Source: Alphaproteobacteria bacterium
GTDB lineage: Bacteria > Pseudomonadota > Alphaproteobacteria > UBA828
Direction: 5' to 3'
Assembly: GCA_022826665.1 (NCBI GenBank)
Contig: JAJDUK010000077.1
Span: 1 to 55,976 of the forward strand
Length of the DNA: 55,976 bases
In this document: positions 1 through 55,976 of the stretch, piece after piece
How positions within the stretch are numbered: position 1 is the stretch's first letter
Layout of the letters: each line of letters starts with the position of its first letter
Translations under genes and position numbers: made by a program
The notes under the pieces: model-generated
Database searches by the model: none
What the model was told of the DNA's origin: nothing
The model's input: the letters and a program-made list of their open reading frames with translations, nothing else

Positions 1-4
1 AGTT

Positions 5-121
5 ATGAGCAAAATTCTTAAACATATTAGGCGTACTGTACGTATACTTTCTACCGTACTCTTGTCGATTGTTGCATTTGTGGAGTTTCTTGTCTTTATT
101 TTCGAGACCTTATCTTTCTAG
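5..121 (+). other. Short hydrophobic ORF ending at an amber codon, in frame with the beta-barrel gene
   Basis: A 38-codon reading frame starts ATG at 5 and ends TAG at 119-121. It has a basic start (residues such as K4, K6, R9, R10) and then a long hydrophobic run, so it looks like a signal peptide or one membrane helix. It is in the same frame as the beta-barrel ORF that follows directly, so reading through the one TAG would join them. I cannot tell whether this is a broken signal peptide, a recoded or mis-sequenced codon, or chance in A+T-rich DNA. It has no clear signal peptidase site before the stop, which argues against a simple broken export signal. Confidence 0.3.
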
Positions 122-169
122 TTTCAGGTCAAGCCAGCACCCGATATTGAGTACGATGCGGGTCACGGC

Positions 170-655
170 ATGCTCCTCGTCTTGGGGTATGGGCAAAAGG
201 TTGGAATCAGAGGTGAACTTGAGGTTGGTTACAGGATAATGCCAATTGATAACATTCGCCACATCCGGTTGGCCGGTTCGACGGAGCCATTGCCCGGTGA
301 GCTTGGGGTAAAAGGCGATATATCGTCGCTCTCCATCACGGGGAACCTCGTTTCATCCATGAAAGTCGGCATGTTTGATTTCTACGTTGGAGGAGGCATC
401 GGCTTGGCCCGCGTAGAAGCTGAGTTTTCTGTTCCACCAATGGCAAGGGTTGACCTCAGCGACGTGGACACAGATACGCGGGACGATGTTTTTGCCTGGC
501 AGATTTTTACTGGTCTTCAATACGAAATAACGGATGACCTTACTGCTAAGGCAGGTTATCGCTACTTTGCCACCAAAGATGGCGATTTTGATGGAAGAAC
601 TGCCTCATTCAGATCGCACAATTTTGAGATCGGACTTATTCACTGGCTAAACTAG
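170..655 (+). CDS. Outer-membrane beta-barrel (porin-like) protein, N-terminus uncertain
   Basis: The 161-residue product has the alternating pattern of a small OmpW/OmpA-type barrel: amphipathic strands such as FDFYVGGGIGLARVEAEF and LTAKAGYRYF, acidic turns (DVDTDTRDD) and a last strand HNFEIGLIHWLN that ends close to an aromatic residue, as outer-membrane barrels do. The frame is open from base 122, just after an amber codon, and residues encoded by 122-169 already look like mature barrel, so the ATG at 170 is probably not the true start. Without an export signal in frame the gene would not make a working outer-membrane protein, so it may be a pseudogene. Its low G+C differs from the following genes. 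The exact family is not identified. Confidence 0.6.
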   Translation: MLLVLGYGQKVGIRGELEVGYRIMPIDNIRHIRLAGSTEPLPGELGVKGDISSLSITGNLVSSMKVGMFDFYVGGGIGLARVEAEFSVPPMARVDLSDVDTDTRDDVFAWQIFTGLQYEITDDLTAKAGYRYFATKDGDFDGRTASFRSHNFEIGLIHWLN

Positions 656-908
656 GTTGCTGCTTCTAAAGCCTTGGCCATGAGTGTTTGATTTGCGGCC
701 ACACCGTGACGGTTGGCGCGTGGAGTTGGCGTTGAGCGGCGCCTCAGAGATTTGCTTTTCTGCCGATCACGGGGTCAATGCGCGACGCCGAATAGCCAGT
801 TCAGAATAGATCCATTAGCTCGACGGCTAGGCACGAACATTCCACCTGCACATGGAATGTCTACAAGGACCCAGCACCCGCCGCCAGCGTCACTCAAGGA
901 GAGAACTC

Positions 909-1829
909 ATGAAATGCGCCTTATGTCTCGCAAGTATCGCCGCGAGTGCGGTGCTGACCCTCTCCGCTTGCGGCGGAAGTGACGGTTCATTGGGACCGGT
1001 CATGTTCAGTCCCGACCCCACGGCGCCCACAATCGGCGACGCTCAGACCGCAAATCCGACTGCGACACGAGGAGCTGCAGAGAAGGCGGCGAACAATTTG
1101 CCCCAGTTCGGCAGCGTCACCCAGTCTTCAAACGGCGGTTCTGTTTCTGGTATCACAACCGATGCCGCGTCGACTTCGTTCAACGGTCAAGATGTTTCAC
1201 TGACAGTCACTCGCCAGGATGGCAGCACTCTCAGGCTCGACTCCGCGACCGACACCTACGAGAACCTCACGTATGCGTTTTCGTCGCCCGTACCTAGCCA
1301 CACCGGACCCGAATTGTCTGGCAACCCGGTTCTCCCGAGCCTTGGAACTGCCTCATACGCGGGACCAGCGGCTGGGCTTTACGCTTACCAGTACGGGAGC
1401 GACCGATCTGGTATTGCTCAGGGAAGTGCGGAGATAGGTGAGTATTCGGCCACCGCCACGTTTATGGCCGACTTCAACACCAACACCATTTCCGGCTGCA
1501 TCGGCTGCGTCGGCAGGATCACCGTGGCAGGTATCGGTGTCAGTCCTACAGGAGAGACACTCCCATTCGAGAACACGGTCTCAGCTCGCGTGCGCCTCGG
1601 CGCCACCGCGTTCGGTTCTGATGGGGACTTCAGGAGTAGAAATCTGAGCGTCGAAATGGACGGCCGGACGGTCACTGATACCAGTGGTTCGTGGGGCGGC
1701 CAATTCTCGAACATTCAAGATGCTGCCAGTAATCCTCGCCTCGCGGCAGGAACCACAGGAGCCGATTGGACTGAATCGGATGGCAGTCGCGGCGCCTTTG
1801 TTGGCGCATACGTTGGCGCTGCGCAATAG
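909..1829 (+). CDS. TbpB-like surface lipoprotein (transferrin-binding-protein-like solute-binding domain)
   Basis: The start at 909 is chosen because AAGGAGAG lies just upstream and the product then begins with a basic start, a hydrophobic stretch and a lipobox LSAC followed by GGSDG. This gives 306 residues. The C-terminal half resembles the eight-stranded barrel of TbpB-like lipoproteins: ATFMADFNTNTISGCIG, then SGSWGGQFSN, then a stretch AAGTTGADW and a final GSRGAFVGAYVGA strand. In Neisseria such proteins bind host ligands at the cell surface; in alphaproteobacteria most are uncharacterised, so ligand and role are inferred only from family. No TonB receptor or Slam gene is visible beside it. 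The gene ends close to the truncated 3-prime end of the opposing relaxase relic. Confidence 0.7.
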   Translation: MKCALCLASIAASAVLTLSACGGSDGSLGPVMFSPDPTAPTIGDAQTANPTATRGAAEKAANNLPQFGSVTQSSNGGSVSGITTDAASTSFNGQDVSLTVTRQDGSTLRLDSATDTYENLTYAFSSPVPSHTGPELSGNPVLPSLGTASYAGPAAGLYAYQYGSDRSGIAQGSAEIGEYSATATFMADFNTNTISGCIGCVGRITVAGIGVSPTGETLPFENTVSARVRLGATAFGSDGDFRSRNLSVEMDGRTVTDTSGSWGGQFSNIQDAASNPRLAAGTTGADWTESDGSRGAFVGAYVGAAQ

Positions 1830-2009
1830 GGCAGGCCTGGCCGTCTGCAGTCGTGCGACAGCGCTCACATGCTCCAGCTCGTCCCCCGGCTCAGCCCTTG
1901 ACCCGTCTCTCGACCGCTCCGGTCCCGAACTTCCGATGCATGCCTCCGGGCCCCGCCCGGCGGCTTGCCGGTTCCGGGCCTTGCGCGACACCGCCGCGTC
2001 TTGCGAGGG

Positions 2010-4351
2010 CTGCACTTCGAGGTCCTCCACTGTGACCACGGTGCCGTTGAAGAGCTGCTTCTCCCACTGCGTAGCCCCGATGCGGATGCGGTCGCCGACG
2101 GCGATCTCCAAGGGCTCCGTCTTGCGCCCGTCCACGTCCCGGCTCACCTCGATCACCGCGCGCTTCGCGTCGGGGGCCTGCGCGAGCATCCGCTCCCGCA
2201 TCAGCCACGACAGCGCCCGGGTCTCTGCCCGCGTGCGTGCGAGCACGACGGCGGACGTGTCGGGCTCGGCCTTCACATGCCGGGCCCAGTCGTCCACCAG
2301 CCTGGCGATCGTCTTCTCTTCGTCGTGGCAGAGATGGAGCCGGTTGCGCAGATGCCACGCCTCGATGGACTTCTCCGCCTCGCCGTCCCTGAGCGCCTCC
2401 GACACCGCCACCTGCCACGGCGTGAACACCGGTTTGCGCTCCATCGCCTCGTAGTCGGCGAGGATGGCGTCGCGGTCCTGCTGATTGGTGAGACCCGCCC
2501 TGAAACGCGCCTGCTCCGGCGTCTCCTTGTGGACGTGGACGAGAACGTCTTCGAGGTCGGCCTTCTGGCGCCTGATGCGGTCGACGCGGATGCTGCCGGC
2601 GACGTCCCGGATCAGCCGCAACCCCGGCCCTGCCTCCACGGGCTGCTGCTGCCGCGTGTCGCCCGCGAACACCACCTTCGCGCCGTGACGCTCGGAGAGC
2701 TGAAGGATGTGACGCGCCTGGCGGGTCGACAGCATCCCCGCCTCGTCCACCACGATCAGCGTGCGCTTGCCGATCTCCACCTGCCCCTTCGCGGCGAGCT
2801 TGAGAAGCTTGTCCACGCAATAGGCCCTGGCGTGACAGTCGTCGCCGAGCGCCACGCGACGGCGGTCGGCACGATCTCGTAGCCGTGCTCCCTGTGAAGA
2901 TCGGTGATGGGCCTCAAGGTGGTGGTCTTGCCCGACCCCGCCGCTCCCTCGATCACGGCGACGCGTCCGCCCTTTGTCGTCGCATGGCGGATCGCCAGCG
3001 ACTGCTCTTGGCTCAACGGATAGCCCTGCTCCAGCAGGATTTCCACCTTCTCCTTGACCGCCTGTTCCGGCAGGCCATGGCTGGTATCGGCGGCCATGGC
3101 CTCCGCCATGTCGCGCACCGCCTGCTCCAGGCCGAGGTTGTGGCGCGTGGAATAGACCTCGGTATGGACCATGCCGGCCCTGGACTCGGCAGTCGGCTTC
3201 TTGGGCTCCAGCCGCTCGATCTCCGGGTTGCGGCGCAGCCGCTCGATCGCCATCCCCACCGCCTCCCGGCCCATCAGACCGGCCGCCGCGTTGGCCGCCG
3301 CCTCCACCATGTCCGGGCGCCGGAACACCGCCTCCTCGCGCGCAAGGTGGGCGGGAAGATCGTTGAGCCGGTCGGTCAGCTCCCGGATTTGTTCCTGTCC
3401 GATCTTGATTTGATGGCCGGTGACTGCGGCGATCAGCTCCTCGCGCTCGACATAGCCTTCTGCTTCGTCTCGCCAGCGGCGGTACCTGACCTCGGGATCG
3501 TTGTCGTGCGACTTGCCCTCGCGTGTGATCTTGTTCACCCCCGCCATGCGGGCAGCATTGCCCAATGATGGAATCCCCAGCTCGCCGGCCCGCGCAACGA
3601 TCGCCTTTCTGCGCTTCGACCAGAAAGATTGCAGGTCCTCCGGCATGCCCTGGATGCGCGTGAACTCGGCGTTGGGACCGTACTGCTCCATCTTGACACC
3701 CACACCCAGACTCTGTTGCAGGTCCCAGGCCATGTAGGCGCGGAACAGGGCGCCGGCCGCCTTCTTCCAGCTATAGACCGGGTACTGGTGATGCGCCCGC
3801 CACTTGCCGTCCTCGCGGGCTCGCGCGACGTTGAAGATCGTGCAGTGGACGTGAAGCTGCGGGTCGTTCTCCCGGCTGGTGCCGTGGACGAAGGCGGCCC
3901 CCATCAGGTCGGCTTCCACCGGCCGGGGCACCCCTTTCTCGCTCACGCGGGTGTAGCTGCAATAACGGAGCACCGTGTCTTCGAGCGCCGCCCGCGCCGA
4001 GGCCACCGCCATCGCCTCGATCCGCTCGCGCATCTCCGGCTCTGCGATGGCCCAGAGAGCCGAGACGCTCTTGTCCACCGAGAACGTCATGTCGACACCG
4101 GGGGAGCGGTCCGGATTGCCCGCCCGCTGCACCAGCTTGCCGGATCCGTCCGGCGCGAAGCCGTTATAGAGGCGGTGGAAGTGGCCGGAATCCACCTTGA
4201 CCCCGTCCTCCAGGCCGAACAGTCCCTTCGGGTTGAACCAGGTGCCGTCGGGCTCCTCTCCTGCCGTGTAGTACTCGTTGGGATGCCGGAACGAGCGCTG
4301 GCTCTCCAGGTAGTACTCGGCAGACGCCATCTGACCGATGGTGGCTACCAA
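2010..4351 (-). pseudogene. traA: TraA/MobF conjugative relaxase-helicase, frameshifted and 3-prime truncated
   Basis: The first ~520 residues, starting MVATIGQMASAEYYLESQRS, are a TrwC/TraA relaxase domain. The metal-binding histidines are in the sequence DPQLHVHCTIFN and the catalytic tyrosine pair region YYL is at the start. A helicase Walker A motif, EGAAGSGKTTT, follows. Near 2855 the frame shifts by one base: the last codons of the first frame read PTAVAW, and the next frame resumes VALGDDCHARAYCVDKL with Walker B VVDEAGM. Homology then runs to about 2010 (NGTVVTVEDLEVQ) and stops, although TraA proteins usually continue for hundreds of residues. The frame remains open to 1581, antisense to the lipoprotein gene, but that tail has no family features. 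The gene is therefore a dead relic of a conjugative or mobilisable element. Confidence 0.85.
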
Positions 4352-4983
4352 GGCGGACGGTTCCCGAACCGTCGGGCGAGCGCGTTCATGATCGCCGGGG
4401 CTTGGCTCGCGGAACCCGGCGTCGGCAGGCTCTCATAACCGGTTGCGGCTGCGTGAAGAGGCGCGCCAAGTCCTTGTATAGGCGTTATATCGTTCAGCCT
4501 CGATGGGCCGGTCAGGCGGCTCCGGCTCGCTCCCGCAAGCGCCAGCTTGCACAGGTGTTACGGACTTCATTCTCCTTCCGTGTGCTTCGCTCACGATGAG
4601 ACACATCATATAGTAGGTCGCTCGACTGGGACAACAACAAGTAGCGTCCAGTCGGGCGCGACACTTGATCGATGCGCCTTACTAGAAGGCAAGGTGAGGC
4701 GGCATGGCGCTCGTGCATAACTGCTTGAGAGTGTCGAGATAATCGGGGCGCGGGGAGAGAGCGCCGGTTCAAACAACGGTCCGGGGGCGTGGCGCGTACA
4801 ATGGGCGTGCGACGGGGTACGGGCTGGATGGCAGGGGAAAGCATCCACCATGGGACGGAGTTGGGCGCGGGCGATGGCGGAGCGCAGCAACGCTTGACGT
4901 ATCGCGACACGATACGGGAAGGATGATGCTGGCGCATAGCGCCGAGAGCGGGATGGCGATGCCGTCCGCCCCGCCGTCCGACA
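4352..4983. other. Gene-free stretch between relaxase relic and IS5 relic
   Basis: No convincing gene is visible in these ~630 bases. Several overlapping open frames exist on both strands but lack family features. A possible 45-codon minus-strand peptide begins with GGAG just before an ATG near 4574, upstream of the relaxase, but I do not recognise it and do not call it. The region is probably a remnant of the conjugative element plus decayed IS sequence. Confidence 0.4.
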
Positions 4984-5393
4984 ATCAAGGGTCGCAAACG
5001 CCACATCCTCACCGACACCGGCGGCCTGTTGGTTGCCGCTCAGGTCCACGCCGCCAACATCCAGGATCGCGACGGCGCTCCCTCGGCGCTCGCGTCCATC
5101 CGTCACGCCTTCCCCTGGCTGCGTCACTCTTCGCCGACGGTGCCTATGCCGGCCCCTAGCTCGCGGCGGCTCTGGAGCGGATCGGTCGGTGGACCCTGGA
5201 GATTGTCCGGCGCCCGGCTGGTGCGCGAGGGTTCGATATCCTGCCGCGCCGCTGGGTGGTCGAGCGCACACTGGCTTGGTTGAACCGCAATCGACGGCTC
5301 GCCAAGGACTTCGAGGCCACCGTCGCCACCGCCCAAGCGTGGCTCTTCATCGCCAGTGTTCAACTCCTCACCAGAAGACTGGTAAGATGCTGA
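4984..5393 (+). mobile_element. IS5-family DDE transposase relic (3-prime part)
   Basis: Translation from 4984 reads [16 protein letters not shown] followed by a stretch ending [10 protein letters not shown], typical of the middle of IS5-family (IS1031/IS427-type) transposases, and the frame then shifts by one base near 5127. In the new frame the text continues [10 protein letters not shown], an in-frame TAG at 5157-5159, then [15 protein letters not shown] and [21 protein letters not shown], the family's catalytic Glu region, ending at TGA 5391-5393. The 5-prime half of the transposase and clear terminal inverted repeats are not seen. One frameshift plus one nonsense codon make it inactive. 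It lies just outside the left edge of the sterol gene cluster. Confidence 0.8.
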
Positions 5394-5536
5394 AAATCAT
5401 TCCGTATCTTATTATAGGCCAGACTCTTAGACTATACTCTTCGTGGTCGTCTGCTGGGACATTCGCTGTGAGACAACACCTGGAGTCATGGCGAGATCAG
5501 TCGCCTTGATCGGTGTCTTCGCGGGCGAACCCCTGA

Positions 5537-6271
5537 TCAATAGCCGAGAACGCTGTAGTCGCCGTTCACGATCAGGCGAATCGAGACGTAGAGTCCCAGC
5601 AGGGCGAACAGCACCCACGGGCAATTCAGCGCCCAGATATAGATGTACATATCCTTTCGGCCAAGGCGGCTTTGTCGATTGGCCACGAAGAAGCTGACCC
5701 AGTAGATCGACGTCGCGTAGGTCAACTGCCAGAATATCATCGCTCCCATAATGCCGGCGACAAGGGCGGGCAAGAAATCGACGGTGAAGGCGGCGAAGAG
5801 GATCAGCGTTGGCAGCGGCGTTACGAAGCCGTTGGCGATATCCACGTTGTAACCGTATGTGCGCCGGTCCGCGTAGGAACTGTCGAACTGGGAATACGTG
5901 GCCCAGACGTCCGCCCACATCGTCGACGAAAAAATTCGCGTCAACGGAACCCTTCCGGTGAGGAATTCGACCGCCGACGTCCGGCCCGTCTCTCGCGAGC
6001 GTTCGCGCCAGTATTGGGCGCGTTTCTCGATGTAGTCGCGTTTGAAGAACAGGCATATCTCCCAATGACAGATCACCAGATTTACGGAAAAGAAGAGGAT
6101 CAGAAGCCCATGGATAACGTCGAAATCCCCGCGGACGCCGTAGCGCGCACCGATGCCGGACGCTGTCAGACTTGCGATGACCAGCCCCGTGAATACGACC
6201 GGTGCAATCGCCAACCGAGTCCGGTGGGTGTCGCGATCCGAACGGGTTTGCGCGGCCTGCTTTTCAGCCAT
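5537..6271 (-). CDS. Five-helix membrane protein, possible EBP/EXPERA-like sterol isomerase
   Basis: The start at 6271 (MAEKQAAQTR) is preceded by GAGAGGA and gives 244 residues; the open frame extends further upstream but that part is not protein-like. Five hydrophobic segments fall near residues 20-40, 52-76, 148-168, 169-197 and 208-236, matching the five-helix size of emopamil-binding protein (delta8-delta7 sterol isomerase). From memory of the EBP family I see matching landmarks: H69 and E71 at the end of helix 2 (family HxxxE), W123-x-x-Y126-x-x-x-D130-x-x-Y133 in the cytosolic loop (human WKEYAKGDSRY), and N216-x-x-W219 in the last helix (human NALW). The acidic residue at the start of helix 3 is less clear. 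It is divergent from the sterol methyltransferase gene. The function is an inference; otherwise it is an uncharacterised integral membrane protein. Confidence 0.4.
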   Translation of the reverse strand: MAEKQAAQTRSDRDTHRTRLAIAPVVFTGLVIASLTASGIGARYGVRGDFDVIHGLLILFFSVNLVICHWEICLFFKRDYIEKRAQYWRERSRETGRTSAVEFLTGRVPLTRIFSSTMWADVWATYSQFDSSYADRRTYGYNVDIANGFVTPLPTLILFAAFTVDFLPALVAGIMGAMIFWQLTYATSIYWVSFFVANRQSRLGRKDMYIYIWALNCPWVLFALLGLYVSIRLIVNGDYSVLGY

Positions 6272-6459
6272 GTGGTCCCATCCTCTCTGGCGCTGCGGCG
6301 TTGCCTCTCGCCCCATTGTACCCTGTGGAAAGTTCGGCGCCCCGAACAAGGGCGCTGCGCCTGGGACTCCGTGGATATCGGCGTCATGAAGCGAGGCATC
6401 GGAGTTTCCCATGACTTTCCGGTCTTGGGGACGGCGTATGATTCTGGCAGAATGTGCCC

Positions 6460-7491
6460 ATGAATCGCACCTCCGCCACCCGATCGAAAGCGCGCTCCCT
6501 CGCGGGCCTCGCCCCGGACGAAGTAAAGTCCACGGTCGATGGATACACCGAAATCTTTGACGCCGGCCTGGAGCGCAGGAAGGAGCATTATCGCTCGTTC
6601 GTAAGTCGCTACTACGACCTGGCGACCGACTTCTACGAGTTTGGTTGGGGCCAATCTTTTCACTTCGCACCCCGCAGCCGGGGCGAGAGCTTCAAGGCAT
6701 CGCTGCTCAGACACCAGCATTTCCTCGCTGAAAAGCTGTCCCTGAAGCCGGGTATGCAAGTAATCGATCTGGGATGCGGGGTCGGCGGACCGATGGGCAA
6801 TCTGGCCCGTCATTTCGGGGCGAGCTTTGTCGGCGTCAACAACAACGCCTACCAGATCGAGCGCGCAAGACTGCACACTCGGGATGTCCAGTCGTTATGT
6901 CGCTTTATTCACAGTGACTACATGGAGATTCCCGACGACGACGACCGCTACGATGCCGCCATGGCGATCGAGTCCATGCCCCACGCACCCGACAAGACAG
7001 CGGCGTTCCGCGAGGTCTTGCGCGTGCTGCGTCCGGGGGCCTGTTTCGCGGGCTACGAGTGGTGCGTTACCGACATATTTGATACCGGCAAGCCGGAGCA
7101 CCGGCGAATAAAAAACGATATCATGGCCGGGAATGGGCTGCCGGATATCGCGACCACGTCGGAAGTTTCCGCCGCATTGCAGACGGCCGGGTTCGAGCTC
7201 CTGGAAGCGCGCGACCGCGCACCCGATGCGGACCCGGAGACGCCGTGGTACCGTTCCTTGCAGGGCCGCGACCTCAGTCTTTCGAGTATTCCGCGCACGC
7301 CGGTCGGCCGCGTTCTGACTAATTTCACTTTGCGGGTGGGAGAACGGCTGCGGCTCTTTCCCGAGGGCGCCCGCGCAGTCAGCACGCTCCTGAATGCGGG
7401 AGCGGACGCGCTGGTGGACGGCGGCAAGTCCGGCGTCTTCACGCCGATGTTCTTTTTCCTGGCCCGCAAACCCGGGCGCCCGCGCGACTGA
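6460..7491 (+). CDS. smt: Sterol C-24 methyltransferase (ERG6/SMT family)
   Basis: This 343-residue SAM-dependent enzyme would transfer a methyl group to C-24 of the sterol side chain. Residues 59-70 read YEFGWGQSFHFA, the sterol-binding region I that is diagnostic of ERG6/SMT enzymes. Residues 101-111, VIDLGCGVGGP, are the SAM-binding motif, and 167-176, AMAIESMPHAP, match the SMT region II (family IEATCHAP). The C-terminal third corresponds to the sterol methyltransferase C-terminal domain. I use ATG 6460; a GTG at 6454 is also possible and neither has a strong ribosome site. It converges on the fused squalene epoxidase-cyclase gene with only ~60 bases between stops, and is divergent from the possible EBP-like gene. 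C-24 methyltransferases are rare in bacteria. Confidence 0.9.
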   Translation: MNRTSATRSKARSLAGLAPDEVKSTVDGYTEIFDAGLERRKEHYRSFVSRYYDLATDFYEFGWGQSFHFAPRSRGESFKASLLRHQHFLAEKLSLKPGMQVIDLGCGVGGPMGNLARHFGASFVGVNNNAYQIERARLHTRDVQSLCRFIHSDYMEIPDDDDRYDAAMAIESMPHAPDKTAAFREVLRVLRPGACFAGYEWCVTDIFDTGKPEHRRIKNDIMAGNGLPDIATTSEVSAALQTAGFELLEARDRAPDADPETPWYRSLQGRDLSLSSIPRTPVGRVLTNFTLRVGERLRLFPEGARAVSTLLNAGADALVDGGKSGVFTPMFFFLARKPGRPRD

Positions 7492-7508
7492 ACGAAGCGG
7501 GCCTTCGT
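7492..7508 (+). terminator. Hairpin directly after the methyltransferase stop
   Basis: Arms ACGAAG (7492-7497) and CTTCGT (7503-7508) pair perfectly around a 5-base loop, one base after the stop codon and between two convergent genes. There is no T tract, so it may be only a weak or bidirectional terminator. Confidence 0.3.
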
Positions 7509-7550
7509 CCGCGCGGCGCTGCGCGAGGCCACCCATACTCAGGACGGAGA

Positions 7551-10500
7551 TCAGGCGGCAGCCGCTTCGGGCGGGGGCGGCGACGTGTCGGCGGCACACG
7601 GAGCGTGGTCGCCGAGACCCAGCCGCTGGCGGCGGCGCTGCTCGTAGAGGGCGAGCGCGTGCAGCGGGAAATACTGTCGATACAGCACGTAATCCAGGAG
7701 CGCCGTGCGGAAGAAGACGCCCGCCATGTCCTGCTTGGGCCATGTCCCGTCCGCGTCCTGTGCGTCGAGCAGGAAGCGGGCGCCCCGCGAAATCGCGGTC
7801 CAGTTCGATTCGCCGGCCTCGAGGAGCGCGATCAACGCCCACGCGGTCTGGATGACCTGGCTTTCGTCGTGCGGGACATACCGGCCGGTCAGGCATCCGC
7901 TGTGGTGCTCGCCCCATCCGCCGTCTTCCCGCTGGCGCTCCAGCAGCCAGCGGCAAGCCGAGCGAAGCGCCGGATCGCCGGGGCCGGCCCCGGCGGCAAG
8001 AAGACCCCTGACCCCGAAGAGGGTGCCGTAAATGAATTGAACTCCCCATACGCCGCGCCACGACCCGTCACTTGCCTGGGTCCGGCGGAGCCAGGCACCG
8101 GCCCTGGACATGGCGCCCGTCACCGCTCCGTTCGCGATTTGCGGAACGTCCTCCATGCAGGCGGCGAGCGCCGCGAGGCAGGACGCGGTGCACTCGACAT
8201 AGGATTGCTCGGTCATCGAATCGCCGAACATCTCGGCCGGATTCATCCACTCCAGACCGAAAGCCGAGCGTCGCGCCTCGTAGCTGCCGAAGCCGCCATC
8301 GCGGTTCTGGCAGCGCAGCATGAACCCGACCGCATCACGCAACGCGCTTGCGTGCGCAGCACCGCGACCGGCAGCGTGAAGTCCGAGCACCGCTTCCGCA
8401 GTGCAGTCGCTCACCGGCCAGCCATGCCATCCCCCGGCAAAGCACCAGCCGCCCCTGGGGTCGGTTCGATAGGCCTCGCGAAACCCTTCGAAGCTAGCGG
8501 CAATCTGTTCTCCGAGCAGGAAGTCGGCGCCGCGCTGCAGCGCGTCCCCTACCCCGTCGAACGCGGGCACCGCCGCCAGCGCCTGCAACGCGAAGCCGCT
8601 GTCCCACGAGGCGCTTCTCGCGCCGACGACACGCGCACCCTCTTCCTCGTCTTCCCAGATCCAGTCGTCCAGCTTCGCGAGCGCCTGGCGCAGATCGGCG
8701 TCGTCCGGATCGCGCAGCCACAGGGCAAGCATGTTGAGAAGGCCGCTCACCGGAGAGATGCTCGTATGGCTGGTGGTCTGCAGCTCCCATCTGATCTGCC
8801 GGACGATCGCCTCCGTGCATCTGGCACGCAGGCGTTTGCCGTGGAGCCGATTGAACACGCGCGCAATCTTGTATCCAACCTTGAGCCACACGCTCGGCCG
8901 CGCGTAGAGGTCGGCCTCCCGCAGGCGATTGCGGGCGGCGGAGAAATCGACCTCGGCAAAGCCATGGGGGTACAGCTCCTCCCTCAACGACGCGATCGCT
9001 GGCGTGACGGGCGCCTGGAAGCGATGCGGGTAGATCGCCGCCATCGCCATGTAGATGAGCCGGGTATGGCAGTACCAATTCGAGGGGTGCAGGGGTAAGC
9101 GGCGCGGCAGGCTCCACAGTTCCGGCAGAACGGCGTTGACTCCACGCCAGTCGTAGAGGTTCAGCAGCGCCAGCCAGAACTTTCCCCAGCTCGGAATACC
9201 GAGAATCCCCTCAGCCTGGATGAAGCGCCGGGCCGGCTCGACCAGCGGATCGTCGCGCTCGACCCCGAGCAGCCTGGCCGCGACGTAGACCAGGGAGGTG
9301 ACGAAGAGGTGGGGCGTCGAATGCTCGTGCAGACCCCATGCGCCCCCGTCGAGACGGGTCCGTTCGAACGAGCGCAGCACGCGCCGGCGCCGGCCGGGCT
9401 CGAGCGGCTGCCCGATGATGTGGTGCAGCAGCACATATTGCGCGGTGAGCATGGGGCACCAGACCATCTCGCCCTCCCAGCCGCCATCCTCGCCCTGGAG
9501 GCTCAGGAGGTGCGCGGTCGCGCTCCTCAATGCTGGACCGGCATCGGCCGATTCAGAGTCGTTCGGCCGGCCGGACCCGGAAGCGTGGGGCCGCGGCGGC
9601 ATGGAGTGCAAAAGTGCGCGGGCCAGGCTGTCCAGGGCTCGCTCGTCATTCCGCCCGCCCTGGCGTCTCGACTGGCGCAGCTGCAGAGCCCAGCGCAGGA
9701 GCCACAAGAGACGAACGGTGAGCGCCCCGAAGATCTTCAGGCCCCGACGCGGAGCGAACCGGCGCAAGGAGAGCGGAATCTCCACGGCCGCCGCCCGGGC
9801 CGCCGTTGCGAAAAACGCGAGACCCATCTCGAGCGCGGATCGGTCTTCGCAGGCGAGTATCCGCGTGGTCCGGTCCCGGTAATAGGAGTTTGTCCGCAAT
9901 CCTCGGTAGACCGCGTGTCTCATCGCCACCGCCTCGGCCCGATGATCGGCAAAGACCTCGTAGAGCCCCATGGCGAGCAGCTCCGGCACTTGGGTGGCCC
10001 GGAAACGCCCGGCGGCGAACTCGCGAAAGCTGCCGCTCTCGGCGAGGGCAAGCGCGTCGCCGAAACCGAGGGTCATGCCGACCGCCGTCATGGGATGGTA
10101 GTGCCCGGCCGCGTCGCCGATCAGCACGCGACGCGGGGTACCGTATGTGACTCGCGGCCGCAGCTGATTGGCCGCAACGTGGAATTGCCCCGCCCGCACC
10201 GCTTCGACGAACCCCGGCCTGAGAGCCTCCGGCAGCAGAACGGCATAGGACTCGGTCAGGAAGCCGATCCGGTCCTGGCGTGTCCAGCGGTCCAGCGGAA
10301 CGTCGACGATGATCCGGACGCAACCCTTTGCTAAACCGTATGCGAGAATCGGCCCCGGCCCGCCCAGCAGCACATGCCCGTGACCCTCGAAGGGCAGGCT
10401 CACGTCGCTCACCGTGATCCCCAGCATCCGCGAGCAGAGCATCGGGTCTGTCGACAGGCCCAGGGATTGGCGCACGATCGACGCCCGGCCGTCGGCGCCG

Positions 10501-10964
10501 ATAATCCGCGCGGCGTCGAGGGTGTGAACCGTGCCGTTGTTGCTGTAGGCCAGCCGCTCGTCTTCGACCGCATTCACCCGCGCATGGGTGAAGAAATCCA
10601 CATCCGCCTCCTTCTCGACGGCTTCCCGCAGCGTCGAGACGAGCAAGGCGTGTTCGCAAGCCAGACCCTGCGAGCCATTCGTGTAGGGAAGGACGATCGG
10701 CTCCGAGCCGTCTTCCGGGAACACCACGAAACCCCTGCCCGTGGCGCTGCGGGGTAGGGTGTCGAGCCCGATCCCGAAGTCCTGCAGTATCCGTACCCCA
10801 GGTGGATGCAGCCATTCGCCCGCCAGGCGCTCTGACCCCTTGGGATTCGCTTCGAGCAGAGCCACCCGGGCGCCCTTCCGCGCGTGAGCGAGCGCGCACA
10901 GGCTCCCGACCGGCCCCGCGCCGACAATGGCCACGTCGTAACGCCGCGACGCGGCGCCGCTCAT
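7551..10964 (-). CDS. Fused squalene epoxidase - oxidosqualene cyclase
   Basis: One 1137-residue open frame joins two consecutive sterol enzymes. Residues 1-430 are an FAD squalene monooxygenase: GAGPVG at 15-20, the DG motif GADGR at 156-160, GDAAGHYHPM at 283-292, and a hydrophobic membrane segment near 408-428. A low-complexity linker (431-478) leads into an oxidosqualene cyclase (479-1137) with QW repeats (QGEDGGW, QNRDGGF, QASDGSW, QREDGGW, QDADGTW) and the catalytic VSDCTAE at 851-857, D853 being the proton donor. DCTAE, not the DxDD of hopene cyclases, marks it as an oxidosqualene cyclase. V851 is lanosterol-synthase-like (cycloartenol synthases have Ile) while H847 is cycloartenol-synthase-like, so the product is not certain. 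The ATG at 10962-10964 overlaps the CYP51 stop (ATGA). No stop or frameshift separates the halves. Confidence 0.92.
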   Translation of the reverse strand: MSGAASRRYDVAIVGAGPVGSLCALAHARKGARVALLEANPKGSERLAGEWLHPPGVRILQDFGIGLDTLPRSATGRGFVVFPEDGSEPIVLPYTNGSQGLACEHALLVSTLREAVEKEADVDFFTHARVNAVEDERLAYSNNGTVHTLDAARIIGADGRASIVRQSLGLSTDPMLCSRMLGITVSDVSLPFEGHGHVLLGGPGPILAYGLAKGCVRIIVDVPLDRWTRQDRIGFLTESYAVLLPEALRPGFVEAVRAGQFHVAANQLRPRVTYGTPRRVLIGDAAGHYHPMTAVGMTLGFGDALALAESGSFREFAAGRFRATQVPELLAMGLYEVFADHRAEAVAMRHAVYRGLRTNSYYRDRTTRILACEDRSALEMGLAFFATAARAAAVEIPLSLRRFAPRRGLKIFGALTVRLLWLLRWALQLRQSRRQGGRNDERALDSLARALLHSMPPRPHASGSGRPNDSESADAGPALRSATAHLLSLQGEDGGWEGEMVWCPMLTAQYVLLHHIIGQPLEPGRRRRVLRSFERTRLDGGAWGLHEHSTPHLFVTSLVYVAARLLGVERDDPLVEPARRFIQAEGILGIPSWGKFWLALLNLYDWRGVNAVLPELWSLPRRLPLHPSNWYCHTRLIYMAMAAIYPHRFQAPVTPAIASLREELYPHGFAEVDFSAARNRLREADLYARPSVWLKVGYKIARVFNRLHGKRLRARCTEAIVRQIRWELQTTSHTSISPVSGLLNMLALWLRDPDDADLRQALAKLDDWIWEDEEEGARVVGARSASWDSGFALQALAAVPAFDGVGDALQRGADFLLGEQIAASFEGFREAYRTDPRGGWCFAGGWHGWPVSDCTAEAVLGLHAAGRGAAHASALRDAVGFMLRCQNRDGGFGSYEARRSAFGLEWMNPAEMFGDSMTEQSYVECTASCLAALAACMEDVPQIANGAVTGAMSRAGAWLRRTQASDGSWRGVWGVQFIYGTLFGVRGLLAAGAGPGDPALRSACRWLLERQREDGGWGEHHSGCLTGRYVPHDESQVIQTAWALIALLEAGESNWTAISRGARFLLDAQDADGTWPKQDMAGVFFRTALLDYVLYRQYFPLHALALYEQRRRQRLGLGDHAPCAADTSPPPPEAAAA

Positions 10965-12370
10965 CGGAAGACGCTCGGCTGCGCGCGGCGACGGTAGCGG
11001 ACCCGGCACGGTCTCTCGGGTCCCGTCACCCAGCTGCCGTAGTTCGGACGCGGAAACGCGCCGCTGGGAGTGAAGTCGAAACGATCGAGCAGAACGGTCC
11101 AGATCGCCTTGAGCTGCATGTAGGCGAAGTTCTTACCCATGCACGCGTGCTTGCCGCCGCCGAAGCCGATCAGGGCGTAGCGGTGTTGCCTGTCCTCGCT
11201 GGCGGGAGGCGCGAAACGGTCGGGGAAGAAGCGCTCCGGGTCGGCGAATATGTGGGGCAAGCGGTGAGAGACCGCCGGCGACACCATGGCCATGGAGCCG
11301 GCGGGCACGACACGGCCTCCGTAGCGCAGGGGTTCGAGCACCTTGCGGATCAGCAATATCAGCGGCGGGTGCAGCCGCTCGCACTCGCGGACGGCGTTCT
11401 CCAGGGTCGGCTGGCGTTGGAGACTGTCGATGCTCATGGTCTCCGCTTCGCGGTAGACGTCCTGCACCTCGTCTCTTACCCGCGCCAGGTACGATGGCGC
11501 CCGGAGCAGCTCCAGACCAGTCCAGGTCGCGAGCACCGCGCTGGTGTGCTGGCCCGCGAACAGCACCGTCAGCAGGATCCCCGTGATCTCGTCGTCGCTC
11601 AGAGCGCGGCCACTCTTGTAGCGGGCGTTCATGAGCGTCTGCATGAAGTCGTCGGGGCTGGCCCCCGCATTCCGGCGCGCCGCCATGATCCCGCCGAAGA
11701 GCTCCGCCACCCGTCGCCGGGCCCTGTCGCGCTTTCGATGCGACGCAACGGGAAGCCTGGGAAGAAAAAATCCCAGCGTGTTAATGCCCTTCTGCAGGTC
11801 GTGGTAGGTCTCGGCGAAGCCGGTGTCCACCCGATCCCGGACTTCCTGTCCGATCAGGCAGCGGCTAGCGATCTTGACCGTAAGCTCGTTCATCGCGTGC
11901 GGCAGATCGATTTCCCCATCCTCGCCCAGGGCGTCGGCGAACTGCCGCGCTTCCTCGAACATGACGAGGGCGAACCTGCGCATCGCCGCCTCGCGGAGCG
12001 CCGGAAAGAGAAAGCCCAGCTGCTCCGCCATGATGTCGGGGGAGGTGTCGTAGGCAACGCCGCGTCCGAAGATGGGTACGGTGAAGCGGTAGACGGCCTT
12101 GGCGTTCAGCTGTTCCTCGGGCGTCCTGAAATAAAAGTCGTGGGCTTGGGGCCCGGTGAAGAGAACGAAAGCACGGGTACCGAGCCGGAAGCGGAAGAGC
12201 TCACCGTGCTCGCGCCAGCCGCGGCTCAACATGGCGACCGGATCTCTTTGGAACTCCGGCAAATGGCCGATCAGCGGCCGGCTGCCGGTTAGCTCGGGAA
12301 GGGGCTCGTCTGCCCGCGGCGGCAGATTCGCCGTAGGCAGGGTCGCCATGCTGTTGGATCGGTTAGCCAT
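10961..12370 (-). CDS. cyp51: Sterol 14-alpha-demethylase (CYP51)
   Basis: This 469-residue cytochrome P450 removes the 14-alpha methyl of lanosterol-type sterols in three oxidations. The I-helix motif FAGQHTS (271-277) is the CYP51 form, the region YRFTVPIFGRGVAYD (94-108) matches the conserved CYP51 B-prime helix and substrate channel, ECER at 329-332 is the K-helix ExxR, and FGGGKHACMG ends with the haem-ligand Cys410. The start at 12370 follows the C-14 reductase stop by 8 bases; the ATG at 12349 is an alternative. There is no membrane anchor, as usual for bacterial CYP51. No ferredoxin or reductase gene is adjacent, so electrons must come from elsewhere. The 3-prime end overlaps the fusion gene by 4 bases. 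Confidence 0.93.
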   Translation of the reverse strand: MANRSNSMATLPTANLPPRADEPLPELTGSRPLIGHLPEFQRDPVAMLSRGWREHGELFRFRLGTRAFVLFTGPQAHDFYFRTPEEQLNAKAVYRFTVPIFGRGVAYDTSPDIMAEQLGFLFPALREAAMRRFALVMFEEARQFADALGEDGEIDLPHAMNELTVKIASRCLIGQEVRDRVDTGFAETYHDLQKGINTLGFFLPRLPVASHRKRDRARRRVAELFGGIMAARRNAGASPDDFMQTLMNARYKSGRALSDDEITGILLTVLFAGQHTSAVLATWTGLELLRAPSYLARVRDEVQDVYREAETMSIDSLQRQPTLENAVRECERLHPPLILLIRKVLEPLRYGGRVVPAGSMAMVSPAVSHRLPHIFADPERFFPDRFAPPASEDRQHRYALIGFGGGKHACMGKNFAYMQLKAIWTVLLDRFDFTPSGAFPRPNYGSWVTGPERPCRVRYRRRAQPSVFR

Positions 12371-12378
12371 CTCCGCTC

Positions 12379-13479
12379 TCAATGGATGAAGGGCAGCATC
12401 GCGAAGCGCGCATGCTGCGTGTAGCGCTCCCACAGCTCGCCGTACTTGGCACGGCAGCGGCGCTCGTCGCGTCTCGAACGGTGCCACAGCAAGCCCGCGA
12501 GCCACGCCGGCAACAGGAAGGGAGCCCAGGACGTAAACCCGGTGGTCAGGGCGAAGGAGAGGTAGACGCAGATCTCGCCGGTGTAGTTGAGGTGCCGCCC
12601 GATGCCCCAGAACCCGGAGACCAGGAGGCGGCCTTCCAGGGTCCGGGCGGGCTTGCCCCAGATCCTGACGTTGGAATCGCGCTTGAAGCGGTGCTTCTGC
12701 TGGTTAGACCCGCGGAAGAGCCAGAAGCCGAAAACGAAGAGCACAACGATCCCGGCGGCGGCGGCCGGAGACAAGGGCTCCGGTGCGTGAACCAGCCACC
12801 AGCCGGGGAGACAGTAGAAGAAGGGCACCAGCACGTAATCGCCCCAGACCAGCATCCATCCGAAGCGCTCGCGGACGATGTCCCAGGTATGGATCATCCC
12901 CTGTTCGAACTGGAAGTAGTTGAGTACGTAGAGGAAGGTGAAGGTCTGATAGAGCATCATCGCCAGGGTCAACTCGCCGTAAGTCTCATACTGCACGGCG
13001 GCAAACGATGCGTTGAAGAGGGCCAGGCCGATGAGGGAGGGGCAGTAGCTGAAGAGCTTCAGATCGAGCCCGAACCAGGCCGGAGCGGCGTCCACACCGA
13101 AGAAGAAACCCCGCCATGATCCGGGCGATGCATGAGGCTTCCGTACCCCGCGCAGGTAGAGCCAGCCGGAGAGGGCGAACGCGAATCCGTTCGCCACGAC
13201 GAACAGGGCGAGAAGGTGGGTATGCAGCACCGAGAGGGAGAGCACACCGGAGGCTTGCGCGCCACACGCCGCAATCATGACGATCAGATAGAGAGAGAGG
13301 CCGTTGAGCTTGTAGGCGCGCTCGTTTCCGTCGGCATCCGGGCCCGTGATCCGGCGACCCGGCAGCAGCAGCGAAGCCACGAAGAGGAGGGCGATGAACC
13401 CCAGCACCATCGCCGCCGCCTCGAGCAGGGTCTCGCCCGACAGCGCCGATGAGAGGTTGAGCGCTTCAGGCGGCGGCAT
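12379..13479 (-). CDS. Sterol C-14 reductase (ERG24 / lamin B receptor family)
   Basis: A 366-residue multi-pass membrane enzyme that reduces the delta14 double bond left by CYP51 using NADPH. Family signatures are clear: a GPDADGNERAYKLNG segment (47-60, family G-x-x-Y-K-L-N-G), FGLDLKLFSYCP (136-147) matching the conserved DLK region, LLVSGFWGIGRHLNYTGE (285-302), and HRSRRDERRCRAKYGELW (333-350), the NADPH-site end of the family. About eight to ten hydrophobic segments are visible. Its start overlaps the sdmA stop by 14 bases and it runs straight into cyp51, so the two C-14 enzymes are made together. It could also act on delta24(28) or delta7 bonds, since ERG4 and DHCR7 share this fold, but the position beside CYP51 favours C-14. 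Confidence 0.88.
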   Translation of the reverse strand: MPPPEALNLSSALSGETLLEAAAMVLGFIALLFVASLLLPGRRITGPDADGNERAYKLNGLSLYLIVMIAACGAQASGVLSLSVLHTHLLALFVVANGFAFALSGWLYLRGVRKPHASPGSWRGFFFGVDAAPAWFGLDLKLFSYCPSLIGLALFNASFAAVQYETYGELTLAMMLYQTFTFLYVLNYFQFEQGMIHTWDIVRERFGWMLVWGDYVLVPFFYCLPGWWLVHAPEPLSPAAAAGIVVLFVFGFWLFRGSNQQKHRFKRDSNVRIWGKPARTLEGRLLVSGFWGIGRHLNYTGEICVYLSFALTTGFTSWAPFLLPAWLAGLLWHRSRRDERRCRAKYGELWERYTQHARFAMLPFIH

Positions 13480-14563
13480 CGCCGTTCTCCGACCCGCGCG
13501 CCAGATGCTCCTGCCACTTGCGAACGGTCACCTTCTGAAAGGCCCTGACCACTGGATTGAACTCGACGGGACGGGCGTCCCAGTGTCTTTCGTAACCCTC
13601 CTGCTCCGCCTCCAGCGCGAACCGGTCCTGGGCGAGCAGGGGGGCGATGAGCAGGCGATTGGAGACCTTCATGACCGCGGTCATGGCGAAACGGGGAATG
13701 CGCACCGGCAGCAGAGGTACTTTCAGCGACTTGAAATAGAACAGGAAGAACACCCGGCTGGTGCGCTCGTCGACCGGCAGCACGAAGAGCCAGTGCTTTA
13801 TCGCGTCGTCGGTGTTCGACCACTGGTAGGGGTACTCGTAGCAGAGTTCCATGTGATTGGTGTTGAGCCGCCGATGATCGACAAAGAGGCCCGAGATGCG
13901 CCCGCGCCCGACGTGCGTGTCGTAGGCGAGATGCACGTTGTCGCCGAGGGTCTCGCAGCGGGTGAGGGTGGCCCCGTCGAAGGGCCGGTAGCGGCGGTGC
14001 AGGTGTGCGTGGGTAAAGTCGCTCACATTGTCGATCACCATCGAGTGGTGTGCCGACCAGGTGAAACAGAGCGGCACGCAGGCCCAGCGGCCGGATCCCT
14101 CGAGCTCAGGAATGTCCGGAATCCGGCGCTCCTCCGCCAGCGCCGGATCTCCCGGGAAGAGCCAGATCAGACCGTAACGGACCTTCACCGGATAGGTCTT
14201 GAGCGCAAGATTTGGAAAGCTTCGCCCCTGGCGGTCATGGGGCACCCCGGCGGGACGCCCCTTCCCGCCGTACTCCCAGCCATGGTAGGCGCAGACGAGC
14301 CGGCATCCCTGCACGTCGCCCAGGGAGAGCTTGAGCTGGCGATGCGCACAGCGATCCTCGACCGCCTGGAAGGTGCCGTCCTTTCCCCGGAAGAGTGCGA
14401 TGGAACGCTTCCAGAAGACGACCTCGATCACCGTCTCCGGCTTGATCCGGCGCACTTCCTCGACCGGATACCAGTAATTCGGGTCCATGCCCGCGGCGCG
14501 AGCCTGCTGGCGCAGGTTGCCGGCGTCCTCGAAGCCGGGCGGCGCGGCGGGCGCCGCCCTCAT
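13466..14563 (-). CDS. sdmA: SdmA-like Rieske oxygenase for sterol C-4 demethylation
   Basis: A 365-residue Rieske non-haem iron oxygenase. The [2Fe-2S] ligands are C72, H74, C91 and H94 (CAHR and CAYHGW), and the mononuclear iron site is in the stretch DNVSDFTHAHLH. In Methylococcus capsulatus a Rieske oxygenase, SdmA, oxidises the C-4 methyl of sterols and works with the reductase SdmB; the pair is non-homologous to the eukaryotic ERG25/26/27 system. The neighbouring gene here is an SdmB-like reductase with an ATGA overlap, which supports this assignment strongly. A hydrophobic region near residues 250-300 may associate with membrane. No dedicated Rieske reductase is in the cluster. Confidence 0.85.
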   Translation of the reverse strand: MRAAPAAPPGFEDAGNLRQQARAAGMDPNYWYPVEEVRRIKPETVIEVVFWKRSIALFRGKDGTFQAVEDRCAHRQLKLSLGDVQGCRLVCAYHGWEYGGKGRPAGVPHDRQGRSFPNLALKTYPVKVRYGLIWLFPGDPALAEERRIPDIPELEGSGRWACVPLCFTWSAHHSMVIDNVSDFTHAHLHRRYRPFDGATLTRCETLGDNVHLAYDTHVGRGRISGLFVDHRRLNTNHMELCYEYPYQWSNTDDAIKHWLFVLPVDERTSRVFFLFYFKSLKVPLLPVRIPRFAMTAVMKVSNRLLIAPLLAQDRFALEAEQEGYERHWDARPVEFNPVVRAFQKVTVRKWQEHLARGSENGDAAA

Positions 14564-15720
14564 GGCGCGCTCCCGCCTGCCATCATCCGCATGCCCTGGT
14601 CCGGCGCGGGATCGCCCTCCTCACGCGCAACATGCCGACTCGCGGCGTCCTCGCACGGGCGCTTCGCGTGCGGGTTCGCGATCTTGTTGCGGCCGTAGTG
14701 GAACGCATAGGCCTCATGAACCGCGGCACGGAGGCCGGTCGGCCGATAGCCAAGCTCGCGTTTCGCCTTGGAGATGTCGGCGTGGCGGCACTTTCGCAAC
14801 AGGCGTATGGCGCCGGGGGTGAAGCGCTGGGGAAAGCCCGGGTGAACCCGGCTCAGATAGAAGCTCGCGATTTCGGCAAAGACGAGCATGAGGCGGGTCG
14901 GAATGCGCCGGCGCGGCCGCGGGACGCCGGAGACCTCCTCGTAGAGGTCCAGGATATCCGAGATGGTCTTGTACTCGGTGCTGAAGATGTACTTTTCGCC
15001 CGAGCGACCGTGGTGCATGCACAACACGTGCCCTTCGACGATGTCGCGCGCCGCGACGAACTCGAAACCGCCATCGACGTAGGCACGGAGCTTGCCGTTG
15101 GTGTAGTCGCATAAGGTTCTTCCCAGTCGCGAGGGGAAGAAGTCGGCGCCCCCCACCACCGCACAGCACGTCGCGACCACCACGTCCTGCCCTGATGCCG
15201 CCGCGCGCCAGCACTCCTGCTCGACGAGCGACTTGCTGCGCTCGTAGGGCATCGTGCGCTCCATGGGGTAGAACTGCATGGTCTCGTTGCTGGGAGCGGA
15301 GGGATCGTCCAGGTCGTATCCGACCGCGCTGAACGAGCCCGTCACCACCACCCGGCCGACCTCCGCCTCCCGCGCCGCCTGCAGCACGTTGCGGGTACCG
15401 AGAACGTTGCACTCGAACACGTCGCGGCGATGGGCGCGGTTGCCTTCGATGGTCGAGACGTAGGCCGCGCAGTGATAGACGCCCTGACATCCCGTGATCG
15501 CCCGCCTGATGTCATCTAGATCCCGAATGTCGCCGAACGCGCGTTCGACCTCGAGACCTTCCAGGCCCTCGTTGTTGTCCTCGTGTCTCAACAACACTCG
15601 GACCCGCACGCCTTCGTCGAGCAGCCGGCGCACGAGGTTGGCGCCGACATGCCCGGCCGAACCGGTAACAAAGACGGGCGGCATCGAAGATCCCGCCGGT
15701 ATGCTCGATTCCGAACTCAT
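14560..15720 (-). CDS. sdmB: SdmB-like NAD(P)-dependent sterol dehydrogenase/decarboxylase
   Basis: A 386-residue extended short-chain dehydrogenase of the 3-beta-hydroxysteroid dehydrogenase type. Rossmann motif GSAGHVG is at 20-26 and the catalytic YERSK at 159-163, preceded by TGSFSAVG. With SdmA it completes C-4 demethylation: SdmA oxidises the methyl to an acid and SdmB, like ERG26, oxidises the 3-hydroxyl, triggers decarboxylation, and probably handles the ketone. It is the first gene of the minus-strand sterol operon, followed by sdmA (ATGA), C-14 reductase, cyp51 and the fusion. No strong ribosome site precedes 15720; an ATG at 15684 (MPPVFVTG) is also plausible and would place the Rossmann fold at the usual distance from the start. 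The arginine- and proline-rich tail (~350-386) is not conserved in the family as I know it. Confidence 0.82.
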   Translation of the reverse strand: MSSESSIPAGSSMPPVFVTGSAGHVGANLVRRLLDEGVRVRVLLRHEDNNEGLEGLEVERAFGDIRDLDDIRRAITGCQGVYHCAAYVSTIEGNRAHRRDVFECNVLGTRNVLQAAREAEVGRVVVTGSFSAVGYDLDDPSAPSNETMQFYPMERTMPYERSKSLVEQECWRAAASGQDVVVATCCAVVGGADFFPSRLGRTLCDYTNGKLRAYVDGGFEFVAARDIVEGHVLCMHHGRSGEKYIFSTEYKTISDILDLYEEVSGVPRPRRRIPTRLMLVFAEIASFYLSRVHPGFPQRFTPGAIRLLRKCRHADISKAKRELGYRPTGLRAAVHEAYAFHYGRNKIANPHAKRPCEDAASRHVAREEGDPAPDQGMRMMAGGSAP

Positions 15721-16680
15721 CGATACCGGTTTCGGTCAAGCGGAACGCGGGGCCAATTCAATGCTGCGAGATGCCTACGAGGTCTCACAGACATCGTCGC
15801 GTCCGCCCGCCGGCATCACGAGGGCACCTGCGGCGAAGCCAAGCCGCGCCCGTTCGCGCTCCCACATACCGCGAATTCTTCACGCCTACACCTCCATCTT
15901 CGGCAAGCCCGCGGTACCGACCAACCGGTACGAATCCAGACAGAGAAAAAATCTATGCGAATTAATCATTTGCCGTCCAAGAAAATACACTCATAGCGCT
16001 CATAAGTTATGCCAATGTATCGCACTGTCGCGTCGCGCTTCTGCGTGCTGATGATCTCCATACTTGTCCAGACCCGTTGGCAAGGTCTGTTGGATATGCC
16101 GAAACCCTCCGCCGACGAGATTGTCTTTGCGGTCTCCTTCGGCGTTCTGGCCAAGATCAATGTCAGTTCCCTGCAAACCGCCGAAGACATGGAATGGGTC
16201 TGCGACCTCGTAACTGAAGCCGAGGGTCAGCCCCTCAGAGCCCTGCTGAATGTTCGAGTGCTCCCACACCAGGCTGATGTGGATACTGCACGCGGGCTCA
16301 GGCGTCCGCATGGCACTTCCTGAGGACGGATACGAACGCCGAAGCGCCCGATGCAGAACGCATCAGAATGGCGGGTCGCCGTTCACAATCTGAAGTCGTA
16401 CTCGAGGGTCAGCCATTCGGCCTCCTCGCGGGCGGGCGGTCTCACCCCTCGCGCCGGACGTCGATCGGGCGGAAGAACGCGCGGCGGACCGTCTTCATGG
16501 ACGCGCCCGGCATGTCGTATTCCCTCTCCCGCTCCGCCTTCGGCGGCTGGTAAGCAAAACCGGGCGAAGAGGATGTTGACATCCTTCGGTGCCGCCCCCT
16601 CGCCCGTCACCAGTGTGTTGCCCTTCGCCCCAAAGAACTCGTCGATCAGCCCGGAGGTTGCCGGCCACCGCCCATCGTCG
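15721..16680. other. Gene-poor stretch right of the sterol operon
   Basis: About 960 bases with no gene I can support. A minus-strand frame around 16000-16311 has a phrase (EVADPFHVFGGLQG) that faintly recalls sortilin/BNR-repeat proteins, but it is short, has no continuation and I do not call it. The stretch contains an A+T-rich island near 15940-16010. It is likely decayed sequence between the sterol operon and the DUF4338 relic. Confidence 0.35.
15952..15980 (-). promoter_or_regulatory. Weak candidate promoter upstream of the sterol operon
   Basis: On the minus strand TTGGAC (15980-15975) and CATAGA (15957-15952) are 17 bases apart in an A+T-rich patch 230 bases upstream of sdmB. Each box matches consensus at only about three of six positions, so this is a weak guess, offered because no better site is visible. 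Confidence 0.15.
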
Positions 16681-17545
16681 AGCGCCGCTATTACGGGCGT
16701 GACTTCATCACCGGGAGATGGCGCTGCTGCGCGCGCTGATCGCCGCCTCACCGCCGCCGACCCGCCGGGCCCTTTCGAGAGAGTTTTGCCGGCGCATCGG
16801 CTGGTTCAAGCCCGACGGCGGCTTCAAGGACATGACGGCCCGCGTCACCATGCTGGCCATGCACCGTGACGGCCTGATCACGCTGCCGCCGCCCAAGTGG
16901 GAGCGGGGCCGACCCAAGCCGATCGTCTTCGGGCCGGACACCGAACCGCCGCTGTTCCCGGCGCCGACCGCCCTCGATGACGTTCGCCCCCTCGACCCGC
17001 GCACCGTCGTGCGCTGCACCCGTGAGGGCAAGCTGTGGAACGAGTTTGTCGCCCGTTACCACTATCTCGGCTACAAGACCCTGGTCGGCGCCCAGATGCG
17101 CTACGCTGTCCACGACCGCGACGGCTGGCCCCTCGCCATGCTCGGCTTCAGCACCGCCGCCGGGAAGCTCGCCCCGCGTGACGCCTTCATCGGATAGACG
17201 CCGCAGAAGCGCGAGAAGAGCCTGCCGCTGGTCATCGACAACCCCAGATTCCTGATCCTGCCCTGGATCCATATCCTCAACCTTGGCTCGCACATTCTCG
17301 CCACCGTCCGCCGCCGCCTGCCCGAGGACTGGGCCGAGCGCTATAGCACCACCCCCGTGCTCATCGAGACCTTCGTCGAGACGCCGCGCTACACCGGCGC
17401 CGTCTACAGCGCCTCCGGCTGGACCCATGTCGGAATCACGCAGGGGCGCGGGCGCTACGACCGCGACAAACTCTATGACAAGCCAAAAAAGGACGTCTGG
17501 CTCCGGCCGCTCCAGCGGGATCGGAAGCGAACCCTAAATCGCTAA
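16681..17545 (+). pseudogene. DUF4338 (DruA-like) protein, interrupted by an amber codon
   Basis: From 16718 the frame reads MALLRALIAA, then LSREFCRRIGWFKPDGG, a hallmark of DUF4338 proteins related to DruA of the Druantia defence system and to widespread element-borne relatives. It runs to TAG at 17195-17197 (after RDAFIG, where relatives carry Trp, so TGG to TAG) and continues in the same frame PQKREKSLPLVIDNPRFLIL, LGSHILATVRRRLPEDW, ETPRYTGAVY, KKDVWLRPL and RTLNR to the TAA at 17545. The probable true N-terminus (RRYYGRDF, from ~16681) is in another frame, indicating a second lesion near 16711. So one nonsense and one frameshift separate it from an intact gene. A second relic of the same family lies at 52.2 kb. 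Confidence 0.7.
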
Positions 17546-17686
17546 AATCCCCCGGTCGCCGAACGCTTACGTCGAACGTGTGCACGATTGGAGGTCAGGA
17601 ATGGTCGGGAGTTTATTTCGGAGTGCTTACTTGGTGAATATTTTCCTTGATCGGGCACCTCACTCGTGTCCGTGTGGTCTCTCAAG

Positions 17687-17959
17687 CTATTGACGTACAA
17701 TGAGTTTGTGCGCTCGCGCGGCAGACCGTGTTAGTGGTGAGAAATGCGGGTTAATCCAGCTCCGGGCATCGGTGTTGAAGTACCGCGCGAGCCGCAATGC
17801 GGTCTCGGCCGTGATGCCGCGGCGACCGCGAACGATTTCGTTGATCCGCGCCGGCGTCACGCCGATCGCCTTAGCCAGCGCCGTGGCCGAGAGCCCGAAT
17901 GGCTCCATGAAGTCGTGCTTCAACACCTCGCCCGGGTGAACCGGCTCCAATCGGGTCAT
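17687..17959 (-). CDS. higA: HigA-family antitoxin with an altered C-terminus, toxin gene absent
   Basis: The 90-residue product begins MTRLEPVHPGEVLKHDFMEP, the typical HigA start, and has a clear HTH_3 helix-turn-helix (LAKAIGVTPARINEIVRGRRG, broken here for length as residues ~32-52). The ATG at 17959 has GGAGG eight bases upstream. After SWIN the family normally continues with a short helix (L-Q-x-x-Y-D/E-L); here the tail is PHFSPLTRSAARAHKL, so the 3-prime end looks replaced or shifted. HigB toxin genes normally sit just upstream; instead an ABM-domain gene is there, 28 bases away. It is therefore an orphan, perhaps a decaying antitoxin or a solitary regulator. Confidence 0.75.
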   Translation of the reverse strand: MTRLEPVHPGEVLKHDFMEPFGLSATALAKAIGVTPARINEIVRGRRGITAETALRLARYFNTDARSWINPHFSPLTRSAARAHKLIVRQ

Positions 17960-17987
17960 GATAGCCGCCTCCGTCACCAATCGCGGC

Positions 17988-18281
17988 TCAGGCATCGGTC
18001 ACGTCGAAGTGCCGGATGCTCGGGGGCTCGGCAAGGGCCTGCTTGAGCCGGTCGCTGACGCCCCTCTCCCTCTGCCAGGCCAGATACTTCTCATATTGCT
18101 CGTGGCTGTCCCAATCCTCCACCAAGAGCACATTGTCGGCGTCGTCGCTGTTCTGCAGCGTTTCGACGCGCGTACAGCCCTCATAAGCGCGCGTCTCCGG
18201 AAGGATCGACCTGAAGAACGCAACCACCTCGTCCCCGGTGCCGGGCTTCGCCTTGACTTCGAGAATCACCCTTACGGCCAT
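17988..18281 (-). CDS. ABM-domain protein (antibiotic biosynthesis monooxygenase-like)
   Basis: A 97-residue single-domain protein of the dimeric ferredoxin-like ABM fold. The strand pattern VRVILEVKAKPG, then FFRSILPETRAYEGCTRVE, then NVLLVEDWDSHEQYEKYLAWQ is characteristic of YgiN-type small monooxygenases. The start at 18281 is chosen because GAGAG lies at suitable spacing; the longer open frame upstream is not family-like. These proteins act on quinones or polyketides or are of unknown function, and nothing here fixes the substrate. It precedes higA by 28 bases and may share its transcript. Confidence 0.75.
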   Translation of the reverse strand: MAVRVILEVKAKPGTGDEVVAFFRSILPETRAYEGCTRVETLQNSDDADNVLLVEDWDSHEQYEKYLAWQRERGVSDRLKQALAEPPSIRHFDVTDA

Positions 18282-18369
18282 TTCAAGCTCTCTCGTTTGC
18301 GTCCGTGACGCTAACAGCATCGCCGGTCCGTTACACCCGGCCATTCAGGAGTCGATCATGTCCCTGCCG

Positions 18370-20571
18370 TCAGGAGGGATCGTCCTCCGGCTCGGCCTGA
18401 AATTGCCGAGCGAGGAGGTAACGGTAGAGCTTGAACGCGAGATGTTCCCGGTGCGACTCCAGCCAGCGCCGGGTGTCGGGCGTTAGCGCCAGAGTCTGGC
18501 AGGGCTGGTCTGCGACCACGCTATTCGCGTTCGCGTCGAGCGCCCCCGCTGGCCAGATCGCGTCGCCGGGGCCGAGCTGGTAGAGCCGCGCACCCGCATC
18601 GTCGTATGCAGAGGCCCGGCCGGATAGCAGAAGCTGAAGGCCTTGGTCCGGTGCATCCGGCCCGGCGAGGGGTTGGCCCGCGTCATAGTCGCGAGGATGC
18701 AGCCACTCTCCAAGGTCCGCGATCAGGTCCTCGAACTGGATCTGCCGGTCCAGGTAGCGCTCCAGGTCTTCGCCGGCGTGCTCCAGTATTTCCGTGCGCC
18801 GCCCTCCTGCCGCGTCTACGTCAGCTCTCCAGGCCGCGATGACGATGTCCTCGCAGCGCTCGAGCGCACGGTCCGCATTCGGCTCCACCAGCAGTTCGGC
18901 GAACGCGGCCGGCGGCAGGGTACGCTCCAGCCCGACCCGCAACGGCTCGGCGACCCCGCACAGAACCACCTTAACCCCGGCCGCGTCGGCTCGTTGCAGG
19001 AACCTGCCGAGGACGCTAACCGCAGAGAAGTCGAAGCCGGAGACGGCACCGAAGTCCAGCATCAGACAGGCTGGCGGCGAGGGACCGGTCAGGGCTTGCC
19101 GGAGCTGATCGGCCAGGGGCACGACACTGCCGAAAAAGATGTAGCCGCGCAGGCGATACGCCTGCACCCGGTCTCCCTCAGCCAGCAGAATGGCGTGATC
19201 GGTGACAGGTCGGGCCTTGTTGCTCTGGTGCTCGCGGAGGGTGAACCGCGCCTCGACGGAGTCCACCCGGCCGAGGCGAACGGCGAAGAGCACGAGCGTC
19301 GCCGCGATGCCGGCGCCCACGCCCTCAAGCAGCCCGAGCGCGATGATGATCGCGAAGATCAGCAGGATGATGCCGTACTCTTGTCGGGGCAGGCGCTTCC
19401 AGCTTTTCACCAGCCCCTCGTCCAGCATGCCGGCGCCGGCAAAGACCAGCATGCCGCCGACGAGCGGCGCCGGGACCAGCTCCAGCATCCCGTCGCCGAG
19501 CAGCAGTGCGATACCGATGACAAGGGCGGCGATGACGCCGGTGAGCCGCGTCGTTGCGCCGAACAGCTTGCTGCGCAGCGAGGCGGGAACGACCAGGGTC
19601 GACACCGTGCCGCCCCCCAGGCCGGAGATCACGGTTGCGAAGCCCTTGGCCCGGAACTCCCGGTCCCAGTCGAGCTCGCTGTTCACCGCAAGCTCCAGGC
19701 CCGCGATGTTCATGACGACGCAGATGAGGGCGACCAGGATCAGCGTCAGCATGTCGGGGATTTGCCCAGCCATCGCCGACCAGTCCACCTGCGCGAAGTC
19801 GGCTGGCGCCCAAACCGGCCACAGGCTCTCCTCTACCGTGCTCGTGAACAGCAGGCCAACGGCCCTCGCCTCCTCGCCGCTTATGTCGAGGGCGAAGAGA
19901 GCGAGATGGCAGGCGCCGACGAAGAGCACGACGCTGACCGGCAGGATCAACGGATGGCGCCAGCGCCTCATCGACAGGTAGAGGGCAAGCCCATAGGCCG
20001 CGCCCGGCGCCCACTTCCACAGCTCGTCGGGATCGAAGAATCCTGGAACCGCCGACCAGTGCGGCTCGACCCCCATCATGGAGAGCGCCGCGATACAGAC
20101 GGCGCCGCCGATCCCGGCGACGAACCCGCCCGCGACCGGGTAGGGAATGAAGCGCACCGCGTTGGCGAGACGAAATTGGCCGATGATGAGGCAGAACGCG
20201 CCGGTGGCGACGGCGGCGATGATCAGCGCGACCGCCGTGGTGACGAACAGCGCATGACCCTCGGCCGCCATGGTGGAGCCGATGAGCGCCATCCCGATCA
20301 CGAGTGCTGGCGAAAGTCCCGCAATCGCGCCGCGAAATCCGCTTGCGAGCGCGATGAGCAGACAGGCGGCGAAATTGCCGAACAGCACCAGGCCGACGCC
20401 CTGCGACGTGTAGGGAGCCAACGGTCCCGAGAAGATGAAGGCGCCGAAGGCGACTTGGGCGGCAAGCAGCCCCAAGCCCGAGGTAAAACCCGCTGAGAGC
20501 GCCGGCGTGGCCTTCCCGGACGCGATGTCCGTGCGTAGCTCGGACGCGAATTGCCGGAGTGCTGACGTCAC
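18370..20571 (-). CDS. SulP-family anion transporter with STAS and cyclic-nucleotide-binding-like C-terminal domains
   Basis: This 733-residue inner-membrane protein has a SulP transport core (about residues 20-440, ten or more hydrophobic segments, with SGPLAPYTSQG near the start and the region ISGLGGGTVSTLVVPASLRS in the middle), then a STAS domain (about 470-570, FFGSVVPLADQL to LDFGAVSGFDFSAVSVLGRF) and finally a Crp-like cupin domain (about 610-720, DAGQPLAGPDAPDQGLQLLL then GDAIWPAGAL). Such three-domain SulP proteins are thought to be gated by a bound small molecule, but the arginine and glutamate of a true cAMP pocket are not evident. The substrate (sulfate, bicarbonate or another anion) cannot be told. 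It has its own upstream region and no operon partner. Confidence 0.85.
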   Translation of the reverse strand: MTSALRQFASELRTDIASGKATPALSAGFTSGLGLLAAQVAFGAFIFSGPLAPYTSQGVGLVLFGNFAACLLIALASGFRGAIAGLSPALVIGMALIGSTMAAEGHALFVTTAVALIIAAVATGAFCLIIGQFRLANAVRFIPYPVAGGFVAGIGGAVCIAALSMMGVEPHWSAVPGFFDPDELWKWAPGAAYGLALYLSMRRWRHPLILPVSVVLFVGACHLALFALDISGEEARAVGLLFTSTVEESLWPVWAPADFAQVDWSAMAGQIPDMLTLILVALICVVMNIAGLELAVNSELDWDREFRAKGFATVISGLGGGTVSTLVVPASLRSKLFGATTRLTGVIAALVIGIALLLGDGMLELVPAPLVGGMLVFAGAGMLDEGLVKSWKRLPRQEYGIILLIFAIIIALGLLEGVGAGIAATLVLFAVRLGRVDSVEARFTLREHQSNKARPVTDHAILLAEGDRVQAYRLRGYIFFGSVVPLADQLRQALTGPSPPACLMLDFGAVSGFDFSAVSVLGRFLQRADAAGVKVVLCGVAEPLRVGLERTLPPAAFAELLVEPNADRALERCEDIVIAAWRADVDAAGGRRTEILEHAGEDLERYLDRQIQFEDLIADLGEWLHPRDYDAGQPLAGPDAPDQGLQLLLSGRASAYDDAGARLYQLGPGDAIWPAGALDANANSVVADQPCQTLALTPDTRRWLESHREHLAFKLYRYLLARQFQAEPEDDPS

Positions 20572-20705
20572 ACGGATGACCTATAGCGAATTCAGAAGGC
20601 CGAGGTGGCCGAAACGGCTACGGGTAGTGTACGCAATCGAGGGCTTCTCGCCGACGTTCCACAATGCGGTTGCGGCCAATGTCGCGGGGGGCGTGACTCA
20701 ATCAT

Positions 20706-20792
20706 TTCCCTCAATCGCCGGGCGCTCACTCCGTTCGCTTGGCTCCGCGCTACGCGCGCGGCGCAGTCGCGCCGTCCGGGCCTGCGGCCCGG
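20706..20792 (+). repeat. Interspersed hairpin repeat, copy A
   Basis: This 87-base element begins TTCCCTCAATCGCC and ends with the perfect hairpin CCGGGCC-TGC-GGCCCGG, with a second hairpin (GGCGC...GCGCC) inside. It is nearly identical to the reverse complement of 48935-49023 and its left half matches 51905-51958. It lies in the gene-free region between the SulP gene and the GST gene. Confidence 0.85.
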
Positions 20793-21010
20793 TTCGCATC
20801 AATGTCAAATTCCTCGTTTGTTGCCGGCAAGTATCCCCGGACCATGGTGCGGTGCACGCGGTGTCGTTCCCGCGTCAGGATCGCGCCATGCAGTGCGAAT
20901 ACCAGCAGGCCACGGCAAGCAAGATAGACGGCGATCAGGACCTCGCCGTCGCGCCCGCGACCCATTGTGCCGCGCGGACGACGCCTCGCGCGCCCGTGCC
21001 TCCGATCACG

Positions 21011-21084
21011 CCACCTTGGACCACCTTGGGCCACCTTGGGCCGCCCGCCCTGAGCCACCTTGGACCACCTTGGGCCACCTTGAG
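21011..21084 (+). repeat. Decamer tandem repeat CCACCTTGGR, two blocks of three
   Basis: Three copies of CCACCTTGGA/G run from 21011 to 21040, then a 14-base spacer (CCGCCCGCCCTGAG), then three more copies from 21055 to 21084, the last ending GAG. The second block mirrors the order of the first (A-form then G-form), so a three-unit block was probably duplicated. No dyad and no CRISPR-like spacing. Confidence 0.9.
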
Positions 21085-21174
21085 CCGGAATAGACCGCCA
21101 AATCCCACATTAAATGCTTCTCCGCTTGTATCCCACGCGGCGCGGCGGCAGCCGCGACAAAGGTGAAATCGGGT

Positions 21175-21798
21175 CTAACTCAGCGGGATCATCACGTGGG
21201 TGCGGAAGTGCGCGCGCTCCCGCAGGCGTTCGTACCAGGCCGCGATGTTGGGGAGCACCGGGCGTTCGATATCCAGCGCGTGGTAGCGATAGCAGGCGGC
21301 ACCGACAGCGATGTCGCCTATGGTGAGCGTGTCCGCCGCGACGAAGCTGCGCCCCTCCATGTGGGCATCGAGGATGTGCCAGGTCTCGCCCATGGAGCGG
21401 ATGCAGCGCTCAATCTGCGCCATGTCGCGCTTCTCGGCCGGCGTGCGGATGAGGCCGATGAAGACCGGCGCGAGGTCCGGCAGGAGCGTCGTCTGCATCC
21501 AGTCGAGCCAGCGGTCGGCAAGCGCTCGGGCCGACGGGTCCTCGGGCCAGAGGTTGCCCGCGCCGTAGCGCGCGGCGAGGTAACGCACGCAGCTATGCGA
21601 TTCCCAGATGGTGGTGCCGTCCTCGTCCACGATGGTGGGGATACGCCGGTTGGGATTGAGCGCGCCGTAATCGTCCGTGTCGAGCCCGCCGAAGGGCCCG
21701 CCCACGTCCTTCCGCTCGTGGGCCAGGCCCAGCTCGGCCACGGTCCACATCACCTTCTGCACGTTGATCGAGTTCTTGCGGCCCCACACCACCAGCAT
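21175..21798 (-). CDS. Glutathione S-transferase family protein
   Basis: A 207-residue cytosolic GST. The thioredoxin-like N-terminal domain starts MLVVWGRKNSINVQKVMW with a serine (S10) where beta/theta-type enzymes have the catalytic Ser/Cys, followed by PNRRIPTIVDEDGTTIWES, the cis-proline and glutathione gamma-glutamyl site (I-P and E-S). The all-helical C-terminal domain contains LTIGDIAVGAACYRY, the N-capping box (T-I-G-D). GGAGGAGG precedes the ATG at good spacing. It converts electrophiles by conjugation or acts in another thiol reaction; the substrate is unknown. It faces away from the aminotransferase gene. Confidence 0.9.
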   Translation of the reverse strand: MLVVWGRKNSINVQKVMWTVAELGLAHERKDVGGPFGGLDTDDYGALNPNRRIPTIVDEDGTTIWESHSCVRYLAARYGAGNLWPEDPSARALADRWLDWMQTTLLPDLAPVFIGLIRTPAEKRDMAQIERCIRSMGETWHILDAHMEGRSFVAADTLTIGDIAVGAACYRYHALDIERPVLPNIAAWYERLRERAHFRTHVMIPLS

Positions 21799-21973
21799 CT
21801 TGCGCCTCCTCCCCGGCCCCTTGTCCCGCGAGGCCGGCAGTATGCCGGATGGCGGCGGACCGGGCCACGGCGGGAGGCGAAATCCATCGCGCTTCCGCTA
21901 GCCGTCGCGTCCGCGCCGCGATAGGCTCTGGCCCACGGGCGCCGGGAGCCGTCTGGCGCGAGAGGAGGGTGCG

Positions 21974-23377
21974 ATGAAGGGGAACTTTCAGCAGTACGAC
22001 AACGCCGACCTTTGGCAGAAGGACAGGGACCATAATATCCATCCCTGGACCGACTTCGCGACCTTCAAGGAGGAAGGCTCCGAGGTCATGGCGGAGGCCG
22101 AGGGGGTCTACGTCTACAACGCCGAGGGCGAGCGCTACATGGACGGCATCGGCGGGCTCTGGTGCGTCAACATCGGCTATGGCCGGGAAGAGATGGCGCA
22201 GGCGATCGCCGATCAGGTGCGCCGCATCCCCTACTATTCGACCTTCACGCACCTAACCACCCCGCCGGCGGCGGAGCTTGCGGCGAAGCTCGCCGAACTC
22301 GCGCCGGCTTCCATCAACCACGTGTTCTACGGCACCGGCGGCTCGATGGCGAACGACACCGCCATCCGCGTGATTCACTTCTATTTCAACCGTTTGGGGA
22401 AGCCGAACAAGAAGAAGATCATCTCGCGCGTCGACGCCTATCACGGCTCGACCTACCTCGCGATGACCATGACCGGGGTGAAGTTCGACCATGACGGCTT
22501 CGACCTCGCCCCCGACCTCGTGCACCACATTCCGGCACCCCACACCTATCGGCGCCCCGACGGCATGAGTGTGGAAGAATTCTGCGACGAGAAGGTGGCC
22601 GACCTCGAGAACAAGATCCTGGAGCTCGGGCCGGAGAACGTCGCCTGCTTCATCGCCGAGCCGATCATGGGCGGCGGCGGGGTGATCGTGCCCCCGCCCG
22701 GCTACCACGCCCGCACCAAGGCGGTGTGCGAGAAGTACGAGGTGCTCTATATCTCGGACGAAGTGGTGACCGGCTTCGGGCGACTCGGGCACTTCTTCGC
22801 CTCCGAGCCGGTGTTCGACCTCACGCCCGACGTGATCACCTCGGCCAAGGGGCTCACCTCGGGCTACATCCCGCATTCGGCGACGCTGTTCTCCGACGCG
22901 ATGTACGAGGTAATCAGCGTGCCTCAGTCCGACGGCGCGCTCTTCACCCACGGCTTCACCTATGCCGGGCACCCGGTCTCCTGCGCCGCCGGCGTCAAGA
23001 ACATCGAGATCATGGAGCGCGAGGACCTGTGCGGTCACGTGCGCGAGGTTGGCCCCTACTTCGAGGAGCGGCTGAACGAGCTGCTGACGCTGCCGCTGAT
23101 CGGCGACGTGCGGGGCAAGAAGTTCATGATGTGCGTCGAGGCCGTGAAGAATAAGGAGACCAAGGAGGTCTTTGCGGCGGACGCCAAGATCGGCGCGCGG
23201 ATCACGCGCCACTGCCAGAGCCGCGGCCTGCTGGTGCGCCCGCTCGGCCACATGAACGTGCTCTCGCCGCCGCTCACGCTCACGCGCGAGCAGATCGACA
23301 CGCTCGTGGAAACCCTGCGGGAGAGCATCATCGCGACCCAGAACGACCTGGTCCGCGAGAATCTCTGGAAAGGCTGA
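21974..23377 (+). CDS. Class III pyridoxal-phosphate aminotransferase (omega-amino acid/amine:pyruvate type)
   Basis: This 467-residue PLP enzyme has the fold-type I class III marks: GTGGSMANDTAIR for phosphate binding, YHGSTYLA, the acidic AEPIMGGGGVIVPP, the DEVVTGFGRLG with the ring-nitrogen Asp, and the Schiff-base lysine in SAKGLTSGYIP. A strong ribosome site (GAGGAGGG) precedes the ATG. Closest general types are beta-alanine, taurine, putrescine or polyamine:pyruvate transaminases; the amino donor cannot be fixed from sequence. The gene downstream (ADC-like) is 69 bases away on the same strand and may be co-transcribed. Confidence 0.88.
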   Translation: MKGNFQQYDNADLWQKDRDHNIHPWTDFATFKEEGSEVMAEAEGVYVYNAEGERYMDGIGGLWCVNIGYGREEMAQAIADQVRRIPYYSTFTHLTTPPAAELAAKLAELAPASINHVFYGTGGSMANDTAIRVIHFYFNRLGKPNKKKIISRVDAYHGSTYLAMTMTGVKFDHDGFDLAPDLVHHIPAPHTYRRPDGMSVEEFCDEKVADLENKILELGPENVACFIAEPIMGGGGVIVPPPGYHARTKAVCEKYEVLYISDEVVTGFGRLGHFFASEPVFDLTPDVITSAKGLTSGYIPHSATLFSDAMYEVISVPQSDGALFTHGFTYAGHPVSCAAGVKNIEIMEREDLCGHVREVGPYFEERLNELLTLPLIGDVRGKKFMMCVEAVKNKETKEVFAADAKIGARITRHCQSRGLLVRPLGHMNVLSPPLTLTREQIDTLVETLRESIIATQNDLVRENLWKG

Positions 23378-23446
23378 GACGCGGGCAGGACCGCGGCAGC
23401 GAGATGATGGCCGCCGCTGCGGCCTGAAAGCCAGGAGGATCGGGAC

Positions 23447-24112
23447 GTGGCACTACCGCTCGCACCACAGCTGATCGTCAACAGCCGCATGCTCTATTTC
23501 TGCTGGGTTCCGGAGGATCCAGCGGCGGCGGCGGCGCTGCTGCCGGAGGGACTCACACCGGCCGAAAACCAGGCGATCTTCATCAACCAGTATGTCGTGG
23601 ATCGCGACGATCAAACCTCGCACTTCGGCGCTTATTCGCTGACTTACGCCGGGCTCGATCTGGCCGGCCTCGACCTTGAGGACGGCACGCCCGGCCGCTG
23701 GTGGACCCACTATCTCAACTCGAACCCGGTGATGTGCGACTATGCGGCGAAGCGCGGCGTGCCGGCGGTGCCGGGCCGCACGACGCTCTACCGCGACGGC
23801 GATCGGGTGACCGCGACCACCTACGCGGACGACCAGCCGATCATCCGCAGTGTCGCGCGCATCGGCTCAGGGATCGCGGACACGGCGCGCGGCCATCTGC
23901 GCTACGTCACCGCGATCGACGGCCGCCTGATGAGCGGCAACTACGCCTACGTGGGTGAGCTATCGGACGATTTTGAGCTGCTCTCGTTGGAGTTCCTGGC
24001 ACCGGACCACTCGTGCCACGCGCTGCGTCCGGCGACGCCGCTCGAGGTCACCTTCGGCTTCTATGGGCCGCGTGTCTCGTTCTGCTATCCGGGCGGCGAC
24101 GGGCCGCTTTAG
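23447..24112 (+). CDS. Acetoacetate decarboxylase-fold family protein
   Basis: A 221-residue protein beginning at GTG, which has a textbook AGGAGG eight bases upstream. Features such as LPEGLTPAENQAIFINQYV near the start, AYSLTYAGLDLAGLDL in the middle and a C-terminal EVTFGFYGPRVSFCYPGG suggest the beta-cone fold of acetoacetate decarboxylase-like proteins. I cannot place the Schiff-base lysine with certainty, so decarboxylase activity is not shown; many family members do aldol or other chemistry. It follows the class III aminotransferase, hinting at a short amino-acid or keto-acid pathway. Confidence 0.5.
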   Translation: MALPLAPQLIVNSRMLYFCWVPEDPAAAAALLPEGLTPAENQAIFINQYVVDRDDQTSHFGAYSLTYAGLDLAGLDLEDGTPGRWWTHYLNSNPVMCDYAAKRGVPAVPGRTTLYRDGDRVTATTYADDQPIIRSVARIGSGIADTARGHLRYVTAIDGRLMSGNYAYVGELSDDFELLSLEFLAPDHSCHALRPATPLEVTFGFYGPRVSFCYPGGDGPL

Positions 24113-24223
24113 GTTTTTTCGCTCACGGCAGCCAGCCTACGGCCGGCGCCTCCGCGTCGCGCGTCCACGCGCGCGGGCGCGCGATGGCGCCGAAGAAGCG
24201 GCGGGCCGCGGTTGCGGTCTGTC

Positions 24224-24248
24224 GTGTGTCCGTCTGAGACGGACACAC
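24224..24248. terminator. Perfect inverted repeat between convergent genes
   Basis: Arms GTGTGTCCGTC (24224-24234) and GACGGACACAC (24238-24248) pair over 11 bp around a TGA loop, between the ADC-like gene and mlaA which converge here. It could stop transcription in both directions, though neither side has a T tract. Confidence 0.5.
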
Positions 24249-24267
24249 TGCAATGCATGAGGCGAAC

Positions 24268-25107
24268 CTACTCCGGCGAATAGCCGGGGCAAATTACGTG
24301 CTTGGGTTCGGTGCAGCCGCCGGTGAGTTCGCGCAGGCGCTCCTGATAGTTCCAGGCGCGCACCGCCTCGTAGTGATCGAAGGCGTGCTTGACCAGGAAT
24401 TCGACCGGGTCGATCACCTCCTCGCGGCGCACCACTCCCTCGCCGATGGCGAGCACGGCGCGCGGCGTGAGCGCGAGCAGGTAGGCACGCGGATCGATCA
24501 CGCCATCAACGCCGAAGCCCACGGCGTCTCGGGCTGCCGTCGGGCCGAAGATAGGCAACACCAGATAGGGGCCTTCGCCGACGCCGTAATGGTGGAGCGT
24601 CTGGCCGAAGTCGGCGTCGTCCGCTTTCAGGCCGAGGTCGGTCGCCACGTCGAAGAGCCCCGCCGCGCCGGCGGTGCTGTTGACCACGAAGCGACCGAAG
24701 CTCGTGGCGGCGCGGTCCGGTTTGAGTTGTAGCAGATGGTTCGCGGTGACCACCGGCTCCGCCATATTGGTGAAGGCGCGACTGACAGCCTGCCGTGCGT
24801 CGGTCGGCATGAAGCCCCGGTAGAACCGGGCCACCGGTTCCAAGAGAAGAAAGTCGAACACGCCGTTGATGTAGTAGAAGACTTGGTTCACCTCCTCGAA
24901 GGGATCGTCATAGCCGTCTTTCCCGCCCTCGCGCGGCAGAACCGGCCAGTCGGCGCCACGGCTCTCAATTGACGGAGCACCGTCGAGGGAGGCGGGCTCA
25001 TCGTCAATGAACCGTTCGAGCACCGTGCAGCCCTGCACGACGGGGACAGCCATGAGCAGCGTGACCAGCGCGACGGCGAACCGACCCGCGCGGCCCTGCG
25101 ATTTCAT
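24268..25107 (-). CDS. mlaA: MlaA (VacJ) outer-membrane lipoprotein
   Basis: With the start at 25107 (MKSQGRAGRF) the 279-residue product has a signal peptide ending in lipobox VVQGC. The MlaA domain is clear: DPFEEVNQVFYYINGVFD, LEPVARFYRGFMP, then NMAEPVVTANHLLQLKPDRA, FVVNSTAGAAGLFDVA, the region FGQTLHHYGVGEGPYLVLPIFGP (residues in two motifs) and VIDPRAY. MlaA sits in the outer membrane and removes misplaced phospholipids, passing them to MlaC and the MlaFEDB transporter; none of those genes are adjacent. An ATG at 25131, overlapping the upstream gene, is an alternative start. Transcribed after slt and the threonine dehydratase gene. Confidence 0.92.
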   Translation of the reverse strand: MKSQGRAGRFAVALVTLLMAVPVVQGCTVLERFIDDEPASLDGAPSIESRGADWPVLPREGGKDGYDDPFEEVNQVFYYINGVFDFLLLEPVARFYRGFMPTDARQAVSRAFTNMAEPVVTANHLLQLKPDRAATSFGRFVVNSTAGAAGLFDVATDLGLKADDADFGQTLHHYGVGEGPYLVLPIFGPTAARDAVGFGVDGVIDPRAYLLALTPRAVLAIGEGVVRREEVIDPVEFLVKHAFDHYEAVRAWNYQERLRELTGGCTEPKHVICPGYSPE

Positions 25108-25111
25108 TCGG

Positions 25112-26152
25112 CTAGCTGGCGGCAGGATCATCGCCCTGATTCAGGACCACGCGGAAGGTGGCGGGATCGACGTTGCCGCCGGAGAGCACGGCGACCACCG
25201 TCCGCCCGGCGGTGGCGATCTTTCCAGCAAGCACCGCCGCCAACGCCACCGCGCCACCGGGCTCCACCACGAGCTTGAGATGCAGGAAGGCCGCCCGCAT
25301 GGCCGCGCCCACCTCGGCATCGCTCACGGCTACGCCGCTTTGCACCCGCTCCACATTGATCGGGAAGGTAAGCGCGCCGGGCTTCGGGGCGAGGAGTGCG
25401 TCGCAGAAGCTCTGGCCTTGTGCACCGGAGACGCCGACGCGACGGCCCTGTTCGAACGACATGGCGTGGTCATCGTAGCCCTGCGGTTCGGCGGTGTGAA
25501 GGCGGGTCTCCGGCCAGGCATCGGCAATGGCGAGAGACGTTCCGGCCATCAGACCGCCACCGCCGGCAGGCACAACCACGGCATCGGGCCGGCAGCCGAA
25601 CGCTTCGCATTGGCTGACGATTTCGTGCCCGACCGTGCCCTGGCCGGCGATGACATTGAAGTCGTCATAGGGCTTGACCAGCGTCGCGCCGCGTTCATCC
25701 GCAATCCGCTTGCCGAGCGCCTCCCGGGCCTCGGAGGCGCGGTCGTAGAGCACGACCTCGGCGCCGTGGCGGCGGGTGCCGGCGATCTTCACCTCGGGCG
25801 CATCCCTCGGCATGACGATGACCGCCGGCACGCCGACGAGCTTAGCCGCCGCCGCGACAGCTTGGGCGTGGTTGCCGGAGGAATAGGTGACCACGCCGCT
25901 CTGCCTGGTGGCCCGATCTAGCTGCAACAGGCGGTTGCAGGCGCCCCGGAACTTGAACGAGCCGGTGCGCTGGAGCGGCTCCGCCTTGAGCAGCAGGCGC
26001 CCGCCGATCAACTCGTCGAGGGCGTCGGCCCTGAGCAGCGGCGTCTCGACCGCGTGGCCGGCCAGGCGCTCCGCAGCCCCGCGCACGTCGGAGGGCTTGG
26101 GCAGCAGCTCCGGCGCCGTCGTATCCGAAGCGGCACCCTGCGGGTCGCTCAC
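25112..26152 (-). CDS. Threonine/serine dehydratase (catabolic type, no ACT domain)
   Basis: This 346-residue fold-type II PLP enzyme deaminates threonine or serine to 2-oxobutyrate or pyruvate. The PLP lysine is in RTGSFKFRGA, YSSGNHAQAVA binds the substrate carboxylate, PAGGGGLMAG holds the phosphate and SGGNVDP is near the C-terminus. There is no regulatory ACT domain, so it is of the TdcB / serine racemase / hydroxyaspartate dehydratase class. I choose GTG 26152 because GGAGG lies five bases upstream and the codon overlaps the slt stop as GTGA, a coupling used elsewhere in this genome. mlaA follows within a few bases. Confidence 0.88.
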   Translation of the reverse strand: MSDPQGAASDTTAPELLPKPSDVRGAAERLAGHAVETPLLRADALDELIGGRLLLKAEPLQRTGSFKFRGACNRLLQLDRATRQSGVVTYSSGNHAQAVAAAAKLVGVPAVIVMPRDAPEVKIAGTRRHGAEVVLYDRASEAREALGKRIADERGATLVKPYDDFNVIAGQGTVGHEIVSQCEAFGCRPDAVVVPAGGGGLMAGTSLAIADAWPETRLHTAEPQGYDDHAMSFEQGRRVGVSGAQGQSFCDALLAPKPGALTFPINVERVQSGVAVSDAEVGAAMRAAFLHLKLVVEPGGAVALAAVLAGKIATAGRTVVAVLSGGNVDPATFRVVLNQGDDPAAS

Positions 26153-28383
26153 CGGAACCTCCGCCGCCGCCATCCTGCGCGGCGGGCCTCGCCCCGATCC
26201 GGCCGGTCGACGGGCATGACGCCGTCGTCGCGCGAAAACCGACACAGCGCACGAAAATCGATATGGGCACCCCGCTCGCCGTTGCCGATTCGCGCGCAAT
26301 GAGCATCCACGGTCTGCTGGGACATGCCGCGCGCGAGATCGCGCTCCAGGTTCGAGGCTGTCGGCCGCCGGCCAAGCTGCCAGCGATAAACTTGTGTTCC
26401 TTCCAGAACCCGCTGCACGTAGTTGCGGGTTTCTGAGAGCGGGATCATTTCGATCCAGTCGATGATGTCCACATCCGGGTCGTGCCGGGGATCGCCGTTC
26501 GCTGCGATCCAGCGGGCGACGTTGCGCGGCCCGCCATTATAGGCGGCGACGGCCAGCAGGTACGAACCATCGAAGCGCGCGAGCATGTCGCTCAAGTAGC
26601 GGCTGCCGAGCGCGACATTGTGCGTGCGATTGGAGGTGAGGCGCTTGCTCGACTGGCTCAGGCCCATTTTTCGGGCGACGCTCTTTGCTGTCCCCGGCAT
26701 CAGCTGCATCAAACCGAGCGCGCCTGAGCCGCTCCGTGCCAGTCGGTCGAAGCGGCTCTCCTGGCGGATCAGCGCGAGCACCAGGGCATGTTCGAGGTCG
26801 CCGTCGTCCCGTGCGAACGGCACGTTCACTAGCGGAAACAGCCGGTCGATGGAGACGTACCCGTCCCGCGCGGCGTGCTGGGCCGCACGGATCGCCTGCT
26901 CGGGCTGACCGACAGAAAGCGCAAACGCCGAAATCATGGCGTAGTCCGCCTCGTTGCGCGCGAGCGTGCTCAGGCGCTTGTAGAAAGAGTCCACAAGATA
27001 GTCGCGGCCGAGAAACGTCAGGAAACGAACGGCCGCGAACAGCGCATGGCCGTTGAGCGTCGCAGCGCCGGCGGTACCGGACGCGGCGCCGATCAGCGGC
27101 GCGTCGGATGCGGCAATCCGGGCCATTGCAACCTGACCATAGAAGGTGGCCGGATACGCCGCGGCCTTGCCGTACCAGAGAGCCGCCCCCTCCGGATCGC
27201 CGGACGTGTCTGCGGCCAGGCCCGTCCAATAGGCCGCGCGTGCCCGGCTGATCGGCATGGTCACCGCGCCGTGCATACGCTCGAAGTGGAGAAACGCACC
27301 GCGCGCATCGTCCAGGAAACGAAGCGCGATCCACCCGGCGAGCCATTCGGCTTCGGAATAAGTCGAGGCCGCGGTCTGTCGGTGCTCGGCGGCGAGCGCA
27401 TAGGCCTCATCAACCAGCCCATCCTCCAGGGCGTGGCGCGCCAGGACGGCGCGTTCTCGCCACCAGAGCTTGGGCCTGGGGCCGAGATCCTGCGGTGGAG
27501 TCTCCAAGAGGGCCCGGGCATCCTCGTCGCGACCCTTCTTTCGCCGCCAGCGCAGCCGCTCGTAGACAAGACCTGGATGATCGCGGAGCGACTGCGGCAC
27601 GCGCGCAATCGCCCGATCCACGCCGCCGGCGTAGGCGCGCAGCGTCAGCCGCGCCTCCGCCAGCCGCTGTTGCCCCTCGTCGACATAGCGGTACATGCGC
27701 CGCGCCGCGCGGGCGTGATTGGCCCATACCAGGCGATCCAGGCGGGCGAGGTGATCTTCGGGCTGCAGGTGCGCCCGGTAGCGGCGGTAGGTCTCGCGAA
27801 GCTCCCGCCCGGTGAACCACCCCTGGACCCAGGTCTTGCGGATCAGTGCTGCCGCGCGCTTTTCCTGGCCGATGCCGAACAGGGCGTCGGCATAGCGCAA
27901 GCGGCCCTCACGGCTAATGGGATCGCGCCAGCGGTACCAGGCGAGGACGTCCGCATCGGAAACCCCCTTCGCCATCGCCGATTCCGCGTTGATCTGGAGC
28001 AGTCTCTGATCCGGCCAGTCCGGATACTCGTCGATGAACTGCGCGATGTCGGCGAAGGAGGCGCGCGTGCCCGGACTGCTGTAGTCCCACCAGCGCAGGA
28101 TCGTGGCGCCGAGGGGGTCGCTCGCCCTGCGGGCTAGGCGATGGGCGCGGCTCCAGTTGTTGCGCGCTCCCGCTCTGAAGGCGTCGACATAAAGCGCGAT
28201 GTCGGCCCGCGCCACGGCCGGCGGCATGGGCGGCGCCGGCTCCTCCTTGGCATAAGTCGGTGAGCCGAAGACGATCGGCAGAAGCACCGCCAGGGTAACG
28301 AGCACTGTCCAAATCGACAGCGCGACGCGAGCGCGTACACGATCCAGGAAAGCGGCGACTCGACACGGCCTTGTTCCCGACAT
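26149..28383 (-). CDS. slt: Soluble lytic murein transglycosylase (Slt family)
   Basis: The 744-residue periplasmic enzyme cleaves peptidoglycan glycan strands to 1,6-anhydromuropeptides. After a basic start and a hydrophobic export segment (about 20-42) comes a long alpha-helical superhelix of TPR-like pairs (about 55-510), as in the Slt70 doughnut, and then a lysozyme-like SLT domain: catalytic E542 in [24 protein letters not shown], and [13 protein letters not shown]. The arginine-rich C-terminus ([14 protein letters not shown]) overlaps the dehydratase start. It is divergent from dapA, a pairing common in alphaproteobacteria. Confidence 0.92.
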
Positions 28384-28435
28384 GCTGCCAACCTATTCTC
28401 GCCGAAGCCGCAATGCACGACCGTGGGAGCGTGTC

Positions 28436-29311
28436 ATGTTCCAGGGATATCTGACGGCCCTGATCACGCCGTTCCGCAATGGCGAAGTGGATGAAGACGC
28501 CTACCGTGATTTCGTCGACTGGCAAATCGAGGAGGGTGCCGCCGGGCTCGTGCCCTGCGGAACCACGGGTGAATCGCCGACCCTCAGCCACGAGGAACAC
28601 CACCGGGTGACCGAGATCTGCATCGAGGTCGCGGCTGGGCGGGTTCCGGTCGTGGCCGGCACGGGCTCGAACTCGACCGAAGAGGCGATCAGCCTCACCC
28701 GCCACGCCAAGGACGCCGGCGCAGACGGCGCGCTGCTCGTCATGCCCTATTACAACAAGCCGACGCAAGAGGGGATGTACGCCCACTACAAGGCGGTCAA
28801 CGACGCCGTGGACATCCAGCAGATCATCTACAACATCCCCGGCCGGAGCGTGGTGGACATGTCGGTCGAGACGATGGCGCGTCTCGCCGAGCTTCCCAAC
28901 GTCGTGGGGGTCAAGGACGCGACCGCCGACCTATGTCGGCCCACCCGCACCAGGAACACCATCGGCGAGGAGTTCTGCCAGCTCTCGGGCGAGGACGGGA
29001 CGATTCTGGGCTTCCTGGCGCAAGGCGGCGACGGCTGCATCTCGGTGACTGCGAACGTGGCTCCGCGCCAGTGCGCGGGCTTCTTCGCCGCGTGGGATCG
29101 TGGCGATGCCGCCGAGGCGCTGGACCGGCACAGCCAGCTGATGCCGCTCCACGACACGTTGTTCGTCGAGAGCAACCCGATCCCGGTCAAGTACGCCGCG
29201 TCGTTGCTCGGCAAGTGCGAGCCGGAGGTGAGGTTGCCGCTAACCTCCCCCAGCGAGGCAAACCGCGAGCGGATCGAATCGGCGATGCGCCGGGTCGGCC
29301 TCCTCAACTGA
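28436..29311 (+). CDS. dapA: 4-hydroxy-tetrahydrodipicolinate synthase
   Basis: This 291-residue TIM-barrel enzyme condenses pyruvate with aspartate semialdehyde, the first committed step of lysine and diaminopimelate synthesis. GTTGESPTL (42-50) binds substrate, Y132 in IYNIPGRS is the catalytic triad tyrosine and K160 in GVKDA forms the Schiff base. ATG 28436 is preceded by GGGAG; the frame is open further upstream without support. A small hairpin (29321-29335, CGGGGC loop GCCCCG) follows the stop before smpB. Confidence 0.95.
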
Positions 29312-29351
29312 GTACGGCACCGGGGCAACGCCCCGCGGCCCACCCCATCCG

Positions 29352-29825
29352 ATGAGCGGCAACACCGCGCCCGGCGGCAAACGAATCGCGCAAAATCGCA
29401 AGGCGCGCCGCGACTATCATCTCGAGCGTCCTTTCGAGGTCGGCATCCGGCTCACCGGGACCGAGGTCAAGTCGCTCCGGGCAGGACGGGCCAACATCAA
29501 CGATGCCTACGCCACCGAACGCGGCGGCGAGGTGTTTCTGATCAACGCCCACATCGCCCAATACGACGGCGCCGGCCCCTTCAATCACGACCCCCTGCGG
29601 CCGCGAAAGCTGCTGCTACACAAGCGGGAGATACGCAAGCTGGTGGGGGCGCTGCGCCGCGGCGGCGTGACCTTGGTGCCGCTCGCCCTCTATTTCAACG
29701 AGCGCGGGATCGCCAAGGTGGCGCTCGCCATGGCCTCGGGAAAACGCAAGTACGACAAGCGCGCCGCGGAGAAGGCGCGGGACTGGCAGCGCCAGAAGGA
29801 ACGGCTGGTCCGCGAACGCGGATAG
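29352..29825 (+). CDS. smpB: tmRNA-binding protein SmpB
   Basis: A 157-residue OB-fold protein that carries tmRNA to stalled ribosomes for trans-translation. It starts with the family pattern AQNRKARRDYHLERPFEVGI, continues TGTEVKSLRAGRANINDAYA, HIAQYDGAGPFNHDPLRPRKLLLH, and ends in the basic tail KRKYDKRAAEKARDWQRQKE that reaches the decoding centre. No ssrA gene is recognisable in the window. It is 40 bases after dapA and probably co-transcribed. Confidence 0.96.
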   Translation: MSGNTAPGGKRIAQNRKARRDYHLERPFEVGIRLTGTEVKSLRAGRANINDAYATERGGEVFLINAHIAQYDGAGPFNHDPLRPRKLLLHKREIRKLVGALRRGGVTLVPLALYFNERGIAKVALAMASGKRKYDKRAAEKARDWQRQKERLVRERG

Positions 29826-29839
29826 AAGGATTTGCCGGC

Positions 29840-30502
29840 TCAGGCGCGCGCCTCGTCCAACACGTCCCGAATCGCGGCGAAGACATCGGCAAACATCGCC
29901 GGCGTGAGACGGCCCGTGTTCGTGTTGAGGCGCGAGCAATGGTAGCTGTCGAACAGACTGTGCCCGTCATCCAGGCGATGGGCCGCGCCATGGGCGAAGC
30001 GGCACGCGCTGGCGCGGAGACCGAGCGCCTTCAGCACCGCGCCGTGAGCGACCAGGCCCAGCGCGAGGATCACCCGAAGCTGTGTCATCGCCGCGATCTC
30101 GGCCGTGAGGAACTGACGGCACGCCGCGATTTCCGCCCCCTTCGGCTGGTTCTGCGGCGGGACGCAGCGAACCGCGTTGGTGATCCGGCAGTCGTGCAGC
30201 GTGAGGCCATCGGCAGCGTGAGCGCCGTAGGCACCGCGGGCGAAGCCGAAATCGCCGAGGGTGGCGTAAAGCAGGTCGCCGGCAAAATCACCTGTGAAGG
30301 GCCGGCCCGTGCGATTAGCCCCGCGCAGGCCGGGCGCGAGACCGACGATCAACAGTCGCGCATCAAGTCCACCGAAGCTCGTCACCGGTGCATTGTGCCA
30401 ATCCGGCTCGGCAGTCCTATGACCTTCACGAAAAGCGGCGAGTCGCGGGCACAGGTCGCAGTCCCGGTCCGGTGCGCGCGGAGCCGGCACCGGCGTGCTC
30501 AC
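29840..30502 (-). CDS. Uracil-DNA glycosylase, family 4/5 (UdgB-like)
   Basis: This 220-residue DNA repair enzyme removes uracil or other deaminated bases. It has the CDLCPRL cysteine motif near the start, DARLLIVGLAPGLRGANRTG (catalytic loop, with G-L-A-P-G-L as in family 5 rather than GEAPG of family 4), the NAVRCVPPQNQP stretch and a C-terminal SYHCSRLNTNTGRL loop. The iron-sulfur cysteines expected in families 4 and 5 are visible (C-x2-C at the start, NAVRC and SYHC). Its GTG start (30500-30502) overlaps the NYN stop as GTGA, so the two are translationally coupled. Confidence 0.85.
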   Translation of the reverse strand: MSTPVPAPRAPDRDCDLCPRLAAFREGHRTAEPDWHNAPVTSFGGLDARLLIVGLAPGLRGANRTGRPFTGDFAGDLLYATLGDFGFARGAYGAHAADGLTLHDCRITNAVRCVPPQNQPKGAEIAACRQFLTAEIAAMTQLRVILALGLVAHGAVLKALGLRASACRFAHGAAHRLDDGHSLFDSYHCSRLNTNTGRLTPAMFADVFAAIRDVLDEARA

Positions 30503-31143
30503 GCCGTGTGCGCGACCTCGTCGGCCATCTCGTCCTCCTCGCCCTCGTCGCCGTACCCCTCGTACTCGTCCTCCATCGGCTCCCTCAGGGTCCGGGCACG
30601 TTCGTGCCGCCACTTCGGCTCGCGCGCGATCACGGGCTCTAGCTCCTGCAGCTCGATGAAGGTGTCGGCTTGTCGGCGGAGTTCGTCGGCAATCATCGGG
30701 GGCTGCGAGCGAATCGTGCTGACGACCGATACCCGCACACCCTTGCGCTGGACGGCCTCGGTCACACGGCGGAAATCGCCATCGCCCGAGAACAGCACGA
30801 TGTGGTCGAGGACGTCGGCCAACTCCATCATGTCGACCGCGATTTCGATATCCATGTCGCCCTTGACCTTGCGGCGACCCAAGGAATCGGTGAACTCCTT
30901 GGTCGGCTTCGTGATCAAGGTGTAGCCGTTGTAGTCGAGCCAATCGACCAGCGGCCGGATCGGCGAATACTCCTGATCCTCGATGAGAGCCGTGTAATAG
31001 AGAGCACGGATGAGCCGGGCCTTGCCCGCGAACTCCTCCCTCAAGCGCTTGTAGTCAATGTCGAATCCGAGCGAACGGGCCGCGGCGTAGAGATTTGCGC
31101 CGTCGATAAAGAGGCCGATCCGCTCTTGCGGGTTGAAATCCAT
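30499..31143 (-). CDS. NYN-domain protein (LabA/DUF88 family)
   Basis: A 214-residue PIN-like nuclease-fold protein. Motifs GLFIDGANLY, VDWLDYNGYTL, KGDMDIEIAVDMM, HIVLFSGDGDFRRVTE and GVRVSVVST carry the conserved acidic residues (D16, D-x-D, SGDGDF) that bind metal in NYN nucleases. The C-terminal ~50 residues are acidic and low-complexity (EDEYEGYGDEGEEDEM). I take ATG 31143, preceded by AAGGA, over the TTG one codon upstream. LabA-type proteins are of uncertain role in RNA turnover; here it is coupled to the uracil glycosylase gene. Confidence 0.85.
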   Translation of the reverse strand: MDFNPQERIGLFIDGANLYAAARSLGFDIDYKRLREEFAGKARLIRALYYTALIEDQEYSPIRPLVDWLDYNGYTLITKPTKEFTDSLGRRKVKGDMDIEIAVDMMELADVLDHIVLFSGDGDFRRVTEAVQRKGVRVSVVSTIRSQPPMIADELRRQADTFIELQELEPVIAREPKWRHERARTLREPMEDEYEGYGDEGEEDEMADEVAHTA

Positions 31144-31306
31144 CAAGTTCTATCCTTCTCGGTCGGGTGAGTCAGAATACCGGAGACCATGCCGTTGCTG
31201 CGTGGCGCATCTCTCCGTCGCCCACGAAGTCGCGGGCACTCGGCACGCGCGCCATAACTAGGGATTATCGGAGAGCGGGACAAGTGCAAGAGCGCGTTTC
31301 GTCACA

Positions 31307-31834
31307 ATGATTCTAGTTGCACTCGGTGCGAACCTCGCAAGCGTGCGCCATGGCACGCCGGCCGAGGGGCTGGACGCGGCGCTCGCTGCGCTTGCCGAGC
31401 GCGGAATCCTGCCCGTTGCGCGGTCGCGGTGGTACCGCAGCGCGCCGGTTCCGCCCGCGCAAGGACCCTGGTTCGTCAACGGCGTGGTCCGGGTCGAGAC
31501 GACGCTCTCCCCCGTCCCGCTCATGGCGCACCTCCTCGCCGTCGAAGCGGCGTTCGGACGACGGCGGAGCATTGCCGGCGCGGACCGTCCCCTCGACCTC
31601 GATCTCCTGGATTACGATGGCCAGGTCGTCCACCACGCCGCCAGCGACGACGGACCGGCACTCAGCCTCCCTCACCCCAGGCTTGCGGAACGCGCGTTCG
31701 TGCTGGCACCGCTCATCGAGGTGGCCCCCGACTGGCGGCATCCGGTGAGCGGCGCCACCGCCGCATCTTTGCTCGCGGTGGTGGCGGGGGATCAGACCAT
31801 CGAGCCGCTTTCGCCTGCCCCAACCGGCGCGTGA
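31307..31834 (+). CDS. folK: 2-amino-4-hydroxy-6-hydroxymethyldihydropteridine pyrophosphokinase
   Basis: The 175-residue HPPK transfers pyrophosphate from ATP to the pterin, a step of folate synthesis. It begins VALGANL, has RSRWYRSAPVPP, WFVNGVVRVET, the ATP and magnesium motif RPLDLDLLDYDG (with the DLDLL aspartates) and PHPRLAERAFVLAPLIEVAP. It stands alone here, without folP or folB nearby. The start at ATG 31307 lacks a strong ribosome site. Confidence 0.93.
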   Translation: MILVALGANLASVRHGTPAEGLDAALAALAERGILPVARSRWYRSAPVPPAQGPWFVNGVVRVETTLSPVPLMAHLLAVEAAFGRRRSIAGADRPLDLDLLDYDGQVVHHAASDDGPALSLPHPRLAERAFVLAPLIEVAPDWRHPVSGATAASLLAVVAGDQTIEPLSPAPTGA

Positions 31835-32051
31835 CGGCGCCGGCGCTCCGGTAGCGAACCACCCACAATCAGACGCTTGCGAGCGCCCGATCGCAAAATC
31901 GCATATTGATTTGATCATTTTCGATAGCGAGAGATATCATGGCCCGGCCGCGGACGGCGGCCCGGTTGGGCGGAGGCGGCGGCTTCCGACGAGGGCTCTG
32001 CAATCGCGTCGGCTACACGCTCGACAGCCGGCGCTACGGTCGAAGGACGGA

Positions 32052-33362
32052 ATGCGAAGACTACTGGCAGCCGGCATTGCCGGCTTGATGATGATTTCCC
32101 TCCCGGCGATTACGCTCGCCGACGAGGACCAGGAAACCTATGAGCAGCTCGATCTGTTCGGCGACATTCTCGAACGAATACGGGACGAGTATGTCGAGGA
32201 AGTAAGCACGTCCGACCTGATCGATGCCGCCATCGAGGGCATGATCGGCTCACTCGACCCCCATTCGAAGTACCATAACCCCAAGAGCTACAAGGAAGTT
32301 CAGGTTCAGGCGCGCGGCGAGTTCGGCGGCCTCGGCATCGAGGTGACGATGGAGAACGGCCTCGTCAAGGTGATCGCGCCGATCGACGACACGCCCGCGC
32401 AGCGTGCCGGGATCGAGGCGGGGGACCTGGTGACCCACCTCGACGACGAACCGGTGCTCGGTCTCACCCTCCAGCAGGCCGTCGACAGGATGCGCGGCCC
32501 CGCCAACTCCGAGATCACGCTCACCGTCCGCCGCAGAGGGGTGGAGGAGGATCTGACGTTTCCGATCACCCGCGCGATCATCAAGATTCGTTCGGTGCGT
32601 GCGCGGGTAGTGGATGACGAGATCATCCTCGCGCGGATCTCGACGTTCTCCGAGCACACGTCCGACGATCTCGAGGGAACACTGGGCGACCTGTGGGACG
32701 AGCAGGGCGACCAGATGCTCGGCGCCGTACTCGACCTGCGCAACAATCCGGGCGGTCTCCTCGATCAGGCGATCGCGGTCTCGGATGCGTTCCTGGAACG
32801 GGGTGAAATCGTATCGACCAGGGGTCGGGACCCCGACAGCATTCTGCGCTTCAACGCGCGCCAAGGAGACATCATCGACGGCCTGCCGCTGGTCGTGCTG
32901 ATCAACAGCGGGACGGCCTCGGCCTCAGAGATCGTGGCCGGTGCGCTGCAGGATCACGGGCGGGCACTACTCCTCGGCACCCGCTCGTTCGGCAAAGGCT
33001 CGGTGCAGACGGTGCTTCCGCTCAGCGGGCGCGGCGCGCTGCGGCTTACCACGGCGCGATACTTCACGCCGTCCGGCCGCTCGATCCAGGAACAGGGGAT
33101 CGACCCCGATATCGTCGTGGAGCAGATTCGGCCCGAGCCCGAGCCCGAGCCAGAGGCTGACGCGGTGCCTGAACGGCGGGAAGAGGACCTGCGGGGCCAT
33201 CTCGACAATGACGGGTCCGGTGTCGAGGACGAAGTTGACCCGGTGACGGAGGAGGCTGTCCAGGTTGAGGACGACCCGGCGGATGGCGACTATCAGCTGG
33301 CCCGCGCGATCGAGCAGCTGCGCGGCTTCCACGTCCTCTCGGGCAGAGCGATCGTAAACTGA
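32052..33362 (+). CDS. ctpA: Carboxyl-terminal processing protease (CtpA, S41)
   Basis: A 436-residue periplasmic serine protease. After a signal peptide ([17 protein letters not shown], cleavage near ADEDQ) come a PDZ domain (about 88-165, FGGLGIEV and [16 protein letters not shown]) and the S41 catalytic domain with [15 protein letters not shown] (227-240), the serine within GTASASE (287-293) and K315 in RSFGKG. A proline-glutamate-rich tail (about 355-410) precedes a C-terminal helix. ATG 32052 has AAGGA upstream. It probably tailors lipoproteins or murein hydrolases. rppH follows by 34 bases, an order common in alphaproteobacteria. Confidence 0.92.
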
Positions 33363-33396
33363 GCCGGTACGCGCGTCGGCCCCACCTCCGGGTGAC

Positions 33397-33903
33397 ATGA
33401 ATAGTCTCGACGGGCTCCCCTACCGTCCCTGTGTCGGCGTGCTGTTGTTCAACGCACGGCGGCAAGTCTTCGTCGGACAGCGCATCGACATGGTGCAGGA
33501 AGCCTGGCAGATGCCGCAGGGCGGCATCGACCGGGGCGAGGACCCGCGCGATACGGCGCTAAGGGAGCTTGAGGAAGAGACCGGCGTCAGACCCGACAAG
33601 GTGGAGCTCGTCGCAGAAACGCGGGAGTGGTTGCGCTACGACTTGCCGCCCAACTTGGTAAACCGCGTTTGGCGCGGGCGCTACCGGGGCCAGGAGCAGA
33701 AATGGTTCGCCGCGCGCTTCCTCGGTACCGATGCCGACGTCGACATCGATACCCCGCATCCCGAGTTCAGCGATTGGCGCTGGTCTCCCGTCGACGAAAT
33801 CGCCGCGAACGCGGTTTCCTTCAAGCGGGCGCTCTACGAAGCGGTGATTGCTGAGTTCCGGCCGTTTCTTTCGCCCACGCCAGACGGCGGACATAGAGCC
33901 TGA
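33397..33903 (+). CDS. rppH: RNA pyrophosphohydrolase (Nudix)
   Basis: The 168-residue enzyme removes pyrophosphate from the 5-prime end of RNA and starts RNase E-dependent decay. The Nudix box starts [16 protein letters not shown] and continues LEEETGV, and family features such as [29 protein letters not shown] and [11 protein letters not shown] distinguish RppH from other Nudix enzymes. Its 3-prime end overlaps the end of the convergent ferritin-like gene by 83 bases. Confidence 0.93.
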
Positions 33904-34678
33904 GCGCAAGCCAAGTCAGCGCCGCGATAATTCTTCCCAGCCGTCCCTGCGGCTTGATGCCGACCGCCTTCAAAGTCATGCCAACGCCGCGCTGAACGTG
34001 ATCCCGCCGGTAGAGCGGTAGCGTGCGCGCCGCATAAGCGAGGGTGGCGCGTCGGCGAACGTAGGGATCGGGCTCTCCGACACCGGAGTGATAGGCGTAG
34101 GAGAGCTCGTCGTCGGTCGACTCGAATAGACGGCCGAGCGCCACCTTGGCTCGCGCGAGCCGGCCGACGCCCTCGATATCCCGATAGCGCTTCATGGTGG
34201 TGTAGAAGAGCTTGTAGTGGCGGAACTCGTCGCCCGCGATCCGCTTGCAGATCGCCTTGAAGACCGGTTCTTCGGCGGCGTCGCGCAGCGCACTGTAGTA
34301 GGTGGACGTGCCGACTTCGACGATGCAGCGCGCCACCATCTCGGCGCAGCGTGACCCCCGGATCGATTCGCTCGCCTCCACGTCGATGGGATGGCCTGCG
34401 ACGAAGCGGGCGAAGGTCGCATCGAAGTCGAACGAGGGGTCCGCGAACTCGGCGTAGCGGCGCAGGACCGCGCCGTGCTGGACCTCCTCCTCCGCCCACG
34501 CAAGCGCGTCGGCGCAGAAGCCGGGATCGTCGTGAAACACGCCGCAGAGATACTTGCCGTAGTCGGCGCTGTGGTGCTCGACCATGCACGCGGCCTTGGC
34601 AATCTTGACCATCTCCGGGTCGAGTTTCGACCGGTCGAACTGGTCCCAAGGGATGTCGTCAAGGGTCCAGTGGCCCAT
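33821..34678 (-). CDS. Ferritin-like diiron-carboxylate protein
   Basis: A 285-residue four-helix-bundle protein. Possible iron ligands are visible as E-x-x-H and D/E-x-x-H pairs: [28 protein letters not shown] and [11 protein letters not shown]. Length and spacing fit the ferritin-like superfamily (rubrerythrin, AurF or hydroxylase-like) but not a named family. The C-terminal ~60 residues are basic and hydrophobic. Oxidase, hydroxylase or iron-storage roles are all possible. Convergent with rppH, overlapping it by 83 bases; if the overlap is real, the last 27 residues are encoded within rppH. Confidence 0.7.
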
Positions 34679-34772
34679 GGTCCGCGTCCTGGATTAAGAC
34701 GATTCAACGGTCCCGCATAATAGCACGTGCAGGCCGAATGTCGCTAAGGACGGAATCGATTTCATATCCTGC

Positions 34773-34800
34773 TTGACGGCTCATAACCTTTATTCAAAAT
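34773..34800 (+). promoter_or_regulatory. Candidate promoter for nirK
   Basis: TTGACG (34773-34778) and CAAAAT (34795-34800) are 16 bases apart in an A+T-rich patch about 120 bases upstream of nirK, which leaves a long leader. The nirK ATG itself has GGAGGG 12 bases upstream. No clear NsrR or FNR dyad could be assigned by eye. Confidence 0.35.
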
Positions 34801-34922
34801 ACATCTTTAAGTGCCCACGGGTCGGCTCAGCGGCCTCTCAAGTGGGTTGGGGGCAGGGCCGATCCGCAATCGGGCGCATTGAATACATGCGATGAGGCAA
34901 CAGCGGATAGGAGGGTACAACC

Positions 34923-36032
34923 ATGCTACACGTGAACAGGCGTGACGTTCTTAAGATGGGTGGCGCGCTAGGCGCTGCCTCGGCCGCAACCCCGGTCATG
35001 GTGGCGTCGGCCAGCGACGCGGACGTAAGCGGCCTCCCCAGGGTCAAGCAGGAGCTCGTCGCCCCGCCCTTCGTTCCGCCCCATGAGCAGGTTGCCACGG
35101 ACGGACCGAAGATCATCGAGGTGGAGCTCACCGCCACCGAGGACAAGCGCGAGATCGACGACGACGGCACCATGCTCAACACGCTGTCGTTCAACGGCTC
35201 TATTCCGGGGCCGCTGATGATCTGCCACGAGGGCGACTACATCGAGCTCACCCTCAAGAACCCGGCGAGCAACACCTTCGAGCACAACATCGACTTCCAC
35301 GCGTCGACCGGCGCGCTCGGCGGCGGCGGGCTCACGCTCATCTCGCCCGGCGAGCAGGTCAAGCTGCGCTGGAAGGCGACCAAGGCCGGCACCTACATCT
35401 ACCACTGCGCGCCGGGGGGAACGATGATCCCCTTCCATGTCGTCTCCGGCATGAATGGGGCGGTGATGGTGCTGCCGCGCGACGGCCTCAAGGACCGTCA
35501 CGGTAACCCGCTCCGCTACGACCGGGCCTATTACATCGGCGAGCAGGACTTCTACGTGCCGCGTGACGCCGATGGCAACTTCATCGACTACGCCGACCAT
35601 ACCGAGGGCATGTCCGACATGTTCGACGTGATGCAGACACTCACGCCGAGCCACGTCGTGCTGAACGGCCGGGTCGGCGCGCTCACCGGCGACAACGCGA
35701 TGACGGCGAACGTCGGCGAGTCGGTGCTGTTCATCCACTCCCAGGCGAACCGAGACTCCAGGCCGCACTTGATCGGCGGCCACGGCGACTACGTCTGGGA
35801 ACAGGGCTCGTTCGCCGATCCGCCGGCGGAAGGCTTGGAGACCTGGTTCATCCGGGGCGGCTCCGCCGGAGCGGCGCTCTATACCTTCCGGCAGTCGGGA
35901 GCCTACGTGTATCTCTCCCATAACCTGATCGAGGCGGTTCAACTGGGCTGTCTCGGCGTCGTCGTCGTCGAGGGCGAGTGGGACCACGATCTGATGACGC
36001 AGGTCCAGCCGCCGACCGTGATGACGGCCTAG
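34923..36032 (+). CDS. nirK: Copper-containing nitrite reductase (NO-forming)
   Basis: The 369-residue periplasmic enzyme reduces nitrite to nitric oxide in denitrification. A Tat signal ([10 protein letters not shown]) leads two cupredoxin domains. Type 1 copper ligands are H121, C162, H172 and M177 ([26 protein letters not shown]), type 2 ligands are H126, H161 and the histidine of LSHNLIEAV, and D124 plus the His in [10 protein letters not shown] are the catalytic pair. All key residues are present, so the enzyme should work. NO reductase genes are not in the window. The NO-sensing repressor gene nsrR lies just downstream, convergent, with a shared hairpin between. Confidence 0.96.
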
Positions 36033-36047
36033 ATCCTCCCGCACACT

Positions 36048-36075
36048 GGCTGCTCTCGGTTCTCCGGGAGCAGCC
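36048..36075 (+). terminator. Strong hairpin between nirK and nsrR
   Basis: Left arm GGCTGCTCTCGG (36048-36059) pairs with CCGGGAGCAGCC (36064-36075) over 12 positions including one G-T pair, with a TTCT loop, 16 bases after the nirK stop. The plus-strand side continues with a T-rich stretch (CATTTCTTCGTCTG), so it should terminate nirK; it may also affect nsrR. Confidence 0.65.
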
Positions 36076-36150
36076 CATTTCTTCGTCTGTTTGTTTGAGC
36101 TTTCGTAGCACGGGATTCGTAACGGGGCTCGCGGCTCGCGAACGGTCCCC

Positions 36151-36633
36151 CTATCTCCCGGTCGCACCCGCTCCTTGCGACACGAGTCTGCGCTCTTCCC
36201 TGGCCGCGAAGATGCGCCGGAACACCGGCGCCGGCTTCAGCATGTCTTCCAACGTATATTGATCGAGCACGCCGAAAAATGCTTGCAGGCCCTCCTCGAG
36301 AACCCCGGTCAAGCGACAGGGCCCGGCGATCGGGCACGTGTTCTTCTCCCGACCGGCGAAGCACTCGACCAGCTGAAAGTTCCCTTCGGTGGCGCGGATG
36401 ACCTCGCCCAGATTGATCTCGCTCGCCGGCATCGCGAGCTCCAGGCCGCCGTTCTTGCCGCGGGTCGTCGTGATGTATCCCTCCTGACCCAGCTGATGGA
36501 TAAGCTTCATCAGATGGTTCTCGGAAATGCCGTAGGCATCGGAGATTTCCCGGATCGTGCAGCGCCGGTGGCGGTTGAGACCCAGATAGATGAGGGCTCT
36601 CAAACAATAGTCGCTGTATTTCGTCAGCTGCAT
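36151..36633 (-). CDS. nsrR: NsrR-type Rrf2 repressor, nitric oxide sensor
   Basis: A 160-residue Rrf2 protein with a winged helix (LTKYSDYCLRALIYLG, then the recognition helix EISDAYGISENHLMKLIHQL and the wing TTTRGKNGGLEL). Three cysteines C91, C100 and C106 lie at the iron-sulfur-cluster positions of NsrR (spacing C-x8-C-x5-C, near the usual C-x4/5-C). Such proteins lose repression when their cluster reacts with NO, so it probably controls nirK and other nitrosative-stress genes. It is convergent with nirK. An IscR or RirA alternative is less likely because of the cysteine spacing and context. Confidence 0.85.
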   Translation of the reverse strand: MQLTKYSDYCLRALIYLGLNRHRRCTIREISDAYGISENHLMKLIHQLGQEGYITTTRGKNGGLELAMPASEINLGEVIRATEGNFQLVECFAGREKNTCPIAGPCRLTGVLEEGLQAFFGVLDQYTLEDMLKPAPVFRRIFAAREERRLVSQGAGATGR

Positions 36634-36664
36634 GTGACCGACCTCATCGGTGCGGGCATCGATT

Positions 36665-37594
36665 TTAGCCGTTGAGCCGCGCTTTGTCCGCCGCGTGCTT
36701 GGTGTGGCTGGGCCACTCCCGGTAGAGGTCCGCGCGCCGGCGGCGGTCCTTGAAGGTGGGTGCGGCGCCGTTCTCGCGATTCTCGTGGATCCTGTCGAGG
36801 TCGACTACGCCGCGCACCACGGTCTCGATGTTGGGCTCCGGCGCTTCCGCGACGACGCCATTCGGGGCATCCCACGGGGTGTCGCAGGGGCTCAGTATCG
36901 AACTGCGCCCCCAAGGGGACGGCAGCGGCCCACCCGGCGGCAGCACGGCACTGCCCCCGCAGTGGACGACGTACACCTGGTTCTCGATCGCGCGCGCCTG
37001 GGCTGAGTGGCGGACACGCCAGAATCCGTGTTCCGTGAAGGTGAGCGACGGGCACAGGATGATCTCGGCGCCCTGCTCGGCAAGGCTAGCGGCGCACTCC
37101 GGAATCTCGGCCTCGTAGCAGACGTTGAATCCGACCTTGGCAAAGGGGAGTTCGACCATCTCGATGGTGTCGCCTTCCTCGGTCGACCACTGCGCTTCGG
37201 CCGGAAAGATGTGCGTCTTGTCGTGGGCGTGAACCAGTCCGTCGGGGCCGTAGAGATAGGCGACGTTGAGGTATCTGCCGTCCTTCCTTTCCAGGTGAGA
37301 GCCGGCGACGATGTGCTGTCCCCGCTCCCTGGCCTCGCTTTCGAAGAGCCGGCGATAGTCTTCGGTGTAATTCGTGTTCCCGTATTGATGAATGCGGGTC
37401 AATTCGGAAACCGGCAGCTCCATCCAGTCCGGAAAGGTCGTGAATAGCTCGATGGTGAAGAGCTCCGGGAACAGGACAAGGTCGGCACCCTCTGCCCGGT
37501 CCAGCAGCCCGCGTGCGTGCGCGGCGAATTCGTCGAAGCTGCCGACCGGCCTGACAACGAACTGGCACGCCGCGATCGATACGCTCCTGGGCAT
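36665..37594 (-). CDS. Carbon-nitrogen hydrolase (nitrilase superfamily)
   Basis: A 309-residue amidohydrolase with the catalytic triad E44 (LFPELF), K126 (HDKTHIFP) and C159 (NVCYEAEIPE). The order and spacing fit the nitrilase superfamily; the CYE motif and lack of a signal peptide suggest an amidase or N-carbamoyl hydrolase rather than a nitrilase. The substrate is not predictable. GGAG precedes the ATG. A 145-base gap to atpC includes an inverted repeat. Confidence 0.88.
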   Translation of the reverse strand: MPRSVSIAACQFVVRPVGSFDEFAAHARGLLDRAEGADLVLFPELFTIELFTTFPDWMELPVSELTRIHQYGNTNYTEDYRRLFESEARERGQHIVAGSHLERKDGRYLNVAYLYGPDGLVHAHDKTHIFPAEAQWSTEEGDTIEMVELPFAKVGFNVCYEAEIPECAASLAEQGAEIILCPSLTFTEHGFWRVRHSAQARAIENQVYVVHCGGSAVLPPGGPLPSPWGRSSILSPCDTPWDAPNGVVAEAPEPNIETVVRGVVDLDRIHENRENGAAPTFKDRRRRADLYREWPSHTKHAADKARLNG

Positions 37595-37656
37595 GGCTCA
37601 ATCTCCTGGGGACCCGGCGGCCCGCGCACCAGAATCGGTCAACTCGCAGTTATGTG

Positions 37657-37698
37657 TTGCAAAACAATACGTTACGCGAAATTGGCTTCGTTTTGCAA
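37657..37698. promoter_or_regulatory. Inverted repeat TTGCAAAAC / GTTTTGCAA in an A+T-rich gap
   Basis: Two perfect 9-base arms (37657-37665 and 37690-37698) are separated by 24 bases in the gap between the nitrilase-family gene start and the atpC stop. The spacing suits a looping or two-site operator for the nitrilase-family gene, which reads to the left. No matching regulator is identified. Confidence 0.35.
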
Positions 37699-37739
37699 AA
37701 TCGCGCCTCGCGCGTGCCGGATACTACGCCTCGGGCGGC

Positions 37740-38141
37740 TTAGCCGGCGTTGGCGGCCAGAAGCTCCGCGAGCTCGACCTCGCGCTCGAACTTCTCGCGT
37801 TCCTCGTCGCCCTCGGCATCGCGCAAACGAAGCTGCGCCTGCTCCAGCCGCGCATCGGCCTGGGCGCGGTCGATGGCGCCGGCCTCGAAGGCCTCTGTGG
37901 AGAGCACCGTGCAGCGCTCGCCGGTCACCTCGGCGAAGCCCTCGGCGACCACGTAGCGGTCCTTGGGCTTCTCGTTCTCGTAGATCTCGATCACGCCGGG
38001 CCGGAGCGTGGAGAGCAGCAGCGAATGGCCCGGCAGCACGCCGAAGTCGCCTTCGGCGCCCGGCACCACCACCATCTCGACGTCGCCGGAGAAGATCAGC
38101 CGCTCCGGCGCGACGAGCTCGAACTGCAGGGTGTCGGCCAT
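37740..38141 (-). CDS. atpC: ATP synthase F1 epsilon subunit
   Basis: A 133-residue subunit; it begins MADTLQFELVAPERLIFSGDVE and has the VVPGAEGDFGVLPGHS loop and a C-terminal helical hairpin (LEQAQLRLRDAEGDEE). It is the last gene of the F1 operon and binds gamma to regulate rotation. 27 bases separate it from atpD. Confidence 0.95.
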   Translation of the reverse strand: MADTLQFELVAPERLIFSGDVEMVVVPGAEGDFGVLPGHSLLLSTLRPGVIEIYENEKPKDRYVVAEGFAEVTGERCTVLSTEAFEAGAIDRAQADARLEQAQLRLRDAEGDEEREKFEREVELAELLAANAG

Positions 38142-38168
38142 GGCCGTTCCTCGGGCTCTCGGGCCTGC

Positions 38169-40525
<2,357 letters not shown>

Positions 40526-40559
40526 GGCGGAGGCCTGTTTCTTCCTTTACCGCAGCGAG

Positions 40560-42089
40560 TTAGGCGAACTTCTTCGAGAATTCATCGAGGATCGCAGTGA
40601 GCGCCTTGTCGCTCTCGTCGCTCATCTCCTGCGAAGCGCGGATCTCCTCCAGCAGCGCGCCGTGGTTGGCCCGCACCTCGCCCAGGAACTCGCGTTCGAA
40701 GCGGTTGACCTCGGTCACCTCGATGCCGTCGAGATAGCCGCGCACGCCGGCGAAGATGGAGACCACCTGGTCCTCCACCGCCATCGGCGCGAACTGGTCC
40801 TGCTTGAGCAGCTCGGTCAGCCGCGCGCCGCGATTGAGCAGCCGCTGGGTCGCCGCATCGAGGTCGGAGCCGAACTGCGCGAAGGCTGCCATCTCGCGGT
40901 ACTGGGCCAGCTCCAGCTTGATTCGGCCGGCCACCTGCCGCATCGCCTTCACCTGGGCGGCGGAGCCCACCCGGCTCACCGAGAGGCCGACGTTAATCGC
41001 GGGCCGAATGCCCTGATAGAAGAGGTCGGTCTCCAGAAATATCTGCCCGTCAGTGATCGAAATCACGTTGGTCGGGATGTAGGCCGAAACGTCGTTGGCC
41101 TGGGTCTCGATCACCGGCATCGCGGTGAGCGAGCCCGAGCCGTTGCCCTCGTTCATCTTGGCCGCACGCTCAAGCAGGCGCGAATGGAGGTAGAAGACGT
41201 CGCCGGGATAGGCCTCGCGCCCCGGCGGGCGGCGGAGCAGCAGCGACATCTGGCGGTAGGCCACGGCCTGCTTCGAGAGATCGTCGTAGAAGATCACCGC
41301 GTGCATGCCGTTGTCGCGGAAGTACTCGCCCATGGTGCAGCCGGCATAGGGTGCCAGGAACTGCAGCGGCGCGGGCTCCGACGCGGACGCGGAGACGACG
41401 ATGGAATACTCGAGCGCGTTGTACTCTTCGAGGGTCTTGACGATCTGCGCCACGGTCGAGCGCTTCTGCCCCACGGCAACGTAGATGCAGTAGAGCTTGC
41501 GCGACTCGTCGTCGCCGGCGTTCACGTCCTTCTGATTGATGATGGTGTCGATCGCGACGGCGGTCTTGCCGGTCTGGCGGTCGCCGATGATGAGCTCACG
41601 CTGGCCGCGCCCGATGGGTACCAGCGCGTCGAGCGCCTTGAGCCCGGTCTGCACCGGCTCGTGCACCGAGCGGCGCGGGATGATGCTGGGGGCCTTGACC
41701 TCGACCCGGCGGCGATCCGCGCCCTCGATCGGGCCCTTGCCGTCGAGCGGATTGCCGAGCGGGTCCACCACGCGCCCCAGCAGCCCCTTGCCCACCGGCA
41801 CGTCCACGATGGTGCCGGTGCGCTTGACGATGTCGCCTTCCTTGATGTCGCGGTCTTCGCCGAAGATCACGATACCGACATTGTCGGTCTCAAGATTCAG
41901 CGCCATCCCCCTGATTCCACCGGGGAATTCGACCATCTCACCGGCCTGGACATTGTCCAGCCCGTAGACGCGGGCCACGCCGTCGCCGACCGAAAGCACC
42001 TGGCCAACCTCGGCGACATCGGCCTCGGAGCCGAAATTGGCGATCTGTTCCTTGAGGATTGCCGAAATTTCGGCGGCGCCGATATCCAT
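40560..42089 (-). CDS. atpA: ATP synthase F1 alpha subunit
   Basis: The 509-residue non-catalytic nucleotide-binding subunit; it carries [13 protein letters not shown] (Walker A), [17 protein letters not shown], the arginine-finger region [18 protein letters not shown], and begins [16 protein letters not shown]. It follows atpH almost without gap (its ATG is at 42087-42089). Confidence 0.97.
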
Positions 42090-42090
42090 C

Positions 42091-42648
42091 TCAGATTCCC
42101 TTCATCGCCAATTCGAGATTCTGCAACTTTGTCCTGAGCGAGTTGTCGAGCATGCGCGAGCCGACGCGCACCGTGAGCCCGCCGATCAACGAGGGATCGA
42201 CGCGGGTCTCGAGCGCCACGTCGCGGCCGACGATGTTGCGCAGCGCGTCCCTCACCGCATCCAGATGATTGGGCTTGAGCGGCACGGCGGAGGTCACTTC
42301 CGCCGACACCTCGCCCCGATGGTCGGAGAGCTTCGTCTGAAACGCCGCGATCATGTCGACCAGCAGGAAGACCCGCCGGTTGCGCGCGAGCAGTGCGACG
42401 AAGTTCCTGACGTATTGGCTGGTTCCGAGCCGCTCCAGCACCGCATCCAGCGCCTTGGCCTGCTCGGCGCGGGAGAGCGTCAGGCTGCGGACGACGCGCT
42501 TCAGGTCGTCGCTGCCGTCCACCAGCTCGCGGATGGCTTCGAGGTCGCGCTCGATCTCCTCGATCGCGTTGCGCTCCAGGGCGAGCTCGAACAACGCGGT
42601 CGCATAACGATCCGCGAGACCGGCTCCGCCGACCGATTGACCAGCCAC
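42091..42648 (-). CDS. atpH: ATP synthase F1 delta subunit
   Basis: A 185-residue stator subunit starting at GTG (42646-42648) with GGGAG upstream; begins [23 protein letters not shown] and ends [24 protein letters not shown]. It starts the F1 operon atpHAGDC. The F0 genes are not adjacent, the usual arrangement in alphaproteobacteria. The operon promoter must lie in 42649-42900, where I see no clear boxes. Confidence 0.96.
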
Positions 42649-42909
42649 CGCTACTCCCTAGGTTCGCTTCGGATGCGCCGCGGCGCCCGTTGCCGCCTGC
42701 GGCGCGGCCGCAAAAAAAGCCTCGCGGGCGCCCGTCCCGGACAAGGCCGGGGAGTGGTATCACACTCACCCGACCCGTGCAACCGCGCGCGGCGCCGGCG
42801 GCAGGGTGCCGCCTGCTCCATCGGACTCTGGACTCCTGCGCCGAATTACTGCTTGAAGGGGCGCCGACAACACGACGTATTCAAAGGGAATTCGAGGGAG
42901 ATCGAGCAC

Positions 42910-43560
42910 ATGTCACTGAAGGACGAGCTGGACAAGCTGCGGGCTGCTTCCGTGGAGAGGTTTCCACCTGAGACCCTCGCCACCATGCAGGGGGCCACGA
43001 AAGACCTCATCGCCTCCGGCATGGCCGAGCAGAGTGCCAAGGAGGGCAGCGCCGCCCCGGATTTCGCGCTACCCAACGCCCAGGGCGAGCCGGTCGCCTC
43101 CGAGGCGCTGTGGGGGGACGGGCCCGCCGTGGTCTCCTTCTACCGCGGCGGCTGGTGCCCCTATTGCAACATCGAGCTGAAGGCGCTGCAGGATCGGCTG
43201 CCGGAGATCGAGGCGCTCGGCGCACGCCTGGTCGCGATCTCCCCGGAGACGCCCGACAACGCGCTCACGACGCAGGAGAAGAACGAGATCGGCTTCGAGG
43301 TGCTGAGCGACGATGGCAACAAGGTGGCGAGCGCCTTCGGCCTCACCTTTCGCCTGCCAGATCAGGTCAACGACCTCTACAAGGGGTTCGGCATCGATCT
43401 GGAGACATCCAACGGCGAGGCGAGCCAGACCCTGCCGGTGCCCGCGACCTTCGTGATCGGCAAGGGCGGCAAAGTGCTCAAGGCCTTCGTCGATGCCGAT
43501 TACACCAGGCGGGCCGAGCCGGACGAGGTCATCGCGGCCCTGAAGGACGCGGACGAGTAG
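42910..43560 (+). CDS. Peroxiredoxin-like (AhpC/TSA family) protein with a CPYC motif
   Basis: The 216-residue product has a helical start (MSLKDELDKLRAAS) and a thioredoxin-fold domain with GSAAPDFALPN, then FYRGGWCPYCNIELKAL. The pair C-P-Y-C, in place of the T-x-x-C of true AhpC, is that of the atypical AhpC-like subfamily. It is likely a thiol peroxidase or disulfide reductase. No signal peptide, so cytoplasmic. GGGAG precedes the ATG. RidA follows in the same direction. Confidence 0.85.
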   Translation: MSLKDELDKLRAASVERFPPETLATMQGATKDLIASGMAEQSAKEGSAAPDFALPNAQGEPVASEALWGDGPAVVSFYRGGWCPYCNIELKALQDRLPEIEALGARLVAISPETPDNALTTQEKNEIGFEVLSDDGNKVASAFGLTFRLPDQVNDLYKGFGIDLETSNGEASQTLPVPATFVIGKGGKVLKAFVDADYTRRAEPDEVIAALKDADE

Positions 43561-43585
43561 CCCGGACTTGCGACAGGAGGTCACC

Positions 43586-43972
43586 GTGTTGAAGACGTAC
43601 AACCCGTCCGGCATTGCGCCGCCGTTCGGCCACTACGATCACGGCGTCGAGGCAGTCAACGTCTCGCGCCTGCTGCACGTCTCAGGGCAGATCGGTGTCC
43701 AGCCGGACGGCACCGTGCCCGACGACGTGGCGGCGCAGATCGAGTGTGTCTGGCGCAACATCGAGGCCGTGCTTGCCGACGCCGGCATGACCACCGCCAA
43801 CATCGTGCGCACCATCACCTACATGCTGGATGCCGACTACGTGCCGCTGCTCGCTGCGGCGAGAAAGCAGCACCTGGGCGCCGACCACAAGGCCGCGTCG
43901 AGCACCATCGTGGTAGCCGGCCTGGTGCGGCCGGAGTGGAAGGTGGAGATCGACGCCGTCGCCGTGGCCTGA
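43586..43972 (+). CDS. RidA-family protein (reactive enamine/imine deaminase)
   Basis: A 128-residue trimeric RidA/YjgF protein starting at GTG with AGGAGG eight bases upstream. It carries SGQIGVQPDGTVPDDVAAQ and LADAGMTTANIVRTITYML. Members hydrolyse reactive 2-aminoacrylate; however the conserved catalytic arginine (R105 in E. coli), in RPEWKVEIDAVAV here, is at the expected R-x-x-x-x-x-E position, so it is likely functional. It follows the peroxiredoxin-like gene and is adjacent to the prophage end. Confidence 0.88.
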   Translation: MLKTYNPSGIAPPFGHYDHGVEAVNVSRLLHVSGQIGVQPDGTVPDDVAAQIECVWRNIEAVLADAGMTTANIVRTITYMLDADYVPLLAAARKQHLGADHKAASSTIVVAGLVRPEWKVEIDAVAVA

Positions 43973-43989
43973 ACGCTAGCCCGCCCCGC

Positions 43990-44751
43990 TCACGTCCTGA
44001 TGATGTAGTGGAGCACGATATAGGGCGGCATGTTGTCGTGGGCCTGGCCGCCGCCCACGGCGGCGCTGCGGCCGAGGGTGGCGTCCATGCCGCTACCCTG
44101 CAGGCTGTACTTCTCGTCGAAGGCCTGCTGCGGCGAGTAGTCGGCGGCAACCTGCTCGGTTGCCGTCACCAGGGGGCCGATGCCGACGTTCTCGTCGGCC
44201 GCCAGGTGGTGGAAGTGCTCGGGCAGCTCGTCCACCGTAAGCGTGTGCTCGGCCGCGCCGCCGGTATCGCCAAAGGCATAGACATTGCCGGACGAAAGCA
44301 CGAAGCGGTCGCGCAGGTCGGGAATGTTGAAGGTGGTCACGCCGTCGCCGGCGCCGTAGCGGGTGCCGATGGCGGCGAACAGATTGGCGAAGGTGGTGCG
44401 GCTGATGGCGCTGCCGGTGCACCGGAACCAGCCGGAAGGCGAGCTCGCGCCGGCGTTCAACATGATCGTGCCGGGCGGCACACCGGCCACCGGCGCCGGT
44501 TGCGGCGGAAGCTGCGCGCTCGGCACACGGCCCGAGCCGTCGAGCGAGGCGACGCCACCCGAAACGCCGCGGCCGAGCTCGGAATCCGGCACGCGGCGGC
44601 GGGAATCGAGCGCGGCCACGCCATCCACGTTGCCGCGCGCCTGAATCATGGTCCTGATGTGCTGGAACACCTTGAAGAACTCCGCCCGCGGCGGACGGTC
44701 CTGATCCGAGTTGACGCCGGCAGTCGAGATATCGTCCGGGGGCCAGGGCAT
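43990..44751 (-). CDS. Phage tail-collar domain protein
   Basis: A 253-residue protein with the phage tail-collar fold in its middle: GTIMLNAGASSPSGWFRCTGSAISR, then ANLFAAIGTRYGAGDGVTTFNIPDLRDRFVLSSG. Such domains form the collar at the base of tail fibres. The C-terminus has HNMPPYIVLHYIIR-like ending (AHDNMPPYIVLHYIIRT), typical of these proteins. It is 11 bases after the J-like gene and ends the cluster. Confidence 0.85.
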   Translation of the reverse strand: MPWPPDDISTAGVNSDQDRPPRAEFFKVFQHIRTMIQARGNVDGVAALDSRRRVPDSELGRGVSGGVASLDGSGRVPSAQLPPQPAPVAGVPPGTIMLNAGASSPSGWFRCTGSAISRTTFANLFAAIGTRYGAGDGVTTFNIPDLRDRFVLSSGNVYAFGDTGGAAEHTLTVDELPEHFHHLAADENVGIGPLVTATEQVAADYSPQQAFDEKYSLQGSGMDATLGRSAAVGGGQAHDNMPPYIVLHYIIRT

Positions 44752-44762
44752 GGCTGCCTCTC

Positions 44763-47700
44763 CTATGCTTCGACGCCGCGCACGACGACGTCGACCACGG
44801 CGTCGGCCGGGTTGCCGGCGCCGTCATAGATGCGGATGCGCGTCGGGTTGTTCTTGCTAACGAGGGTCCAGGTCCAGCCGGCGCCCACCGATTGCAGCGT
44901 GATATCGAGGTCGGTCACGAGGCCGAGATCGTGCGGCACGATGCGCCCGTCCGCCGCCGTGCCCTGCCAGTCCGAGGTATCGCGGTCGAGCAGCTTGCGC
45001 TCGGCCGCCGGCGCGTGCACCGACCAGCACACGTGATCGAGGCTGAGCACGACGGTGCCGTCGCCGGTGATCCGCCAGCGCACCTGCAGCCAGCGCGCGG
45101 CGACGGTGGTGCCGGCGGGATAGGCCGCCCACGCGGCGGCCCGGAGCGCGGCCTCGGTCGCACCGACGCGGACCTCGAAGACGCGATCGCCCACGGTCTC
45201 GCCGGACCAGCGCAGCGCCACGTCGAAGGGTCCGCCAAGGTCGATCGGGTCTTCGGTGTAGACGATCTCGGTCGCCGCGTCCGCGCCGTTGCCGGCGCCC
45301 CACGACTGCCAGTCGGCCCACGTGGTGAGATCGCCCCAGGTGTAGTCGCCGATGCCCTCAAGCGCGTCGGCACCGTCTTGCGAGCGGCCTGCGCCGGCGA
45401 TGGTGCCGGGCCAGCCGGTGGCGGCGGGGCAACGCCAGAGCAGGGCGTCGCCGAGCCGCTGCGGGCCGAGCTCGGCCAGGATGCGTACCTCGTCCGATAG
45501 CCGCCCGCCCGCGTCGATCGCGCGGGCCGAGAATATCCACTCGCCCGGCGGCGGCTCGACGGTCTCAAGCGGCGACGCGGTGAGGTGGCCCCGGTGCAAG
45601 GGCATCATGGCCTGCCATGTCACCTGGGCGCCGGCGCTGGCCGGGGCGAAGCGAATCAGCACGCCGGCGAGATCGATATCGTCCGGCGGGGTCCAGCGCA
45701 GGCGCCGGGTGCCGTCGCCGAGCAGGTCGATCAGGAAGTTGGTGGGCGTGCCGGGCGGCGCGAGGGAGCCCACGATTTCATGACTCACGGTGTAGCGCGG
45801 GCCGGACGGCGCGGCCTCGGTGCCGGGCGTGACGGTGACGGTGAGCGAGCCGGTGGGCGGCGCCAGCCAGCGCGCGCGGGTGGCGCCGTCCACCAGGCGG
45901 GCCACGGTGCGCGGCGCCTCGCCGTTCACGGAAGCGCGCACCACGCCGCCGCGCCAGTCGCCGGCGACCGCGAGCGCCGCCTCGATCTCGACCGCGAAGC
46001 CCGCGCCGACGCGCACCAGGGTCTCGGCAAGGGCGATATCGAGGACGCGGGGCGGGCGCGGAGTCAGGTTCGGGAAGGGCGCCGAGAGATCGGCGGTGGC
46101 GGCGTCGTAGTAGGCCGCCACCTCGTCGATCGCGACGAAGCGGACGTGCCGGTCGCCACTCGGGCGCACGGCGATGATGCGCGCGCGCGCCGGCGGCAGC
46201 GTGTCGTCGTAGAGGCGCCACAGGATATCGCGCGCATTCGCGCCGTCGTCGCCGGGCGCGGCCGGCAAGGGCGTCGCCAGCACCAGCTCGGCCACGTCGC
46301 CGGCTTCTCCCGGCGGGCGCGAGACCGCCGATTGATGCAGCGTGCCGTCGATCAGGCGCAGGAGCAGTGTCGCGCCGGAAGGCGCGCCAGGGTCGGCCGG
46401 GTTGCCCGCGCCGGGGTCCACCTCTCGATCGAGGCGGACGCGATCGGCGCTGCCCCCGGTGAGGCGGCCGGCAGCGCCGCCATCGATCAGCGAATGCGTG
46501 ATCGTCACCACGTCGCCCCGCGCCAGCGAAAGCCCTTCGGCCGCCATCTCCCATGTGAGCCGGCGGCGGTGGTAGACCTGACGGGCGGCCTGGAGGTTGC
46601 AGGCCATCGCCGCCTGCGCGCGATCAGTGACGCCCAAGAGCGTGATCGTCGCCGTGGACGCGGGCTGCGCGCCCACGTTCGGCACGGTGCGCCTGAGCGT
46701 GTTGTACTGCCAGTCGAGGTCGGGCTCGATATAGCGCACGGCGACCTCCTCGGCCGCCTGGCCGGTGGCGTACTCCACGCGGAACGAGCCGGCGACGATG
46801 TTGCCCGGCGTCACCAGCGCCGTCGCAGGCCGCCCGGCCTGATCCCAGATCACGCCGAGCCTGCCGGTCTGCCAGGTCACGGCGGCGCGGCCGCAGCGGG
46901 CGATCAGGGTCAGCACCTCGGCATGGGAAAGCGCGCGGTCGAGCACGAAGTCGCAGCGCAGGCCCTGGGCCTCGCACCAGACGCCCCATTCGATCAGGGC
47001 CTCGTCGTCGATCCGGCCGGGCGCGAGGCCGAGGCCGGCAGCCAGGCGGCCGGCGATGCGCACGCCCCGCGCATACCAGCGGAACAGCCAGGCCGGATTG
47101 GACGAGGGCAGCGGCGCGGTCCAGCGCACACCATCCCACGTCGGCACCCTTTGGCGCACGATGGCGGAAAGGCGGTCGAGGCGGCCGGTGAGCTGCCCGG
47201 AGGCGCGGATGCGCACGCCGAGCCGGGTCTGCCCCTCATAGTCGGCCTCGTCCGGCTGATAGGAGCGCAACGCCGTCCAGGCGAGATCGTCGAAGGTGCG
47301 CTCGTCGTCTGACGGATCGCTCGTGCGGCGCACGCGCACGGTCCAATCGCGGGCGCTGCCCAAGTCATAGGCGAGGGTGCGCCTGAGCAGGGTCTGGCGA
47401 TCGTGCGTGAGCGTGAGCGTGCGCCGCTCGACCGCCACGCCCGGCGCCTCCCATTCGATCTCGACATCGACGCTATGGCCCTGAATCGCGCCGTCGCGTT
47501 CGTTCACGCGAAAGAGGCGCCCGCCAAGGTCGATTCCGATGCGGTGCGTGCCGGGGGCGGTGGCGCGCTCGACGAAGGCGGTATCGTCCAGGGCGGCGCC
47601 GGCCTCGGTGTCCACGTTGCCGGCGACCAGGGCGATGCGGCCCTGCGCGTCGCCGAACTCGGTTTGCACCTCCTCGAAAGCGTCGAGCGACGTGTCGCCG

Positions 47701-48461
47701 ATCTTGAGTTCGTCGACGTCGAGCGCGCCGAGGCCGAAGTTGAATATCTGGTGCAGGAACTGATCGTCGCCGACGATCTCGGTATATTCCGCCGCGCCGA
47801 GATCGGGAAAGACGCGGTGCTCGCCGAACACCAGGAGCAAGGGCTCATAGGGGCGCGCGCGGTTGGCGCCGCCGGTGAGGCTGTAGACCGGCTCGGCGCG
47901 CGCGGCCTGCGCGGTATCCGGCGTGGGCAGCGGCGCGAGGGCGTTGATGACGAGGCCGCCGACGATCGAGATGGCGCCGCCGATGGCGGCCTGGCCGAGC
48001 AGGCTTGAGGTAATCAGCGGCGGCACGAAGATCGCGGCGACGATGACGGCGAGCTGGAGCAGGATGCGCAGCGGGTTCTTGTCACCGCCGTCGCCGGCGG
48101 TGGCGCGCAGGGTGACGATCTGTCCGTCGCCGAGCCGCGTGCTCGACCACGCCGCGCGCGGCACGGGCCGGCCGTCGATCGCGGCGACTATAGAGGCGTC
48201 CGCGCTCTCACCTATGGGCGCGTGCACGCTACCGCTACGCTGCTTGAGCGCGCCGGCGCTGGTAAGGGCGGACGCGCCGGGAAACACATCCGCGATCAGG
48301 TCGGCCAGCGTGGCGCCCGGCGGCACCACGGCGGGCCGGGTCTCGCGGCCTTCCGCCGTGAGCGGGTGCGGCCAAATGTCGGTTGTGACCGTGGGCGCGC
48401 TCAGGCAGCGCAGCGGTAGCGCGCTAGAAGAGTCCGCGCCCGGCGACTGAGGGAACCTCAT
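44763..48461 (-). CDS. J-like phage tail-tip (host specificity) protein
   Basis: A 1232-residue tail-tip protein of the J/TipJ type. The N-terminal ~90 residues hold a ubiquitin-like region, then a hydrophobic stretch near 130-175 (NPLRILLQLAVIVAAIF onwards), then the Phage-tail_3 core (about 200-700, e.g. FGEHRVFPDLGAAEYTEIVG and EALIEWGVWCEAQGLRCDFV) and C-terminal fibronectin-type domains (about 850-1000) that would face the host receptor. Its ATG overlaps the NlpC stop (ATGA). The first eight codons after ATG, RFPQSPGA, are nearly the 20-base core of the hairpin repeat (copy D), so the N-terminus may have been remodelled by a repeat. Confidence 0.88.
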   Translation of the reverse strand: MRFPQSPGADSSSALPLRCLSAPTVTTDIWPHPLTAEGRETRPAVVPPGATLADLIADVFPGASALTSAGALKQRSGSVHAPIGESADASIVAAIDGRPVPRAAWSSTRLGDGQIVTLRATAGDGGDKNPLRILLQLAVIVAAIFVPPLITSSLLGQAAIGGAISIVGGLVINALAPLPTPDTAQAARAEPVYSLTGGANRARPYEPLLLVFGEHRVFPDLGAAEYTEIVGDDQFLHQIFNFGLGALDVDELKIGDTSLDAFEEVQTEFGDAQGRIALVAGNVDTEAGAALDDTAFVERATAPGTHRIGIDLGGRLFRVNERDGAIQGHSVDVEIEWEAPGVAVERRTLTLTHDRQTLLRRTLAYDLGSARDWTVRVRRTSDPSDDERTFDDLAWTALRSYQPDEADYEGQTRLGVRIRASGQLTGRLDRLSAIVRQRVPTWDGVRWTAPLPSSNPAWLFRWYARGVRIAGRLAAGLGLAPGRIDDEALIEWGVWCEAQGLRCDFVLDRALSHAEVLTLIARCGRAAVTWQTGRLGVIWDQAGRPATALVTPGNIVAGSFRVEYATGQAAEEVAVRYIEPDLDWQYNTLRRTVPNVGAQPASTATITLLGVTDRAQAAMACNLQAARQVYHRRRLTWEMAAEGLSLARGDVVTITHSLIDGGAAGRLTGGSADRVRLDREVDPGAGNPADPGAPSGATLLLRLIDGTLHQSAVSRPPGEAGDVAELVLATPLPAAPGDDGANARDILWRLYDDTLPPARARIIAVRPSGDRHVRFVAIDEVAAYYDAATADLSAPFPNLTPRPPRVLDIALAETLVRVGAGFAVEIEAALAVAGDWRGGVVRASVNGEAPRTVARLVDGATRARWLAPPTGSLTVTVTPGTEAAPSGPRYTVSHEIVGSLAPPGTPTNFLIDLLGDGTRRLRWTPPDDIDLAGVLIRFAPASAGAQVTWQAMMPLHRGHLTASPLETVEPPPGEWIFSARAIDAGGRLSDEVRILAELGPQRLGDALLWRCPAATGWPGTIAGAGRSQDGADALEGIGDYTWGDLTTWADWQSWGAGNGADAATEIVYTEDPIDLGGPFDVALRWSGETVGDRVFEVRVGATEAALRAAAWAAYPAGTTVAARWLQVRWRITGDGTVVLSLDHVCWSVHAPAAERKLLDRDTSDWQGTAADGRIVPHDLGLVTDLDITLQSVGAGWTWTLVSKNNPTRIRIYDGAGNPADAVVDVVVRGVEA
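48436..48455 (-). repeat. Hairpin repeat, short copy D inside the start of the tip-protein gene
   Basis: The stretch reads on the minus strand TTCCCTCAGTCGCCGGGCGC, differing at one base from the start of copies A and B. It encodes FPQSPG at residues 3-8 of the J-like protein. Confidence 0.6.
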
Positions 48462-48919
48462 GTCCGCCCTATCGCTTCGCTACTTGAGGGCGGAAGCCAC
48501 CGATAAATCCCCTCCAGCTCGAGCGCGCGCAGCGCGAGGTCGCGGATGGGATGCAGGATCGAGCCGGCCGCCTCCTGGCAATGCAGGACGTGCGCCTCGC
48601 CGCCCACGTCGGCCCACAACCCGAGGTGATAGCGCCTGAGACGGCGTGCCCCGCGCGCGCGCATGAGCACGCCGTCGCCGTCCTGCGGCGCGTCCGTCGG
48701 CTCGGCATAGTCCGTCCGCATCGCGGCGATCTGCCGGTCCCACGCGCGCACGGTCGCGCCGGTAGGCGCGCGGGATCGAGACTCGGCATGGACCGGCAGG
48801 TCGAGCGCGAGGCCGAATTGCTCGCGAAGCACCGCCGCCACGAAATCGGCGCAGTCGTGCTCGCCGGCAACCCAGGGCCGCCCGAGCCACGCCTCCGCCC
48901 AATGAAGGTGACCCGTCAT
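48458..48919 (-). CDS. Phage NlpC/P60-family peptidoglycan hydrolase (tail assembly)
   Basis: A 153-residue cysteine peptidase of the tail-tip type: catalytic Cys in EHDCADFVAAVLREQFG, His in RRYHLGLWADVGG, and WLGRPWVAGEHDC at the start. In phages such as lambda (gpK-like) these proteins help DNA entry by cutting peptidoglycan cross-links. Positioned before the tip gene as usual. The spacer upstream contains repeat copy B. Confidence 0.85.
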   Translation of the reverse strand: MTGHLHWAEAWLGRPWVAGEHDCADFVAAVLREQFGLALDLPVHAESRSRAPTGATVRAWDRQIAAMRTDYAEPTDAPQDGDGVLMRARGARRLRRYHLGLWADVGGEAHVLHCQEAAGSILHPIRDLALRALELEGIYRWLPPSSSEAIGRT

Positions 48920-48934
48920 GGTGCCAATCCAGCG

Positions 48935-49023
48935 CCGGGCCGCAGGCCCGGACGGCGCGATAGCGCCGCGCGCCGAAGGCGCGGAGCCAAGCGAGCGGAG
49001 CGAGCGCCCGGCGATTGAGGGAA
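48935..49023 (-). repeat. Interspersed hairpin repeat, copy B
   Basis: The minus-strand reading starts TTCCCTCAATCGCC and ends CCGGGCC-TGC-GGCCCGG, matching copy A across ~85 bases with few differences. It fills the gap between the DUF1833 stop (49026) and the NlpC start (48919). Confidence 0.9.
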
Positions 49024-49025
49024 CA

Positions 49026-49307
49026 TTAAAAGAGTCCTGGGCTGGTTTGGGGATCGTGGCGCATGACCACGGCGGCGCGGCCGAGCAGCGGGTCGAAGCC
49101 GAGGCGCGCGGTCACGCGCTCGGCGTCCACTTGCACGCCGGCCACGTCCATCGTGAGCTCCCATTCGACCTCGGGGTCCGCGATGTCGAGCACCTGCATG
49201 ACGCGCACCGTGGCGCCCGTGCCGCCACCCGCGGCTTCCACCCATTGCGTGAGCGCGCGGCCCACGTTGTCAATCGCAAGCTCGGCCTGCGGCGCCTGTC
49301 CTTCCAC
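49026..49307 (-). CDS. DUF1833-type phage tail protein, 5-prime truncated
   Basis: The 93-residue frame from GTG 49307 corresponds to the C-terminal two thirds of DUF1833 phage proteins: ADDVEGQAPQAELAIDNVG, then TGATVRVMQVLDIADPEVEWEL and a VTARLGFDPLLGRAAVVMRHDP ending. The frame also reads GNRYVALRFDARL before the GTG, which belongs to the same family, but runs into a stop codon soon after, so about 50-60 N-terminal residues are missing. No usual start is available upstream. This marks one side of the suspected deletion junction. Confidence 0.7.
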   Translation of the reverse strand: MEGQAPQAELAIDNVGRALTQWVEAAGGGTGATVRVMQVLDIADPEVEWELTMDVAGVQVDAERVTARLGFDPLLGRAAVVMRHDPQTSPGLF

Positions 49308-49315
49308 GTCGTCGG

Positions 49316-50032
49316 CTAGGCGCGCGTCGAAGCGCAGCGCGACGTAGCGGTTACCGGCAGAGCCGTCGCCTCGGCCCCCTCTTCCTCAACCTCACCGTCG
49401 GGGCCGAGTCCGGCCTCAGCCAGTGCGCGACGATGCTCGCGCTCGTAGACCGCGATGCGTGCCTCCAGCGCGGCCTGCGCCCGCTTTGCCTTCTCCGGAG
49501 TCTCGGTCACGCCGGCGTCGGCCATCGCCTGCTGGCGCCGCGCCTCCTCCGCCCGCTCACGCTCGATCGCCTGCGTCATGCGGGCGGCGTATTCGCGGGC
49601 ACTCGCCTGGCGGGCGGCAAGCGCGGCCTGTTCGGCGTCCGCGATCATCCGCTCGCACGCCTCCCGCACCGCCTCCGGGACCGGCGGCTGCGGATAGTCG
49701 ATCTCCTCGCGGGTCGTGTGGGCCGGCACCGCCGCCCGCGCGCGGGCGGCATAGTCGAGCACCGCGAGCAGGGTGACGGACGGTGTGCCGATGACGCGCC
49801 GCTCGGCGTCGCGGAGCGCGCGCATCTCGGGCACGATCCGCTGATAGAGGGTGCGGCTCATGGCATCGCCGCGCAGCCAGCCGATCCACGAATCGCGGAT
49901 CTCGCAGTAGGCGTGGACCATGTTCAGCAGGCGCTCGGCATGCCGGCAGACCTCGCCCTCGGCCGCGCTCTGGCGCGGGTCCGCCGGCGAATAGCCGAGC
50001 CCGCACAGGTGATCGGGAGGGGATGCGGCCAT
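49316..50032 (-). CDS. Uncharacterised phage protein with a long coiled coil
   Basis: I do not recognise this 238-residue protein. It has a helical first half (RHAERLLNMVHAYCEIRDSW) and a long alanine- and arginine-rich coiled coil about residues 120-215 (AALAARQASAREYAARMT, EEARRQQAMADAG). It starts 3 bases after the capsid stop. The last ~15 residues (ALPVTATSRCASTRA) come from a different frame of the DUF1833 gene, so the true C-terminus is lost. Head completion or connector-related roles are only a guess from position. Confidence 0.5.
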   Translation of the reverse strand: MAASPPDHLCGLGYSPADPRQSAAEGEVCRHAERLLNMVHAYCEIRDSWIGWLRGDAMSRTLYQRIVPEMRALRDAERRVIGTPSVTLLAVLDYAARARAAVPAHTTREEIDYPQPPVPEAVREACERMIADAEQAALAARQASAREYAARMTQAIERERAEEARRQQAMADAGVTETPEKAKRAQAALEARIAVYEREHRRALAEAGLGPDGEVEEEGAEATALPVTATSRCASTRA

Positions 50033-50035
50033 GGG

Positions 50036-51010
50036 CTAGGCCACCGCGTTGCGCCAGAGGTAGCCGGCGCGGCTGTAGGCCACGAGCTCCTTGACGCACT
50101 CGCTGACTTTGACGACGGTCGAGCCACGGTTGACGCCGCGCGCCGGCTCCTCGTAGGTGCCGACCTGCAACCCGCCGAGGGCATCGGCGGTCCAGCAGAA
50201 CTTGGGCATCCGGTCGCGGGACGACGCCATGTCGCGGCGCACGTGGATGGCGCAGGCGTGCTTGCCCCAGAGGCGGGCGAAGCTGTCCTCCTGGCCGCGC
50301 TTGGCGCTCTGATACCAGGCCATGCCGACCAGCACGCGGTCGACCTCGAAGAGCTCGGCCACCGCCTCCTTCACGACGATGCCGGAAGCCTGATCGCCAG
50401 CGCCCGTGGCAGCCACCGCTTCCACGATCTTCGGATGCTGGCGGAGCGCGGTCCACACCTTTTGGCCGAAAACCAGCACGTTGGGGCGGACGAGCGGCAC
50501 GTCTAGAGCCTCCAGGATCGCCTTGCGCGGGTTCGAGCTGGCGTGGCTCCACTGGGCGTTGCCGTTGAGCGTGGCGGAGTGGCCGGCCGCGTAGCTGGAC
50601 GCGGTTGTCACCAAGTCGGCCACACGCCGTTCGCGCGCGAGCTTCACCAGTTCAGCGGTGGAGATCGCGGCCTGCTCCAGCGGGTCGTAGGCGACCTCCT
50701 GAGCGCGCGCTTCCTCGATGTCGCGGGAGGGGACCGGGTCTTCCAGGCCGTAATCGACGACGCTCGCCGTGGTGTCCGTGGCGCCGAACTCGACCTGATT
50801 GAGGCGCCCGGCGCGGGAGGCCCGCACGTCCGGGATGCTGAGCAGGTCCTCCTCGGTGAGCGTGGTGTAGGTGAACTTGTAGCCGGTGCGGACGCGCGGG
50901 CAGACCTCGTCGGCGATCAGGCCGGACGGCATCGCCGCCTGCGCGATTTGCGTGAGCCGGGTCTGGACCTCGTAGGGGCCGGAAGCGAGCTGGGTGGTGT
51001 GCAGATCCAT
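50036..51010 (-). CDS. Major capsid protein
   Basis: A 324-residue phage capsid protein with an HK97-fold-like pattern; it resembles the group of major capsid proteins with YKFTYTTLTEEDLLSIPDVRASR near the start, then SVVDYGLEDPVPSRDIEEARAQ, GKHACAIHVRRDMASSRD and a C-terminal VSECVKELVAYSRAGYLW. Position right after a small decoration protein supports this. AAGGGA precedes the ATG. The sequence appears intact, so capsids could be made only if the missing portal and terminase were supplied. Confidence 0.75.
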   Translation of the reverse strand: MDLHTTQLASGPYEVQTRLTQIAQAAMPSGLIADEVCPRVRTGYKFTYTTLTEEDLLSIPDVRASRAGRLNQVEFGATDTTASVVDYGLEDPVPSRDIEEARAQEVAYDPLEQAAISTAELVKLARERRVADLVTTASSYAAGHSATLNGNAQWSHASSNPRKAILEALDVPLVRPNVLVFGQKVWTALRQHPKIVEAVAATGAGDQASGIVVKEAVAELFEVDRVLVGMAWYQSAKRGQEDSFARLWGKHACAIHVRRDMASSRDRMPKFCWTADALGGLQVGTYEEPARGVNRGSTVVKVSECVKELVAYSRAGYLWRNAVA

Positions 51011-51020
51011 GGTGATTCCC

Positions 51021-51377
51021 TTAGTGAAGGCCGGGGGCGAGCAGCACCTGGCCGATGTCGCCGGAGACGCCGGAGACCTCGGCGATGCCGATGACGCGGT
51101 TGCCGTCGGCTGCGCTCACCGCCTTGCCGTCGGCGTCGGCGGTGAGCAGCGCGCCCCGCGCGACGTTGGCGCCGTATTCGATGTCGGCGATGCCGGTGCG
51201 GGCGATCTCGACACGCCCGCCCGAGGACGCCGACGCCCGGCCGGAGACCCCGACGTGGGCGTCTGCGGCGGCGGCGGACTGCACCACCTTGCCGTCGGCG
51301 TCGCCGTACTTGACGATTCGGTGGGGGGCGACGGCACCGCCGGCGTCCGCCGCCCGCCACATCAGCACATGACTCAT
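51021..51377 (-). CDS. Head decoration / capsid-stabilising-like protein
   Basis: A 118-residue small, glycine- and alanine-rich, beta-rich protein (GVSGRASASSGGRVEIARTGIADIE, GNRVIGIAEVSG) found just upstream of the capsid gene, where siphophages place DUF2190 or gpD-like decoration proteins. Strong GGAGG ribosome site. Its ATG overlaps the preceding stop (ATGA). The family match is by composition and context, not a clear motif. Confidence 0.6.
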   Translation of the reverse strand: MSHVLMWRAADAGGAVAPHRIVKYGDADGKVVQSAAAADAHVGVSGRASASSGGRVEIARTGIADIEYGANVARGALLTADADGKAVSAADGNRVIGIAEVSGVSGDIGQVLLAPGLH

Positions 51378-51862
51378 TGCGTTCCTCCTTCGATGCCAAG
51401 CCCGCGCTTGGCGCGCGCCCGGTCGACGGCCTCGGCGGGGGTGAGCGACATGCCCCTCCCTGCCTCCGCCGCCATCAGCGCGCGGGCCTCGGCAGCGATC
51501 CGCTCGCTGTCGTTGCCCGCATCCTCGCGAGTGCCCGCTTGACCCGACGCGCCCGGCACCGGGCCGCCCGCGAGCGTTCGGTAATCCACGCGCCTGGGCA
51601 GGCCCTCGATGAACCGTTCCAGAATGGCGGCGGGCCGCATCCGCTCCTCGCCGCCGGAGGCCGACGCGAAGGCGATGGTGGCGTGCCCGCCTGCGGCGCC
51701 CTCGTCGTCGGTGTTCCGCTCGTCGCCGAGCGCGGTGAGTAGCGCGACGAGCGCCGCCTGTTCCGCAGGTAGGACCCGCCCCGCTTCGACGTGGGGCGCG
51801 ACGGTCGCTTCAGCAGCCCGTCGCCTCTCGTCGGCCGCCGCCGCAGCCTCCCGCGCGAGCAA
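51374..51862 (-). pseudogene. Phage prohead protease/scaffold gene, 5-prime truncated
   Basis: The 162-residue remnant has the alanine- and glutamate-rich helices and the segment APHVEAGRVLPAEQAALVALLTALGDE, LERFIEGLPRRVDY that match the C-terminal scaffold part of Mu-type (gpI-like) head protease-scaffold proteins. The catalytic protease half is missing. The frame is open without an ATG back to 51958, where repeat copy C begins, and I use a TTG at 51862 only as a placeholder start. The gene was probably cut when the repeat-bordered prophage end formed. Confidence 0.5.
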
Positions 51863-51904
51863 CGCGGTCTCTCGTGCAGCCAGCGCGGCTTCGCGCTTGT
51901 TCGT

Positions 51905-51958
51905 TTCCCTCAGGCGCCGGGCGCTCGCTCCGCTCGCTTGGCTACGCGCCTTTCGGTG
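51905..51958 (+). repeat. Interspersed hairpin repeat, partial copy C
   Basis: Begins TTCCCTCAGGCGCC and matches the left ~50 bases of copies A and B, then diverges. It lies at the 5-prime end of the truncated scaffold gene, at the right edge of the defective prophage. Confidence 0.8.
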
Positions 51959-52159
51959 CTATTTTTTCGGCTTGGTTTAGGGCGCCAATTTGACATGTAA
52001 AATCAATAAATTGCCGATTTCACCCTCCCCGCATGTAGCATTGCGTACTGCACTGCAAACACTGAGTCAACACACACGCCGAACTCTGCGCGGGTGAGCG
52101 TTCCGTCGCCGGGGGAGTAACCGTTCGTTCGCCTGTAACTGTTCCGTCGCCTAGGGATT

Positions 52160-52275
52160 CTAGCGATTGAGTGTCCGTTTCCAATCCCGTCGCAGGGCGG
52201 AGCCAGATGTCCTCTTTCGGCTCCGCGCGCTTCACTTTCGTGTCGTATGCGCCCGCGTCTCCAGGTGGTTCCGAC
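52160..52275 (-). mobile_element. DUF4338 (DruA-like) relic, 3-prime end only
   Basis: In one minus-strand frame AYDTKVKRAEPKEDIWLRP appears, and after a frame jump RRDWKRTLNR ends at TAG (52160-52162). This aligns to the end of the 16.7-17.5 kb DUF4338 pseudogene (KKDVWLRPL and RKRTLNR). The sequence just after the stop is also similar (TAGAATCCC vs TAAAATCCC), suggesting a shared element end. Too short to be a gene; it is a second decayed copy. Confidence 0.6.
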
Positions 52276-52385
52276 TTGGGGCCAGAGCGAGACGTAATGG
52301 ACGGCGAGGGTGTGGGGCCGGGCGCGTTGGCGTCGAGCGACATGGGGTCGGTCGACATTCTCGCCGGCAAACCCGCCGAGGGATG

Positions 52386-52838
52386 TCATCGATCACCGTG
52401 GCTCGAAAGTAGGATGCCTTCGGTAGCCGGCAAGCCCAACTTCGTTGCGGCCGCCACCATCGACTTGTCCAGGCTGTAGATCGCATCGGCCCGGCGGTTG
52501 GCGGCAATGGCGAGGTGCAATGCGTCCCCCGCCCTCAGACCGGTCTCGAACCGGTTGACCCAATCTCTGGCCTGATCGAAATCGTTACGGTCCGACAACC
52601 AGATGACGAAGGACTCCTCGATCATGGATTCGAACCGTGAACCCGCCTCGTGCGCCGCTGCGGGGTCAAGCTCGCCCATGCGGACCTCGCGGGCAAGCAG
52701 CGAGGCGAACTCGAGCCGGGTCCAGTGGCTGACCGCCAGTTCGTCGGCCGGCAGGTCTTCGAAGAAGTCGGCTATCGGTTCGCTGGTGGCCTCGGGCAGG
52801 ATGAGGGGCACGAGGAAACTGGTGTCGAAATAGCGCAT
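52386..52838 (-). CDS. vapC: VapC-type PIN-domain toxin
   Basis: A 150-residue PIN nuclease; acidic active-site residues fall at D5 (MRYFDTSFLVP), E44 in TRLEFASLL, D104 in GDALHLA and D122 in YSLDKS. It is preceded by an antitoxin gene with an 18-base gap, as in VapBC pairs. The usual target is tRNA or rRNA; not determinable here. Strand and codon use are like its neighbours. Confidence 0.85.
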   Translation of the reverse strand: MRYFDTSFLVPLILPEATSEPIADFFEDLPADELAVSHWTRLEFASLLAREVRMGELDPAAAHEAGSRFESMIEESFVIWLSDRNDFDQARDWVNRFETGLRAGDALHLAIAANRRADAIYSLDKSMVAAATKLGLPATEGILLSSHGDR

Positions 52839-52856
52839 GCGAGGGGATTGCCGACT

Positions 52857-53111
<255 letters not shown>

Positions 53112-53218
53112 TCATGCAACTGGTCAATACCTTAGCGGTCCCGGCGCGGTCGGCCTACAGTATTTTGGAGAAGGCGCCGGCACCCGGGCGTCGCTGACCT
53201 AGCGCCCGAGGGTCGGAC

Positions 53219-53962
53219 TCAGACCTTCCTGACGGTCCAAATCACGGTGCCGACGATATGTGCCTCGTCGATCAGGCAGGTGTAGGGATCGTATGCGGGG
53301 TTGGCGGAGAGCAGTCGAATTGCGGGGGGCTCGGAGGGGGCCAACATCTCGACCCGCTTGACCACGAGGCCGCCGCCGTCCCAGAGCACCACCATCTCGC
53401 CGGTCACCGGCATGCGGCGGGAGATGTCGACCACGATCCTGTCGCCCTCTCCGATGAGGGGCTCCATGGAATCGCCGCGTGCGCCGAGGATGCGCAGGTT
53501 CTCGGGCGCGGTGCGTCCCTCGTGGCGGATCATGGCGTCGGGCATGTACCAGCGCGCGACCTCGGCGGCGTTGTCCTCGTTGAGTGCTCCGGGACCGGCG
53601 GAAGCGTCGACGGCCATCTCCCGGACGGCCGAGACCGGCGCGTTGGGAAGCTGGGGCGGCTTGAAACGGGGAACGTGGGGTTTTGCGGGCCTGCGCCTTG
53701 GCACGAAGTCCTGGCGCAGGCTCTCGGGATCGCAGCCGAGCCATTCGGCCAGCGCGCTGCGGTCGCGGGAGCGGAGCACCTTGGGGGTTCCACGCTCGAG
53801 AAACTGGTGCACGTAAGAGGGGCCCCTCCCGATGGCGAGGGAGGCCTCGCGCATGGTGCCGTCGCGCTCCCGGAGGAGGTCGCGGATTCTCTGCCTGACG
53901 GGGTCTGTCTTGAGAAAGTGGCTGTCATCGGCAGGCGGTGAGGCTTTTCGGTCATGGGGCAT
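53219..53962 (-). CDS. S24-family (LexA/CI-like) transcriptional repressor
   Basis: A 247-residue regulator with an N-terminal helix-turn-helix (about 36-75, MREASLAIGRGPSYVHQFL) and a C-terminal S24 peptidase domain: S165 in GDSMEPL and K202 in LVVKRVE form the self-cleavage dyad, with DRIVVDISRRMPVTGEMVVLWDGGG between. It probably cleaves itself upon RecA activation, inducing the adjacent element. It is divergent from the duplicated-HTH regulator, with a good promoter in between. Confidence 0.88.
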   Translation of the reverse strand: MPHDRKASPPADDSHFLKTDPVRQRIRDLLRERDGTMREASLAIGRGPSYVHQFLERGTPKVLRSRDRSALAEWLGCDPESLRQDFVPRRRPAKPHVPRFKPPQLPNAPVSAVREMAVDASAGPGALNEDNAAEVARWYMPDAMIRHEGRTAPENLRILGARGDSMEPLIGEGDRIVVDISRRMPVTGEMVVLWDGGGLVVKRVEMLAPSEPPAIRLLSANPAYDPYTCLIDEAHIVGTVIWTVRKV

Positions 53963-53994
53963 GGTGCGTTCTCAGGAACTGGAATCGTTGATAT

Positions 53995-54022
53995 GTCATA
54001 GGCGCTTCATGCGTATTGTCAA
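53995..54022 (-). promoter_or_regulatory. Promoter of the S24 repressor
   Basis: On the minus strand TTGACA (54022-54017, perfect -35 box) is followed after 16 bases by TATGAC (54000-53995, -10 with four of six matches), ending about 33 bases before the repressor ATG at 53962. A CATATG palindrome next to the -35 box could be an operator. Confidence 0.7.
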
Positions 54023-54255
54023 GCATATGTTGTATGTCTGTTCTCAATCCGCTCAGCCCGTGCCCCGGCTCTTCCGTCTGCGCTAGACGCGAGGCACCGG
54101 CCGCTCGGCCGCGAACGGAGCTCCAGAAAACAGCACTCGACGGCATATTCGCGCAGCCACATGGCAACATTCCCGCCGAGAAGCGGCCTTGAGCGGGCAA
54201 TTTCCGTGTAGCGTTTCCATCCGAATTGCGTCGCTTTTCGCCACATTTGTCCGCT

Positions 54256-54272
54256 TATGTCGCTCTATGTCG
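54256..54272 (+). repeat. TATGTCG direct repeat, one helical turn apart
   Basis: Two copies of TATGTCG (54256-54262 and 54266-54272) lie ten bases apart, 56 bases before the regulator ATG. This spacing places both on one DNA face, so they are candidate operator half-sites for the repressor or the regulator. Confidence 0.35.
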
Positions 54273-54327
54273 TGTTGTGTATGAAATAACCGTCAATAGG
54301 CCATTGCGCCGGTCGACTGTTCGCACT

Positions 54328-55041
54328 ATGTTCGAACGCATGCACGATACGGCACAAGACCTCCGAAACACCGTCCGGCGCTTCCTCAAGCGCACCGGCA
54401 TCAGTCCCAGCAAGCTGGGAAGGGCAGCGGTGAAAAACCCCAGCTTCGTCTTCAGGCTCCTGAAGGGGAGCTCGCCGCGCCTCAAGACCGCCGACCGCGT
54501 TCTCAAGGCCATGGGCCTCGAGCCCATCGGGCCGCGCTTCCGGCGCGAGATGGAGGCGTACCTGAAGATCACCGGCGCCAATCGCTCGGCGCCGGGCAGG
54601 GAGGTGCTCAAGGACACATCCTTCGTCAAGCGCGTGCTCAAGGGCCGCTCGCCGCAGCTGAAAACCATGGACCGTGTGCGCGACTGGATGCGGCAGAGCA
54701 CGAACGTCGAGGAGTGGCGGCTGATCGAAGTCGCCGGTGCCGCCGAGAACGCCTCTGCAGGCGACGACGGGGAGACGCTTTGGCCGGATGTGGGCGAGGG
54801 CCCGTACATGAACCCGTGCGAGGTGGCTTCCGTGCTGAATGTGACCGAGCGAACCCTGGGCCGCTGGCGGGACGAAGGCAGGGGTCCAGAGTTCTACCAG
54901 GACGGACGGTTCGTGCGCTATGCGCGTGCGAAGGTGGATTCGTGGATGAGGTCCATTGAGGGTTCCTCGCGCCCGGACCCGGGCAAGCCGCCACCCGAAC
55001 CCGACACCGATGAGTCCCCCTGCTCTCCGGAGAGCGAGTAA
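54328..55041 (+). CDS. Regulator with duplicated helix-turn-helix-like domains and a MerR/excisionase-type C-terminal HTH
   Basis: A 237-residue DNA-binding protein. Residues 16-62 and 75-121 are tandem copies of one domain: each has an FVF/FVK-R-x-LKG-x-SP-x-LKT-x-DRV core (FVFRLLKGSSPRLKTADRV and FVKRVLKGRSPQLKTMDRV), offset by 59 residues, similar to compact alphaproteobacterial HTH proteins. A third domain near residues 168-212 (NPCEVASVLNVTERTLGRW, then GRFVRYARAKVDSW) matches excisionase/MerR-type helix-turn-helix folds. The tail is proline-rich. ATG 54328 is chosen by position; ATG 54340 is possible. The stop overlaps the secretin start by one base (TAATG), so the two are coupled, and it may control pilus expression. 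Confidence 0.6.
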   Translation: MFERMHDTAQDLRNTVRRFLKRTGISPSKLGRAAVKNPSFVFRLLKGSSPRLKTADRVLKAMGLEPIGPRFRREMEAYLKITGANRSAPGREVLKDTSFVKRVLKGRSPQLKTMDRVRDWMRQSTNVEEWRLIEVAGAAENASAGDDGETLWPDVGEGPYMNPCEVASVLNVTERTLGRWRDEGRGPEFYQDGRFVRYARAKVDSWMRSIEGSSRPDPGKPPPEPDTDESPCSPESE

Positions 55042-55976
55042 TGGGCGCGCGGACTCGCTTGCGGATCGTGCGGCCTTCGGCGCTGGCGCTCTCTGCCCTG
55101 CTCTCTCTGACCGGCTGCGGCCTGAGCGCAATTGAAGATGCGCGCGAGGAGGCGCGTGCGGTGGCCCGGGATGCCGCGGCGGCGCGCGCGGGCGTATCGG
55201 CCGAGCCCGGCTACGTGACGGTGCGCCGGGTGGACCGGCCCTGGGTCGGGCTGGTGCCAATTAAAGAAGACAAGGGCACGCTGCCCGAGCGCCTGCTTAC
55301 CGAAGACGCGGTTACCCTGCCGCTGGCAGGCGCCGATGACGATGCAGTGCTGGCGGCGCGCATCGAAGCCGTCACCGGAATCCAAGTGCGCTTCGTCGGC
55401 GCCGCCCGTGAGGACGCGGGGAGGCCCTTCGCCGCCGCGGACCTGCTGGTGCCGAACGGCGCCGTCTGGACCGGGCCCCTGGACCGTCTGCTGGACGCCT
55501 GGACCGAGGCCGCCGGCCACGAGTGGCGCTTCGATGCCGACGCGAACCGCATCGAGATCGTGCGCCGGCTGACGGCAGTGTTCCGGGTCAACGCTCTGGC
55601 CGGCACCGAGCGCCACGGCGCCTCGTCGTCGACGCAGGACCAGGCCGGCGAGGACGGATCGAGCAGCCTCAGCGCGCAGTCCATCGAGAGCGAGACCGTC
55701 TACGACCCCTGGCCCGAGATTGAAGAGCAGATCGCGGGGCTCGTGGGCGAGGAGAGCACGGTTTCCGTCTCGCCGGCGAGCGCCTCGGTGACGGTGAGCG
55801 GCGCGCCTGCGGACGTGCGCAAGGTGCGCGGCTACCTCGCCTGGCTCAACCGCGAGGTGCTGCGTCCGGTGACGCTGAGCGTCCACCTCTACGCGGTGCG
55901 TTTCGAGCGCGAGAGCGACCACGGCGTGGATGTCTCGCTCAGCGAGACGCTGGGCTCGTCCGTCGGCCTTTCGGTG
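55041..55976 (+). CDS. pilN: PilN-like type IVb pilus secretin lipoprotein, partial (runs off window)
   Basis: The ATG at 55041 opens a frame to the window end (312 codons seen). A signal peptide ends in lipobox LTGC. The N-terminal half has the secretin N0/N1-like pattern VTVRRVDRPWVGLVPIKEDKGTLPERLLTE, and later TVSVSPASASVTVSGAPADVRKVRGYLAWLNREVLRPVTLSVHLYAV is the N-domain segment just before the secretin pore domain, which lies beyond the window. It is most like PilN of the R64 thin pilus or bundle-forming pilus secretins, associated with conjugative elements. The remainder of the pilus operon should lie downstream. Confidence 0.75.
   Translation, partial: MGARTRLRIVRPSALALSALLSLTGCGLSAIEDAREEARAVARDAAAARAGVSAEPGYVTVRRVDRPWVGLVPIKEDKGTLPERLLTEDAVTLPLAGADDDAVLAARIEAVTGIQVRFVGAAREDAGRPFAAADLLVPNGAVWTGPLDRLLDAWTEAAGHEWRFDADANRIEIVRRLTAVFRVNALAGTERHGASSSTQDQAGEDGSSSLSAQSIESETVYDPWPEIEEQIAGLVGEESTVSVSPASASVTVSGAPADVRKVRGYLAWLNREVLRPVTLSVHLYAVRFERESDHGVDVSLSETLGSSVGLSV

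Follow-up and report, generated by a model that had tools for sequence, protein, structure and literature searches.

The window analysed here, meaning the whole stretch of 55,976 nucleotides, is alphaproteobacterial contig JAJDUK010000077.1 of assembly GCA_022826665.1. Near one end it carries a sterol cluster, and beside the sterol methyltransferase gene of this cluster lies a minus-strand reading frame (ATG at 6271, stop at 5537) whose product is the subject of this analysis. The features relevant to the discussion are as follows; residue numbers without further mention are those of the window protein, and those of EBP refer to the human enzyme.

5537..6271, minus strand: EBP-like (EXPERA) five-helix membrane protein of 244 aa, candidate sterol ring isomerase
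5615..5626, minus strand: N216-x-x-W219, counterpart of EBP N193 and W196 (hhalign register)
5831..5842, minus strand: D144-x-x-N147, counterpart of EBP E122-x-x-T125 (gap-free from W123/W101; both residues invariant)
5882..5905, minus strand: W123 to D130, signature helix, counterpart of EBP W101, Y104 and D108 (EBP-like spacing, hhalign, invariant)
6059..6061, minus strand: codon of the invariant E71, an acid of membrane helix 2 that is proposed to match EBP E80
6272..6453: intergenic region of 182 bp in the divergent pair formed by the EBP-like gene and the methyltransferase gene
6454..7491, plus strand: sterol C-24 methyltransferase (SMT; Sterol_MT_C)
7551..11009, minus strand: squalene epoxidase-oxidosqualene cyclase fusion of 1152 aa (SE/FAD_binding_3 plus SQHop_cyclase N and C)
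10961..12505, minus strand: cytochrome P450 in the CYP51 position, named CYP51 from cluster context; start codon uncertain
12379..13479, minus strand: sterol C-14 reductase family protein (ERG4_ERG24)
13466..14563, minus strand: SdmA-like Rieske C-4 methylsterol oxygenase
14560..15720, minus strand: SdmB-like C-4 decarboxylase/3-ketoreductase

The reading frame at 5537..6271 is a genuine gene subject to purifying selection, because in the close relatives L002-L004 the order of the cluster is kept (L002 ends before the reductase), the gene is 81-83% identical, and comparison with the window gene gives dN of 0.09-0.14 and dS of 0.38-0.53, i.e., dN/dS of approximately 0.2-0.3. As the first-pass annotation had noted, the gene adjoins that of the methyltransferase; the two are divergently transcribed from a 182-bp interval, and no sigma-70-like promoter match was found between 5300 and 7700. 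Beyond the methyltransferase, the minus-strand run reads SdmB-SdmA-C-14 reductase-CYP51-squalene epoxidase/oxidosqualene cyclase. The epoxidase-cyclase fusion scores 752.6 bits against TIGR03463 (osq_cycl), which is under the curated cut-off of 851, and is kept at 78-91% in four related genomes; the two enzymes are fused in frame, and a DCTAE motif is present. The absence of any other isomerase from the cluster, one of the grounds of the original proposal, extends to the whole genome: no match to ERG2/sigma-1 (PF04622) was found anywhere in it at E <= 10, and the window gene is its sole match to PF05241 (EBP), itself under the cut-off. After CYP51, C-14 reduction and SdmAB, the only obvious ring step left empty is apparently delta8 to delta7. 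The flanks of the cluster deserve separate mention. On one side lies a TrwC relaxase with an AAA_30 helicase, split over two frames (1581..4351, minus strand), which points to a mobile element and possibly to transfer, and on the other a DruA-like (PF14236) reading frame (16718..17197, plus strand).

Database searches by sequence reveal little about this protein. NCBIfam gave no match, the PDB searched by sequence with the protein or its family profile gave no meaningful match, and the plasmid collection gave no relevant match. Against PF05241 the protein scores 7.8 bits (10.7 bits in the genome search) and does not reach the gathering cut-off of 25.7, and weak matches to this family occur in 17 of the 20 family members (best E 0.004). 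Several other matches were discarded: NrsF, the top Pfam match (15.6 bits), occurs in one of the 20 members only and is not shared by relatives; ornithine transcarbamylase, the single PDB profile match, was dismissed as chance; and Zymomonas ABC transporters, matched in the plasmid collection at E 0.007, were rejected. Similarly, weaker PF05241 matches elsewhere were dropped, as they lie over ABC-transporter permease-like genes (L043, L045, L047) or over another transporter (L044).

The HMM-HMM comparison with EBP that the first-pass annotation had proposed is considerably more informative. When the family alignment (20 sequences, with relatives drawn from one genome scan and from genome searches) was compared by hhalign with an alignment of human, Planktothrix and alphaproteobacterial EBP-family proteins, the score was 46.7 (E 3.4e-6). 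In 100 shuffles preserving hydropathy class, the score was 15.5 +/- 2.6 with a maximum of 22.8, about half the real value; full shuffles reached at most 25.6, and the reversed alignment gave 13.5. The comparison with human EBP alone is not significant, and the Planktothrix and alphaproteobacterial sequences are required as a bridge. These bacterial proteins of the 'emopamil-binding family' (Planktothrix NZ_LR882940.1 and the alphaproteobacterial L041) have in common with the window protein the signature, the N-x-x-W motif and a W-E pair in helix 2. Unlike the window protein, they reach the EBP profile (L041 with 30 bits, above the Pfam cut-off), and no similarity between bacterial emopamil-binding proteins and the window family was detectable by BLAST in the plasmid collection. 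On Planktothrix agardhii plasmid p2 (L050 1-4519), the gene of such a protein adjoins those of two Rieske proteins and a carbamoyltransferase.

Structural comparison leads to the same family. An AlphaFold model built from the 20 sequences and no templates (mean pLDDT 83.4, pTM 0.80) turns the five hydrophobic segments noted earlier into five membrane helices (24-47, 52-76, a kinked 139-164, 169-196 and 205-236), and a separate amphipathic helix predicted at 116-130 sits where EBP has its horizontal helix H1. The lack of an EBP-like fold had been named in advance as a result that would count against the proposal; instead, the best VIA-align match is human EBP (8w0r, Z 16.1, 2.8 A, 183 aligned residues, model 22-238 with chain 29-215), followed by a second EBP structure (6oht, 15.3), sigma-2/TMEM97 (11.3-11.0) and the first unrelated fold (7.4). 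VIA-align re-examines Foldseek's matches, and folds missing from its list prove nothing; in Foldseek's own ranking, too, the two EBP chains head the list (probability 1.00). The model of a second protein, a BD1-7 relative that is 37% identical, is weaker (pLDDT 74.4, pTM 0.72) and repeats the ranking (EBP 15.5/15.2, sigma-2 10.7-10.4, others <= 7.3). Both known structural branches of the superfamily thus rank at the top with a clear gap below them, as homology predicts. With fold, profile and motif observed to agree, the proposed EBP-like homology stands, and the window protein almost certainly belongs to the EXPERA superfamily (EBP, TMEM97, TM6SF).

Conservation within the family allows this relationship to be followed to individual residues. 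The positions that are invariant across the 20 sequences include N64, C68, E71, W123, Y126, D130, S132, Y133, D135, R136, D144, N147, Q182, Y185, N216 and W219. Among them is every residue of the pattern W123-x-x-Y126-x3-D130-x-x-Y133 and N216-x-x-W219 that had been picked out by eye. In the human EBP sequence, verified against 6OHT, the residues W101, Y104, D108, Y111, E122 and T125 correspond without a gap over 25 columns, and with identical spacing, to W123, Y126, D130, Y133, D144 and N147; the acid D108 of EBP (W-x2-Y-x3-D), the best-conserved acid of the EXPERA superfamily, is thereby D130, and hhalign pairs D144 with E122. N193 and W196 of EBP likewise recur at identical spacing, and this register of N216/N193 and W219/W196 agrees with the offset at which the structural alignment ends (model 238, chain 215). 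Six-frame translation of the fetched DNA (1.5 million residues) contains 39 copies of the core motif W..Y...D..Y, and because all 39 fall in the window-protein family or in PF05241 (EBP) proteins, the signature match to EBP is not due to chance. PMC4263179 lists 11 positions that an alanine scan showed to be essential in EBP; six of these are identical, aligned and invariant in the family, and two more are conservatively replaced and invariant (E122 by D144, T125 by N147). One further position, E80, plausibly corresponds to E71, because of the place of E71 in helix 2 of the model and because of the W-E pair common to bacterial EBP-family proteins. In a forced full-length hhalign, E71 does not stand opposite E80, and profile comparison leaves the register of helix 2 ambiguous, so the equivalence is one that we infer. 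As a landmark, E71 thus holds as an invariant residue (20 of 20), with its identity as the E80 counterpart probable from position, whereas H69, proposed alongside it, fails: it is H in three of the 20 relatives and otherwise Y, F or L.

The differences from human EBP are also considerable. The proteins share the five-helix fold and the horizontal signature helix, and yet identity over the structural alignment is about 13%, R110 is replaced by S, and an insertion of approximately 30 residues separates helix 2 from the signature helix of the window protein. In addition, no residue takes the place of His76: I67, four positions ahead of E71, varies only between I, V and A among the 20 sequences. 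Histidine is kept in this place in Planktothrix, and Q already occupies it in alphaproteobacterial EBP-family proteins. Because the defining His76 is absent from all 20 members, the window protein represents a divergent His-less EXPERA clade and is not EBP proper.

We consider the window protein to be a candidate sterol ring isomerase that acts here from delta8 to delta7, with a probability of roughly 0.6, judged from sequence, a predicted structure and genomic context. The same step would be performed by the ERG2/sigma-1 C-8 sterol isomerase (PF04622), the fold of which is unrelated. In the mechanism put forward for EBP, C9 is protonated by His76 and the C8 cation is stabilised by Trp196, while Glu80, supported by Glu122, takes up the C7 proton (PMC6549186). 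Loss of His76, the proposed proton donor, weakens the delta8 to delta7 reading, as does the presence of the gene in genomes without an oxidosqualene cyclase, where delta8 intermediates would not be made internally, and in gammaproteobacteria in which no close SMT was found. Substrate, direction and catalysis can nevertheless be proposed in outline. The reaction would come after CYP51, the C-14 reductase and SdmAB; the sterol would enter a cavity that helices 2-5 enclose and that has the amphipathic helix 116-130 as its lid; an acid/base pair of E71 and D144 would protonate C9 and remove the C7 proton; and W219 would stabilise the C8 carbocation, while N216 would position the substrate. Since no residue corresponds to His76, proton delivery would have to take another route, possibly through E71/D144 together with ordered water molecules bound to N147, Y126, D130 and Y133, or alternatively through the invariant N64/C68.

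The distribution of the gene bears directly on its substrate. Relatives at 36-83% identity are found in alphaproteobacteria, Dadabacteria, a few gammaproteobacteria, and single MAGs labelled Rhodothermales and Acidobacteria, and the gene is rare (e.g., 2 of 274 gammaproteobacterial genomes). It is divergent from the SMT gene in four genomes with a full or partial cluster, and this adjacency is kept among close relatives only. The fused epoxidase-cyclase was found in G000, G004, G005, G006 and G062; it was not found in the carriers G060/G061 (Dadabacteria), G063, G064 and G065, and its full form was not found in the carrier G007. SMTs are present in G007, G060, G061, G063 and G064, all of which are without a full cyclase, and those of G064 and G063 are 73% and 70% identical to the window SMT, respectively. 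All five tested relatives with the gene have an SMT, vs. 2 of 27 tested without it (Fisher p 1e-4, uncorrected for kinship), and both of these gene-less genomes are incomplete MAGs. The observed genomic context outside the window is therefore one of sterol methyltransferases rather than of the cyclase, which suggests, in cyclase-less and mostly SMT-carrying genomes, a role in remodelling acquired sterols. Beside the SMT in L064 (10614-10701), two short pieces resemble the C-terminus of an oxidosqualene cyclase; this genome has no full cyclase, and the pieces may be what is left of a sterol cluster that has decayed.

In Dadabacteria, the EBP-like gene lies in a syntenic block whose other genes match none of the sterol proteins of the window, and the context is therefore weaker there. 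An accident of genome neighbourhood was considered, and the arrangement in the related genome L008 restores part of the context: the gene heads a run in which an amine-oxidase-like flavoprotein begins approximately 30 bp beyond the stop of the EBP-like gene (the start codon was judged by eye), with a GPP34-P450 fusion and then an MMPL transporter next in line. In Dadabacteria, G064 and G007, relatives of these genes are found next to SMTs and a KshA-type Rieske oxygenase. A second gene set that recurs in several phyla (L062 8111-16118, L063 7628-12702, L066, L067, L068 and L008 5652-12556) comprises an SMT, a KshA-type Rieske oxygenase, the GPP34-P450 fusion, an LkcE-like amine-oxidase-like flavoprotein, an MMPL/HpnN-like transporter and an ERG24-like reductase, and we regard it as a sterol-remodelling set. 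The fusion of a GPP34 (Golgi phosphoprotein 3) domain with a cytochrome P450 is encoded at L063 9146-11170 and L008 8217-10211. No close SMT was found in the gammaproteobacterial carriers; in the BD1-7 clade (L016 8151-15738), the neighbours of the gene include a GMC oxidoreductase, an aldehyde dehydrogenase, an FA_hydroxylase and a 3Beta_HSD-family protein that is nearer to OleD. L016 also holds an SDR and an SRPBCC-like reading frame (by eye) and appears as a lipid-modifying cluster.

Such contexts make it worth asking whether an EXPERA-fold isomerase might act on another sterol bond, e.g., from delta7/delta8 to delta8(14), on a host-derived delta7 sterol or on an SMT-alkylated side chain. 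The loss of His76 and the change of E122 to D suggest altered chemistry, the gene occurs with SMTs in cyclase-less genomes, and in Dadabacteria an SMT, a KshA-type Rieske oxygenase and an ERG24-family reductase lie together and could, as a group, remodel acquired sterols. However, the substrate-contacting residues of EBP (W101, Y104, D108, Y111, N193 and W196) are all kept, and the only obvious empty step in the window is delta8 to delta7, so that action on another bond appears unlikely, although it is the strongest competitor of the delta8 to delta7 reading.

Less probable still is a non-catalytic protein for sterol binding or trafficking, similar to TMEM97/sigma-2. TMEM97 shares the EXPERA fold (Z about 11), ranks second among the fold matches and also has no catalytic histidine; to our knowledge, no isomerase activity has been demonstrated for it, and the nearby MMPL-family transporter in L008 would suit a trafficking role. 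Yet TMEM97 has four helices and covers 151 residues, compared with 183 for EBP, and the window protein, with the five-helix EBP topology, matches EBP much better; moreover, the acids E71 and D144 are strictly invariant, as expected of an enzyme. It is very improbable that the protein is an unrelated polytopic one whose hydrophobic helices converge with those of EBP: the Pfam score below the cut-off and the absence of a PDB match by sequence would fit this, but the shuffled and reversed controls, the zero motif background, and the top ranks of both EBP and TMEM97 in two independent models contradict it.

Even if the delta8 to delta7 reading holds, its description as a new bacterial step is an overstatement, as C-8 isomerase homologs have already been reported in Calothrix (PMC10202945), Methylotuvimicrobium (PMC13277303) and Nannocystis (PMC10152446). 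Kelly et al. (PMC9531527) described such sterol clusters in MAGs from Ircinia sponges, several with ERG2, and the EXPERA protein may take the place of ERG2 in the window cluster. What is new is not the reaction but the clade, with the histidine that it lacks and the way in which it is distributed; no description of this His-less EXPERA clade was found in the open-licence literature.

The carriers appear to be largely sponge symbionts, judging from isolate names and similarity to published clusters. Within this context, the isomerase would fill what looks like a gap in a sterol cluster of the sponge-symbiont type, at the point where C-4 and C-14 demethylation are complete. It is tempting, if rather speculative, to suppose that the His-less clade has spread across phyla, in bacteria that are apparently largely sponge symbionts, as part of a sterol-remodelling kit acting on both de novo and host sterols, together with C-24 methyltransferases, Rieske and P450 oxygenases, ERG24-type reductases and MMPL transporters. 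If this is true, bacterial enzymes would shape the unusual nucleus and side chain of sponge sterols, and the proton relay of the isomerase would differ from that of EBP. The methyltransferases of such clusters bear on the debate about 24-isopropylcholestane as a 'sponge biomarker' (PMC10070321). A natural relative of EBP without the proposed catalytic histidine also allows the mechanism proposed for the human enzyme to be tested by comparison, and cyclase-less bacteria with SMTs are marked as possible modifiers of acquired sterols.
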